Shown piece after piece: positions 1 to 35,029 of a stretch of 35,029 bases of DNA; the first letter of the stretch is position 1; the number at the start of each line of letters is the position of its first letter. The DNA is from Nitrososphaerota archaeon (lineage in GTDB: Archaea > Thermoproteota > Nitrososphaeria > Nitrososphaerales > Nitrosopumilaceae), in the NCBI GenBank assembly GCA_021325595.1, contig JAJPGX010000006.1, forward strand, positions 1 to 35,029. The letters are read 5' to 3'. A program made the position numbers and the translations under genes. The notes under the pieces are model-generated. The model made no database searches. It was not told the origin of the DNA and worked only from the letters and a program-made list of their open reading frames with translations.

Positions 1-1
1 A

Positions 2-208
2 GGTGAAGTTGCTCCAGCATATGCACAAATCAGCTCAAGTGGTTACACTGGAAACAGATACTATGCAACAAGAGCAAGACTTGCATATCATCCTCCAAAC
101 AAGCAATTCACTGGTTCTAGTACTACAACTGAAACAGCACAAACACCAGAACCACCAAAACCAAAATCCACTTTTAGAACAACACTCCCAGCAGGTTACA
201 AGGCCTAA
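2..208 (+). CDS. C-terminal end of an unknown protein (5' end outside window)
   Basis: The frame starting at base 2 is open from the window edge to TAA at 206-208 and gives 68 residues with no start codon needed, so this is the 3' end of a gene that begins upstream. The tail is rich in Tyr, Thr, Gln and Pro, with a PEPPKPK stretch, and ends TTLPAGYKA. It looks like a low-complexity or extended C-terminus; no family was recognised. An overlapping frame starting at an ATG at base 3 also runs to about 212 but gives a His/Gln-rich peptide and is judged a shadow. The stop interlocks with the stop of the convergent peroxiredoxin gene in the four bases CTAA (205-208). Confidence 0.6.
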   Translation, partial: GEVAPAYAQISSSGYTGNRYYATRARLAYHPPNKQFTGSSTTTETAQTPEPPKPKSTFRTTLPAGYKA

Positions 209-663
209 TTAGAAAAGGCTTCTAAAACTTCTTGAGAGTGTCCTGCAGGTTTTACTTTTTCAAAAACCTTCAAAATTTTTCCTTTTTCATCAACTAGAAA
301 CGTAGTCCTGTTTACACCCATGTACTCTCGTCCCATGAATTGCTTTTTACCCCATACGCCAAACTTTTTTGCAACATCTTTTTTTGTATCGGCAAGAAGT
401 ATGAAAGGAACTTTCATCTTTTCACCAAACTTTTTATGTGACTCTTCATCATCTGGGCTGATTCCAAGTATTTCAATTCCTGAATCCTTGAATTTTTTGT
501 AATCTCTGGCAAACTCAGCGGCTTCTGTGGTACAACCTGGGGTGAAATCCTTTGGGTAAAAATATATAACATATTTTTTGCCTTTAAGATCTGCCTTTTT
601 TACCAGTTTTCCTTCAGAATCTCTGAGTGAAAAGTCAGGTACTGGATCACCTTCAGAAAGCAT
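205..663 (-). CDS. bcp: PrxQ/Bcp-type peroxiredoxin, apparently 1-Cys
   Basis: A 152-residue thiol peroxidase that would reduce H2O2 and organic hydroperoxides in the cytoplasm. The thioredoxin-fold peroxiredoxin core is complete: PDFSL near residue 10, the active-site segment KDFTPGCTTEA with peroxidatic Cys44 and the conserved Pro and Thr before it, and Arg119 in GVNRTTFLVD. In E. coli Bcp a resolving Cys sits five residues after the first; here that position (49) is Ala and no other Cys exists in the protein, so it must rely on an external thiol for recycling. Start ATG at 661-663. It is divergent from the aquaporin gene and convergent with the gene tail at the window edge. The family is certain; the electron donor is not. 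Confidence 0.93.
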   Translation of the reverse strand: MLSEGDPVPDFSLRDSEGKLVKKADLKGKKYVIYFYPKDFTPGCTTEAAEFARDYKKFKDSGIEILGISPDDEESHKKFGEKMKVPFILLADTKKDVAKKFGVWGKKQFMGREYMGVNRTTFLVDEKGKILKVFEKVKPAGHSQEVLEAFSN

Positions 664-715
664 ATTTTATCTTTTTATCTGTCTATACTTATTTTTTGCC
701 AAGATCATCCGAATC

Positions 716-723
716 TTTTATAT
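716..723 (+). promoter_or_regulatory. TATA box of the aquaporin gene
   Basis: TTTTATAT lies about 27-34 nt before the ATG at 750, the spacing expected for an archaeal TATA box driving a leaderless or nearly leaderless transcript. This supports ATG 750, or GTG 747, as the aquaporin start. Confidence 0.55.
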
Positions 724-749
724 GGTATATTCATTGGTCTGTCTGAGTG

Positions 750-1457
750 ATGGTAAATCCACGTGCCTGGTTTGCAGAAGCCATATCGACATATTGTTTG
801 GTCTTTTTTGGACCTGTGGCAATTGGGCTTGCGGCAGTTGCATTTGGAACGGGGCTTTCTATTCCAGCCATAGTGATGATATCGCTTGCACACGGCGCAG
901 CCATAGGACTTATGGTCTATACCTTTGGTCATGTATCAGGAGCCCACATTAATCCAGCTGTTACCATATCGATGTTAGTAACAAGACGAATCAATATCAA
1001 AGATGGTATAGCATATATCGTATTTCAGATAATTGGAGCAATCGCAGCTGCTGCATCATACAAGGCAATATTGCCTGATATTGGTGCAAAGGTAAACTTT
1101 GGAACGCAAGGTGGACCAAGTGAACTATTGCATAACAGTGTAGCATCAGGTATAGCTGTTGAAGCAATTCTGACCTTCTTCTTGGTTACAGTAATTTTCA
1201 TGACAGCAGTCCACAAAAAGGCACCAGCAGGAATGTATGGTCTTGCAATTGGTGGCATGATTTTTTTGATACATCTGATAGGTGTACCTCTGACCGGTGC
1301 AAGTGTCAATCCAGCAAGAACTTTGGGACCTGCAATCATATCTGGGTACTGGGACTATCATTGGATGTATTGGGCAGGACCAATACTTGGTGCAGTAATT
1401 GCTGGACTGATTATGAATTACATATTTGTCAAAAAGGCAGAAACTGAAACTGCCTAA
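750..1457 (+). CDS. Aquaporin / MIP-family channel
   Basis: A 235-residue major intrinsic protein, predicted to form a six-helix membrane pore for water or small neutral solutes. Both NPA boxes are intact: GAHINPAVT near residue 72 and GASVNPARTLGP near residue 188, the latter carrying the conserved pore Arg. By alignment to E. coli AqpZ, the selectivity-filter positions are His (in SLAHGA, where AqpZ has Phe43), His (in LIHLIG), Ala (before SVNPAR) and Arg. The His in helix 2 departs from the strict water-channel pattern and is closer to plant TIP-like filters, so substrates such as ammonia or H2O2 are possible but unproven. GTG at 747 directly precedes ATG 750; ATG is preferred. It stands alone, divergent from the peroxiredoxin gene. 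Confidence 0.93.
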   Translation: MVNPRAWFAEAISTYCLVFFGPVAIGLAAVAFGTGLSIPAIVMISLAHGAAIGLMVYTFGHVSGAHINPAVTISMLVTRRINIKDGIAYIVFQIIGAIAAAASYKAILPDIGAKVNFGTQGGPSELLHNSVASGIAVEAILTFFLVTVIFMTAVHKKAPAGMYGLAIGGMIFLIHLIGVPLTGASVNPARTLGPAIISGYWDYHWMYWAGPILGAVIAGLIMNYIFVKKAETETA

Positions 1458-1510
1458 ACCCAGTTCTAATTCTAAAATGTATTATAACGGACACTTGCTA
1501 AATTTTCTGT

Positions 1511-1585
1511 GGACCCGTAGCACAGCTTGGATAGTGCGGTCGCTTGCGGAGCGACAGGTCGTGGGTTCGAGTCCCCCCGGGCCCG
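1511..1585 (+). tRNA. tRNA-Arg (anticodon GCG)
   Basis: The cloverleaf can be drawn without an intron: acceptor GGACCCG with CGGGCCC, D stem GCAC/GTGC, anticodon stem GTCGC/GCGAC closing loop TTGCGGA (anticodon GCG, reading CGC/CGU), five-base variable region, T arm GTGGG-TTCGAGT-CCCCC and discriminator G. CCA is not encoded. Two stems contain a non-Watson-Crick pair: A3 opposite C70 in the acceptor and U50 opposite C64 in the T stem. Everything else pairs. A TATA-like TATTATAA lies about 25-30 nt upstream (near 1479-1486) and a T-run follows at about 1598-1604. Type and anticodon are clear; whether this copy is fully functional is less so. Confidence 0.88.
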
Positions 1586-1764
1586 CTATTATAATGTCCT
1601 TTTTGCAGTTCCTGTATTTCTAACAAAAGTTCGATACAATCGTCCTGATTTCAATTTATAAGAACTATGCTATCAAGAGACGTAAGGCATAGAGAATTTG
1701 AATGGGTCCTAGGTTAACGTTAAAACAGTTGTAGTTACATCGCTTCAATTTTGTGTTAGAGAAA

Positions 1765-2244
1765 TTATTTCCACTGAATACGTTTGCGGCCAATTAACAA
1801 TAAGGGAATCATGGTCACTGGTACAATAATAGTTAAGGAATTTATAACAGAAATTATGGGAGTGTTTATGAGTGCTGCCGAGGCATCGTACATAACATTC
1901 TCAAACAAAATAACGCTTGAGGGCAATATAACAAGACTCGACAACACTGCAGCAAGCGAAATCCAGAATCCGCTCCAATGTAATTGAAATAACTTTACTG
2001 AACCAATTATTGAGATTATACTCCAGATAAGTAAAATGCCCCCTGCTGGAATAAGAAAAATTCCAGCTAATCCTACCTTACTATCGCCAACTGGAAGACT
2101 TTTGCCCCAGATATCCAAGCTCTCTATTGCCAGTAAAATTACGATTGCAACCGAGACTAGTAGATAAAGACTCACAATTGTAACATACAGATTTGGTCTA
2201 TGCCATCTTGATCCTGAATTTGATTTGCCACTTTCTGTGGTCAT
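1765..2244 (-). CDS. Four-helix membrane protein, unknown function
   Basis: A 159-residue protein with a polar N-terminus of about 18 residues followed by four hydrophobic segments (roughly residues 19-42, 58-82, 91-113 and 127-150) and a short basic end (GRKRIQWK). No catalytic or binding motif is visible and no family was recognised. The ATG at 2242-2244 sits 26 nt after a TATA-like TATTTATG (about 2266-2273 read on the minus strand), arguing for a leaderless message. A perfect 17-bp palindrome covers the start codon and may control it. Gene reality is supported by the clean reading frame, the membrane topology and the promoter. Confidence 0.65.
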   Translation of the reverse strand: MTTESGKSNSGSRWHRPNLYVTIVSLYLLVSVAIVILLAIESLDIWGKSLPVGDSKVGLAGIFLIPAGGILLIWSIISIIGSVKLFQLHWSGFWISLAAVLSSLVILPSSVILFENVMYDASAALINTPIISVINSLTIIVPVTMIPLLLIGRKRIQWK

Positions 2245-2259
2245 ATCATTAAATGATAT
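2243..2259. promoter_or_regulatory. 17-bp palindrome over the start of the four-helix membrane protein gene
   Basis: ATATCATT-A-AATGATAT is a perfect inverted repeat that overlaps the start codon and predicted transcription start of the minus-strand gene ending at 2244. AATGATATAC recurs 40 bp further upstream (2252-2261 and 2292-2301). Both the position and symmetry fit a repressor operator; the regulator is unknown. Confidence 0.45.
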
Positions 2260-2335
2260 ACCCAGTCATAAATACAACTTGCGTGTGTATCAATGATATA
2301 CATACATAATTTCAGGCTCAAATCATTGCCTAACA

Positions 2336-2770
2336 TTACTGTACATTAATTATCAGTGGTGCGCCTTTTGTATCATTAGTACCTATTTCATTTACAGAAA
2401 CGACAAAGAGGTATTTTCCTACTTGTACATCTGGTGATAGGTTCAAGACTACATTGAACACTTGTGAGCTAGTGGAATTAGATATACTGGTTATAGAGTT
2501 TGAAATTCCACTTGTCATATTTCCAACAAGCATAACGTTAACTGGTTCCGCATTGTATCCTGTATCCCAGTTTTTGCGCGGCAGTACCCAATTCCACTTT
2601 ACAAGATCTTCAATCTTTTTCATTGTATTTTTACCGTTGTTCTTTACAACATTGCTTAGCCTTCTTATCATCTTGTCAAGGTTGGTATAAATTTCAGACC
2701 AGCTTCCTTGGCTCCATAGGTAGTGGAGAATCTGGGCGCGCAATTGCTCATCTGTGAAGACTGCCTTCAA
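2336..2770 (-). CDS. Conserved-looking protein of unknown function (TTG start)
   Basis: A 144-residue protein. Residues 1-65 are charged and helical; after residue 70 the sequence becomes Ser/Asn/Thr-rich and beta-like (ISNSTSSQVFNVVLNLSP, then VGKYLFVVSVNEIGTND), resembling the last strands of an immunoglobulin-like extracellular domain. No signal peptide is visible from the available start. The only start codon near the promoter is TTG at 2768-2770; the frame stays open some codons further upstream without ATG or in-frame GTG. It may therefore be a truncated relic of a larger secreted protein or a real small protein. It is divergent from a winged-helix regulator and shares its AT-rich promoter. 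Confidence 0.45.
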   Translation of the reverse strand: MKAVFTDEQLRAQILHYLWSQGSWSEIYTNLDKMIRRLSNVVKNNGKNTMKKIEDLVKWNWVLPRKNWDTGYNAEPVNVMLVGNMTSGISNSITSISNSTSSQVFNVVLNLSPDVQVGKYLFVVSVNEIGTNDTKGAPLIINVQ

Positions 2771-2800
2771 TACTGGTACACTTATGATACCTTCTGAAGT

Positions 2801-2813
2801 TATAATTTAAATA
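2801..2813. promoter_or_regulatory. Shared divergent TATA region
   Basis: TATAATTTAAATA contains a near-symmetric TTTAAA core that can be read as a TATA box in both directions. It lies about 24-30 nt before the ATG at 2837 on the plus strand and about 30-35 nt before the TTG at 2770 on the minus strand. One TATA region therefore appears to serve both divergent genes. Confidence 0.5.
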
Positions 2814-2816
2814 CTT

Positions 2817-2835
2817 TTTATGACAAGATCATAAA
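2817..2835. promoter_or_regulatory. 7-5-7 inverted repeat before the winged-helix regulator gene
   Basis: TTTATGA-caaga-TCATAAA is a perfect inverted repeat lying between the TATA region and the ATG at 2837, over the predicted transcription start. A repressor binding here would block initiation, so autoregulation by the encoded winged-helix protein is the simplest reading. Confidence 0.45.
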
Positions 2836-2836
2836 C

Positions 2837-3169
2837 ATGCCAGAATCAAGTTCCCTGCTATTGCGTGCATATGGAAGCTCGCCACAGATGAAGATTATTG
2901 ATTACCTTATGGACTTTCCAAGAAACGACTTTACACAAAAAGAGATAATCGAAGCCCTTGGCATGAGCAAAACCACATTTTACAAGTACTTTGACAACCT
3001 TGTTGATTTCGGCATGATAAAGGTAAACCGAAAGATAGCAAACGCAAAGCTGTATGCCATAAACACGGACAGTCCCATAGTAAAAAACATAAAAAAGAAT
3101 GTTGATTATATTTCTGAAAAGATTGCAGAATTAGAAGAGCAGAAACTAAAGCCCATCCCTGCAAAATAG
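2837..3169 (+). CDS. Winged-helix transcription regulator
   Basis: A 110-residue DNA-binding protein. Residues about 18-75 form a classic winged helix: MKIIDYLMDFP, then FTQKEIIEALGMSKTTFYKYFD as the helix-turn-helix (recognition helix around SKTTFYKYF) and the wing FGMIKVNRKIANAKLYAIN. The C-terminal 30 residues are a charged helix probably used for dimerisation. There is no ligand domain and no Cys, so it is not a classic metal-sensing ArsR. It is similar in style to the short one-domain regulators abundant in this phylum. Leaderless ATG about 24 nt after the shared TATA region; an inverted repeat sits in between. Likely acts on itself and on the divergent gene at 2336-2770. Confidence 0.8.
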   Translation: MPESSSLLLRAYGSSPQMKIIDYLMDFPRNDFTQKEIIEALGMSKTTFYKYFDNLVDFGMIKVNRKIANAKLYAINTDSPIVKNIKKNVDYISEKIAELEEQKLKPIPAK

Positions 3170-3182
3170 GAAAATTCACATC

Positions 3183-3500
3183 TTACGAAGCATTTCATCA
3201 AAGTGCTTTATTCTGAATTCGGTCATTTTTTCGTTTGATAAAATCAACCGTGTAATTGAATCAATGTCTAATGTAACTTTAACATTATCTTGACGGCCAA
3301 ATTTCCAAACAAGATCTTTGATGAATGGTCTTACTGTATTTTATACCAGATAACAGACAATGCCCAGAACAATGTGAAGTCCAATCTTCCATTGACTTCC
3401 CACAATTCTAGCACGTTTCTGCCAACACTTGTTTGAAAGACCAGAAAAATAAAAACCTCTTTTTCAAATCCTTGTTTTCTGCAGTTTTATGCCTCAGTTA
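3183..3500 (-). pseudogene. Decayed gene remnant, frame-broken
   Basis: On the minus strand the last 49 codons before the stop at 3183-3185 read like real protein, with charged helices (FGRQDNVKVTLDID near 3250-3300 and FRIKHFDEMLRKM at the end) but have no start codon; a TAA interrupts the same frame at about 3345. Upstream of that stop the same frame continues as coding-like sequence (RIVGSQWKIGLHIVLG), and a second frame is also open there, so the original frame is uncertain. The best reading is a broken gene, possibly a transposase or other accessory protein, with no functional copy here. The family was not recognised and the boundaries are approximate. Confidence 0.35.
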
Positions 3501-3533
3501 GTCAATAACTGTCTAAAATATGAGTAACTAAAT

Positions 3534-3875
3534 GTGTATTTTCCAATTTTGGAAAAGATTAAAACAATTGGGCGCGATACGAAGATGGCTATGATGGGGC
3601 GTGTAGAACAGCACAAGATTGCAGTAATATCCTGTTTGGAAACTGTCCTGATGGGCATGGGAAATACAAAATATCATATGCTGGTATCAAAACTTGATTC
3701 GTATTATGGAATAACAATCAGGGAGTGTTTTGAGCATCCAGAACACTTGAAGTCTGCACTCAAAGAAGTCTACCCAGAAAATTATAATCACATCATAAGT
3801 GAGATGAAGGCAAGATTAGATGAATTAGTTAACGAGAAAGATGTAGCCGGTTTTTTCAACATCATGGAAAGTTAA
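3534..3875 (+). CDS. NitrOD5/DUF3227-like small protein upstream of a histidine kinase
   Basis: A small, mostly helical protein of 113 residues from GTG 3534, or 96 from the ATG at 3585, which may be the better start because the recognisable domain begins just after it. The pattern ISCLETVLMGMG...LVSKLDSYYGITIRECFEHPEHLKSALKEVYP...SEMKARLDEL resembles the NitrOD5 output domain known from ammonia-oxidising archaea. Its molecular role is not established; the family is thought to work in signalling or regulation. Only three bases separate its stop from the ATG of the membrane histidine kinase at 3879, so the two are almost certainly cotranscribed and the protein may be a partner or modulator of that kinase. 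No DNA-binding domain is visible. Confidence 0.72.
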   Translation: MYFPILEKIKTIGRDTKMAMMGRVEQHKIAVISCLETVLMGMGNTKYHMLVSKLDSYYGITIRECFEHPEHLKSALKEVYPENYNHIISEMKARLDELVNEKDVAGFFNIMES

Positions 3876-3878
3876 AGA

Positions 3879-5777
3879 ATGTATAAAGATCAGAGCAAAA
3901 TACACAGTGAACAAAGTACAAGAGATACTGTACCCACAGAATCAAAATACAAACTATTCCAAAATAAAAAATTCCTTTTTGCATCTTTAATCAGCAGTGT
4001 TTTTCTTGTAACCCTGACCAACGTTATTGGAAATGACCTTTCAAAAATAAATTCAAACATATCTTTCATAGTCCTTCCTGCTATTCTTTCCATGCTGTCT
4101 GTAAGACTTGTAGTAAAATACCCTTCTGAAAGAACACTGCTTATAGGGTTTGCACTTTTTTCCGTACTGAGTGCAATAGCTGAGGATCTTTTCATAGTCT
4201 ATGAAAGTGTTCTGGATACAAGCCCATTTCCATCCATCGCTGACGGATTCTGGCTTACTGGGTATGTATCCCTGTTTGCATTCTTTATCATTTATCTCAA
4301 ACCGCTCAAAAAAATCATACCAAAAAAAGTTGTCGCACTTGCAGTACTTGTATCGGTTGCATTTTTAATTCCATCCATAATTCAGGCCCAGTCGCTTAAC
4401 TCGGATTCTGATATCCTGTCATTGGCAGTAGCACTTGCCTATCCTGTCATTGATGGAATGATACTGTGTCCGGTTATTATATGCATGACAGTTTTATACC
4501 GCAAAAAATCCGATCCGTTTCTGTTTTCCATGTTGATTGCAATATTATCATTCATAGTGGCAGACTCGATATATCTTGTAATATACAATTCATATGAAAA
4601 TGGCAACCCGATAGACATAGGATGGATGATTGGATACATTTTATTCTCATACGCAGCTGTGTCATACAAGTCACGAAACCAGCCCACGTCATTGACAGTT
4701 GATCTTGAAAACAAAAAAATTGTAAGTACGGTAAGCTCAGAAGCAGTTATTCAATTTGTTATTCCGTTCATAGTGATATCGCTTGTCATGGTTGGTTCGA
4801 TATATCTGGCAGATTTTTATTTCAAAGAGAAGGCAAGAAATCCAGAAGAAAATCTTTTTCCAGTATACCTGTTTTTGTCAATATTTGCCTCGCTTCTTTT
4901 GGTGATTTTTGTAATCAATCGAAACTTGATGAAGCTTGTAAAAACACGCACTAAAGAACTAGAAAATGAACGCGATATGCTGAGGCTTCAAAACGAAGAA
5001 AAAAATCAGCTAATCACAAAAAGCAGATCATTGGAAATTCAATTACAAAAATCACTTGTGGATCTCAAGAATGTGGAAAAATCAAAGGACGAGTTTATTG
5101 CAATGATTACGCATGAGCTAAAGACCCCGCTTGTACCGATAAAGGGGTACTCTGAGCTGTTGTTATCAGGGTATATAGGTACTATAAACGGACAGCAGGA
5201 AGAAAGGCTGAATGTCATAAAATCAAGCTCAGAATCTCTTTTGCGATTGATTAATGATCTTTTGGATGTACAAAAAATAGAACTCGGACAGCTAAAACTA
5301 GACATGCAAAAAAATAACCTCGGTAACATAATCAAGGATGCGATAAACAAAATCAGTCCTCTAACTGAACGCAAGGGAGTTTCCATAATGCCAGAACTTG
5401 AAGAAAATGTAACCTGTTTATGCGATAAAAAAAGGATAGAACAAGTACTCTATAACCTATTTTTGAACAGCATTGATTTTGTGCCAAAAGAAAGCGGGAG
5501 GATAAGTATTAAACTAGAACATCAAAATGGTGAGGCTGAAATTACAATAAAAGACAATGGCATCGGAATAGAAAAGGAAAAACTCGATAAACTTTTTGTG
5601 AAATTCTACCAAATTGATACCTCAAGCACCCGAGAACATAAGGGAACAGGGCTTGGACTTTCGATTTCCAAGGGAATCGTTTCAAACCACGGAGGTAAGA
5701 TCTGGGTAGAATCAGAAGGTCTGGGAAAGGGAGCTGAATTTCACATCCGTCTTCCAGTTGATAGCATTTCAAAATAA
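3879..5777 (+). CDS. Multi-spanning membrane sensor histidine kinase
   Basis: A 632-residue sensor kinase. After about 30 polar residues there are roughly eight membrane helices (residues 31-260), containing SIADGFWLTGY near residue 120, a motif like those in seven- or eight-helix bacterial sensor regions. Two more helices (about 289-311 and 328-346) flank a short outer loop, followed by a coiled coil (350-400). The catalytic core is complete: H box DEFIAMITHELKTPL with phosphoacceptor His412, N box LYNLFLNSIDF near residue 530, G1 DNGIGI near 565 and G2 GTGLGLSI near 590. It should autophosphorylate and pass phosphate to a response regulator, but none is encoded in this window. It is preceded by the NitrOD5-like gene in the same operon. 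Substrate or signal is unknown. Confidence 0.9.
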   Translation: MYKDQSKIHSEQSTRDTVPTESKYKLFQNKKFLFASLISSVFLVTLTNVIGNDLSKINSNISFIVLPAILSMLSVRLVVKYPSERTLLIGFALFSVLSAIAEDLFIVYESVLDTSPFPSIADGFWLTGYVSLFAFFIIYLKPLKKIIPKKVVALAVLVSVAFLIPSIIQAQSLNSDSDILSLAVALAYPVIDGMILCPVIICMTVLYRKKSDPFLFSMLIAILSFIVADSIYLVIYNSYENGNPIDIGWMIGYILFSYAAVSYKSRNQPTSLTVDLENKKIVSTVSSEAVIQFVIPFIVISLVMVGSIYLADFYFKEKARNPEENLFPVYLFLSIFASLLLVIFVINRNLMKLVKTRTKELENERDMLRLQNEEKNQLITKSRSLEIQLQKSLVDLKNVEKSKDEFIAMITHELKTPLVPIKGYSELLLSGYIGTINGQQEERLNVIKSSSESLLRLINDLLDVQKIELGQLKLDMQKNNLGNIIKDAINKISPLTERKGVSIMPELEENVTCLCDKKRIEQVLYNLFLNSIDFVPKESGRISIKLEHQNGEAEITIKDNGIGIEKEKLDKLFVKFYQIDTSSTREHKGTGLGLSISKGIVSNHGGKIWVESEGLGKGAEFHIRLPVDSISK

Positions 5778-5796
5778 AAAATTAAGGAAAGGAGTT

Positions 5797-5811
5797 TTGT
5801 AGCTACTACAA
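5797..5811. other. Short palindrome after the histidine kinase gene
   Basis: TTGTAG-CTA-CTACAA is a perfect 6-3-6 inverted repeat 20 nt past the kinase stop codon. It could form a small hairpin at the end of the transcript. The remaining sequence to 5967 shows no credible gene. Confidence 0.25.
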
Positions 5812-5967
5812 GTTAGCTTACTGCACATTTTGTATCAAAAATTTTTCACAAAAATTCCGGGTTTCCGTACTGACAGTTGTTTTGAACATCCTCGGGCCAG
5901 CTTATTATTTTGTGAAAGAGAGAATAGAATGATTTGAAAATCATGCCAGCATGACTAAATTATATTT

Positions 5968-5972
5968 GGGAG
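5968..5972 (+). promoter_or_regulatory. Shine-Dalgarno of htpX
   Basis: GGGAG ends seven nt before ATG 5980. Many genes here look leaderless, so a good ribosome binding site is notable and fixes this start. Confidence 0.55.
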
Positions 5973-5979
5973 ATGATAT

Positions 5980-6948
5980 ATGAAAATCATGACCTATCAT
6001 ATGATGGTGCCAATGGGTCTGACACTTGTTATGGTCTTTGGTTTGTTCTTTGGATTATTATTTGCAGTTGCCAGTTACTTTAATGTCGGCATTTTCCCAA
6101 TCGTAGGAATGGGAATTCTCATGGGTTTTATTCAGTGGTATGTGGGCCCATTGATGCTAAAATGGACTACAAACATGCGCCAACTGCAACCAGGTGAGAT
6201 GCCTTGGATTGATGAAACAGTAGCCAAAGTTTGCATGCAAAATGGAGTAAAGATTCCAAAAATCATGATAGCAAACGTTGGTGCTCCAAACGCGTTTTGC
6301 TTTGGCAGGACTAACAATTCTGCAACACTGGTAATTACCCAAGGACTGTTAAACTCCTTATCTAAAGAGGAAGTTGAATCTGTTATAGGTCATGAGGTAG
6401 GCCATATCAAGCATAATGACATGGTTGTAATGACTCTAGTATCAGTTATTCCGATGATCGCATACTATATTGCAATTTCTACAATTTTTGGAAACCGTTC
6501 AAATAGAAACAGTGGCGTAGCAGCTTTGATAGGAATTGGTGCATTTGCAATTTACTTTATCACAAATCTTTTGATCCTTTATTTTTCAAGACTACGAGAG
6601 TCATACGCAGATGACTTTGGTGGCCATCAAATGAGACCAACAATTTTGGCAAGTGCCCTAGCTAAAATAACCTATGGTCTTGCCTTAAAAAAACCAGAGG
6701 AAAAAAATTCCATGCTGCGTTATTTTTATGCAGTTGACCCATCTTTGGCCGCCTCCGAAGTTTCCAGCCTGCCTTCTAGTTATAAAGATCAAAACCTCAC
6801 TGAGGATCAGATAATCCAAGCCATGAATTGGGAGAAAACAAATCCAATGAGCAGGTTTGGAGAAATTTTCAGAACACATCCTCTTACATACAAGAGAATA
6901 GAGCGATTGTTAAATCTTGAAAAGGAACTAGGTTCTACCAGCGCCTAA
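5980..6948 (+). CDS. htpX: HtpX-like membrane zinc metalloprotease
   Basis: A 322-residue M48-family protease expected to degrade misfolded or damaged membrane proteins. Two N-terminal membrane helices (about 9-34 and 35-58) precede the zinc site HEVGH at residues 138-142, with Glu139 as catalytic base, and the third ligand Glu207 in SRLRESYADDFGG. Two further hydrophobic segments (about 150-195) lie between the motif and the third ligand, as in HtpX. The C-terminal part carries DPSLAASEVSSLP and the family-typical ending FRTHPLTYKRIERL. Length and motif order match HtpX. It is followed 45 bp later by an alcohol dehydrogenase gene in the same direction; no functional link is obvious. Confidence 0.93.
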   Translation: MKIMTYHMMVPMGLTLVMVFGLFFGLLFAVASYFNVGIFPIVGMGILMGFIQWYVGPLMLKWTTNMRQLQPGEMPWIDETVAKVCMQNGVKIPKIMIANVGAPNAFCFGRTNNSATLVITQGLLNSLSKEEVESVIGHEVGHIKHNDMVVMTLVSVIPMIAYYIAISTIFGNRSNRNSGVAALIGIGAFAIYFITNLLILYFSRLRESYADDFGGHQMRPTILASALAKITYGLALKKPEEKNSMLRYFYAVDPSLAASEVSSLPSSYKDQNLTEDQIIQAMNWEKTNPMSRFGEIFRTHPLTYKRIERLLNLEKELGSTSA

Positions 6949-6993
6949 CCAATAATTACAAATACAGTTTCCAGTTAAGCAAAATTCAAGATC

Positions 6994-8040
6994 ATGCAAG
7001 TATTAGGATATGCAGTAAAACAAGCAAAGGGCATGCTTGGCCCATACTCTTTTGAAAGACGCCAGCCTCGTGATCATGATATAGTAATAGATATACAATA
7101 TTGCGGAATATGTCATACTGATATTCATCAAGTAAATGATGAATGGGGAGGATCAACCTTTCCAATGGTTCCAGGACACGAAATAACAGGGGTTGTGTCC
7201 CAAGTCGGACCCAGAGTAACCAAATACAAAATAGGCGACAAGGTAGGTGTTGGATGCTTTGTAGATTCTTGCCGCAAGTGCACTTCTTGCAGTAAGGGAC
7301 TAGAACAGTACTGTGCGGGAATGGTTACAACTTACAATGGCACGGAAAGAGATGGAAAAACTCTCACTCAGGGAGGATATTCAGAAAAAATTGTAGTTGA
7401 TGAAAATTACGTACTTAAAATTCCTGCCAATCTTCCTTTGGACAAGACCGCGCCACTTCTATGTGCTGGTATAACGCTTTATTCTCCTTTAATGCACTGG
7501 AACGCAGGACCTGGGAAAAAAATCGCCATAATAGGTCTTGGTGGCATTGGTCACATGGGAGTGAAAATTGCACATGCCCTTGGTGCAGAAGTTACTGTTC
7601 TCAGCCATTCTCTTAAAAAAGAAGAGGACGGCAAGAAACTAGGGGCAGATTACTTTTATGCAACATCTGATCCTAAAACATTTGAAAAACTCAAAGGATA
7701 TTTTGACTTGATAATTAATACAGTTTCAGCAGAGATTGACTGGAATCAATATCTGGAACTGCTTGCTATTGACGGAACAATGGTTGTAGTTGGAATTCCG
7801 GAAAAACAAATTCCTGTAGGATCTTTTCCTTTGGTTGCTGGTCGTCGTAGTATCGCAGGTTCTCTTATTGGGGGAATAAAAGAAACACAAGAGATGCTTG
7901 ACTTTTGTGGCAAAAATAACATTACAAGTGAAATCGAGATTATTCCAATCCAGCAAGTAAATGAAGCCTACAAGCGAATACTAGACAGTGATGTTCGATA
8001 CCGCTTTGTCATAGATATGAAATCAATCAAGCAAAAATAA
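6994..8040 (+). CDS. Zinc-dependent alcohol/aldehyde dehydrogenase, CAD/YahK group
   Basis: A 348-residue medium-chain dehydrogenase that should interconvert alcohols and aldehydes with NAD(P)H in the cytoplasm. Catalytic zinc ligands are Cys40 (in CGICHTD), His62 (GHE) and Cys157 (LLCAGIT). The structural zinc loop has Cys93, Cys96, Cys99 and Cys107. The Rossmann motif [13 protein letters not shown] starts at residue 181, and the end of the next strand reads [10 protein letters not shown] with Ser rather than Asp, which favours NADPH over NADH. The overall pattern is closest to cinnamyl-alcohol-dehydrogenase-like aldehyde reductases such as E. coli YahK. The physiological substrate cannot be read from the sequence; detoxifying aldehydes is a reasonable guess. 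Confidence 0.92.
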
Positions 8041-8052
8041 CAGTTTGAATGT

Positions 8053-8580
8053 TTAATGAGACATGTGTTGGCTTGATTGAAAGTTCATGAAATTCTGTAT
8101 GGCATCAAGTAATTCTGTATCATTTGTTGAAAGAATCAGAACAGAACCGCCATCAATGTCTTTTATTGAATATTGGATTAGGTTCTTTTTTGCAGTCATG
8201 ACATCAGTACCAGGAACAACCTCAGCATGAATATAGAAAGGCTTTGTGAAATTTCCTTGAGAAAATTCGTATTGAATATCTCTGACATGTGATCTTATCT
8301 CATTGATTGTATCTGTATCATTCATATACGTTGACATTATCATGATCTCGCCACCTGTAGATGTTGTCATGAAGTGGTGATGAATTTTTGATTGGTCAAA
8401 TCCCATCGCTATGTTGCCGCGCTCTAGCATTGCAGTTTGGTTAAACCCCATTGTTACATTAGATCTGGTCTCATTTCTGGCAACTTTTTCATTATGTGCA
8501 AAATAGATGGTCGTCACTATTATCAAAATAGCAACACCAATAATACTTGGAATTTTTTTATTCATAATTTTCTTGAACAT
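8053..8580 (-). CDS. Membrane-anchored extracytoplasmic protein, His/Met-rich
   Basis: A 175-residue protein with a basic N-terminus and one hydrophobic helix (about residues 10-28) that acts as a signal anchor; the rest is predicted outside the cytoplasm. It has NMT/NQT glycosylation-type sites, a duplicated motif (MGFNQTAMLERGN then MGFDQSKIHHHF), and a Met/His-rich stretch HHHFMTTSTGG...MIMS that could bind copper, which would suit the copper-rich periplasm of an ammonia oxidiser. A conserved-looking core follows (INEIRSHVRDIQ, FTKPFYIHAEVVPGTDVM). Similar proteins appear common in this phylum, but no characterised family was recognised. It is convergent with the dehydrogenase gene (12 bp apart). 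The metal role is inference only. Confidence 0.7.
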   Translation of the reverse strand: MFKKIMNKKIPSIIGVAILIIVTTIYFAHNEKVARNETRSNVTMGFNQTAMLERGNIAMGFDQSKIHHHFMTTSTGGEIMIMSTYMNDTDTINEIRSHVRDIQYEFSQGNFTKPFYIHAEVVPGTDVMTAKKNLIQYSIKDIDGGSVLILSTNDTELLDAIQNFMNFQSSQHMSH

Positions 8581-8712
8581 TTTCTCTTATGCGTATGATC
8601 AATATCTGCCTTCAAACGATGTGCTCGCGACATACTGATTCTCAAAAATGATATTTTGCTTGTTCTTATAATATGAAGGACGACAATATCAAATCATGAA
8701 GAATCTATATGC

Positions 8713-9138
8713 ATGGATGGGTATTATATGAACATGATAGAAAGGAAAAACCCAAGTTTTAGTTACACCGTAAAGACACAAAAGACAATAAACCAAGCAG
8801 TAGAGGATGTCACTGCTAGTCTCAAAGAAGTAGGCTTTGGCGTTCTAGGAACCCTGAATTTTAAGGAAATTTTGCAAAAGAAAGGATTGGATTTCAAAGA
8901 TGAGTACCGATTGTTAGAAGTGTGCAATCCTTTGGCTGCAAAGCAAGTCTTGGAATCAAACCCAGAGGTAGGTTTGCTGTTGCCATGTACCATTGCAGTA
9001 TATCAAAAAAACAATGAAAATTGGATAAGTTTGGCAAAACCTACATCACTCCTTGCTAATATTCATGATGCCAAATTAGACAAATTTGGTGAAGAAATAG
9101 AACAAAAACTTGTGCAAACAATACAGAAAGTTAAATGA
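8713..9138 (+). CDS. DUF302-family protein
   Basis: A protein of 141 residues from ATG 8713; ATG codons at residues 6 and 8 are alternative starts, and the domain itself begins near FSYTVKTQKTINQAVEDV. The pattern SYTV...AVEDVTASLKEVGFGVLGTLNFKEILQKKG...YRLLEVCNPLAAKQVLESNPEVGLLLPCTIAVYQ is the DUF302 signature, including the CNP and LLPC segments. DUF302 proteins are small alpha-beta proteins of unknown biochemistry, often encoded near sulfur, copper or redox genes. No partner gene is obvious here; the gene stands alone between two minus-strand genes. Cys residues in CNP and LPC could be redox-active or bind metal, but this is not established. Confidence 0.9.
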   Translation: MDGYYMNMIERKNPSFSYTVKTQKTINQAVEDVTASLKEVGFGVLGTLNFKEILQKKGLDFKDEYRLLEVCNPLAAKQVLESNPEVGLLLPCTIAVYQKNNENWISLAKPTSLLANIHDAKLDKFGEEIEQKLVQTIQKVK

Positions 9139-9203
9139 CTAGATTATCTCTCAAGTCTCGTAATGATTAATGAGGGATTATCTTATCCAGATAACATACT
9201 AAA

Positions 9204-9452
9204 TTATTTACTTTGGAGTTTTTGTTTATTCAAATTATATTTTGTACTAAAACCAAAATTCTTCAATTCAGAATATATCTCGAAAAGATCATCATAACTA
9301 GGCTTAACTTTCTCTAATTCTTGTTTTTCTATACCAAACCTGATTATCGCATTCCAGAAAAAATCTTCGTTGACTATATCAACATGAGATGCAAATGATT
9401 TTTTTATAATTCCATGACCCAGTCTCACGATGATTTTATTCATGTATGACAA
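9204..9452 (-). CDS. Small hypothetical protein
   Basis: An 82-residue protein, mildly hydrophobic at the N-terminus (MNKIIVRLGHGIIKKSF) and then charged and helical (FGIEKQELEKVKPSYDDLFEIYSELKNFGF). No domain recognised. Met4 is an alternative start. It stands alone between the DUF302 gene and a run of tiny plus-strand genes. Amino-acid composition looks like a real soluble protein rather than noise, but function is unknown. Confidence 0.5.
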   Translation of the reverse strand: MSYMNKIIVRLGHGIIKKSFASHVDIVNEDFFWNAIIRFGIEKQELEKVKPSYDDLFEIYSELKNFGFSTKYNLNKQKLQSK

Positions 9453-9536
9453 AACATTTTTTTGTATTTATGACTAGTCTCCCAAATTTGGAAATAACGC
9501 GGCAAGGTTATATGTTTCTAAAATAATATCATAGTA

Positions 9537-9671
9537 ATGATGGATCAAGAACTGTACAATGGATTTGTGACAGGCTGGATGACTTTCGTAATTGGTATAG
9601 GATTAGCTTTATCCTTGCGAATTATCTCAGCTCGCAAAGCCAAGAAACAGGCAGCACAAATATCTAATTAG
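9537..9671 (+). CDS. 44-residue single-helix membrane microprotein
   Basis: ATG ATG start at 9537, TAG at 9669-9671. The peptide has a short acidic N-terminus, one membrane helix (about residues 11-29, FVTGWMTFVIGIGLALSL) and a basic tail (RKAKKQAAQ), the layout of a positive-inside single-pass microprotein. A TATA-like TTATATG lies about 25 nt before the start, which fits a leaderless transcript. No family recognised; it could be a small subunit of a membrane complex. Confidence 0.55.
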   Translation: MMDQELYNGFVTGWMTFVIGIGLALSLRIISARKAKKQAAQISN

Positions 9672-9693
9672 GCAATAATTGTAAAGCAGATTC

Positions 9694-9825
9694 ATGGAGA
9701 ACTTGCTAACAAATGACGAAATTGACTGGCTTTGTAAATTCTTGGAAGGAAAGGGAAGTAATAACGAATTGATTGAAAAGATAGTCACTGTCACAAGAAA
9801 ACTACAAAAAATGAAACGTAGGTAA
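9694..9825 (+). CDS. 43-residue charged microprotein
   Basis: ATG 9694, TAA 9823-9825, 22 bp after the preceding membrane microprotein, so possibly cotranscribed. The peptide is helical and charged (LTNDEIDWLCKFLEGKG, then EKIVTVTRKLQKMKRR) with a basic end and one Cys. No family recognised. Regular amphipathic spacing suggests real coding sequence, but nothing beyond composition supports a function. Confidence 0.45.
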   Translation: MENLLTNDEIDWLCKFLEGKGSNNELIEKIVTVTRKLQKMKRR

Positions 9826-9934
9826 TTCCCTGTTTACAGGAAATAGTCCTAATTATCGGCGTATTATTCATAACATTTATCATTTACAATACGCTATCTA
9901 TTACACGGATTACAAATCTATCTTTGACAAAGTT

Positions 9935-10285
9935 ATGGCAATAGACCCAAAGATACGCTTTGCAACAATCTTTGATATGGATGGGAATATCTTACATAGC
10001 GAACATCGCAAAGGTGTTGAAAATTTTCTTTCCCCTGAAGAAAGCAAAAAATCACTTCAACTTGCAATCAATGCGTGGAAATCACGAAACGAGGTATCAA
10101 ACAAGATCGGGCAAGGAAAATATGCCTTGGTAGAATATGAAAAAATAAAGAGAATCACAATGCCAATTGATTCAGACCATATACTGTATATCACAACTGA
10201 CGCAGAGGCAGATCATGCTCCGATAATTTATCGAGCCCTCCGAATAAAACAAGATGCATTACACAGCCCTGAAGGCATGCCATAA
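9935..10285 (+). CDS. Small protein with roadblock-like start, probably phylum-specific
   Basis: A 116-residue protein. The opening RFATIFDMDGNILHSEHR has the strand-turn-strand look of roadblock/LC7 or profilin-like domains, where a DMDG-type turn is usual, followed by two helices (SPEESKKSLQLAINAWKSR) and further strands (GKYALVEYEKIKRITMPI, HILYITTDAEADH). It resembles proteins found throughout ammonia-oxidising archaea and filed under uncharacterised families. Roadblock proteins often regulate small GTPases or dimerise as signalling platforms; that role is inference. Single gene, with the next gene convergent. Confidence 0.7.
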   Translation: MAIDPKIRFATIFDMDGNILHSEHRKGVENFLSPEESKKSLQLAINAWKSRNEVSNKIGQGKYALVEYEKIKRITMPIDSDHILYITTDAEADHAPIIYRALRIKQDALHSPEGMP

Positions 10286-10333
10286 TCTTCTGAATTTCCT
10301 AAAATTATTTTCGCAATCTGTAAAACACATAGA

Positions 10334-10750
10334 TTAGAATAAGGGTATTGTTCCAAGTACAAATGATATGGTGATGTTTCCTACAAGTGATCTTGTTGCA
10401 ATCTGCAATCCTAAAAATAATGTAATCATTGCAGGAATCAAGCCAAACAACGTGAATCCATGGCTTCGATGTTTAAATTTTGTAAAATCAAGATACGGGT
10501 ACTCTAGATGATGGTAAATTACAGGCATTATGAAAAGTACTGCTGATATTGTAATAGAAAATAGTGCCGCCAAAAGTATGATCTTATCTACTAGAATAAA
10601 CTCAGTAGACGAATTTATCGAAATGTTTAGCAAAAACCCAAACAAAAATACAGAAAATGTAGTTAAAATGGCACTCTCTCTTAATACGGCACCATAATCC
10701 TGAGTCAGCTTGTCTTTACGTGCGTTTTCTATATGATCATCATCGCTCAT
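10334..10750 (-). CDS. Four-helix membrane protein, DUF6328-like
   Basis: A 138-residue protein with a charged N-terminus (about 20 residues) and four predicted membrane helices (about 28-47, 53-77, 98-117 and 120-137). The arrangement RESAILTTFSVFLFGFLLN...AALFSITISAVLFIMPVIYHHLEY resembles the DUF6328 family of small bacterial and archaeal membrane proteins, in which a Pro and Tyr-His at the end of helix 2 are typical. No transport or enzymatic motif is visible. ATG start at 10748-10750. Confidence 0.65.
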   Translation of the reverse strand: MSDDDHIENARKDKLTQDYGAVLRESAILTTFSVFLFGFLLNISINSSTEFILVDKIILLAALFSITISAVLFIMPVIYHHLEYPYLDFTKFKHRSHGFTLFGLIPAMITLFLGLQIATRSLVGNITISFVLGTIPLF

Positions 10751-10813
10751 TAGTATTGCAAAATCAATATCTGTACCATGAATATAATTTTTCTAATGCC
10801 AAGAATTGTCTTT

Positions 10814-11434
10814 TCAAGTACACCACACCCATTCTGACTTTGCATTTGTTACTTGAGGAGTCTTTTTGACTACTATCTTTCCATTTGGTAAGGTAGCAAG
10901 GTATTGCCAACCCCATCTTAGATAATGCTCTATTTCATCTGGTGTTACTACCATCTCATCAGGTATTATCACAATATCGTTTTGAATAGTATCTGTTTTA
11001 TGGTATTTTTCACTTGCAGTTTGTATCTTGTTTTGTGCTGTTCTAACTGAATGAAAAATTTCTTTTATAGATCCTGATATTTCACTAAAGTCTTGGCTTG
11101 CTTCGCTTATGAACTCAGCAGCTCCCCTTGCTGACTTGACTAGTCCTAATGCCTCACTTATTGCACCTGTCTCATCTAAGTACTTGATAGTTGACTGTAT
11201 CTTAGTTGAGGCCTCGTTGAAATTCTCAGAAATCAATCTAAAATTCTCAATGTTTTTTATCATTTCAGGTGCCTTGAGTGCCTCGATTATCTCTCTTGCA
11301 ATATTTGACGTATCCATGATTTTTTTGATGGATTCTCTCATTTCAGGCGCCCTCATTTGATGAATTATCTCAACTGCGCCTGAAACTGATTCACATATGT
11401 CTTTGAGCTTGCTGGGCTTCTCTTGTACACTCAC
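10814..11434 (-). CDS. Helical protein with APEM repeats and a C-terminal tail domain
   Basis: A 206-residue protein starting with GTG at 11432-11434. Residues 1-140 are long amphipathic helices containing two copies of an APEM-centred repeat (QMRAPEMRESIKKI near residue 26 and ALKAPEMIKNIENF near 53), a layout reminiscent of apolipoprotein-like or DUF1641-like helical proteins. The C-terminal 50 residues form a different segment, DEIEHYLRWGWQYLATLPNGKIVVKK, with conserved-looking aromatics. GTG overlaps the TGA stop of the 44-residue gene upstream (bases GTGA on the minus strand), so translation is probably coupled. Function unknown. Confidence 0.68.
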   Translation of the reverse strand: MSVQEKPSKLKDICESVSGAVEIIHQMRAPEMRESIKKIMDTSNIAREIIEALKAPEMIKNIENFRLISENFNEASTKIQSTIKYLDETGAISEALGLVKSARGAAEFISEASQDFSEISGSIKEIFHSVRTAQNKIQTASEKYHKTDTIQNDIVIIPDEMVVTPDEIEHYLRWGWQYLATLPNGKIVVKKTPQVTNAKSEWVWCT

Positions 11435-11565
11435 TGTGCTCCACCCAGAAACAATGTAAAGAGTACCATTTTTCCAAGAGCAAACAAATGCTCCTTGCCT
11501 TCCATAAACTGCATTATGCTAATTGCATATTCTAGACATTTTGCGATTGTGTTCGAGTCTGCCAT
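11431..11565 (-). CDS. 44-residue protein translationally coupled to the APEM-repeat gene
   Basis: ATG at 11563-11565, TGA at 11431-11433. The peptide has a helical N-terminus (MADSNTIAKCLEYAISIM), an EGKEHLFALGKM segment and a hydrophobic end (VLFTLFLGGAQ). Its TGA overlaps the GTG start of the downstream APEM-repeat gene by four bases. This overlap is the main evidence that it is a real gene, because coupling would set the start of the longer protein. The middle resembles the C-terminal part of the DUF1641/apolipoprotein-like helical families only loosely. Confidence 0.6.
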   Translation of the reverse strand: MADSNTIAKCLEYAISIMQFMEGKEHLFALGKMVLFTLFLGGAQ

Positions 11566-11692
11566 TTTTTATTTCCTCTTTGCATGCATTATCTCGGAAA
11601 AATTATTTAGAAATTTCAGATGGTTTTGCAACAAAAATGTTGGGCTGATATATTAACTAAATCCAATCTGAAATGTCAACAAAAATACAAAA

Positions 11693-11818
11693 ATGAGGTC
11701 TCATATGAGATTGGAAGGAAAAACGGTAGTATGGGTAATATATGCGTCCCCTAAATCTCACCCGACGAATTTTTACAGGAATAAGATCCGACGTGAACTT
11801 TACAGAACCCAAAAATGA
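11693..11818 (+). CDS. Possible 41-residue basic microprotein
   Basis: ATG 11693 (or ATG 11705, after removing MRSH), TGA 11816-11818. The peptide contains LEGKTVVWVIYASPKSHPTN and a basic end (YRNKIRRELYRTQK). Two beta-like strands followed by an Arg/Lys-rich helix look non-random, but no promoter or family clearly supports it. The flanking sequence from 11566 to 11692 shows no other gene. Confidence 0.35.
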   Translation: MRSHMRLEGKTVVWVIYASPKSHPTNFYRNKIRRELYRTQK

Positions 11819-11852
11819 TCGGATTTTTATACGATGATCGCATATTATTTTT

Positions 11853-11981
11853 GTGGGAATTTACAGTTCAGAAAAAACATATGGTCATAAAATTCTAAAA
11901 GGCGTCAAGATTGCCATAAAACACCTAGTATTGGATTTAGATGATCCTGAAGCTAGTAAAACCAAATCCGGACTGGAATAA
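11853..11981 (+). CDS. Possible 42-residue protein, GTG start
   Basis: GTG 11853 with TAA at 11979-11981; a TATA-like TTTTTATA at 11824-11831 lies about 25 nt upstream, as for a leaderless transcript. The peptide begins VGIYSSEKTYGHKILKG and continues with a short hydrophobic strand and an acidic end (HLVLDLDDPEASKTKSG). No family recognised. The promoter spacing and composition make it more likely real than chance. Confidence 0.42.
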   Translation: MGIYSSEKTYGHKILKGVKIAIKHLVLDLDDPEASKTKSGLE

Positions 11982-12034
11982 ATCATGAAATGTTGTACAG
12001 TATGACTGGAACAAACATGGGTAGCATACTGTAG

Positions 12035-12154
12035 ATGACAAATTACTACTATTGTCTTGGGTGCAAAAAAATCATCGTAAGTAAGGATCGTGATTATGGT
12101 CCGCGCTGTCCAAAATGCAAGGAAAAAAGAAAACAAGAAGAACAAAAGATTTAG
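12035..12154 (+). CDS. 39-residue zinc-ribbon microprotein
   Basis: ATG 12035, TAG 12152-12154. Two CxxC knuckles (YCLGCKK and RCPKCKEK, 17 residues apart) followed by a highly charged Lys/Glu/Gln tail. Four cysteines in this spacing make a compact zinc ribbon likely. Such tiny ribbons can bind nucleic acid or a larger protein partner; which is not known. It belongs to a run of microgenes in this region. Confidence 0.6.
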   Translation: MTNYYYCLGCKKIIVSKDRDYGPRCPKCKEKRKQEEQKI

Positions 12155-12254
12155 CCTGTAAGGAAGAATCGTACACCATCATTTAGCCCAAGTGAACTTT
12201 GTACCCTATCTTTGTTTCTTAATTCTCAAATAGTAAAAACAACAAAACATTTGC

Positions 12255-12598
12255 ATGCTAAAATCTGGTTTGCATAATCTCGGACTGTTTCCATTATTTG
12301 TGGCATTATCCTTTTTCTTATCTAGTGTAACCTTTGGACCAATGTCTGTTCTGGCTCAAGAATCTTCGCAAGGTGTTATTTCTCGTATTCCAATACTGCA
12401 ACTCCTATGATGCAACATCCGTGTTTTTCAGACATCTCAAATCAAACGGGTAACTCCATCCGCCTGTAATTCAAAATACAACTAGTTCCGGCACAAGTAT
12501 TCCATCTTGGTTAAATCAAACGCCAATATTGATTCCAAGGATAGATAGCAGATGATGATTTTGTCAAGACCATCAATATCTGGTATCAAATGGGATAA
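12255..12598 (+). pseudogene. Secreted-protein pseudogene with several frameshifts
   Basis: ATG 12255 opens a clear signal peptide (LFPLFVALSFFLSSV, then FGPMSVLAQ as cleavage site). The frame stops at 12408-12410. Coding-like sequence continues in other frames: NTATPMMQHP from about 12386 in one, then NTTSSGTSIPSWLNQTPIL from about 12454 in another, then DDDFVKTINIWYQMG ending in TAA at 12596-12598 in yet another. Together the pieces read as one secreted protein of about 110 residues whose end resembles the IPxWxK...DxDFVxxIxYL type of module found in many surface proteins of this phylum. At least three frame changes mean it is unlikely to be translated as one protein. Confidence 0.6.
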
Positions 12599-12682
12599 TA
12601 CGGGCATAACTTGAAGTAATTTGTATTATTATGCCTGATAATCTACGGTGAACCTTAAATGGCAAAAATTCTGATGTATCGC

Positions 12683-12799
12683 ATGGGAAAAGATTCAAAG
12701 AAAGAAAAAAGTCCTGAATTTCTAGATGATTCTGTGGAAAATAATGAGGCAGATGACATAGAGTTTCTTGACGATGAATTTGAAGAGGAAAAGGTATAG
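12683..12799 (+). CDS. 38-residue acidic microprotein upstream of uspA
   Basis: ATG 12683 (an in-frame ATG at 12659 would add eight residues); TAG 12797-12799. The peptide is strongly acidic after a short basic start (MGKDSKKEK), with a repeated EFLDD motif: SPEFLDDSVEN then IEFLDDEFEEEK. Its stop is four bases before the ATG of the UspA gene, so the two form an operon. The repeated motif and tight linkage support a real gene. It might be a small regulator or partner of the stress protein; this is inference. Confidence 0.6.
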   Translation: MGKDSKKEKSPEFLDDSVENNEADDIEFLDDEFEEEKV

Positions 12800-12803
12800 A
12801 AAC

Positions 12804-13229
12804 ATGACAGCTAAAATAAAAAAAATACTCGTACCACTTGATGGTTCAAAAAAGTCCTTTGAGGCGCTAGATCATGCCATTTATGTGGCAAGACAGTGCG
12901 GTGCAACAATTACCGGTATTTGTGTGACTCCGCTTTATTCTGTGAGTATTGGCAGGCTCCTGACTTCACTAAGAAATGAATCGCTCAAGGAAATAAAAAA
13001 ATTCATGGCACAGGCAAAGCGGATCTGTGCACAAAATGGAATCGTATTTTCACAAAAGATCGTATATGGAAACATGGTGTCCGAAATAACTGATTATGCA
13101 AGTTATAGAAAATTTGATCTTATTGTAATGGGTTCACGTGGAATGAGTAAGGCAAAAGAACTGTTTCTTGGCAGTGTTGCAAACTATGTTGTTCATAATT
13201 CCAAAGTGCCAGTGCTTTTGATTAAATGA
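12804..13229 (+). CDS. Universal stress protein, UspA family, ATP-binding type
   Basis: A 141-residue single-domain Usp. It has the opening strand KKILVPLDGSKKSFEALDHA with the conserved Asp, and the ATP-binding signature G-2x-G-9x-GS (GSRGMSKAKELFLGS), followed by the end HNSKVPVLLIK. It should bind ATP and dimerise in the cytoplasm; the role in stress survival is not defined for archaea. An upstream in-frame start at 12768 would add 12 residues but lies inside the acidic microgene, and ATG 12804 fits the usual Usp N-terminus. Its TGA directly abuts the stop of the convergent DnaJ-TPR gene. Confidence 0.92.
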   Translation: MTAKIKKILVPLDGSKKSFEALDHAIYVARQCGATITGICVTPLYSVSIGRLLTSLRNESLKEIKKFMAQAKRICAQNGIVFSQKIVYGNMVSEITDYASYRKFDLIVMGSRGMSKAKELFLGSVANYVVHNSKVPVLLIK

Positions 13230-13967
13230 TTACTTGCGCAATTTTCTTGCCTTTTCATAGCACTTTTCAGAATCTTTCTTTTTGCCTAGTCTTTGAAGAG
13301 CACCACCCTTGTTGTACCATGCAACAGCAAATTTTGGATCATATTTTATTGCCTTGTCAAAACACTCTAGGGCTTTTTCCAATTTTTCCAAACTAAAAAG
13401 ACACACACCTTTAAAGTTCCAAGCAGCAGAATGTTTGGGTTCAAGTAAAATTGCTTCCTCAAAACATACTAATGCATCATCATATCTTTTAAGTTCAGAA
13501 AAACAAATTCCTTTCAAACTCAAGAGGTCTGCCGAATCTGGTTCTATCTGTAGTGCTTTCTCGTAACAACCAAGTGCTTCTCCATATCTTTTTAGGTGTG
13601 ACAACGCATCACCTTTTTTACGCCACGCCTTTGAAAATCTAGGAAGACTTGAAAGTGTCATGTCGTAAAATGATATAGCTTGTTCATACTTTTGTTTTGC
13701 AAATAATGCATTTGCCTTCTCATAGTTTTCTACTGCTTGCTCAGGATAGATCTCTGAGAACTTTTTTGTTTCAGTAATACTAGGTTCTGATTGCACTCTC
13801 AATACTTGGTATGCATCAGATATCTGCTTGAATTTTATTTCATTGTCTTTTGAAGGATTTTTGTCAGGATGATACTGTAAGACAAGTTTTCTGTATGCCT
13901 GTTTGATCTCATCATGTGTTGCTCCAAGTTTTAACCCAAGTATCTCATAGTAAATATGAATGTTCAA
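13230..13967 (-). CDS. DnaJ-TPR co-chaperone-like protein
   Basis: A 245-residue protein combining an N-terminal J domain (residues about 5-60, HPD motif at 33-35) with about four to five tetratricopeptide repeats from residue 75 on (for example [20 protein letters not shown] and [20 protein letters not shown]). The J domain would stimulate the ATPase of DnaK/Hsp70 and the repeats would dock a partner protein. The start is TTG at 13965-13967; no ATG or GTG is available upstream in frame and the J domain begins almost at once, so TTG is preferred. It is a J-TPR fusion rather than full-length DnaJ, since no zinc-finger domain is present. Convergent with uspA. Confidence 0.88.
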
Positions 13968-14101
13968 TGTGATATTTCTAGTCTGGCAAGGGAGTAAACA
14001 TAGTTTTTCTTAATAGGGACATCTTACACGGATCTAAAATAAAATAGTTACGTAGAATTGTAAAGTAATCCCTATAATTTTTTGATGCTATTTTTGATAA
14101 T

Positions 14102-14692
14102 ATGAGAAAAATACTGCTTATTGCACTGTTGCCTATAATACTAATTGCGGTGTTTTTCATGCAAGGTGCAAATGCATTAACTCCTAGGATGGATTTTTCA
14201 GATAATCATTACACATACATCAGTCCTGGAGGAACCAAGGTCTGTGGATCACATCTATGCAAACCAGGAGAATGGGATCAATGGAAAAAACAATTGATGT
14301 TAAATCAATTAAAAAAGAGTGGTACCGTCACCAATAAAAACTCAATACAGGACAAAACAAAATCTGTAAGTTATGGCGATGGCATTACTACAGGTATTGT
14401 GGATGGAAAAATAACCCGAGTAGATACAATCAACATGGGAAATGGTGATTATGTTTCCTTTGTAACTGTCTCATCTGGAGGAACCCCAATACATGACATC
14501 AAGATCTCCCAGACTAATTCAAGTGTAAACGTGAAAAAGGCTTGGATTAATCCCTTATGGGATGTAAAAATAACAACAAACATGGTTACTTTGGATTCAA
14601 GCAAAATGTATCTATTGCCAAGCGACTCTGTAGGTATAGTGATTGTAACTGATGACAAGAACCCTGTGTTCAATTTGGACTCTGTTGCATAG
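14102..14692 (+). CDS. Secreted protein of unknown function
   Basis: A 196-residue protein with a signal peptide (RKILLIALLPIILIAVFFM, with cleavage probably after GANA near residue 25). The mature part begins LTPRMDFSDNHYTYISPGGT and has two Cys in KVCGSHLCKPGEWDQW (residues about 48 and 53), which could form a disulfide or bind metal. Residues from about 90 on are beta-rich (SYGDGITTGIVDGKITRVD, GDYVSFVTVSSGG). The CxxxxC block followed by an aromatic-rich GEWDQWKKQ is reminiscent of surface proteins in this phylum. Function is unknown. Confidence 0.72.
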   Translation: MRKILLIALLPIILIAVFFMQGANALTPRMDFSDNHYTYISPGGTKVCGSHLCKPGEWDQWKKQLMLNQLKKSGTVTNKNSIQDKTKSVSYGDGITTGIVDGKITRVDTINMGNGDYVSFVTVSSGGTPIHDIKISQTNSSVNVKKAWINPLWDVKITTNMVTLDSSKMYLLPSDSVGIVIVTDDKNPVFNLDSVA

Positions 14693-14762
14693 CCCACCCA
14701 ATTTTATACGATATCTGAATCTGTTGACTAGTAATAAATAGTGGAATAATTTATCTTGTGTA

Positions 14763-14900
14763 ATGCCTAGTATGAAATGTGTATCATGCGGAATAGGATT
14801 CTTTTCTGCTACAGGTTCAGACAAGTGCTCTAAATGTGCAGGAGGAAAAGAATTACATCATGAATCAAGTCATTCTTGTGGCTGCGGTCATAGCCACTAG
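14763..14900 (+). CDS. 45-residue Cys/His-rich metal-binding microprotein
   Basis: ATG 14763, TAG 14898-14900. Two CxxC knuckles (Cys6-Cys9 and Cys22-Cys25) form a likely zinc ribbon, and the C-terminus is dense in His and Cys (ELHHESSHSCGCGHSH, with CGC and five His). This tail looks like a metal-chelating or metallochaperone-type sequence. A TATA-like TAATAAATA lies about 25-30 nt upstream, and a T-rich terminator follows directly. Copper or zinc handling is plausible in an ammonia oxidiser but not shown. Confidence 0.65.
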   Translation: MPSMKCVSCGIGFFSATGSDKCSKCAGGKELHHESSHSCGCGHSH

Positions 14901-14901
14901 A

Positions 14902-14919
14902 TCTTTTTTTTAATTTTTG
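14902..14919 (+). terminator. T-rich terminator after the Cys/His-rich microprotein gene
   Basis: An eight-T run at 14904-14911 followed by AATTTTT begins two bases after the stop codon. Archaeal RNA polymerase terminates at such T-runs. Confidence 0.5.
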
Positions 14920-14931
14920 TAAAATAAAATT

Positions 14932-14994
14932 ATAGCCCAATACTATTGATAGTGCCTCTGTTTGCAACTATTTTATCTCTCAAGTCAGGGCTAT
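14932..14994 (+). other. Possible structured RNA element in a gene-free stretch
   Basis: ATAGCCC at 14932-14938 pairs perfectly with GGGCTAT at 14988-14994, enclosing a 49-nt loop that contains a smaller inverted repeat, ACTAT-TG-ATAGT (14942-14953). The region lies between convergent genes with no open reading frame of note. It could be a small structured RNA or simply chance; nothing else supports it. Confidence 0.25.
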
Positions 14995-15081
14995 TTCCGG
15001 ACATTTTCAAAGTAATTTATCATTATATGTGCTTAAGTATTACGGAACATTAATCATGCTTGGCTTAAATCATCCTATTGA

Positions 15082-15384
15082 CTAGTTTGTATTCTTGGAA
15101 ATTTTCTCTCGTATTTCTAATGACCTTTGAATGATTGTTTTTGCAATCTCGTCTACTTCTATGCCACTTGGCTTTTTGCCTTTATGTACTACAAAATAAT
15201 ATGTTTCAAACTTGCCCACGATTGCACCATGCGTGTATCCATAAACGTATTCTGATTCATTTTTTATGCCAAAAAAGTCCTGAAATTCTGGAAGGCGAAG
15301 GTTTCTAATCAGTCCTGGAATCTTTGCAATCTCTTCATCTATCATAGAATCTAGCATCTTTTTGTCTTTTTGTTGCAATGTCAT
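15082..15384 (-). CDS. Small conserved-looking protein, unknown function
   Basis: A 100-residue soluble protein: an N-terminal charged helix (KDKKMLDSMIDEEIAKIPGL), a middle segment FQDFFGIKNESEYVYGYTHG, a two-strand unit ETYYFVVHKGKKPSGIEVDE and a final basic helix. No motif recognised. ATG at 15382-15384. It lies 36 bp downstream of the 87-residue coiled-coil gene on the same strand, so the two may be cotranscribed. Confidence 0.6.
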   Translation of the reverse strand: MTLQQKDKKMLDSMIDEEIAKIPGLIRNLRLPEFQDFFGIKNESEYVYGYTHGAIVGKFETYYFVVHKGKKPSGIEVDEIAKTIIQRSLEIREKISKNTN

Positions 15385-15420
15385 CTTTTGTAAATTGGTA
15401 CTAAAAAAGGTAACATTGAA

Positions 15421-15684
15421 TTATTCTGTAGATTGTGATTTTTCAATCTCAGAACAAAGTTTTTTGTAATCACTAACATGTTCTTTGAATAATGAAAAAA
15501 TTCTGTTAATGCTTTCTTGTGCCATTTCAAAACGCATTGTTTTTTCTATAAGATATGACTGATCCTTTGGATCAAGACCTGTGTCCTCCCATAATCTCTG
15601 GACATCTTTGATCATTTTTTCCAGTTTAACCTCATCGCGATCTATCTTCTCTTTTGTTCTCTTTACTATGGATGAATCAGGCAT
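15421..15684 (-). CDS. Small coiled-coil protein
   Basis: An 87-residue, almost entirely helical and charged protein (KIDRDEVKLEKMIKDVQRLW, KTMRFEMAQESINRIF, SDYKKLCSEIEKSQ). Heptad-like spacing suggests a coiled coil or helical bundle. No family recognised. ATG 15682-15684. Probably in one transcript with the following 100-residue gene. Confidence 0.58.
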   Translation of the reverse strand: MPDSSIVKRTKEKIDRDEVKLEKMIKDVQRLWEDTGLDPKDQSYLIEKTMRFEMAQESINRIFSLFKEHVSDYKKLCSEIEKSQSTE

Positions 15685-15809
15685 GTATGTTTTCAGTCAT
15701 GAACAACAAATATCCTTTCTTATACGCTCAAAATTGTGAAATTTTTGACATAATTTAACAATCTTAGTTAATCTGTGGTTTAAATACAAATCTTGAAAGT
15801 CAAATCAAG

Positions 15810-15893
15810 ATGCCGTACGAAGAAATCTATATTCAAAGACTGCGAGAAGAAAATCCCAACGAATATCAAAAAGTCTTGTTAGAAGAGAGCTAG
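15810..15893 (+). CDS. 27-residue microprotein with a good promoter
   Basis: ATG 15810, TAG 15891-15893. The peptide is hydrophilic and helical: MPYEEIYIQRLREENPNEYQ and then KVLLEES. A TATA box TTTAAATA (about 15779-15786) lies 24 nt before the ATG, the spacing for a leaderless transcript. The combination of a well-placed promoter and a strongly non-random composition argues that this tiny reading frame is expressed. Function unknown. Confidence 0.5.
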   Translation: MPYEEIYIQRLREENPNEYQKVLLEES

Positions 15894-15903
15894 GCGATAT
15901 CTA

Positions 15904-16818
15904 TCACTTTGTTTTCTTCTTTGTTTTCTTTTTGTTTTTATAATGCCACACAAAATAGAAAAATCCAATTACACTTGAAACTATGGTTCCCACACCTACT
16001 ACCGGTGCTATGAAAAAATTGCCAAGCCATATTCCGTTTGCGTCGCCGATTTCTAAAATCCCGCGTTGCCTGACATATACATTAAACGAATTATCTACCG
16101 GATATGTTTTTCCTGAATCATCCGCATATGTTCCATTCAAGTGAATTGTGAATTGTTTTGGTGCCCCTACCTCCTTTTGAGTCTGAACCATGAACTCAAA
16201 ATCTGAGGTTTTTCCAGAGGCTAAACTTGATATGCTAAGAGATTTTTTTCCCTCCAAATCAAGATCTGATGAAACAAGTCCAATCTGTATGTTCTGTGCG
16301 TCTGTTCCCTGATTTTTGATTGTACCCTTTACAGAAAATGGCTCACCTGCAAATGCATTGCTTGGTGTCTGGATATCAAATGTTAATTCCGGCTTTGATT
16401 CTGCGTTAAATTGAAACGCTTGTGTAATAATATGTTTGACTGGCTGTGAATCAAAATATCCCTTGATAAAATATTCAACTTCAATATTTGTTACAAAGGT
16501 ACCATCGGGCATGTCATTTTTTACAATTGCTTTAAAGTCATTTCCAAAAGTAGAGTCCTTTGCTATCTTATCCAAGAAAAATTTGTTTTGCGCAATCTCA
16601 AGTTCAGGAGATGATACGGTAATCGTTATGTTGGAAACCTGATCTGCTGTGGCTTTGATAACTGATGACAAGACAAAACTATTTCCTTGTTTTACTATGT
16701 CGGGATAATTCAGAGTTATCTGAAGATTAGAGTCAGACATGACGTTTTGTGAAGCATATGCTGGTACCATGATTGAAGCAATTGCAAATGAAAAACAATA
16801 AAGCATTTTTTGTGACAT
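15904..16818 (-). CDS. Type I membrane surface protein with Ig-like/CARDB-type domains
   Basis: A protein of 304 residues from ATG 16816-16818; an in-frame TTG two codons earlier is less likely. It has a signal peptide (KMLYCFSFAIASIMVPAYA) with cleavage near residue 23, then two beta-sandwich-like domains (about 30-140 and 145-250), the second with SNAFAGEPFSVKGTIKNQGT, a pattern typical of CARDB/NEW3-type adhesion folds. One C-terminal membrane helix (about 270-290, FFIAPVVGVGTIVSSVIGFF) is followed by a strongly basic cytoplasmic tail of repeated KKK. This is the COG1361-like layout of archaeal S-layer-associated proteins. It probably sits on the cell surface; the ligand is unknown. Confidence 0.78.
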   Translation of the reverse strand: MSQKMLYCFSFAIASIMVPAYASQNVMSDSNLQITLNYPDIVKQGNSFVLSSVIKATADQVSNITITVSSPELEIAQNKFFLDKIAKDSTFGNDFKAIVKNDMPDGTFVTNIEVEYFIKGYFDSQPVKHIITQAFQFNAESKPELTFDIQTPSNAFAGEPFSVKGTIKNQGTDAQNIQIGLVSSDLDLEGKKSLSISSLASGKTSDFEFMVQTQKEVGAPKQFTIHLNGTYADDSGKTYPVDNSFNVYVRQRGILEIGDANGIWLGNFFIAPVVGVGTIVSSVIGFFYFVWHYKNKKKTKKKTK

Positions 16819-16912
16819 TTTCAACTTAAAACATTACTCCAGAATTAATTGAAAGCCTTTGCCCTTTAAGGGTTAACACTATTGCGTGTAGATTAAATCA
16901 TGGAATTGTTGT

Positions 16913-17050
16913 ATGTATTATGTGAAAGCAAAATTCAAGACAACATGTTCAGAATGCAACGCTGACATAAAGGTAGGTCAGGAAATCGTAAAATCTGATG
17001 CTGGCAAATGGATCCACAAATACTGCGCTCCTGAATCTGAACTACCGTAG
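16913..17050 (+). CDS. 45-residue C2HC zinc-finger microprotein
   Basis: ATG 16913, TAG 17048-17050. The peptide has a C-x2-C-x19-H-x2-C set (Cys12, Cys15, His35, Cys38) in TTCSECNADIKVGQEI and KWIHKYCAPE. This spacing, with Trp just before the His, is that of a PARP-type or LIM-like zinc finger, known as stand-alone mini-proteins in archaea. It may bind DNA ends or RNA; this is inference from the fold. Single gene between two minus-strand genes. Confidence 0.65.
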   Translation: MYYVKAKFKTTCSECNADIKVGQEIVKSDAGKWIHKYCAPESELP

Positions 17051-17063
17051 AATCTCCTTAAGA

Positions 17064-17342
17064 CTACTTGCAGATGTATTGACCATACTGACCGTTTAAA
17101 CCTGCTACGCGAGAAATATTGGCATTTGAGGTATCATTTTGCAATACAAGTTGGCAACGAGTAGTATTATTGGTATACATGCTGTGTTGCTTTCCAGTAA
17201 GGGACAAGGCGGCATCAATCGATGAGCTAGTTGGATGTTTTTGTGTCTCAAAATAAAAATGGCCTACAAGTTCTGGTATCGCAATCATCAAAACAACTAT
17301 GATCGCAAATTTGTTTAATCGCTTCTTTTTTTTCTCGTCCAA
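17064..17342 (-). CDS. Membrane-anchored two-cysteine protein, paralogue 1
   Basis: A 92-residue protein: a Lys-rich cytoplasmic start (MDEKKKKRLNK), one membrane helix (about residues 12-28, FAIIVVLMIAIPELVGH), then about 60 residues outside the cell with two cysteines (63 and 91) probably disulfide-bonded. It is clearly paralogous to the protein at 21736-21999: both share NKFA-x-I-x2-LMIAIPE-x-VGH in the helix and C-x-L-x2-Q-x-D-x5-ISRV-x-GL-x4-G-x-Y-x-C in the outer part, with identical 28-residue Cys spacing. No characterised family recognised. Confidence 0.72.
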   Translation of the reverse strand: MDEKKKKRLNKFAIIVVLMIAIPELVGHFYFETQKHPTSSSIDAALSLTGKQHSMYTNNTTRCQLVLQNDTSNANISRVAGLNGQYGQYICK

Positions 17343-17483
17343 ACAAGATTAAAACTCTGTAAACCGTATATTAAGATAAAAGACAATTGTCTATTCTTGT
17401 CTTGCTAAAAATCTCGGTAGATATTCTGGTGTATACAATAAGCAAAACATGAAAAAGATCTGTGGAATATTTTTGAGTTTATC

Positions 17484-18068
17484 TTATCTCTTTTCAAACT
17501 TTTCCCATATGTTATCTATTTTATCTCTCAAGATCTTTACATCTATAGGTTCCATGAAATCTCGTTCAACCTTGTAGCCAGTTACAATTCCATCACCATA
17601 AGATGGATCTGAAAGAATATCTTCCACATGTGGTATCTTGCCTGACTTCCAATCTCTCATCTCAAAGAACCAGACAGGATCATTCAGGTCTTTAAAGTTA
17701 ATATCGTCATGTCCAATGAAAAGCACATGACAACTGGGCAAGTTTTCATACAATCGCTTATATGCAGACATTTGTGCCTTTGAAATGAGAATCCTGTCAT
17801 CATGAAAAGTTTTCAGTTCAAAAATCATAAATCCACCATTGTGTTCTATTAACCAATCAATGTCTGTACCACCAGATGTTTTCATCCTTTTTGAGATGAT
17901 ATTTCCCAAAACTTCTCTTCCTTTGGCAAACAGCATTGGATTTGTGATCTTATGTTTTGGACCATCTAACTCATCCATCTCATAACGCGTTTTTTCCATT
18001 TGTTTTTTGAAATTGCCTTGTTCATTGTATAGAATATCTGCTAATCCTGAGGATGATTCCTTTACCAT
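17484..18068 (-). CDS. Predicted PD-(D/E)XK-fold nuclease
   Basis: A 194-residue protein from ATG 18066-18068; a TTG start 42 bp upstream is possible, but a TATA-like CTATAAAA lies 22-26 nt before this ATG. The core GGTDIDWLIEHNGGFMIFEL followed by KTF has the restriction-endonuclease-like arrangement: Asp69/Asp71 on one strand, then Glu84-Leu85-Lys86 (ExK) on the next, plus Gln99 in the following helix. This matches the PD-(D/E)XK nuclease fold used by Hjc, VRR-Nuc and many repair or defence enzymes. No methylase, helicase or other defence gene is adjacent. The target (DNA repair, defence or other) is unknown. Confidence 0.72.
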   Translation of the reverse strand: MVKESSSGLADILYNEQGNFKKQMEKTRYEMDELDGPKHKITNPMLFAKGREVLGNIISKRMKTSGGTDIDWLIEHNGGFMIFELKTFHDDRILISKAQMSAYKRLYENLPSCHVLFIGHDDINFKDLNDPVWFFEMRDWKSGKIPHVEDILSDPSYGDGIVTGYKVERDFMEPIDVKILRDKIDNIWEKFEKR

Positions 18069-18170
18069 GAAAGAAAACCATCTTAGTGTTTTATAGATCG
18101 ACTCAATCAAATTTTAAAAACAATTCAGTACAATCTTTCCAATTTAAAAATTAGAATTAAAAAGAATGGT

Positions 18171-18749
18171 TTAACCCAAAGATCTTGAATGCTTTTGGGT
18201 ATGTGGTCTTTCTCCTGGAAATTTTCGTCGCATGTGACCAGATGGTCTTGAATACAACAATTCTAAAAACCAGGCTTCATGCTCTATTTCCTCTCTTAGG
18301 ATGTCTTTTGCAACATCATATGTAGCTGGGTCTTTATCAAAAGTCATTTTGCAAACTTTATTCCAGTTTACAATTGCTCCCTGCTCTGCTTTAAGGCACT
18401 TTTCTAAAATTGCTTTTGTGTCAGTAGGATTGGTTGGTAATTGCAAAAATTCGCAACCTGACATCTTGATGAAATCTTGTGCATCTGTTGGTAAGCTTCC
18501 TCCAAGCTCATAGATCCTCGACAAGCATGACTCAAAATGACTTAGGTCTTCCATTCTTGCATCCTCGATTACCCCTTTGATTGACTCGCCTTCCATTCCA
18601 ACACAATGCGCCCGTAGGTTTGTAAAGTAATAGTATGCCGTAAACTCTACTGAGGCATTGTAGACAAGCGCCTTGATGAGTTCTTTGACATCGACACCGT
18701 TTTGTTCAAGAACTTTGACACCAACTACGTTAACGTCTTTCTTGGTCAT
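18171..18749 (-). CDS. Dps-like ferritin (DpsL/thioferritin type)
   Basis: A 192-residue four-helix ferritin-like protein that should oxidise Fe(II) with peroxide and store iron, protecting DNA. Ferroxidase-type residues are placed as in bacterioferritin: Glu35 (SVEFTAYYYF), Glu68 and His71 (MEDLSHF), Glu122 (KAEQGAIVNW), Glu154 and His157 (REEIEHEAWF). Cys99 and Cys118 resemble the Cys pair of the archaeal DpsL group. The C-terminus is His/Arg/Lys-rich (SGHMRRKFPGERPHTQKHSR), which could bind DNA. An in-frame start at 18806 would add 19 residues, but a TATA-like TTATATTC about 25 nt before ATG 18749 favours the shorter form. It is divergent from a MarR regulator. Confidence 0.88.
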   Translation of the reverse strand: MTKKDVNVVGVKVLEQNGVDVKELIKALVYNASVEFTAYYYFTNLRAHCVGMEGESIKGVIEDARMEDLSHFESCLSRIYELGGSLPTDAQDFIKMSGCEFLQLPTNPTDTKAILEKCLKAEQGAIVNWNKVCKMTFDKDPATYDVAKDILREEIEHEAWFLELLYSRPSGHMRRKFPGERPHTQKHSRSLG

Positions 18750-18814
18750 ACTGGCGCTCAAGGCTGTTTGGAATATAAGCAAATCGCAGGGATTTAGACG
18801 CATCATTTATAATT

Positions 18815-18843
18815 ATTAGATAACTAATCGTTAGGCATCTAAT
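18815..18843. promoter_or_regulatory. 29-bp nested palindrome, probable MarR operator
   Basis: ATTAGAT (18815-18821) and ATCTAAT (18837-18843) are perfect inverted arms; inside them CTAA (18824-18827) and TTAG (18831-18834) form a second perfect pair around TCG. The whole element is symmetric about the same centre with no extra bases on either side. It lies over the predicted transcription start of the MarR gene, just after a TATA-like TTTATAATT (about 18806-18814), and upstream of the divergent ferritin gene. The likely binder is the adjacent MarR protein. Confidence 0.7.
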
Positions 18844-18844
18844 A

Positions 18845-19333
18845 ATGATAAAATTTGACTTTGAAAACAGCATGGGATTTGTTGTAAATAACACGGCCAA
18901 ATCCTTTCAAAAAGCCTTGGATTTTGAGCTCAGAAAAAATGTTGGTGTCACACTTAGTCAATGGCGAGTTGTGGTGACTTTGGTCATGCATCCTGGTATA
19001 ACACAAAAAGAGATAGCTGATAGAGTGGGAATTGAGAGCGCTACGTTGGTTCCAGTTATAGATAAAATGGAAAGCGATGATCTTTTGGTACGAAAACCTG
19101 ACTCAAAAGATAGGCGAATCAACAGGATCTATCTTACTTCAAAATCTGACGAACTGTGGGAATCAATGCTAGAGTGTGCACTCAGGATAAGAAAATCTTC
19201 TGTCAAAGATGTGTCAGAAAGTGATCTGAAAACAACAATGGAGACTCTACGAAAAATATCTAGTAACTTGTCCATATATACGGATGTTGACAAGAAAATA
19301 ATTCCAGTAAAAAGAATAAAGGAGGCGCGGTAA
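18845..19333 (+). CDS. MarR-family transcription regulator
   Basis: A 162-residue winged-helix regulator. It has the MarR pattern: helix NTAKSFQKALDFELRKNVG, then LSQWRVVVTLVMHPGITQKE and the HTH IADRVGIESATLVPVIDKME, the wing LVRKPDSKDRRINRIYLTSK, and a C-terminal dimerisation helix. MarR proteins usually repress themselves and an adjacent exporter, releasing DNA when a ligand or oxidant binds. No Cys in the DNA-binding part suggests a small-molecule rather than thiol signal. It sits four bases upstream of an MFS exporter gene (operon) and divergent from the ferritin gene, with a symmetric operator in between. Confidence 0.92.
   Translation: MIKFDFENSMGFVVNNTAKSFQKALDFELRKNVGVTLSQWRVVVTLVMHPGITQKEIADRVGIESATLVPVIDKMESDDLLVRKPDSKDRRINRIYLTSKSDELWESMLECALRIRKSSVKDVSESDLKTTMETLRKISSNLSIYTDVDKKIIPVKRIKEAR
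19321..19325 (+). promoter_or_regulatory. Shine-Dalgarno of the MFS exporter gene
   Basis: GGAGG inside the end of the MarR gene, 12 nt before ATG 19338. The spacing is slightly long, but the site supports translation of the second gene from a shared message. Confidence 0.5.
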
Positions 19334-19337
19334 GTAA

Positions 19338-20810
19338 ATGTCAAAACCAAATATTGATACTTTGCAAGAAAGGATCTCACCAGCTGCTTGGAAGATGCTT
19401 GCAATCTTGAGCTTACTTGCAACAATGGTGATGTATGCAGAAACGATGCTGGTACCGGCAATCCCTGATTTGATTAAAGACTTTCATATATCATATGGCA
19501 CATCATCGTGGATCCTTACAACTTATCTTATTGCAGGAGCAATCATGACTCCTATTGCTGGAAAGTTATCTGATATCTACGGACAAAAAAAAATTCTGCT
19601 TGTTATAATTGGGATATATGCAGTAGGTGTTTCAATAGGTGGGTTTACAACTAACATCTATGAAATGTTAGGAGTCCGTGTTATCCAAGGAATTGGAATG
19701 TCCATGTTTCCAATTGCTTTTGGTATGATTAGAGAGAAATTTCCAAGAAGTAAACTAGCCATAGGGCAAGGCATCATAACATCAATGTTTGCCTCAGGGG
19801 CAGTTATCGGACTTTTGGCTGGGGGGCATTTGATACAATCTTTTGGCTGGCAAGCCACTTTCTTTACCATGATACCAGTTGTGCTATCCATGCTCGTGGT
19901 GATAACACGTTTCATACGTAAACAAGAGCCTCACCCACAATGGAAGGAAAACCAGTCCAGTAATACACAAAAGAAAGGATTTGACATCCTGGGGGCGATC
20001 ACTCTGACCGTATCTATTACTTCATTTCTGATGGCACTTACGATGGTTGAAAGTAGTAATGGCACCGACTCTTTCATAACAGTTGGGCTTGTGGTTATAG
20101 GGATTGTATACATGATACTTTTTGCATTGATTGAAAAAAATTCTAAATTTCCACTTGTTAATCTCAAGATACTTGGACATAAAACAATACTGACATCAAA
20201 TATCATGGTCATGATTGTAGGTATGTCCATGTTCATGGTGTTTCAAACTATTCCGGTTCTAATCCGTAGTCCCTTGCCACTTGGTTTTGGCGAGGATCCT
20301 ACAATGACAGCACATGTTCAGCTTCCGTTTGCTCTGGTTCTGTTAATTTTTGGGCCAACTTCTGGGTTTATCATATCAAAACTTGGTGCTACAAAACCAA
20401 TAATCGTTGGAGGTTTGATAAGTGCAGCTGGATTTGCTAGTTTGTATCTGTATCATTCTACTGAATTATTAATCTCTGTAAATCTTGCAATATTGTCTAC
20501 AGGACTATCACTGACAAATGTTGGTGCCATGAATGTGATCATGTTGGCTACTCCAAAACAAGATGTTGGGGTATCACTTGGAATGAGTACATTAATTAGA
20601 ATAATTGGGGCATCAATTGGACCTGCGATGGCTGCCATGTATATGCAGACCAATACTGCAACAATACCGGGAATACCTGGAGTTTTTCCCAACATGGAAT
20701 CATACAATCTGATATTTCTTACAGCTACGATAATTTCCCTAGCATCATTTTCTCTTGCCTTGATCCTGAGAAAATCCATTTCAAATATTCACTTACATAA
20801 CATGAACTAG
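19338..20810 (+). CDS. MFS multidrug exporter, DHA2 (14-helix) type
   Basis: A 490-residue major facilitator protein with about 14 predicted membrane helices, the length and layout of the EmrB/QacA drug-proton antiporters. The family motif between helices 2 and 3 is present as GKLSDIYGQKKILL, and the helix-5 motif region contains GAVIGLLAGGHLIQSFGWQATFF-like sequence (around residue 165). It likely pumps out hydrophobic toxins or stress metabolites using the proton gradient. It is the second gene of a marR-exporter operon, so its expression probably answers to the MarR ligand. The substrate cannot be read. Confidence 0.92.
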   Translation: MSKPNIDTLQERISPAAWKMLAILSLLATMVMYAETMLVPAIPDLIKDFHISYGTSSWILTTYLIAGAIMTPIAGKLSDIYGQKKILLVIIGIYAVGVSIGGFTTNIYEMLGVRVIQGIGMSMFPIAFGMIREKFPRSKLAIGQGIITSMFASGAVIGLLAGGHLIQSFGWQATFFTMIPVVLSMLVVITRFIRKQEPHPQWKENQSSNTQKKGFDILGAITLTVSITSFLMALTMVESSNGTDSFITVGLVVIGIVYMILFALIEKNSKFPLVNLKILGHKTILTSNIMVMIVGMSMFMVFQTIPVLIRSPLPLGFGEDPTMTAHVQLPFALVLLIFGPTSGFIISKLGATKPIIVGGLISAAGFASLYLYHSTELLISVNLAILSTGLSLTNVGAMNVIMLATPKQDVGVSLGMSTLIRIIGASIGPAMAAMYMQTNTATIPGIPGVFPNMESYNLIFLTATIISLASFSLALILRKSISNIHLHNMN

Positions 20811-20835
20811 CTCGTCAACTGGTTTGTTCCATCAC

Positions 20836-20866
20836 TTATTTTATAATGTAATTTTTTAATTTTTAT
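20836..20866 (+). terminator. T-rich terminator after the MFS gene
   Basis: Runs of T (TTATTTTAT, then six T at 20852-20857 and five at about 20860-20864) follow the exporter stop. The 20867-20970 stretch is very AT-rich and holds weak inverted repeats (TATATTA-ATATG-TAATATA at 20899-20917), with a TATA box TTATATAC near 20949 for the next gene. Confidence 0.4.
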
Positions 20867-20970
20867 TGAACATTCTATATCATTTTTTATATGATTTCTA
20901 TATTAATATGTAATATATAGGAAAATAATTTAGAAAAATTACACATAGTTATATACTAAAAACATAAACT

Positions 20971-21645
20971 ATGAAAATTATGGTAGCACAAAAAAATATT
21001 GTTCAATCAGGAAACCATGCATACGATGCTTTGATTAACACTCTTCAAAAAATCATACCTGAATCTCAAATAACATTTTCTCATAAGGCTGAGTACTGTT
21101 GCGCTGCACTGGTGGATATTGTAAATTCTACTAACATCACTTCTAGATTATCCAATGTGTATGCGTGTATGTATTATGATGTTTTTCTTAATATGATGTC
21201 TGCCATTGCCACAGATTCGGGTGCAACAGTAGTAAAAAACATTGGCGATAGTCTTCTATTTTTTTTCCCGTCGACAATTGGTAAAGAGAAAAAAACAGAA
21301 TTCCGCAGTGTAATTGAATCTCTATTTAGAATGATTGACGCACGACCATTTATTAATCAAATTATGAGTGATAACAAGTTACCGGAAATAAGTTATAGGA
21401 TAAGTTGTGATTTTGGTGCTGTCATGATGGCAGATTCAAAGATGTCTAATACCAAAGACATTTTTGGCACTCCAGTAAACTTTTGCAGCAAAATGAATCG
21501 TCTTGCACAACCTAATCAGATAATCATAGGCGGTGACATGTACCAATGTATTAAGAAGGAAAAACAGTTCGTATTTGAGGAATTAAAATCAAATTATAAG
21601 AATAAAATTGCATATTCTGTTTATATTGTGAAAAGAAATCAATAG
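20971..21645 (+). CDS. Class III adenylate/guanylate cyclase-like protein
   Basis: A 224-residue protein with a cyclase homology domain and a short N-terminal helix; no membrane segment. Metal-binding Asp49 (ALVDIVNST) and Asp93 (NIGDSLLFFF) are present. The substrate region DIFGTPVNFCSKMNRLA has Asp163 and Asn170, but where class III cyclases carry the transition-state Arg (Asn plus four) there is Lys174. The enzyme may thus be slow, differently specific or inactive. It would make cAMP or another cyclic nucleotide. Start ATG 20971, with ATG at residue 4 as alternative; TATA about 22 nt upstream. Not in an operon. Confidence 0.85.
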   Translation: MKIMVAQKNIVQSGNHAYDALINTLQKIIPESQITFSHKAEYCCAALVDIVNSTNITSRLSNVYACMYYDVFLNMMSAIATDSGATVVKNIGDSLLFFFPSTIGKEKKTEFRSVIESLFRMIDARPFINQIMSDNKLPEISYRISCDFGAVMMADSKMSNTKDIFGTPVNFCSKMNRLAQPNQIIIGGDMYQCIKKEKQFVFEELKSNYKNKIAYSVYIVKRNQ

Positions 21646-21735
21646 CAAGATTATGGCAAGGATTAATCAATATATCGTTAACGAGTTAATCACATTATGG
21701 AAAATTAGATCCTACAGAGTTCTGTTCTTTGGAAT

Positions 21736-21999
21736 CTAGGTACACGTATAGTTTCCAAACTTGTTTTCTAAACCTGTCACCCTTGAAATATGAGAGTCAG
21801 AAGGATCACTTTGTATGGCTAGATTGCAAATTCCACTCTTATTGTGCTCATCATGTAGTCTGCTGGTCAAGGCCACTGCTGATGCGACCGACGAATCTGC
21901 AGAATGAGGCTTGTCAAATAACGCATGTCCTACCATCTCTGGAATGGCTATCATCAAAATTATGATTACTGCAAACTTGTTAACTGTTTTCTTATTCAT
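21736..21999 (-). CDS. Membrane-anchored two-cysteine protein, paralogue 2
   Basis: An 87-residue protein with the same plan as the protein at 17064-17342: a short basic start (MNKKTVNK), a membrane helix FAVIIILMIAIPEMVGH, and an outer part with Cys58 and Cys86 at the same 28-residue spacing, ending FGNYTCT. Shared residues include ISRV-x-GL and LMIAIPE. It lies between the cyclase and the TrxR-like gene, in the opposite direction to the cyclase. Family unknown; probably an envelope protein with a disulfide. Confidence 0.72.
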   Translation of the reverse strand: MNKKTVNKFAVIIILMIAIPEMVGHALFDKPHSADSSVASAVALTSRLHDEHNKSGICNLAIQSDPSDSHISRVTGLENKFGNYTCT

Positions 22000-22074
22000 T
22001 ATGTAAGGTTGTTTAAATTGTCTTAAAAACCAATATGCAAAAAACCAACTTTGCAGATGCTGATTTTTTGAAAC

Positions 22075-23049
22075 CTAGTAATGAAATACAGTGTCCCCTA
22101 TGGTCTTCTTCCAATCTGCACGAATTCCAGGCTTTCCTTTAAGTTTTTCTACATAATTAAAAGCAGATAATCCGGCTGTAGCCCCGCCTGAACATGCCGC
22201 TACTATCTGTTTGTATGGTATGCTGGTAGCATCTCCTGCTGCAAATATTGCAGGATGTGTTGTCTTTCCTTCCACTGTTGTCTCTATTTCATTTTTTGAA
22301 TTGATCTTCACTAGATGTTTTATGAAATCAAGATTTATCTTTGAACCCATTTCTATGAACAGACCGTCTACAAGAATTGATTTTTCTTTTCCAGAATTAT
22401 CTACCAGAGTTATTGATTGAAGATTATTGACACCAGATAATGCCTTAATAGACGATTGTGGAACAAGTTCTATGTTTTCTTTTTTTTCAATTGCCGCGAT
22501 CATATCCTTGTCGCCTCCCAGAGCACCTCCCTTGTAAATCAAATAAATCTTGGAAGCCATACGAGAAAGTAAAATTCCAGATTCTAACAAGTATCCTCCG
22601 ACCCCAACTACTGCAGTTGTTCTTCCCTGATAAAATGGTGCATCGCATTTTGTGCAATAATGCACACCTTTGTTTACAAACGTCTGTTCATTTTCAACTC
22701 CTAGATTATTTGGCACTTTTCCCGGTGCTGCAACTATTGCCTTTGTTATGTATTCAGAACGGCTTGTTTTTACTTTGAGCCCACCTTCAATCTCGTCAAC
22801 TCTCTCAACTGTATCATAGATCATCTCTCCGCCAAACATGAGAAACTGATTTTCAAGCGTCTTTGCAAGAAGTGGGCCGCTTGACATTATTGTGCCAGGA
22901 TAATTTTCAAGCTTTGGTATTAGGTTTAACTGTCCTCCCAAATCTTTTGAGATTAATAAACAGGCGACTTTCTGCCTTGCTACAAATATTCCAGCAGATA
23001 ATCCTGCAGGTCCACCCCCTATTATTATTACCTCGTATTCTTGGGCCAA
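22075..23049 (-). CDS. trxB: Thioredoxin-reductase-like flavoprotein with atypical NAD(P) site
   Basis: A 324-residue two-domain flavoprotein of the TrxR fold. FAD is bound by IIIGGGPAGLSAG (from residue 8) and the ATSIPY-type end AAGDATSIPYKQIVAACSGG. The redox pair is Cys132-Cys135 in YCTKCDAPFYQG. In the NAD(P) domain the dinucleotide motif reads VVGVGGYLLESG (147-158) instead of GGGNSAxEEA, and the usual HRRxxxR motif for NADPH is replaced by IYKGGALGGD (171-180). It likely reduces a thioredoxin or similar thiol protein, but NADPH may not be the donor; ferredoxin-, F420- and pyridine-nucleotide-independent TrxR relatives are known. A one-domain Lrp protein gene ends one base before its ATG. 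Confidence 0.85.
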   Translation of the reverse strand: MAQEYEVIIIGGGPAGLSAGIFVARQKVACLLISKDLGGQLNLIPKLENYPGTIMSSGPLLAKTLENQFLMFGGEMIYDTVERVDEIEGGLKVKTSRSEYITKAIVAAPGKVPNNLGVENEQTFVNKGVHYCTKCDAPFYQGRTTAVVGVGGYLLESGILLSRMASKIYLIYKGGALGGDKDMIAAIEKKENIELVPQSSIKALSGVNNLQSITLVDNSGKEKSILVDGLFIEMGSKINLDFIKHLVKINSKNEIETTVEGKTTHPAIFAAGDATSIPYKQIVAACSGGATAGLSAFNYVEKLKGKPGIRADWKKTIGDTVFHY

Positions 23050-23050
23050 T

Positions 23051-23281
23051 TTAGTTGATAGATATCAGTGAAGTGAGATTGTTGATGCCTTCAATTTTGT
23101 GCAAGTCTTCATCAATAGCTTTTTTGATCTCTTGCATATTGTCTGATTCCAGAACTAATAAAATATCATACATGCCATAAGTTGTTTTTACACTTTTTAC
23201 TATTGATATTTTTTTGGCAGCTTCGATTATTTTATTTTGGTGTTTATAATCTACATTTAGTAGAACAAATGCCTCATTCAC
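23051..23281 (-). CDS. Stand-alone Lrp/AsnC ligand-binding (RAM) domain protein
   Basis: A 76-residue protein made only of the effector domain of Lrp/AsnC regulators: EAFVLLNVDYKHQNKIIEAA, VKSVKTTYGMYDILLVLESD and a final INNLTSLISIN strand. The DNA-binding half is absent. Such domains form octamers or decamers that bind amino acids and can co-assemble with full-length regulators. Its TAA lies one base before the ATG of the TrxR-like gene, so the two are one transcript. A second copy of this type is at 29297-29533. Confidence 0.88.
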   Translation of the reverse strand: MNEAFVLLNVDYKHQNKIIEAAKKISIVKSVKTTYGMYDILLVLESDNMQEIKKAIDEDLHKIEGINNLTSLISIN

Positions 23282-23327
23282 GTCAATGTATTGGATCTAT
23301 CCTTTAAAAAGATGTCTTAGTCTGTGT

Positions 23328-24140
23328 TTATTTTTGAGTTGTAATATCTTGGCTTACCTTATGCTTTAGGGATTCAATTTCTTGTTTGGCCAACTCATAA
23401 TCTTCTTTTGTTCTTGCAAGTGCTGCTTTTAGTATCTCTAGTTCCTTTTTTGTGGATTCGTATTTAGCATTTATCGCAGAAGTAACAGCACCAGCTGCTT
23501 CCACAATTTTTTTCGTATCTTCCCTTTGTCCTACATTTGCAAGCTCTTTTTCAATAAATTCCAATTCTTTTTTAGCCAAGAAAATTTCTTTTTTCTTCAT
23601 TTCGTGTTGAGTTTTTAACTCCTCCAATTCTTTGTAATATCTATCACTATCCGATTTGATCTGCTCCATTTCTTTTCTAGCATCTTCTGTTTTTTCTTTG
23701 ATCTGTTCAAGTTCTAATATGGATGAATCTTTCTGTGAACTAATATCTGATAATTCATCACGCAAATTGTTAATTTGACTCTTTATTGAATCCACTTCAG
23801 TTTTGCTATATTGTGACTTGAGAAATTTCATCTCTTCTTTGGTAGATCTTATCTGTTCTACTACAGATTCATGTTCTGATCTTATGGCTGTGATTTCTTT
23901 TTTCATGGATTCTAGTTCATTCCGCGTTGTCTCTGTTTCTTTTATTAGGGCTTCAAGTTCAGTTCTCGCTTTATCTATCTTGTGAGAATACAAGTCAAGT
24001 GATTGAGCCCTTTCCTGAATCTCTTTTTCCAAGTCTTTTATCTCATTACTGGCAGTTTCTTTCTCACTTGGGCTGTCTGGAAACGCTTTTTCTAACTGTT
24101 CTGCCTTATCTTCTTTCTTTTTACGTCCTAGCAGGCCCAT
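23328..24140 (-). CDS. Long coiled-coil protein
   Basis: A 270-residue protein that is one long coiled coil from about residue 30 to 265 (heptads such as KIDKARTELEALIKETETTR and ELEQIKEKTEDARKEMEQIK) after a short basic start MGLLGRKKKEDK. There is no ATPase, membrane helix or DNA-binding motif, so it is not an SMC protein. The GLLGRKKK start looks like a membrane- or partner-docking tip. Comparable proteins occur in this phylum, with no known role; a scaffold or cytoskeletal task is a guess. It follows the lysS block with a 40-bp gap. Confidence 0.68.
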   Translation of the reverse strand: MGLLGRKKKEDKAEQLEKAFPDSPSEKETASNEIKDLEKEIQERAQSLDLYSHKIDKARTELEALIKETETTRNELESMKKEITAIRSEHESVVEQIRSTKEEMKFLKSQYSKTEVDSIKSQINNLRDELSDISSQKDSSILELEQIKEKTEDARKEMEQIKSDSDRYYKELEELKTQHEMKKKEIFLAKKELEFIEKELANVGQREDTKKIVEAAGAVTSAINAKYESTKKELEILKAALARTKEDYELAKQEIESLKHKVSQDITTQK

Positions 24141-24180
24141 TACATGTGATTTTCATATAAGGTAAGAAAAGGCTTCCTTT

Positions 24181-24369
24181 TTACCTGCGTTTTCGCAAAA
24201 ATGCAACATAAAATCCAATTCCTCCCAAAACAAAACCAACAGCCATGATTGCTATTCCTCCGACAAGATCTTGTTTGAAATGTGACGGCGCAAACACAAA
24301 GATCAAAATTGCAATTATTATTAAGATCATGCCTCCACCGCGTGGTCTATTGTATTCGTTATGTGCCAT
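24181..24369 (-). CDS. Small two-helix membrane protein
   Basis: A 62-residue protein: polar start with Arg/Gly (MAHNEYNRPRGGG), helix 1 (about 14-28, MILIIIAILIFVFAP), a short loop, helix 2 (about 36-56, GGIAIMAVGFVLGGIGFYVA) and a basic end (RKRR). ATG 24367-24369 lies three bases after the lysS stop, so it is the last gene of the elp3-lysS operon. Function unknown. Confidence 0.65.
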   Translation of the reverse strand: MAHNEYNRPRGGGMILIIIAILIFVFAPSHFKQDLVGGIAIMAVGFVLGGIGFYVAFLRKRR

Positions 24370-24372
24370 GCC

Positions 24373-25962
24373 TTAGAGATGCTCTGATATTAACAATGCT
24401 ACTTTCTTTCTACCTATATCTAAAATAAATGGACCAAGTTTTGGACCTCTTTCCGCTGCTAAAATGATTTGATATAATATCTTGAAGAAATCTTTTGGCT
24501 GGATATCTCTATTTTTAGCAATCTGGTATATTGAATTTTGAAGATCTTCCGGCTCTTGCTCAGATGATAAAAGGCTGGCAAGCTCGGATAATGCGTTTTT
24601 TACTTTGTCTTCTACCTGGATTTCTACTTTTGTAGGTTTGTCAAAATCATCGGCATAATTTCCGGCAAGTGTGATTAATTCTTCGATTTCAGGACTTGAT
24701 TCTTTTATTGTACCATATTCTATTAGTTTTTTTGTTACAAGCGGAATTCTGTCTTCACGAAATATTTTACAAAGCTGAACCAACAGTCTGTAATTTACAT
24801 AAGGTCTTTGACTTTTTGGTGGAGTAAGTAGATTGACATATTCATACAGTCCTTTGGATCTGATGGTTTTGTTTTCATTTTCAAGTTTGATCTTTCCAAA
24901 GTAAATGTTTTCAAGCTCATTATATTCATCCATGAGTGCAGGTATATCATCAAATCCAACTTCACGAGTTCCAGTAATTCTTTTGTAGAGTAACAATAGG
25001 ATAGACTTCGGTGTTCCATATCTTAGCCATGCTTGCGAAGTCACTACATTTCCAAGTGATTTTGATATTTTTTTACCTCCTTTATCGAGAAACATCTCGT
25101 ACTTTACATGTGTAGGGGCAGGAAACTTTAGTATCTCTTCTGCAACCCAGTCATTTACTTTAACAGAATCCATAATGTCTTTTCCATATGCCTCAAATCT
25201 TATGTCAAATGCGTGCCATCTAGCAGCAAATTCTACTTTCCATGGAAGCTTTCCAATGTCTTTTGTTATGTCTGCTATTCCTTCGTGGCCACAACCTTCT
25301 AGCGTTTTTGAACCAATTGTAGTTCCAACACATTTGTACTTGATCTTTCTTTCATCTGGGAGATATTCGTAAGATATCGCAGTATACAACCTACCACAAT
25401 TTGCACACAAGGGAAAATATGGTAATGCTTCTTGGTACTTTTCTTGTCCTACCATTTCAGCTATTTTTTTGCCAATTTTTTTACTGTTTGTCAAAATCAT
25501 ATGAATTTGTTCTTTAAGCAATCCATTTTTGTAAGTGTCTACACCGCGTTGAAACTTGTATTTTATTCCGAGTTTGTCAAGACCATCAAGAAGCAAACTG
25601 CTCATGTGCAAACCATATGAATCATGACATCCGAAAGGATCAGGTATGAAAGATACGGGTTTTCCAATATGTTCTTTTAGCGAATCTGGGAGTCCTTCTG
25701 GAATCTTTCTTAGACCGTCAAGATCATCTGAATAAGCTATAAGCTCAGACTTGTATCCAAAATTTTCTAAAGCTAGTTTTACCCCATATGCTCTTACGGC
25801 ATCTCCTAGACTTCCTATGTGTGGAATACCAGAGGCACCAAGACCGCTTTCTACTCTGATTAATTTTGTATCCCTGCCAATGGATTTTTCTCTCTCTAAT
25901 AGTTCAAATGCAAGTTTATCTATCCACGTTCCCTTTCCAATTATCTGCTGTTCTTCTTCCAT
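24373..25962 (-). CDS. lysS: Lysyl-tRNA synthetase, archaeal class I
   Basis: A 529-residue class I LysRS that charges tRNA-Lys in the cytoplasm. The HIGH-type motif is HIGS at residues 48-51 and the KMSKS-type motif is KISKS at 298-302. A zinc-binding insertion carries Cys186, Cys189, Cys211 and Cys224. The C-terminal helical domain (about 360-529) matches the anticodon-binding region of class I LysRS. This enzyme replaces the bacterial/eukaryotic class II type in many archaea. Its ATG overlaps the stop of elp3 by one base (TAATG), so translation is likely coupled, and a two-helix membrane gene follows three bases later. Confidence 0.97.
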   Translation of the reverse strand: MEEEQQIIGKGTWIDKLAFELLEREKSIGRDTKLIRVESGLGASGIPHIGSLGDAVRAYGVKLALENFGYKSELIAYSDDLDGLRKIPEGLPDSLKEHIGKPVSFIPDPFGCHDSYGLHMSSLLLDGLDKLGIKYKFQRGVDTYKNGLLKEQIHMILTNSKKIGKKIAEMVGQEKYQEALPYFPLCANCGRLYTAISYEYLPDERKIKYKCVGTTIGSKTLEGCGHEGIADITKDIGKLPWKVEFAARWHAFDIRFEAYGKDIMDSVKVNDWVAEEILKFPAPTHVKYEMFLDKGGKKISKSLGNVVTSQAWLRYGTPKSILLLLYKRITGTREVGFDDIPALMDEYNELENIYFGKIKLENENKTIRSKGLYEYVNLLTPPKSQRPYVNYRLLVQLCKIFREDRIPLVTKKLIEYGTIKESSPEIEELITLAGNYADDFDKPTKVEIQVEDKVKNALSELASLLSSEQEPEDLQNSIYQIAKNRDIQPKDFFKILYQIILAAERGPKLGPFILDIGRKKVALLISEHL

Positions 25963-27548
25963 TATACCAATTCCTTTGACATGTATGGACCAAGTTGGCG
26001 GTAACCAATCTTTCTATAGTATTCTCTTGTACCTACTGCACTTATTACGACCAACCTCTTTGCATCAAATTCCTCTCTTGATATCTTTTCTGCTTCTACC
26101 ATGAGGTTTCTTCCTAATCCTAAGTGTTGTATGCTATCATTATCGCGTTCTCCTAATTTCAACGACTTGCCGTATACGTGTAGTTCCCTTACTATGCAAG
26201 TATTTTTCGTAATTTCACTTCTATGTGCATTATCACTTGGATTTCTTAACCTCAGAAACCCAAATATCCTATTTTTTGAATCATCATATGACAAAAAGAC
26301 CTCGTTACCATGAGATGAATCATAACCTTCCCTATTCATTTTAATGTCATCTACATTAGCTGTGGTCTCAGATAATCCAGCTTCTCTACATCTTATACAT
26401 TTGCATGACAGATTCTGTTTTCTAAGGTTTTGTTGAACAATTTGTCTCAAATTCCCAAGCTTTGGTCCTGCAATTATCTGGTCTGATGAAATTTCACGCT
26501 GCAACCTCATTATTCTTGCCCATTTTGGCACTATTTTTTTAATTTCTGTTAGAACTTTTATCATCGCTTCATCTGAATATGGTGTAAATTCGTTTCTTTT
26601 GTAAAGATCATACAAAGGAGTATTTTCAAGAACCAATGTAGGATATATCTTAAGCATATCTGGCCTTAGCGCAGGATCTGAAAATAGTCGTTTAAAATCT
26701 TCAATGTCGTCTTCTGGGGTCATGGTAGGAAGACCTGGCATCATATGAGCAACAATCTTATATCCTGAATCTTTTGAAATCTGAAATGATTCTAAAACAT
26801 CAGCATATGTGTGTCCCCTGTTAACAATTTCATATACACGCTCATGGAGGCTTTGTACTCCGATCTCTACTCTTGTCACTCCATATTCCAACATCCAATT
26901 TACATGATCTTTTTTACAATAATCCGGTTTTGTTTCTATTGTGAATCCAACATTTCTTACATTGGCGTTTTCATTGTTTTTCTTTGCAGATTCTAAATCT
27001 GGAGAATCAAATCCATTTAATGCATCAAAACATGATTTGATAAAGTTGATTTGATAGCTACGTGGCATAAAAAGAAAGGTACCACCGACTATCACTAGTT
27101 CTAATTTTGTCGTATCATGACCATATGATATGAGATGTTCTAGCTTGTCTGTTATCTGTTTTTTTGGATCATAATTATTTGCTATGGCATTTTGTGTCGA
27201 TGGTTCTCTTCCAGTGTAACTGTTAGGTGTGTTAAATTCGACTCCGCCTGGGCAATAACTGCATCTGCCATGAGGACATGCGTATGGCTTTGGCATGAGT
27301 GCGATAACTGCTACACCTGATGCTGTTTTTACAGGTTTTCTTATCAATGCCCTTTGAAGTTTGATGTAATCAGAACCATTTGCAGATGCAAGTATCTCAT
27401 AGTTTCTTGGAATCCTCTCAAGAGAATATTTCACACAAATTCTCTTTACTTCTCTTTTAACATCCTTATTTGTAGGGTTCGCGATGGAAAGTAGATTTCT
27501 GCATATCTCTTTGCATGCTTCATCGAACGTAATTTCAGCTTGTTGCAC
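25962..27548 (-). CDS. elp3: Elp3 tRNA-modifying enzyme (radical SAM plus acetyltransferase)
   Basis: A 528-residue archaeal Elp3, which starts the cm5U-type modification of uridine 34 in tRNA. The radical SAM cluster motif is Cys91, Cys96 and Cys99 in CPHGRCSYCPGG, followed by the usual GREPSTQNAIANNYDP segment. The middle contains MLKIYPTLVLENTPLYDLY and a Cys-rich zinc region (CKCIRCREAG). The C-terminal GNAT acetyltransferase domain (about 400-528) has HLGLGRNLMVEAE and ends YRKIGYRQLGPYMSKEL. Start is GTG at 27546-27548. One-base overlap with lysS makes a translation operon; purM lies 66 bp upstream. Confidence 0.97.
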   Translation of the reverse strand: MQQAEITFDEACKEICRNLLSIANPTNKDVKREVKRICVKYSLERIPRNYEILASANGSDYIKLQRALIRKPVKTASGVAVIALMPKPYACPHGRCSYCPGGVEFNTPNSYTGREPSTQNAIANNYDPKKQITDKLEHLISYGHDTTKLELVIVGGTFLFMPRSYQINFIKSCFDALNGFDSPDLESAKKNNENANVRNVGFTIETKPDYCKKDHVNWMLEYGVTRVEIGVQSLHERVYEIVNRGHTYADVLESFQISKDSGYKIVAHMMPGLPTMTPEDDIEDFKRLFSDPALRPDMLKIYPTLVLENTPLYDLYKRNEFTPYSDEAMIKVLTEIKKIVPKWARIMRLQREISSDQIIAGPKLGNLRQIVQQNLRKQNLSCKCIRCREAGLSETTANVDDIKMNREGYDSSHGNEVFLSYDDSKNRIFGFLRLRNPSDNAHRSEITKNTCIVRELHVYGKSLKLGERDNDSIQHLGLGRNLMVEAEKISREEFDAKRLVVISAVGTREYYRKIGYRQLGPYMSKELV

Positions 27549-27614
27549 GCCTTGTAAGGATGAATTTGGGTATTAAATTCTAATCAAGGGAGGAAAATTT
27601 GGTCCATTCTTGAA

Positions 27615-28637
27615 TCAGGCTATTCGCATGGTATCTATGTAAACGCCTTTCTTTTCTGTTATTCTGCCTATCTGTCTGCTATGAAATCCGTATTTTTTGA
27701 ATACCTCATTGATGATCTCTTCTTCATCCTCTGAGGCTATCAGACAAAAGCCTATGCCCATGTTAAACGTCTTGTACATCTCTTTTTTTTCCACGTCCTG
27801 ATTTTCAATTAACTGAAATATTGGTGGGGGTTCTGGCAAATTATCTATTACATATCCAGTCTTTTTGAGCCTCAAAAGTTTTGTGAAAGAACCTCCAGTT
27901 ATATGTGCCAATCCATGTATGTCGCATTCTTTTATGATCTCAAGAACTGGCTTTACATAGATCTCAGTTGGCTCTAATAATGCATCGCCTAGTATCCCTA
28001 TGCCCTTTATCTTCTCACGTATGGAATATTTTGAGAGTAATGCCTTTCTTGCCAGAGAATATCCGTTTGAGTGTAATCCACTGCTTTTCACTCCTATGAT
28101 TATGTCATCAGAAGATATCATGTCACCTAAGATCAAGTCTTGCTTGTCAAGCATTCCTACCACGGTTCCGGCCAGATCAAAAGAAAAATTTTTACCAGAA
28201 ATCAGGTCTGGCAATATTGCAGTCTCGCCTCCTACTATTGGAACTAGAGCTTTTTTTGCTCCTACGACTAGTCCTTTTACTATCTGTCTGAATTTGTTTT
28301 CATCATTCTTGTTGGCTGCTATGTAATCAACAAATGATATCGGTGTAGCTCCTGTGCAAATTATGTCATTTACGTTCATAGCTATGCAATCTATCCCGAT
28401 AGTATCGAGTTTTTTCATCATCTGTGCAATTATGACTTTGGTTCCTACTCCGTCAGTATGTGTGGCTAACAGCTTACCATTTGGCATCTCTATGATTCCA
28501 GCATAATGACCAAACCCGGTCATTGTCTTGAGCTTTTTTTGTAACTTGTGCGTTGATGAAATAAGGGCTCCAATGCTATTTTGGCTTCGCTTGATTTTTC
28601 CAATATCTACACCAGAGTCTTTGTAGGTGATTCCCAA
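27615..28637 (-). CDS. purM: Phosphoribosylformylglycinamidine cyclo-ligase (AIR synthetase)
   Basis: A 340-residue PurM that makes aminoimidazole ribonucleotide from FGAM with ATP, the fifth step of purine synthesis. It shows the family start YKDSGVDIG, the conserved HTDGVGTK (from about residue 59) and the dimer signature NDIICTGATPISFVDYIA, then GGETAILPD and GLHSNGYSLARKALL, and GLAHITGGSFTKL. The length is normal. The start is TTG at 28635-28637: the frame is open back to the stop of the upstream winged-helix gene without ATG or GTG. The gene follows the winged-helix gene by 42 bp and precedes elp3 by 66 bp on the same strand. Confidence 0.96.
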   Translation of the reverse strand: MGITYKDSGVDIGKIKRSQNSIGALISSTHKLQKKLKTMTGFGHYAGIIEMPNGKLLATHTDGVGTKVIIAQMMKKLDTIGIDCIAMNVNDIICTGATPISFVDYIAANKNDENKFRQIVKGLVVGAKKALVPIVGGETAILPDLISGKNFSFDLAGTVVGMLDKQDLILGDMISSDDIIIGVKSSGLHSNGYSLARKALLSKYSIREKIKGIGILGDALLEPTEIYVKPVLEIIKECDIHGLAHITGGSFTKLLRLKKTGYVIDNLPEPPPIFQLIENQDVEKKEMYKTFNMGIGFCLIASEDEEEIINEVFKKYGFHSRQIGRITEKKGVYIDTMRIA

Positions 28638-28679
28638 TGACTTTGCTCTATTTGCTAGGAATAAAAGAATTTTGTAAAG

Positions 28680-29024
28680 CTAGTTATTTTTCTGCATAAA
28701 CAGGTCAAGCATAGTTCTTCCCCTATCTGTTATGAAATATACCATGTTTGAGCCGGTAGGTTCTTTTCTAACAAAATTGTATGACGTGCACAAATGCAGG
28801 TAATTCAAAAACGATCTCTTCATTCTTATGTTTGATTTCACGTAAAGATCAGAAAATGTCATTGGACTGCATCTTAGCTGATAAAGCAATTTTAGAATGG
28901 ATATCGTGCTAAAGTCTTTGGCTCTTGCTTTTACCGCGTCTAGTACCTGCTCGTCTCTTTTTATTATGAAATCCGAAAAGTGATCTGCCACTTCTACTGG
29001 TATATAGGTCATTCTCGTCTTCAT
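28680..29024 (-). CDS. Winged-helix DNA-binding protein
   Basis: A 114-residue regulator. The N-terminal region (MKTRMTYIPVEVADHFSDFI) leads to a helix and the winged-helix core FSTISILKLLYQLRCSPMTF, SDLYVKSNIRMKRSFLNYLH and the wing FVRKEPTGSNMVYFITDRGR. The end TMLDLFMQKNN is short, so dimerisation is through the core. It is the first gene before purM-elp3-lysS and its upstream region contains a perfect palindrome, so autoregulation and control of the operon are likely. Ligand unknown. Confidence 0.78.
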   Translation of the reverse strand: MKTRMTYIPVEVADHFSDFIIKRDEQVLDAVKARAKDFSTISILKLLYQLRCSPMTFSDLYVKSNIRMKRSFLNYLHLCTSYNFVRKEPTGSNMVYFITDRGRTMLDLFMQKNN

Positions 29025-29034
29025 CTTACGGTAT

Positions 29035-29050
29035 GGTACGGTAATGTACC
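29035..29050. promoter_or_regulatory. GGTAC palindrome upstream of the winged-helix gene
   Basis: GGTAC-ggtaat-GTACC is a perfect inverted repeat 11 bp from the ATG (29022-29024). A related ACGGTA motif is repeated directly at 29028-29033 and 29038-29043. It lies between the start codon and a TATA-like AAATTAATAA (about 29053-29062, minus strand), a position typical of a repressor operator. Confidence 0.5.
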
Positions 29051-29174
29051 TTATTAATTTTAGTTAGATGATTTTTTTGAGCTAGGCGGTAGCTTTTTTG
29101 AACAACATCAGGAAATGTATCTAAAGATAAGAAACCCCAGTCCTTGTAGAATTTTTTGGCGCTGGTAATTTGTT

Positions 29175-29266
29175 AAATTGTATTTTTTGTTTGAAAACTG
29201 TAACGAATTTGAAATCAAAATATTGTTTTTCATGATCTTTTTGAAATTATTTTTCAAATACAATTT
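29175..29266. promoter_or_regulatory. Inverted repeats upstream of the second Lrp-type gene
   Basis: AAATTGTATTT (29175-29185) and AAATACAATTT (29256-29266) are perfect 11-bp inverted arms. Between them TTTGAAA-ttatt-TTTCAAA (29240-29258) is a perfect 7-5-7 inverted repeat, placed just upstream of a TATA-like TTTTTATG (about 29267-29275) and the ATG at 29297. This is the usual place for an Lrp-type operator or activator site. The region from 29066 to 29296 contains no credible gene. Confidence 0.42.
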
Positions 29267-29296
29267 GTTTTTATGTAGGCTTATGCCATTTTAAAC

Positions 29297-29533
29297 ATGC
29301 ATAGCGCTTTTATCCTGATGAACGCAGAACTGGGTAAAGAATCATTAATTGTGGATCAACTAAAAAAAATTCCTCATGTTAAGGAAGTTCATCCAGTTTA
29401 TGGAGTATATGATGTATTGATGATAATAGAGTCAGAATCAATGGAAGATCTGCGTGAAATAATCACTTCACAGGTAAGAAAACTAGACGGAATTAAATCG
29501 ACACTTACCATGATCATAGTAAAAAACCAATAA
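29297..29533 (+). CDS. Stand-alone Lrp/AsnC ligand-binding (RAM) domain protein, second copy
   Basis: A 78-residue one-domain protein: SAFILMNAELGKESLIVDQL, VKEVHPVYGVYDVLMIIESE and the final strand KSTLTMIIVKN. Like the gene at 23051-23281 it has the Lrp/AsnC effector fold and no helix-turn-helix. The pattern Y-G-x-Y-D-(I/V)-L is shared by both, so they are related. It may sense an amino acid and modulate full-length Lrp regulators elsewhere. ATG 29297 is about 26 nt after a TATA-like element. It precedes the cation exchanger gene by 49 bp; that gene has its own TATA-like ATAATATAG. Confidence 0.88.
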   Translation: MHSAFILMNAELGKESLIVDQLKKIPHVKEVHPVYGVYDVLMIIESESMEDLREIITSQVRKLDGIKSTLTMIIVKNQ

Positions 29534-29582
29534 TTAAGGTAGATCCTCTGTCATAGATAATATAGAATAACATTATAGAAAA

Positions 29583-30590
29583 ATGGGGTTGGAAAACGCA
29601 CTATTGTTAATTGCATGGCTTGGAGAATTAGTTTTTTCAAGCTGGTTACTTTCTGACGGAGCAGAACATCTCTCCGAGAGGTGGGGTGGGAGATTTGTTG
29701 GAAGAACATTGCTTAGTGTTGCAACAACTCTTCCAGAAATAGGAATTGTCGTAGCCGCTGCAAATCATGGATCATATGACGCAGCAATTGGCTCAGCCCT
29801 TGGAAGTAATCTCTTCATGATGACCTTGGGTCTTGCCGTGATGTTGATTATTGCAACTACTCGTCTATCTAGAGCACCTCAAAAATTCATTGATGTGCGA
29901 GAATTTAATCTAGATAAGATATTGCTAATAGTAACTGCAGTTGTCGGAGCACTCATGTTTATTGATGGGTTTGATGTTTTAGACGGAGTTATATTTAGCG
30001 GATTATTTGGCGTCTATCTTTTCTTTGCTTTCAGAGAAATGAAAAAGGAAAAACAATCCCCGCCTCTTGAAACAGAACTGCACCCAGAGCATGTCAAAAA
30101 ATCTAGAGCCCATTTTGTCAGATCCATGATTCTATTTATTGCAGGAACAATAGGCATATTTTTTGGAGCGGAGCCATTTATACGTGCACTTGAAGGCCAA
30201 GCTGTTGACATGGGGGTATCTGTTGTCATACTGGCAGTTATTATAAGCCCAATTGCAGGAGAGATGCCTGAAAAAATATCCATGATACTTCTAGCAAGAA
30301 AAGGTCATGGTGGAGCATCTATCGCAGTTGCTAATGTATTAGGATCAAAAATCTTAAACAACACACTTCTTCTTGCGGTTGCCGTTTTTGCAGCAATGAA
30401 CTACAAGGGTATGCTAACAAAAATACCAAACACATCATTATTAGAAAATCAAATGATTCTAGTTACTGTCATAACCATAGTATCTATAATTCCAATGTTC
30501 AAAAATAAAATAGGACTAAAATTTGGAATATTTCTTCTGGCGTTATATGGTGTGGGAATTGGTTTGCAGTTTGTTTTGCCATCGCTCTAA
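29583..30590 (+). CDS. CaCA-type cation/calcium exchanger (YrbG-like)
   Basis: A 335-residue membrane protein with about ten helices in two homologous halves, the plan of sodium/calcium exchangers. The first alpha repeat contains GRTLLSVATTLPEIGIVVAA (from residue 40) and the GSALGSNLFMM segment; the second has GVSVVILAVIISPIAGEMPE (about 211-230) and VANVLGSKILNN. The Pro-Glu acidic sites in both repeats are intact, so cation binding is likely. The central loop (about 150-175) is short and basic. It should export Ca or another cation with Na or H. Its stop TAA interlocks with the TAG of the convergent PmbA gene (CTAA at 30587-30590). Confidence 0.9.
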   Translation: MGLENALLLIAWLGELVFSSWLLSDGAEHLSERWGGRFVGRTLLSVATTLPEIGIVVAAANHGSYDAAIGSALGSNLFMMTLGLAVMLIIATTRLSRAPQKFIDVREFNLDKILLIVTAVVGALMFIDGFDVLDGVIFSGLFGVYLFFAFREMKKEKQSPPLETELHPEHVKKSRAHFVRSMILFIAGTIGIFFGAEPFIRALEGQAVDMGVSVVILAVIISPIAGEMPEKISMILLARKGHGGASIAVANVLGSKILNNTLLLAVAVFAAMNYKGMLTKIPNTSLLENQMILVTVITIVSIIPMFKNKIGLKFGIFLLALYGVGIGLQFVLPSL

Positions 30591-31942
30591 ATTGATGTGA
30601 TATTTACAGCATCAATTCTAATTGTAGGACAAATGCATGGTAGGGCATTCCACTGCAAGACATTTCTTGAATCATTGCATATGGCAGATATGTTTCTGAG
30701 CAGTAACTGTAAATTATGAATAATTCTGACAGGTTTGGAAGGTGCTGTTATTTTACCATCTTTTATAATTCTAATTCCACTTCGAGCAGTACAAGAAAAA
30801 TCTCCCCTTTCTGGGTTCACTGGATATGTATACCAAAGTCTGCCTACCAAGATTCCATTTTTAGTGTCTTTGATGACCTCGTCTTTTGTAGTTTTTCCTG
30901 GAATGACTTTGAGATTATGTGTGGACGGTATTGGAACAGGCTGTGCATCTCTTCCCATTGGAGAACCCTGTCTTGAGGCGTTTCCGCTGGAATCTACCCC
31001 TTCTTTGAATGCATTAAAACAATCCGAAAAAACATTTGTAAATTTTCCGGACTCGATGAGATATCTTGGGGATGTCAAAGTTCCTTCATCATCAAATGGT
31101 TTACTTCCTATCCCATCTGGACTATGTGGATCATCCATTAGGCTAAAATCTTTACTTGCAATCTCGTATCCTAGTTTGTCTGCAAAACAACTGTGTTTAT
31201 CGTAATATGTTTTTAAATTAAAATTGTATGAAAAAACAAAAGCTAACAATTCACCTAACGCATACGGTTCCAAAATTATACTGTATTGCCCTGAATCACA
31301 TTTTGTTGGATTTATTGAATCCATACACATTTCTTTTGCAGATTTTCCAATCTCATCTGTAGAAAAAGAATCCATGGTCCTTGATGACATGAATCCTATG
31401 CCGCTTGTTGGATTACTACCATTATCAGAATCTGCATTTATGGTGCCAGAAATATAGGTAGCCTTGTCTGAATAATTCAAATCATTGCTATTTGCTATCT
31501 GAAAATATTCTGATACGATATTAAGTGAGCCCGAGACGCTCTTGATTTTTTCATGGAGTGTTGAATTTATCATTGCATTTGCCATATCTATTACTTTGTC
31601 GCTAGAAATATCATCTAAAGTTTTATCCCAAGTTTTTTCAAGTTTTGTGATCTTTGTAGGATAGGGCAACGACCTCCAAAATTTCTTGGGCGTTACGTAT
31701 GCTTTCATTTGTAAGGCGTTTTCAAAAATATTTTCTGGATCCTCATTTTTCATTCTGGCAGAAAGGATTTTTTTATTATGAATTATTCGCAGGGCAATAG
31801 ATTTGTCGTAGTTTTGTTTGATTTCAGAAATCTCAGAATCTGTTATTCTTGCGGTTGTGATTTTTTTCTGTATCAGGACAACCTCGAATTCATCTAATTG
31901 TAATGTTTTTGCTTTATTTGATATGTCGTCACATAATGACAA
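30587..31942 (-). CDS. pmbA: PmbA/TldD-family protein (PmbA-like)
   Basis: A 451-residue member of the TldD/PmbA (modulator of gyrase) family. In bacteria TldD and PmbA form a heterodimeric metalloprotease that processes peptides such as microcins; TldD carries the HExxxH zinc site. That motif is missing here, so this is the PmbA-type subunit. Family segments include SGIGFMSSRTMDSF near residue 180 and GRDAQPVPIPSTHNLKVIPG near 340, and the end has a Cys-rich stretch NALPCICPTIRID. The start is TTG at 31940-31942, directly after the cofH TAG; no earlier start exists. A TldD partner is not in this window. Linkage to cofG-cofH suggests co-expression. Confidence 0.85.
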   Translation of the reverse strand: MSLCDDISNKAKTLQLDEFEVVLIQKKITTARITDSEISEIKQNYDKSIALRIIHNKKILSARMKNEDPENIFENALQMKAYVTPKKFWRSLPYPTKITKLEKTWDKTLDDISSDKVIDMANAMINSTLHEKIKSVSGSLNIVSEYFQIANSNDLNYSDKATYISGTINADSDNGSNPTSGIGFMSSRTMDSFSTDEIGKSAKEMCMDSINPTKCDSGQYSIILEPYALGELLAFVFSYNFNLKTYYDKHSCFADKLGYEIASKDFSLMDDPHSPDGIGSKPFDDEGTLTSPRYLIESGKFTNVFSDCFNAFKEGVDSSGNASRQGSPMGRDAQPVPIPSTHNLKVIPGKTTKDEVIKDTKNGILVGRLWYTYPVNPERGDFSCTARSGIRIIKDGKITAPSKPVRIIHNLQLLLRNISAICNDSRNVLQWNALPCICPTIRIDAVNITSI

Positions 31943-33199
31943 CTAGTTCAGCCTGCTTCTCTTGTATCTATATTTATCTAACTTGATTAATTCTTTATAT
32001 GAACCAAATTGAGATGTATCTGTTATCCTATCCAATGGATCTATGTTATCTTCTAGAGTGAATTTTTTGATTATTTTATATGATGTTGTTCTCTGAGCTG
32101 GAACTCTTCCTGCCTGCCTGATTATCTCTCTTATTCTTTTTGGTTTTAGTAATTGTCCGTGCCCTGCACCTGCTGCAATTGAAATGCTTTCATTGATCAA
32201 CGTTCCTCCAAAATCATTTGCGCCCCAAACAAGGGTTAGCTGTGCCATGCCAACACCTTCCTTTACCCAAGATGTCTGTATGTTGTTTATGTAGTTGTTT
32301 AACATTATTCTGGAAATTGCATGCATCAAAAGAACTTCTCTTCCATCTGCACCATTTTTTATTCCATGATGAAGTTTTTCTCGATACATGGGGGCCTCGC
32401 TATGGATGAAATTGAGCGGAACGAACTCTGTAAAACCTCCGGTTTCTTTTTGGATGTCTCGAATTAGTGCAACATGCTTTGCTCGGTCTTCTGGAGATTC
32501 CAAATGACCAAACATTATGGTTGATGTGGATGGAATACCAATACTGTGCGCTGTTTTTATTATTTCAATCCACTTGTTTACGCTAATTCTTCCAGGGGAA
32601 ATCTTGTCACGCAATTTCTGATCTAAAATCTCAGCAGCTGTTCCAGGAAGAGAATTTACTCCTGCATCTTTTAATCTTAGTAAATATTCCTTTATTGAAA
32701 GATTAGATCTTGTAGCTCCATACAATACCTCCTCAGGTGAAAAACCATGAATGTGAATATCTCTAACTTCATTTTTGATTGCTTTGCATATGTTCTCATA
32801 TGTAGAACCATCCATGTCTGGAGGAAGTCCGGCTTGAACACAAACTTCAGTTGCTCCAAGACTGTGTGCTTCTTTTGCCCTTCTTACTATTTCCTCTACT
32901 GGTAAAAAGTAACCTTCTTCTTCACGAAAGTCCCTACTAAATGCACAAAACCCACACTGCTTTATGCAAACATTTGTAAAATTGATATTTCGATTTACAA
33001 CATAAGTGACAATGTCCCCTACCTTTCTTCTACGTAATTCATCTGCAACTAATCCAACTAGATGGAAATCCAGGCCATTCGCATAAAAAAGCCTGGTTGC
33101 CTCTTTCACAGAAATTTCTTTTTCTGATAACGCCCTTTGCAAAGTATCAGCTATTAGCGGATCCGCATTTTTGATTAGTGATTCAAAATACGAGTTCAT
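31943..33199 (-). CDS. cofH: FO synthase subunit 2 (5-amino-6-(D-ribitylamino)uracil--L-tyrosine transferase)
   Basis: A 418-residue radical SAM enzyme that joins tyrosine-derived 4-hydroxybenzyl to the flavin precursor, making the FO core of coenzyme F420 with CofG. The cluster ligands are Cys78, Cys82 and Cys85 (CIKQCGFCAF), followed by EEEGYFLPVEEIVRRAKEA with the usual TEVCVQAGLPPDMDG. The length and end (FTLEDNIDPLDRI) match CofH. Its ATG overlaps the stop of cofG by four bases (ATGA), and the PmbA gene starts right after its TAG. The operon cofG-cofH-pmbA is clear from these overlaps. Confidence 0.96.
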   Translation of the reverse strand: MNSYFESLIKNADPLIADTLQRALSEKEISVKEATRLFYANGLDFHLVGLVADELRRRKVGDIVTYVVNRNINFTNVCIKQCGFCAFSRDFREEEGYFLPVEEIVRRAKEAHSLGATEVCVQAGLPPDMDGSTYENICKAIKNEVRDIHIHGFSPEEVLYGATRSNLSIKEYLLRLKDAGVNSLPGTAAEILDQKLRDKISPGRISVNKWIEIIKTAHSIGIPSTSTIMFGHLESPEDRAKHVALIRDIQKETGGFTEFVPLNFIHSEAPMYREKLHHGIKNGADGREVLLMHAISRIMLNNYINNIQTSWVKEGVGMAQLTLVWGANDFGGTLINESISIAAGAGHGQLLKPKRIREIIRQAGRVPAQRTTSYKIIKKFTLEDNIDPLDRITDTSQFGSYKELIKLDKYRYKRSRLN

Positions 33200-34365
33200 T
33201 TCATATACTCCAAACTTACAAGTCCGTGTTGATCTGAGATTTGTAACATTTTTTCCTTAAGACTGTCATCTACCAATGCAAAAAATTCGGGATAAACTGG
33301 GAATCTGTTCCTCATGACAAATCCTGCATTTTGACAGTTTTTTTCCACCTCTTTAATTTTTGGCCATGGAGATTCTGGATTTACATAATCTGGTGTAATT
33401 GGAGAGATTCCACCCCAATCATTTATTCCTACCTCCAGAAAATCTTGGTACGAGTTGGGTGAAAGATTTGGAGGTATCTGTATATTCATTTCAGGTATTA
33501 TGATTCTACAAAGTGCAACTAGTATCTTGAAGTATCTTTCTTGAGGACTTGGAGCATTGCTCATCGGTGTATTAGGTTTTGGATGAAAATTTTGTAATAT
33601 GACTTCTTGAATATTTCCAAATTTTTCATGCAAGTTTCTTATTGTATAAATGGAATCAATTATCTCAAAGGGGGTTTCCCCAATACCTATTAGAATTCCA
33701 GTTGTCATGGGTATTCCTAGTTCCCCCGCATTTTCTAGTATTTTGATACGTGCTTTGGGATGCTTGCTTGGGGCCATGTGGTGAGGCATACCTTCCATGT
33801 AAAGCCGTTCGCTTGAATTTTCAAGCATTAATCCTAAACTAACATTTGTTTTTTTCAGTTCATTCATTTCGGATCTTGTAAGATTTCCAGCGTTTGTATG
33901 AGGAAAAAGTCCTTCGTTCAAAGCAATCTCTGACGCATGAACCAAATATTCAGCAGTACTGGTAAAACCATTTTCTTTAAGCCATGCCTTTGCCTCTTGA
34001 TATTTTTGCTCTGGTCGCTCTCCGGTAACAAACAATGCCTCAGTACATTTGTGCCTTGTACCCAGTGCAGCAAGTTGTTTTATATCATGTTTTGTCATCA
34101 TGGTCATCTTTGCCTCTCCCGGCTCTGCCTTGTAAGTACAGTAAGAACATGTATCTCTGCATAGGTTGATCAAATTGAAGAAAACTTTTCTTGAATATGT
34201 TACAAGATTTCCTTTATTTTTGGTTCTTAAAGTTCTGGATACTTGAAATAATTCTGAAGGCTCTTTCTCAGCTTCTTGATAAATCTGATAAGCCTCGTCC
34301 TTGGATAATTTCTTATTTTCTGTTATTTTCATTAATAGTTCGGAACTTGGTATGAGCTTGCTCAA
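33196..34365 (-). CDS. cofG: FO synthase subunit 1 (7,8-didemethyl-8-hydroxy-5-deazariboflavin synthase)
   Basis: A 389-residue radical SAM enzyme that closes the deazaflavin ring of FO. Cluster ligands are Cys69, Cys73 and Cys76 in CRDTCSYCTYKAEPGE, and the family segment TEALFVTGERPEQKY follows, with the later block VILQNFHPKPNTPMSNAPSP and GGISPITPDYVNPESPWP. The length is normal for the archaeal separate subunit. The start is TTG at 34363-34365 with an in-frame TAG just before; ATG at residue 12 is the alternative. Four-base overlap with cofH; the HtrA-like gene lies 39 bp upstream. Confidence 0.96.
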   Translation of the reverse strand: MSKLIPSSELLMKITENKKLSKDEAYQIYQEAEKEPSELFQVSRTLRTKNKGNLVTYSRKVFFNLINLCRDTCSYCTYKAEPGEAKMTMMTKHDIKQLAALGTRHKCTEALFVTGERPEQKYQEAKAWLKENGFTSTAEYLVHASEIALNEGLFPHTNAGNLTRSEMNELKKTNVSLGLMLENSSERLYMEGMPHHMAPSKHPKARIKILENAGELGIPMTTGILIGIGETPFEIIDSIYTIRNLHEKFGNIQEVILQNFHPKPNTPMSNAPSPQERYFKILVALCRIIIPEMNIQIPPNLSPNSYQDFLEVGINDWGGISPITPDYVNPESPWPKIKEVEKNCQNAGFVMRNRFPVYPEFFALVDDSLKEKMLQISDQHGLVSLEYMK

Positions 34366-34404
34366 CTATTGATGTAAGCTCAAGCAGTGTTATTTATGCT
34401 TGTT

Positions 34405-35029
34405 CTACTGTGCTTGATTTGGTCTTTCTTGCAAGACCAGATCAGATGTCGTTGGCTTGCCATCTCTTATTATTTTTAGATTTATTTTATCTCCTACTGA
34501 CTTGCTATCCTGTAAATAATTTAACATGTCCTCTAGTTTGTTTACTTCGATACTATCTATTCCAACTATGATGTCTCCGCCTATCTTGTACTGTATTCCA
34601 TCTATTGTCTTTGTTTCCTTATACCCCTGCAAGCCTGCCTTGGAAGCTGGGCTATCAGGTACTACATTCTGAATTAGAAATCCATGTTTTACTCCAAGTC
34701 CTACTAAACCGGCAAAATCTGGATCAACACTAACTCCTGAGACTCCAAGCCATGGGTGTTTGTAATGGCCATCACGAATTAAGACGGGGACAATTTTTTT
34801 CATTGTGTTGGAAGGTATCGAAAAGCCTATTCCTGAAAACTCGCCAGTATCAGACTGTATTGCAGTATTGATTCCTATTACATCGCCATTCATGTCAAGT
34901 AGTGGACCTCCAGAGTTTCCCGGATTTATTGCAGTATCAGTCTGGATTACATTAGGAATTGAAAATGAAATGTTGGGCGGATTCAACAGTCTTCCCACCT
35001 GACTTATTATACCAGATGTCATGGAACCT
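34405..35029 (-). CDS. HtrA/DegP-like serine protease, C-terminal part (5' end outside window)
   Basis: About 207 codons of a trypsin-like protease with a PDZ domain, reaching the window edge in frame (codons for Gly-Ser precede the internal Met at 35020-35022, as in the HtrA segment before TSGIISQVGR). The catalytic Ser lies in INPGNSGGPLLD, followed by the SGIGFSIPSNTMKK segment. The PDZ domain (about 95-195 of the visible part) has GFLIQNVVPDSPASKAGL and the peptide-binding-groove strand GGDIIVGIDSIEV. The His and Asp of the triad are outside the window. It probably degrades damaged extracytoplasmic proteins. It is upstream of cofG on the same strand. Confidence 0.93.
   Translation of the reverse strand, partial: GSMTSGIISQVGRLLNPPNISFSIPNVIQTDTAINPGNSGGPLLDMNGDVIGINTAIQSDTGEFSGIGFSIPSNTMKKIVPVLIRDGHYKHPWLGVSGVSVDPDFAGLVGLGVKHGFLIQNVVPDSPASKAGLQGYKETKTIDGIQYKIGGDIIVGIDSIEVNKLEDMLNYLQDSKSVGDKINLKIIRDGKPTTSDLVLQERPNQAQ

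Follow-up and report, generated by a model that had tools for sequence, protein, structure and literature searches.

A palindromic element at positions 18815-18843 (ATTAGATAACTAATCGTTAGGCATCTAAT) of the window, the stretch of 35,029 nucleotides analysed here, is very likely the autoregulatory operator of the MarR gene downstream, where it would shut off both marR and an MFS exporter gene. The boxes of the element, their position, their conservation, their near-uniqueness and their co-distribution with MarR paralogues can be read directly from the compared sequences and are described below.

Gene context of the element

The host genome of 1.64 Mb encodes an archaeal AmoA (352 bits; 0/14 control genomes gave a match), which identifies the host as an ammonia-oxidizing archaeon. 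The element is flanked by a minus-strand gene for a Dps-type ferritin and a plus-strand MarR-MFS gene pair. MarR proteins of the compared genomes were divided by their identity to the focal protein into class A (64-74% in intact relatives), class B (about 49-58%) and class C (about 34-43%). The features of the region are:

18171..18749, minus strand: archaeal Dps-type ferritin (NF040955), start moved from 18806 to 18749
18773..18786, minus strand: core promoter predicted for Dps, CGATTTGCTTATAT; its columns are conserved across 28 loci
18806..18813, plus strand: predicted TATA box, TTTATAAT, assigned to the MarR-MFS operon; in 30/30 class A loci a TATA-like start precedes box 1 by 8-9 bp
18815..18843, no strand: whole symmetric element (putative operator), centre 18829, kept in relatives
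18816..18827, no strand: box 1, TTAG-ATAA-CTAA, exact TTAG-N4-CTAA
18831..18842, no strand: box 2, TTAG-GCAT-CTAA, centre 15 bp from the box 1 centre
18845..19333, plus strand: MarR-family regulator of class A, 162 aa (PF01047); in 30/30 loci the start codon follows box 2 at 2-5 nt
19338..20810, plus strand: MFS exporter, EmrB-like, probably in the same operon as MarR (PF07690, 188.4 bits)

The neighbouring genes for ferritin, MarR and exporter are those named in the original prediction, save for the ferritin start. The longest open reading frame would place it at 18806, and this was rejected because relatives are homologous only from 18749, or from a few codons further on; 18749 is probably the start of the Dps gene. 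The encoded protein scored 271.8 bits against NF040955 (archaeal Dps), above the cut-off of 250. For the MarR protein, 53.2 bits were obtained with the winged-helix MarR domain of Pfam (PF01047, cut-off 24.6) and 52.3 bits with the SlyA equivalog NF002926, which lies below the cut-off of 120. In comparisons with sequences of solved MarR-fold structures it matched the 2eb7 group (E 1e-5) and the 3bpv group (E 7e-4), which we take to be archaeal MarR proteins. When the MarR protein was used as query against genome contigs, a single match was obtained, on a contig titled Lactobacillaceae.

The exporter reached the cut-off of the general MFS_1 family, and with 138 bits fell below that of EmrB/DHA2 (TIGR00711, 230.2). 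In the window 4 bp separate the MarR stop codon from the start of the MFS gene, and MFS adjoins MarR in 30/30 class A loci, being split in two pieces in L007; given this short gap and constant adjacency, the MFS gene should use the MarR promoter. Further downstream, positions 20971-21645 (plus strand) of the window encode a stand-alone adenylate/guanylate cyclase domain protein (PF00211, 44.4 bits).

Cys111 of MarR (window 19175-19177) is kept in 32/34 class A, 10/11 class B and 0/10 class C proteins and is possibly a redox or metal sensor. The underlying alignment comprised 34 class A proteins (30 loci and L092, L093, L103 and L104), 11 from the 19 of class B and 10 from the 23 of class C; the G017 gene, which is broken, and the G024 and G027 relics were not part of it.

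The palindrome consists of two tandem boxes

The nested perfect arms with one centre that had been described before were recovered, the outer pair being ATTAGAT/ATCTAAT (7 bp) and the inner pair CTAA/TTAG (4 bp), both centred at 18829. The symmetry extends to 18806-18852, with 19/22 arm positions paired. Among all arm pairs compared, this value for 22-bp arms is unique within the window, and 0/100 dinucleotide shuffles of the whole window reached it (best 18), which together exclude a chance origin. The palindrome is real and conserved.

A finer structure had been missed: the element is composed of two tandem 12-bp palindromes, TTAG-N4-CTAA, with 3 bp between them and centres 15 bp apart. Nested arms around one centre follow automatically from two tandem palindromes. 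Pairing of the N4 letters was counted in distinct sites, 31 for class A, 16 for class B and 15 for class C (from 36, 19 and 23). In class A, pairing across the common centre was 0.46 compared with a column-shuffle mean of 0.286 and was reached by 0/2000 shuffles, kinship being ignored; the common centre therefore has some support of its own. Pairing within the class A boxes was 0.371 compared with 0.271, a value reached by 0.0045 of shuffles, again with kinship ignored. Class B sites gave 0.469 across the centre and 0.109 within boxes, and the former is so near its shuffle mean of 0.438 that it reflects column make-up. In class C, pairing was clearly above shuffles neither across the centre nor within boxes. 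Class A gives both signals, and the functional unit may be either a 12-bp box or the entire dyad of 27 bp. That two independent boxes do not fully account for the common-centre symmetry is a point against the self-regulation reading.

The boxes are conserved at class A MarR promoters

A class A MarR was found in 33/37 genus genomes, and the operator is at the same place in all 33. Genomes without class A are G013 and G025 (54 and 86% complete), G024, where MarR is deleted, and G027, which has a relic. Tandem boxes with 0-2 mismatches are present in all 30 class A loci retrieved, as well as in G030, G010 and at the broken G017 gene. In 30/30 loci they lie between TATA and ATG, where the palindromic operator of a MarR-family regulator would be expected. 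As had been proposed, the element covers the predicted MarR transcription start, between the TATA box at 18806-18813 and the ATG at 18845. The original prediction was to fall if the palindrome were absent from close relatives with the same gene order; it is present there, and with boxes kept at the same place before MarR the element is very probably an operator. G057 and G043, which belong to another family, carry MarR, MFS and boxes without Dps. Degraded sites, with 2 mismatches in G010 (second box) and 3 mismatches in G043, speak against self-regulation.

By hand, 46 sites with at most 1 mismatch were counted in the 37 genus genomes: 29 at class A genes, 15 at class B genes, 1 at the G024 relic and 1 elsewhere, in G014. 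With 2 mismatches allowed, the plain pattern matches 37/37 genus genomes, a tally that proves nothing alone because the reversed control also matches, 0-5 times per strand. An exact form of the pattern, which misses the focal site with its TCG spacer, was found in 10/200 genomes of the order (control 0), each of the ten with one match at a class A-type MarR. A second exact match is located in G014, away from the class A-type MarR.

Two further observations concern sites away from MarR genes. L096 (2067-2093; G014:C7:23066-23092) contains the tandem boxes without mismatch, preceded by a TATA-like stretch, and no ORF directly downstream reaches 80 aa; this is possibly the trace of a lost gene or the promoter of a very short one. 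In L099, L100 and L102 (G014:C16, G001:C213 and G002:C78) tandem boxes with 2 mismatches lie at least some 70 bp upstream of genes whose products are related exported proteins (about 720 aa), the G002 gene being cut by the contig end. A wider MarR regulon in one subclade is a possible explanation for these three sites.

The probable operator and the divergent Dps gene

It had been suggested that one regulator controls iron storage and toxin export together. On this reading MarR would act through a shared operator on the MarR-MFS genes and on the divergent Dps gene, either repressing both or activating Dps from upstream, and would couple iron storage or peroxide defence to export. We regard this as improbable. 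The divergent Dps-MarR order is found in 29/37 genus genomes (28/30 loci and G017) and in the sister genus G078, which keeps joint control conceivable, and the Dps TATA centre is just 46-53 bp from the operator centre in 28 loci. A link to iron is also thinkable since SlyA has been reported to react to iron status via aromatic acids (PMC12506092). Finally, in G024 (L094) the MarR-MFS pair is deleted and the operator has survived with the first MarR codons beside Dps, adjoining a thioredoxin reductase gene. This survival without MarR was counted in favour of a shared operator and against self-control.

The promoter of the Dps gene argues against such an arrangement. The predicted core promoter CGATTTGCTTATAT occurs once in the focal genome, is kept in G027 and G078, and would set the Dps start at or near the leaderless ATG at 18749. 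In the form CGATNTNYTTATAT (18773-18786, minus strand) it is likewise a single genome copy, conserved in the genus and in G078, and the CGAT upstream in it may be more than a plain BRE. Measured from the Dps start, the operator is 67-93 bp upstream; it lies outside this core promoter, about 50 bp from it. Across the 28 loci with a linked Dps gene, conservation is strong for both promoters and for the TTAG/CTAA letters, and weak for the columns from the Dps promoter to the MarR TATA box, which again does not favour a shared operator.

In addition, operator and Dps separate both ways. G027 (L110) has lost the MFS gene, most of MarR (scraps remain) and the operator, yet kept Dps and its core promoter. 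Conversely, MarR, operator and MFS are present in G010, G020, G021 and G030 with no Dps of this type alongside. G078 retains the divergent order and the same Dps core promoter, with the operator 272 bp from Dps. A scan of the 320 bp next to Dps, which left out G107 (broken Dps) and G208 (no Dps match), found no operator in ten other sampled genera, nor in G054 and G057 (best 6-7 mismatches). A requirement of the operator for Dps is accordingly unsupported by the natural losses in G027, G054, G057 and the ten genera, with G024 as the exception.

Joint control of iron storage and toxin export is conceivable but not the preferred reading. An exporter under its own MarR is the ordinary case. Control of ferritin by the operator looks unlikely, and the ferritin link is a weak lead. 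There is a small chance that the tandem SlyA-type operator is a two-way switch, at which one MarR complex both represses the exporter operon and adjusts the divergent Dps gene; if true, this would join iron storage and peroxide defence with small-molecule export, for example of a phenolic or metal-binding compound that MarR senses. In one soil ammonia oxidizer two Dps genes were raised on solid surfaces, in a study whose main text does not name MarR (PMC11561398).

Paralogous MarR classes carry their own boxes

Class B genes have TTAG boxes in 19/19 upstream regions, the second half of box 2 usually being CAAA. In class C, boxes of the TTGG/TTTG type were found in 22/23 upstream regions. Both classes share the tandem layout of class A, each at its own gene start; G027 has a class C member that fits this layout imperfectly and stands against the preferred explanation. 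In each of the classes A, B and C the boxes lie between TATA and start. Each MarR class having its own boxes at its own gene is as self-regulation predicts.

A relaxed pattern has three matches in the focal genome, at the class A MarR promoter, at the class C MarR promoter and inside one SMC-like coding sequence. Non-coding DNA of this genome therefore contains only two such sites, one per MarR gene. The plain pattern with 3 mismatches gave 7 matches there, compared with 29 for the reversed control. The search for further copies that had been proposed as a way to define the regulon yielded the second site, at the class C promoter, and otherwise nothing in the focal genome except the one coding-sequence match. 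The same matches led us to reject a broader iron regulon in this genome. At the focal class C MarR gene (L109; G000:C45, from about 116826) three tandem TTGG/TTTG-type boxes follow a TATA-like stretch; a divergent gene and a downstream gene there both encode exported proteins.

Another regulator might chiefly bind the focal site, for example a class B paralogue where one is present, and the site would then be a node of cross-talk instead of self-control. The TTAG letters common to classes A and B would permit this, but the focal genome encodes no class B protein, having A and C alone, and class C promoters differ in their letters; we consider the proposal very improbable. The idea that the palindrome arose by chance or forms a structure such as an RNA hairpin or terminator, and has no DNA-binding role, to which its near-perfect inverted repeat with 22-nt arms might point, can practically be dismissed given the shuffles, the location of the element mostly upstream of the predicted transcript start, and the conservation of the TTAG/CTAA letters themselves, beyond pairing alone.

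Comparison with known systems and proposed mechanism

The box TTAG-N4-CTAA corresponds to the consensus of SlyA of enteric bacteria, TTAGCAAGCTAA or TTAN6TAA (PMC5797941), and the focal element contains two exact boxes. A copy of the SlyA box has been described 22 bp upstream of slyA (PMC5797941), and SlyA is reported to repress itself and a linked, divergent efflux operon (PMC6401476). In contrast to SlyA, the focal site combines two boxes, spaced by 15 bp, with an archaeal promoter of the TATA type, and the focal exporter is co-directional with MarR. As a MarR-family member that scores below the SlyA equivalog cut-off, the focal protein may work like SlyA by analogy without being filed as SlyA. 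A second parallel is MepR-MepA of Staphylococcus aureus, in which a MarR-family self-repressor controls the adjacent efflux pump and a GTTAG motif is present (PMC3617543) and two MepR dimers were suggested at mepA (PMC3617543). This system differs in its MATE pump and bacterial promoter, and it is likened here by description, not by protein sequence.

MarR binding, repression, the number of dimers and the inducer are inferred. In the proposed self-regulatory mechanism two MarR dimers would occupy the two tandem TTAG-N4-CTAA boxes between TATA and start codon, and the 15-bp spacing would place them on roughly opposite faces of the helix. Since the operator spans the position expected for the polymerase between TATA and start, bound MarR could block basal factors or RNA polymerase and thereby keep marR and the downstream MFS gene off. 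An inducer, which may be an aromatic acid or else an oxidant or metal that acts at the conserved Cys111, would free MarR and turn export on. The divergent Dps gene would be run by its own core promoter about 50 bp off, probably with no direct control by the operator.

Significance

Few local regulators with a known binding site seem to have been described in ammonia-oxidizing archaea. The pair described here is a candidate regulator and operator in these organisms that is open to test, and it places a SlyA-type TTAG-N4-CTAA box on an archaeal promoter. The paralogous MarR classes, with boxes differing in one or two letters, offer a handle on shifts in MarR specificity. The locus also calls for caution, as a conserved divergent neighbour alone is not evidence of joint control. 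Taken together, the best reading of the sequences is an ordinary MarR self-regulatory circuit, well conserved, that would operate on an archaeal promoter.

Follow-up and report, generated by a model that had tools for sequence, protein, structure and literature searches.

What donates electrons to a thioredoxin reductase (TrxR)-like enzyme that has lost the motifs by which such enzymes grip NADPH? The question is raised by a gene in a stretch of 35,029 nt from a soil ammonia-oxidizing archaeon of the Nitrosopumilaceae (the whole stretch analysed, called the window here). The features on which the argument relies are the following.

22075..23049, minus strand: TrxR-like flavoprotein, predicted to be of a non-NADPH type, 324 aa, with a TTG start at 23049
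23002..23019, minus strand: FAD-binding motif GGGPAG, residues 11-16 (G11, A15 and G16 invariant in an 11-sequence alignment)
22645..22656, minus strand: redox site CTKC, residues 132-135
22576..22605, minus strand: GVGGYLLESG, residues 149-158, a degenerate pyrophosphate loop (GxGxxL, not GGGxxA)
22510..22539, minus strand: IYKGGALGGD, residues 171-180, in the place of HRRxxxR, with K173 as the sole basic residue
22078..22140, minus strand: conserved C-terminal tail, residues 304-324, ending GKPGIRADWKKTIGDTVFHY
22111..22116, minus strand: D312-W313, invariant in the tail (W313 pairs with chain residue 318 of PDB 5J60, taken as W315)
23051..23281, minus strand: stand-alone Lrp/AsnC ligand-binding (RAM) protein, 76 aa (PF01037, E 1.3e-9)

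The TTG start agrees with the start of the orthologs. The protein matches Pfam Pyr_redox_2 and has the fold of low-Mr TrxRs, an FAD domain with an inserted CxxC domain, including the second FAD motif (FAAGD, residues 269-273). The GGGxxA and HRR motifs for NADPH of the thioredoxin-disulfide reductase family (NCBIfam TIGR01292) are both absent, and the protein scores 247.9 bits against this model, below its curated cut-off of 343.45. The same genome encodes a canonical NADPH TrxR (contig C18, 32% identity) that is alike in fold, FAD motifs and CxxC. This paralog differs in that it carries GGGDSAMEEA in place of GVGGYLLESG and HRR in place of Y172-K173-G174 at the 2'-phosphate site (within IYKGG), and in that it lacks the tail. 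The original prediction had described normal FAD and CxxC sites beside replaced NADPH motifs, and it was right on both counts, since GGGPAG, FAAGD and CTKC are intact while the loop and the YKG segment depart from the canonical sequences. The 2'-phosphate site is not wholly stripped, because one basic residue, K173 (Arg in some orthologs), still stands where E. coli has R176. On its motifs, the enzyme is predicted to be an NADPH-independent TrxR-like protein, from an archaeal clade that can be recognized as such.

The window comes from a Nitrosotalea-like genome, as its nearest named records belong to Nitrosotalea species (up to 90% identity). Orthologs at 72-90% identity are present in 58 of the 200 sampled genomes of the family, and in 34 of 37 genomes of the same genus (one split by a stop). 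Many other family genomes, including the sampled ones of the largest genus (g11), give a match of only ~31-36%. The ortholog also occurs in Nitrososphaeraceae and Nitrosocosmicus. Among ammonia oxidizers the tail is nearly invariant, and every row has Leu at the third position of the loop (GxGxxL). Against congeners, where dS is unsaturated, dN/dS is ~0.04-0.05. Given the 58 genomes with an ortholog, the conserved replacement motifs and the low dN/dS, the loss of the NADPH motifs is neither a sequencing accident nor decay.

The original prediction had left out two features, the conserved tail (GIRADWKKTIGDTVFHY) and membership of a Thermoproteota TrxB clade. Relatives at ~36-43% identity across the Thermoproteota also lack HRR and also end in a tail with the D-W pair; after the last helix of the FAD domain, only G305, D312 and W313 are invariant in the 11-sequence alignment. 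We assembled a non-redundant set of 83 proteins, drawn by similarity to the window protein. The D-W tail is present in 55 of them, none with HRR and none with a GGG loop, and HRR is present in 19, none with the tail. Six others combine a GGG loop with the absence of both HRR and the tail, and three lack motifs and tail alike (in L114 and L145 the open reading frame reaches a contig end, whereas L165 is a true exception). Fisher's test of tail against HRR gives p = 2.7e-12, a value that overstates independence: the tail is consistent with one origin, and the proteins were selected for their resemblance to the query. In a quick maximum-likelihood tree built after deletion of the tail and motif columns, all 55 D-W proteins and L165 fall into one group (SH-aLRT 95; support was by SH-aLRT, without bootstrap). 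The HRR triad is absent from the entire clade, D-W is kept in 55 of 56 members, and the position of the last Arg of HRRxxxR is non-basic in every member. L165 is a member by the tree, yet has neither HRR nor the D-W tail. Four proteins of one Thermoproteota family (f11; L129, L132, L141 and L150) keep 'HR' at the 2'-phosphate site while the second Arg is gone, and this lineage is a possible intermediate in the loss of NADPH binding.

A search of plasmids by tblastn returned NADPH TrxRs and AhpF homologs, three of which reach residue 314-317 and lie outside the D-W clade by their motifs. One of these three, an HRR-type TrxR (L187), ends in HDWSKSL, which shows that chance can produce a short D-W ending.

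Motif loss over the whole clade makes a donor other than NADPH a well supported prediction, and the tail points to which donor this may be. Separate HMMER matches to 5J60, the Gloeobacter ferredoxin-dependent flavin TrxR (FFTR), extend to chain residue 318 and stop there, facing W313 or the Trp of the clade profile. Residue 318 was identified from alignment coordinates: the 5J60 chain has 320 residues and the native protein ends at 317, so that, given a three-residue N-terminal tag, it corresponds to W315. Among the listed matches of the profile search other than 5J60, none extends past profile position 46, and the Trp is at position 53. In the Gloeobacter enzyme the native tail comprises Ser307-His317 and its Trp is a reported determinant for catalysis (PMC8469568); W315 lies stacked against the other protomer's FAD and has been proposed to move aside in the course of the cycle (PMC12796991). 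The window protein thus has, as do cyanobacterial FFTRs, a conserved Trp at the aligned flavin-stacking position, where stacking is predicted from the alignment. A stacked aromatic residue alone does not exclude NADPH, because NTR-type ferredoxin-NADP reductases also stack one on the flavin and yet use NADP(H) (PMC12796991). On the clade profile, 5J60 scores 217.8 bits, against up to 294.6 for ordinary NADPH TrxRs, so the Trp tail may be convergent with that of FFTR.

Loss of the 2'-phosphate grip with retention of NADH binding would make the protein an NADH-dependent TrxR. Some TrxRs that use NADH, among them TmTR and DvTR3, have lost HRR alone (PMC5627308), and NADH is possible within the clade because 21 of its 55 D-W members retain GxGxx[AG]. 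No ammonia-oxidizer row does so, however, as each has the loop Leu, and a Trp tail would be expected to compete with nicotinamide on the flavin. Moreover, neither NADPH nor NADH reduces DvTRi, in which both motifs are similarly lost and one Lys is left (PMC5627308). We regard NADH as an unlikely donor.

By analogy with FFTR, the enzyme is most likely driven by ferredoxin, a reading that we hold with slightly better than even confidence and that follows from the alignment of the tail Trp with W315, which stacks on the partner FAD. In this scheme, two reduced ferredoxins would in turn each pass one electron to FAD in the open homodimer, with W313 from the other subunit's tail stacked on the isoalloxazine ring. 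The tail would then swing off and the domain with the C132-C135 disulfide would rotate onto the flavin. FADH2 would reduce the disulfide, and the domain would swing out to reduce one of the cell's thioredoxins, the presumed acceptor. The genome encodes 4Fe-4S ferredoxin-type proteins and has three thioredoxin-family matches, which permits the scheme. No conserved ferredoxin gene was found beside the TrxR-like gene among the loci examined, and inspection by eye of 20 crenarchaeal and Nitrosocaldaceae loci gave no recurrent ferredoxin or thioredoxin neighbour. A PrxQ/Bcp-type thioredoxin-dependent peroxiredoxin is encoded at 205-663 of the window (minus strand) and is a possible downstream user of reduced thioredoxin.

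The original prediction had named coenzyme F420 beside ferredoxin, pointing to two F420-precursor genes in the window, and both are indeed there.

31943-33199, minus strand: cofH
33196-34365, minus strand: cofG

These genes overlap by 4 nt and both score over their curated cut-offs. A DFTR-like enzyme would take a hydride from F420H2 to FAD and pass electrons through CxxC to thioredoxin. Such an enzyme exists in Methanococcales, although it is listed from there only (PMC8498797), and the genome studied here has two matches to the F420-ligase family. The ligase was found in all ammonia oxidizers tested, so F420 is possible for this branch. Its use as the common donor of the clade is disfavoured, since 28 of 56 genomes with a D-W clade member, many of them ~99% complete, gave no ligase match in a search whose controls behaved as expected, and cofG and cofH lie ~9 kb from the TrxR-like gene. 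We consider an F420H2-dependent TrxR quite improbable. The expectation of a donor other than NADPH is thus reinforced by motif loss throughout the clade, the ferredoxin option has gained from the conserved Trp tail, and F420 has lost ground as a general donor.

A structure predicted by AF2 with an 81-row alignment has a pLDDT of 92.3 (31 from the single sequence), with the tail poorly defined from about residue 311. By Foldseek, this monomer lies 2.0-2.7 Å from the best-matching NADPH TrxRs and 13.6 Å from 5J60. The Lactococcus TrxR fits it at 2.5 Å in the FO form and at 6.9 Å in the FR form, which indicates a closed FO form for the model and domain rotation as the source of the poor fit to the open 5J60. 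Stacking of the tail needs a dimer, and the modelled monomer neither supports nor refutes it.

The stop codon of the RAM-domain gene lies 1 nt ahead of the TrxR-like start. In all 58 named orthologous loci that include upstream DNA (L063-L121 less L119) it is the gene immediately upstream, mostly with a gap within 12 nt; a few gaps are larger, and broken or partial open reading frames account for two of these. With the same query, no RAM gene was found in the available flanks of the Nitrosocaldaceae or crenarchaeal members of the clade. The RAM-domain protein is likely a functional partner of the TrxR-like enzyme.

Such tight linkage in ammonia oxidizers could also fit a repurposed protein, either a flavin disulfide oxidoreductase or a redox sensor, that leaves thioredoxin unreduced and is possibly coupled to the RAM protein. 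The canonical TrxR in the same genome is in keeping with this, as are the related DDOR enzymes, which have abandoned the thioredoxin role (PMC9025218). Further support comes from the Nitrosocaldaceae, where six of seven genomes (L188-L193) encode an ortholog (55% identity) that has YATKSEAP in place of CxxC and keeps the FAD motifs and the D-W tail. Both cysteines are replaced in all six genomes of one genus. Five of these six genomes also encode a CxxC-bearing D-W paralog (one split over two frames), and all six have a third, NADPH-type TrxR match (~31%). Loss of CxxC with retention of the D-W tail suggests that the flavin and tail part can function without the disulfide. Against repurposing of the window protein, the 30 orthologs that were aligned keep CTKC and also the KG and FY residues close to where thioredoxin usually binds, and we consider this reading fairly unlikely.

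Returning to ferredoxin, we tentatively extend the proposal to the clade, at somewhat less than even confidence: the Thermoproteota proteins may be a large and anciently diverged group of Trp-tailed, ferredoxin-driven TrxRs that exist beside the NADPH TrxR, forming a locked two-gene unit with an amino-acid-sensing RAM protein in mesophilic ammonia oxidizers and giving rise to a cysteine-less flavoprotein in Nitrosocaldaceae. In a review of 2020, ferredoxin-dependent flavin TrxRs are listed from certain bacteria only (PMC7278568). Should the proposal hold, thiol redox control in ammonia-oxidizing and thermophilic archaea could be supplied straight from ferredoxin, and the whole clade would be misannotated under the label of a plain NADPH thioredoxin reductase. 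The tail and motif signature offers a simple means of separating the two TrxR types.

Several known enzymes resemble the window protein in part. Desulfovibrio vulgaris TRi likewise has both NADPH motifs replaced, one basic residue at the R176 place and a canonical TrxR in the same cell (PMC5627308), but is bacterial and falls outside the archaeal clade by similarity. Sulfolobus solfataricus TrxB2, named a putative non-NADPH TR (PMC5627308), probably belongs to the same Thermoproteota clade, where we place it by its description; it differs in its loop sequences, and no RAM partner was found beside related crenarchaeal members. The F420-dependent DFTR of Methanocaldococcus, also compared by description, shares the TrxR fold and the absence of HRR (PMC5627308). 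DDOR has a second flavin per subunit and no thioredoxin-binding motifs, whereas the window protein keeps the KG and FY positions. The FFTR of Gloeobacter violaceus (5J60/6XTF) has in common with it the TrxR fold, CxxC and an FAD motif, the loss of the NADPH motifs and site, and a tail Trp at the aligned position. FFTR is not the closest sequence to the archaeal protein, for which use of ferredoxin is proposed by analogy. Unlike FFTR, the ammonia-oxidizer tail continues for 11 residues past the Trp, and pairing with a RAM-domain gene is a feature of the archaeal protein.
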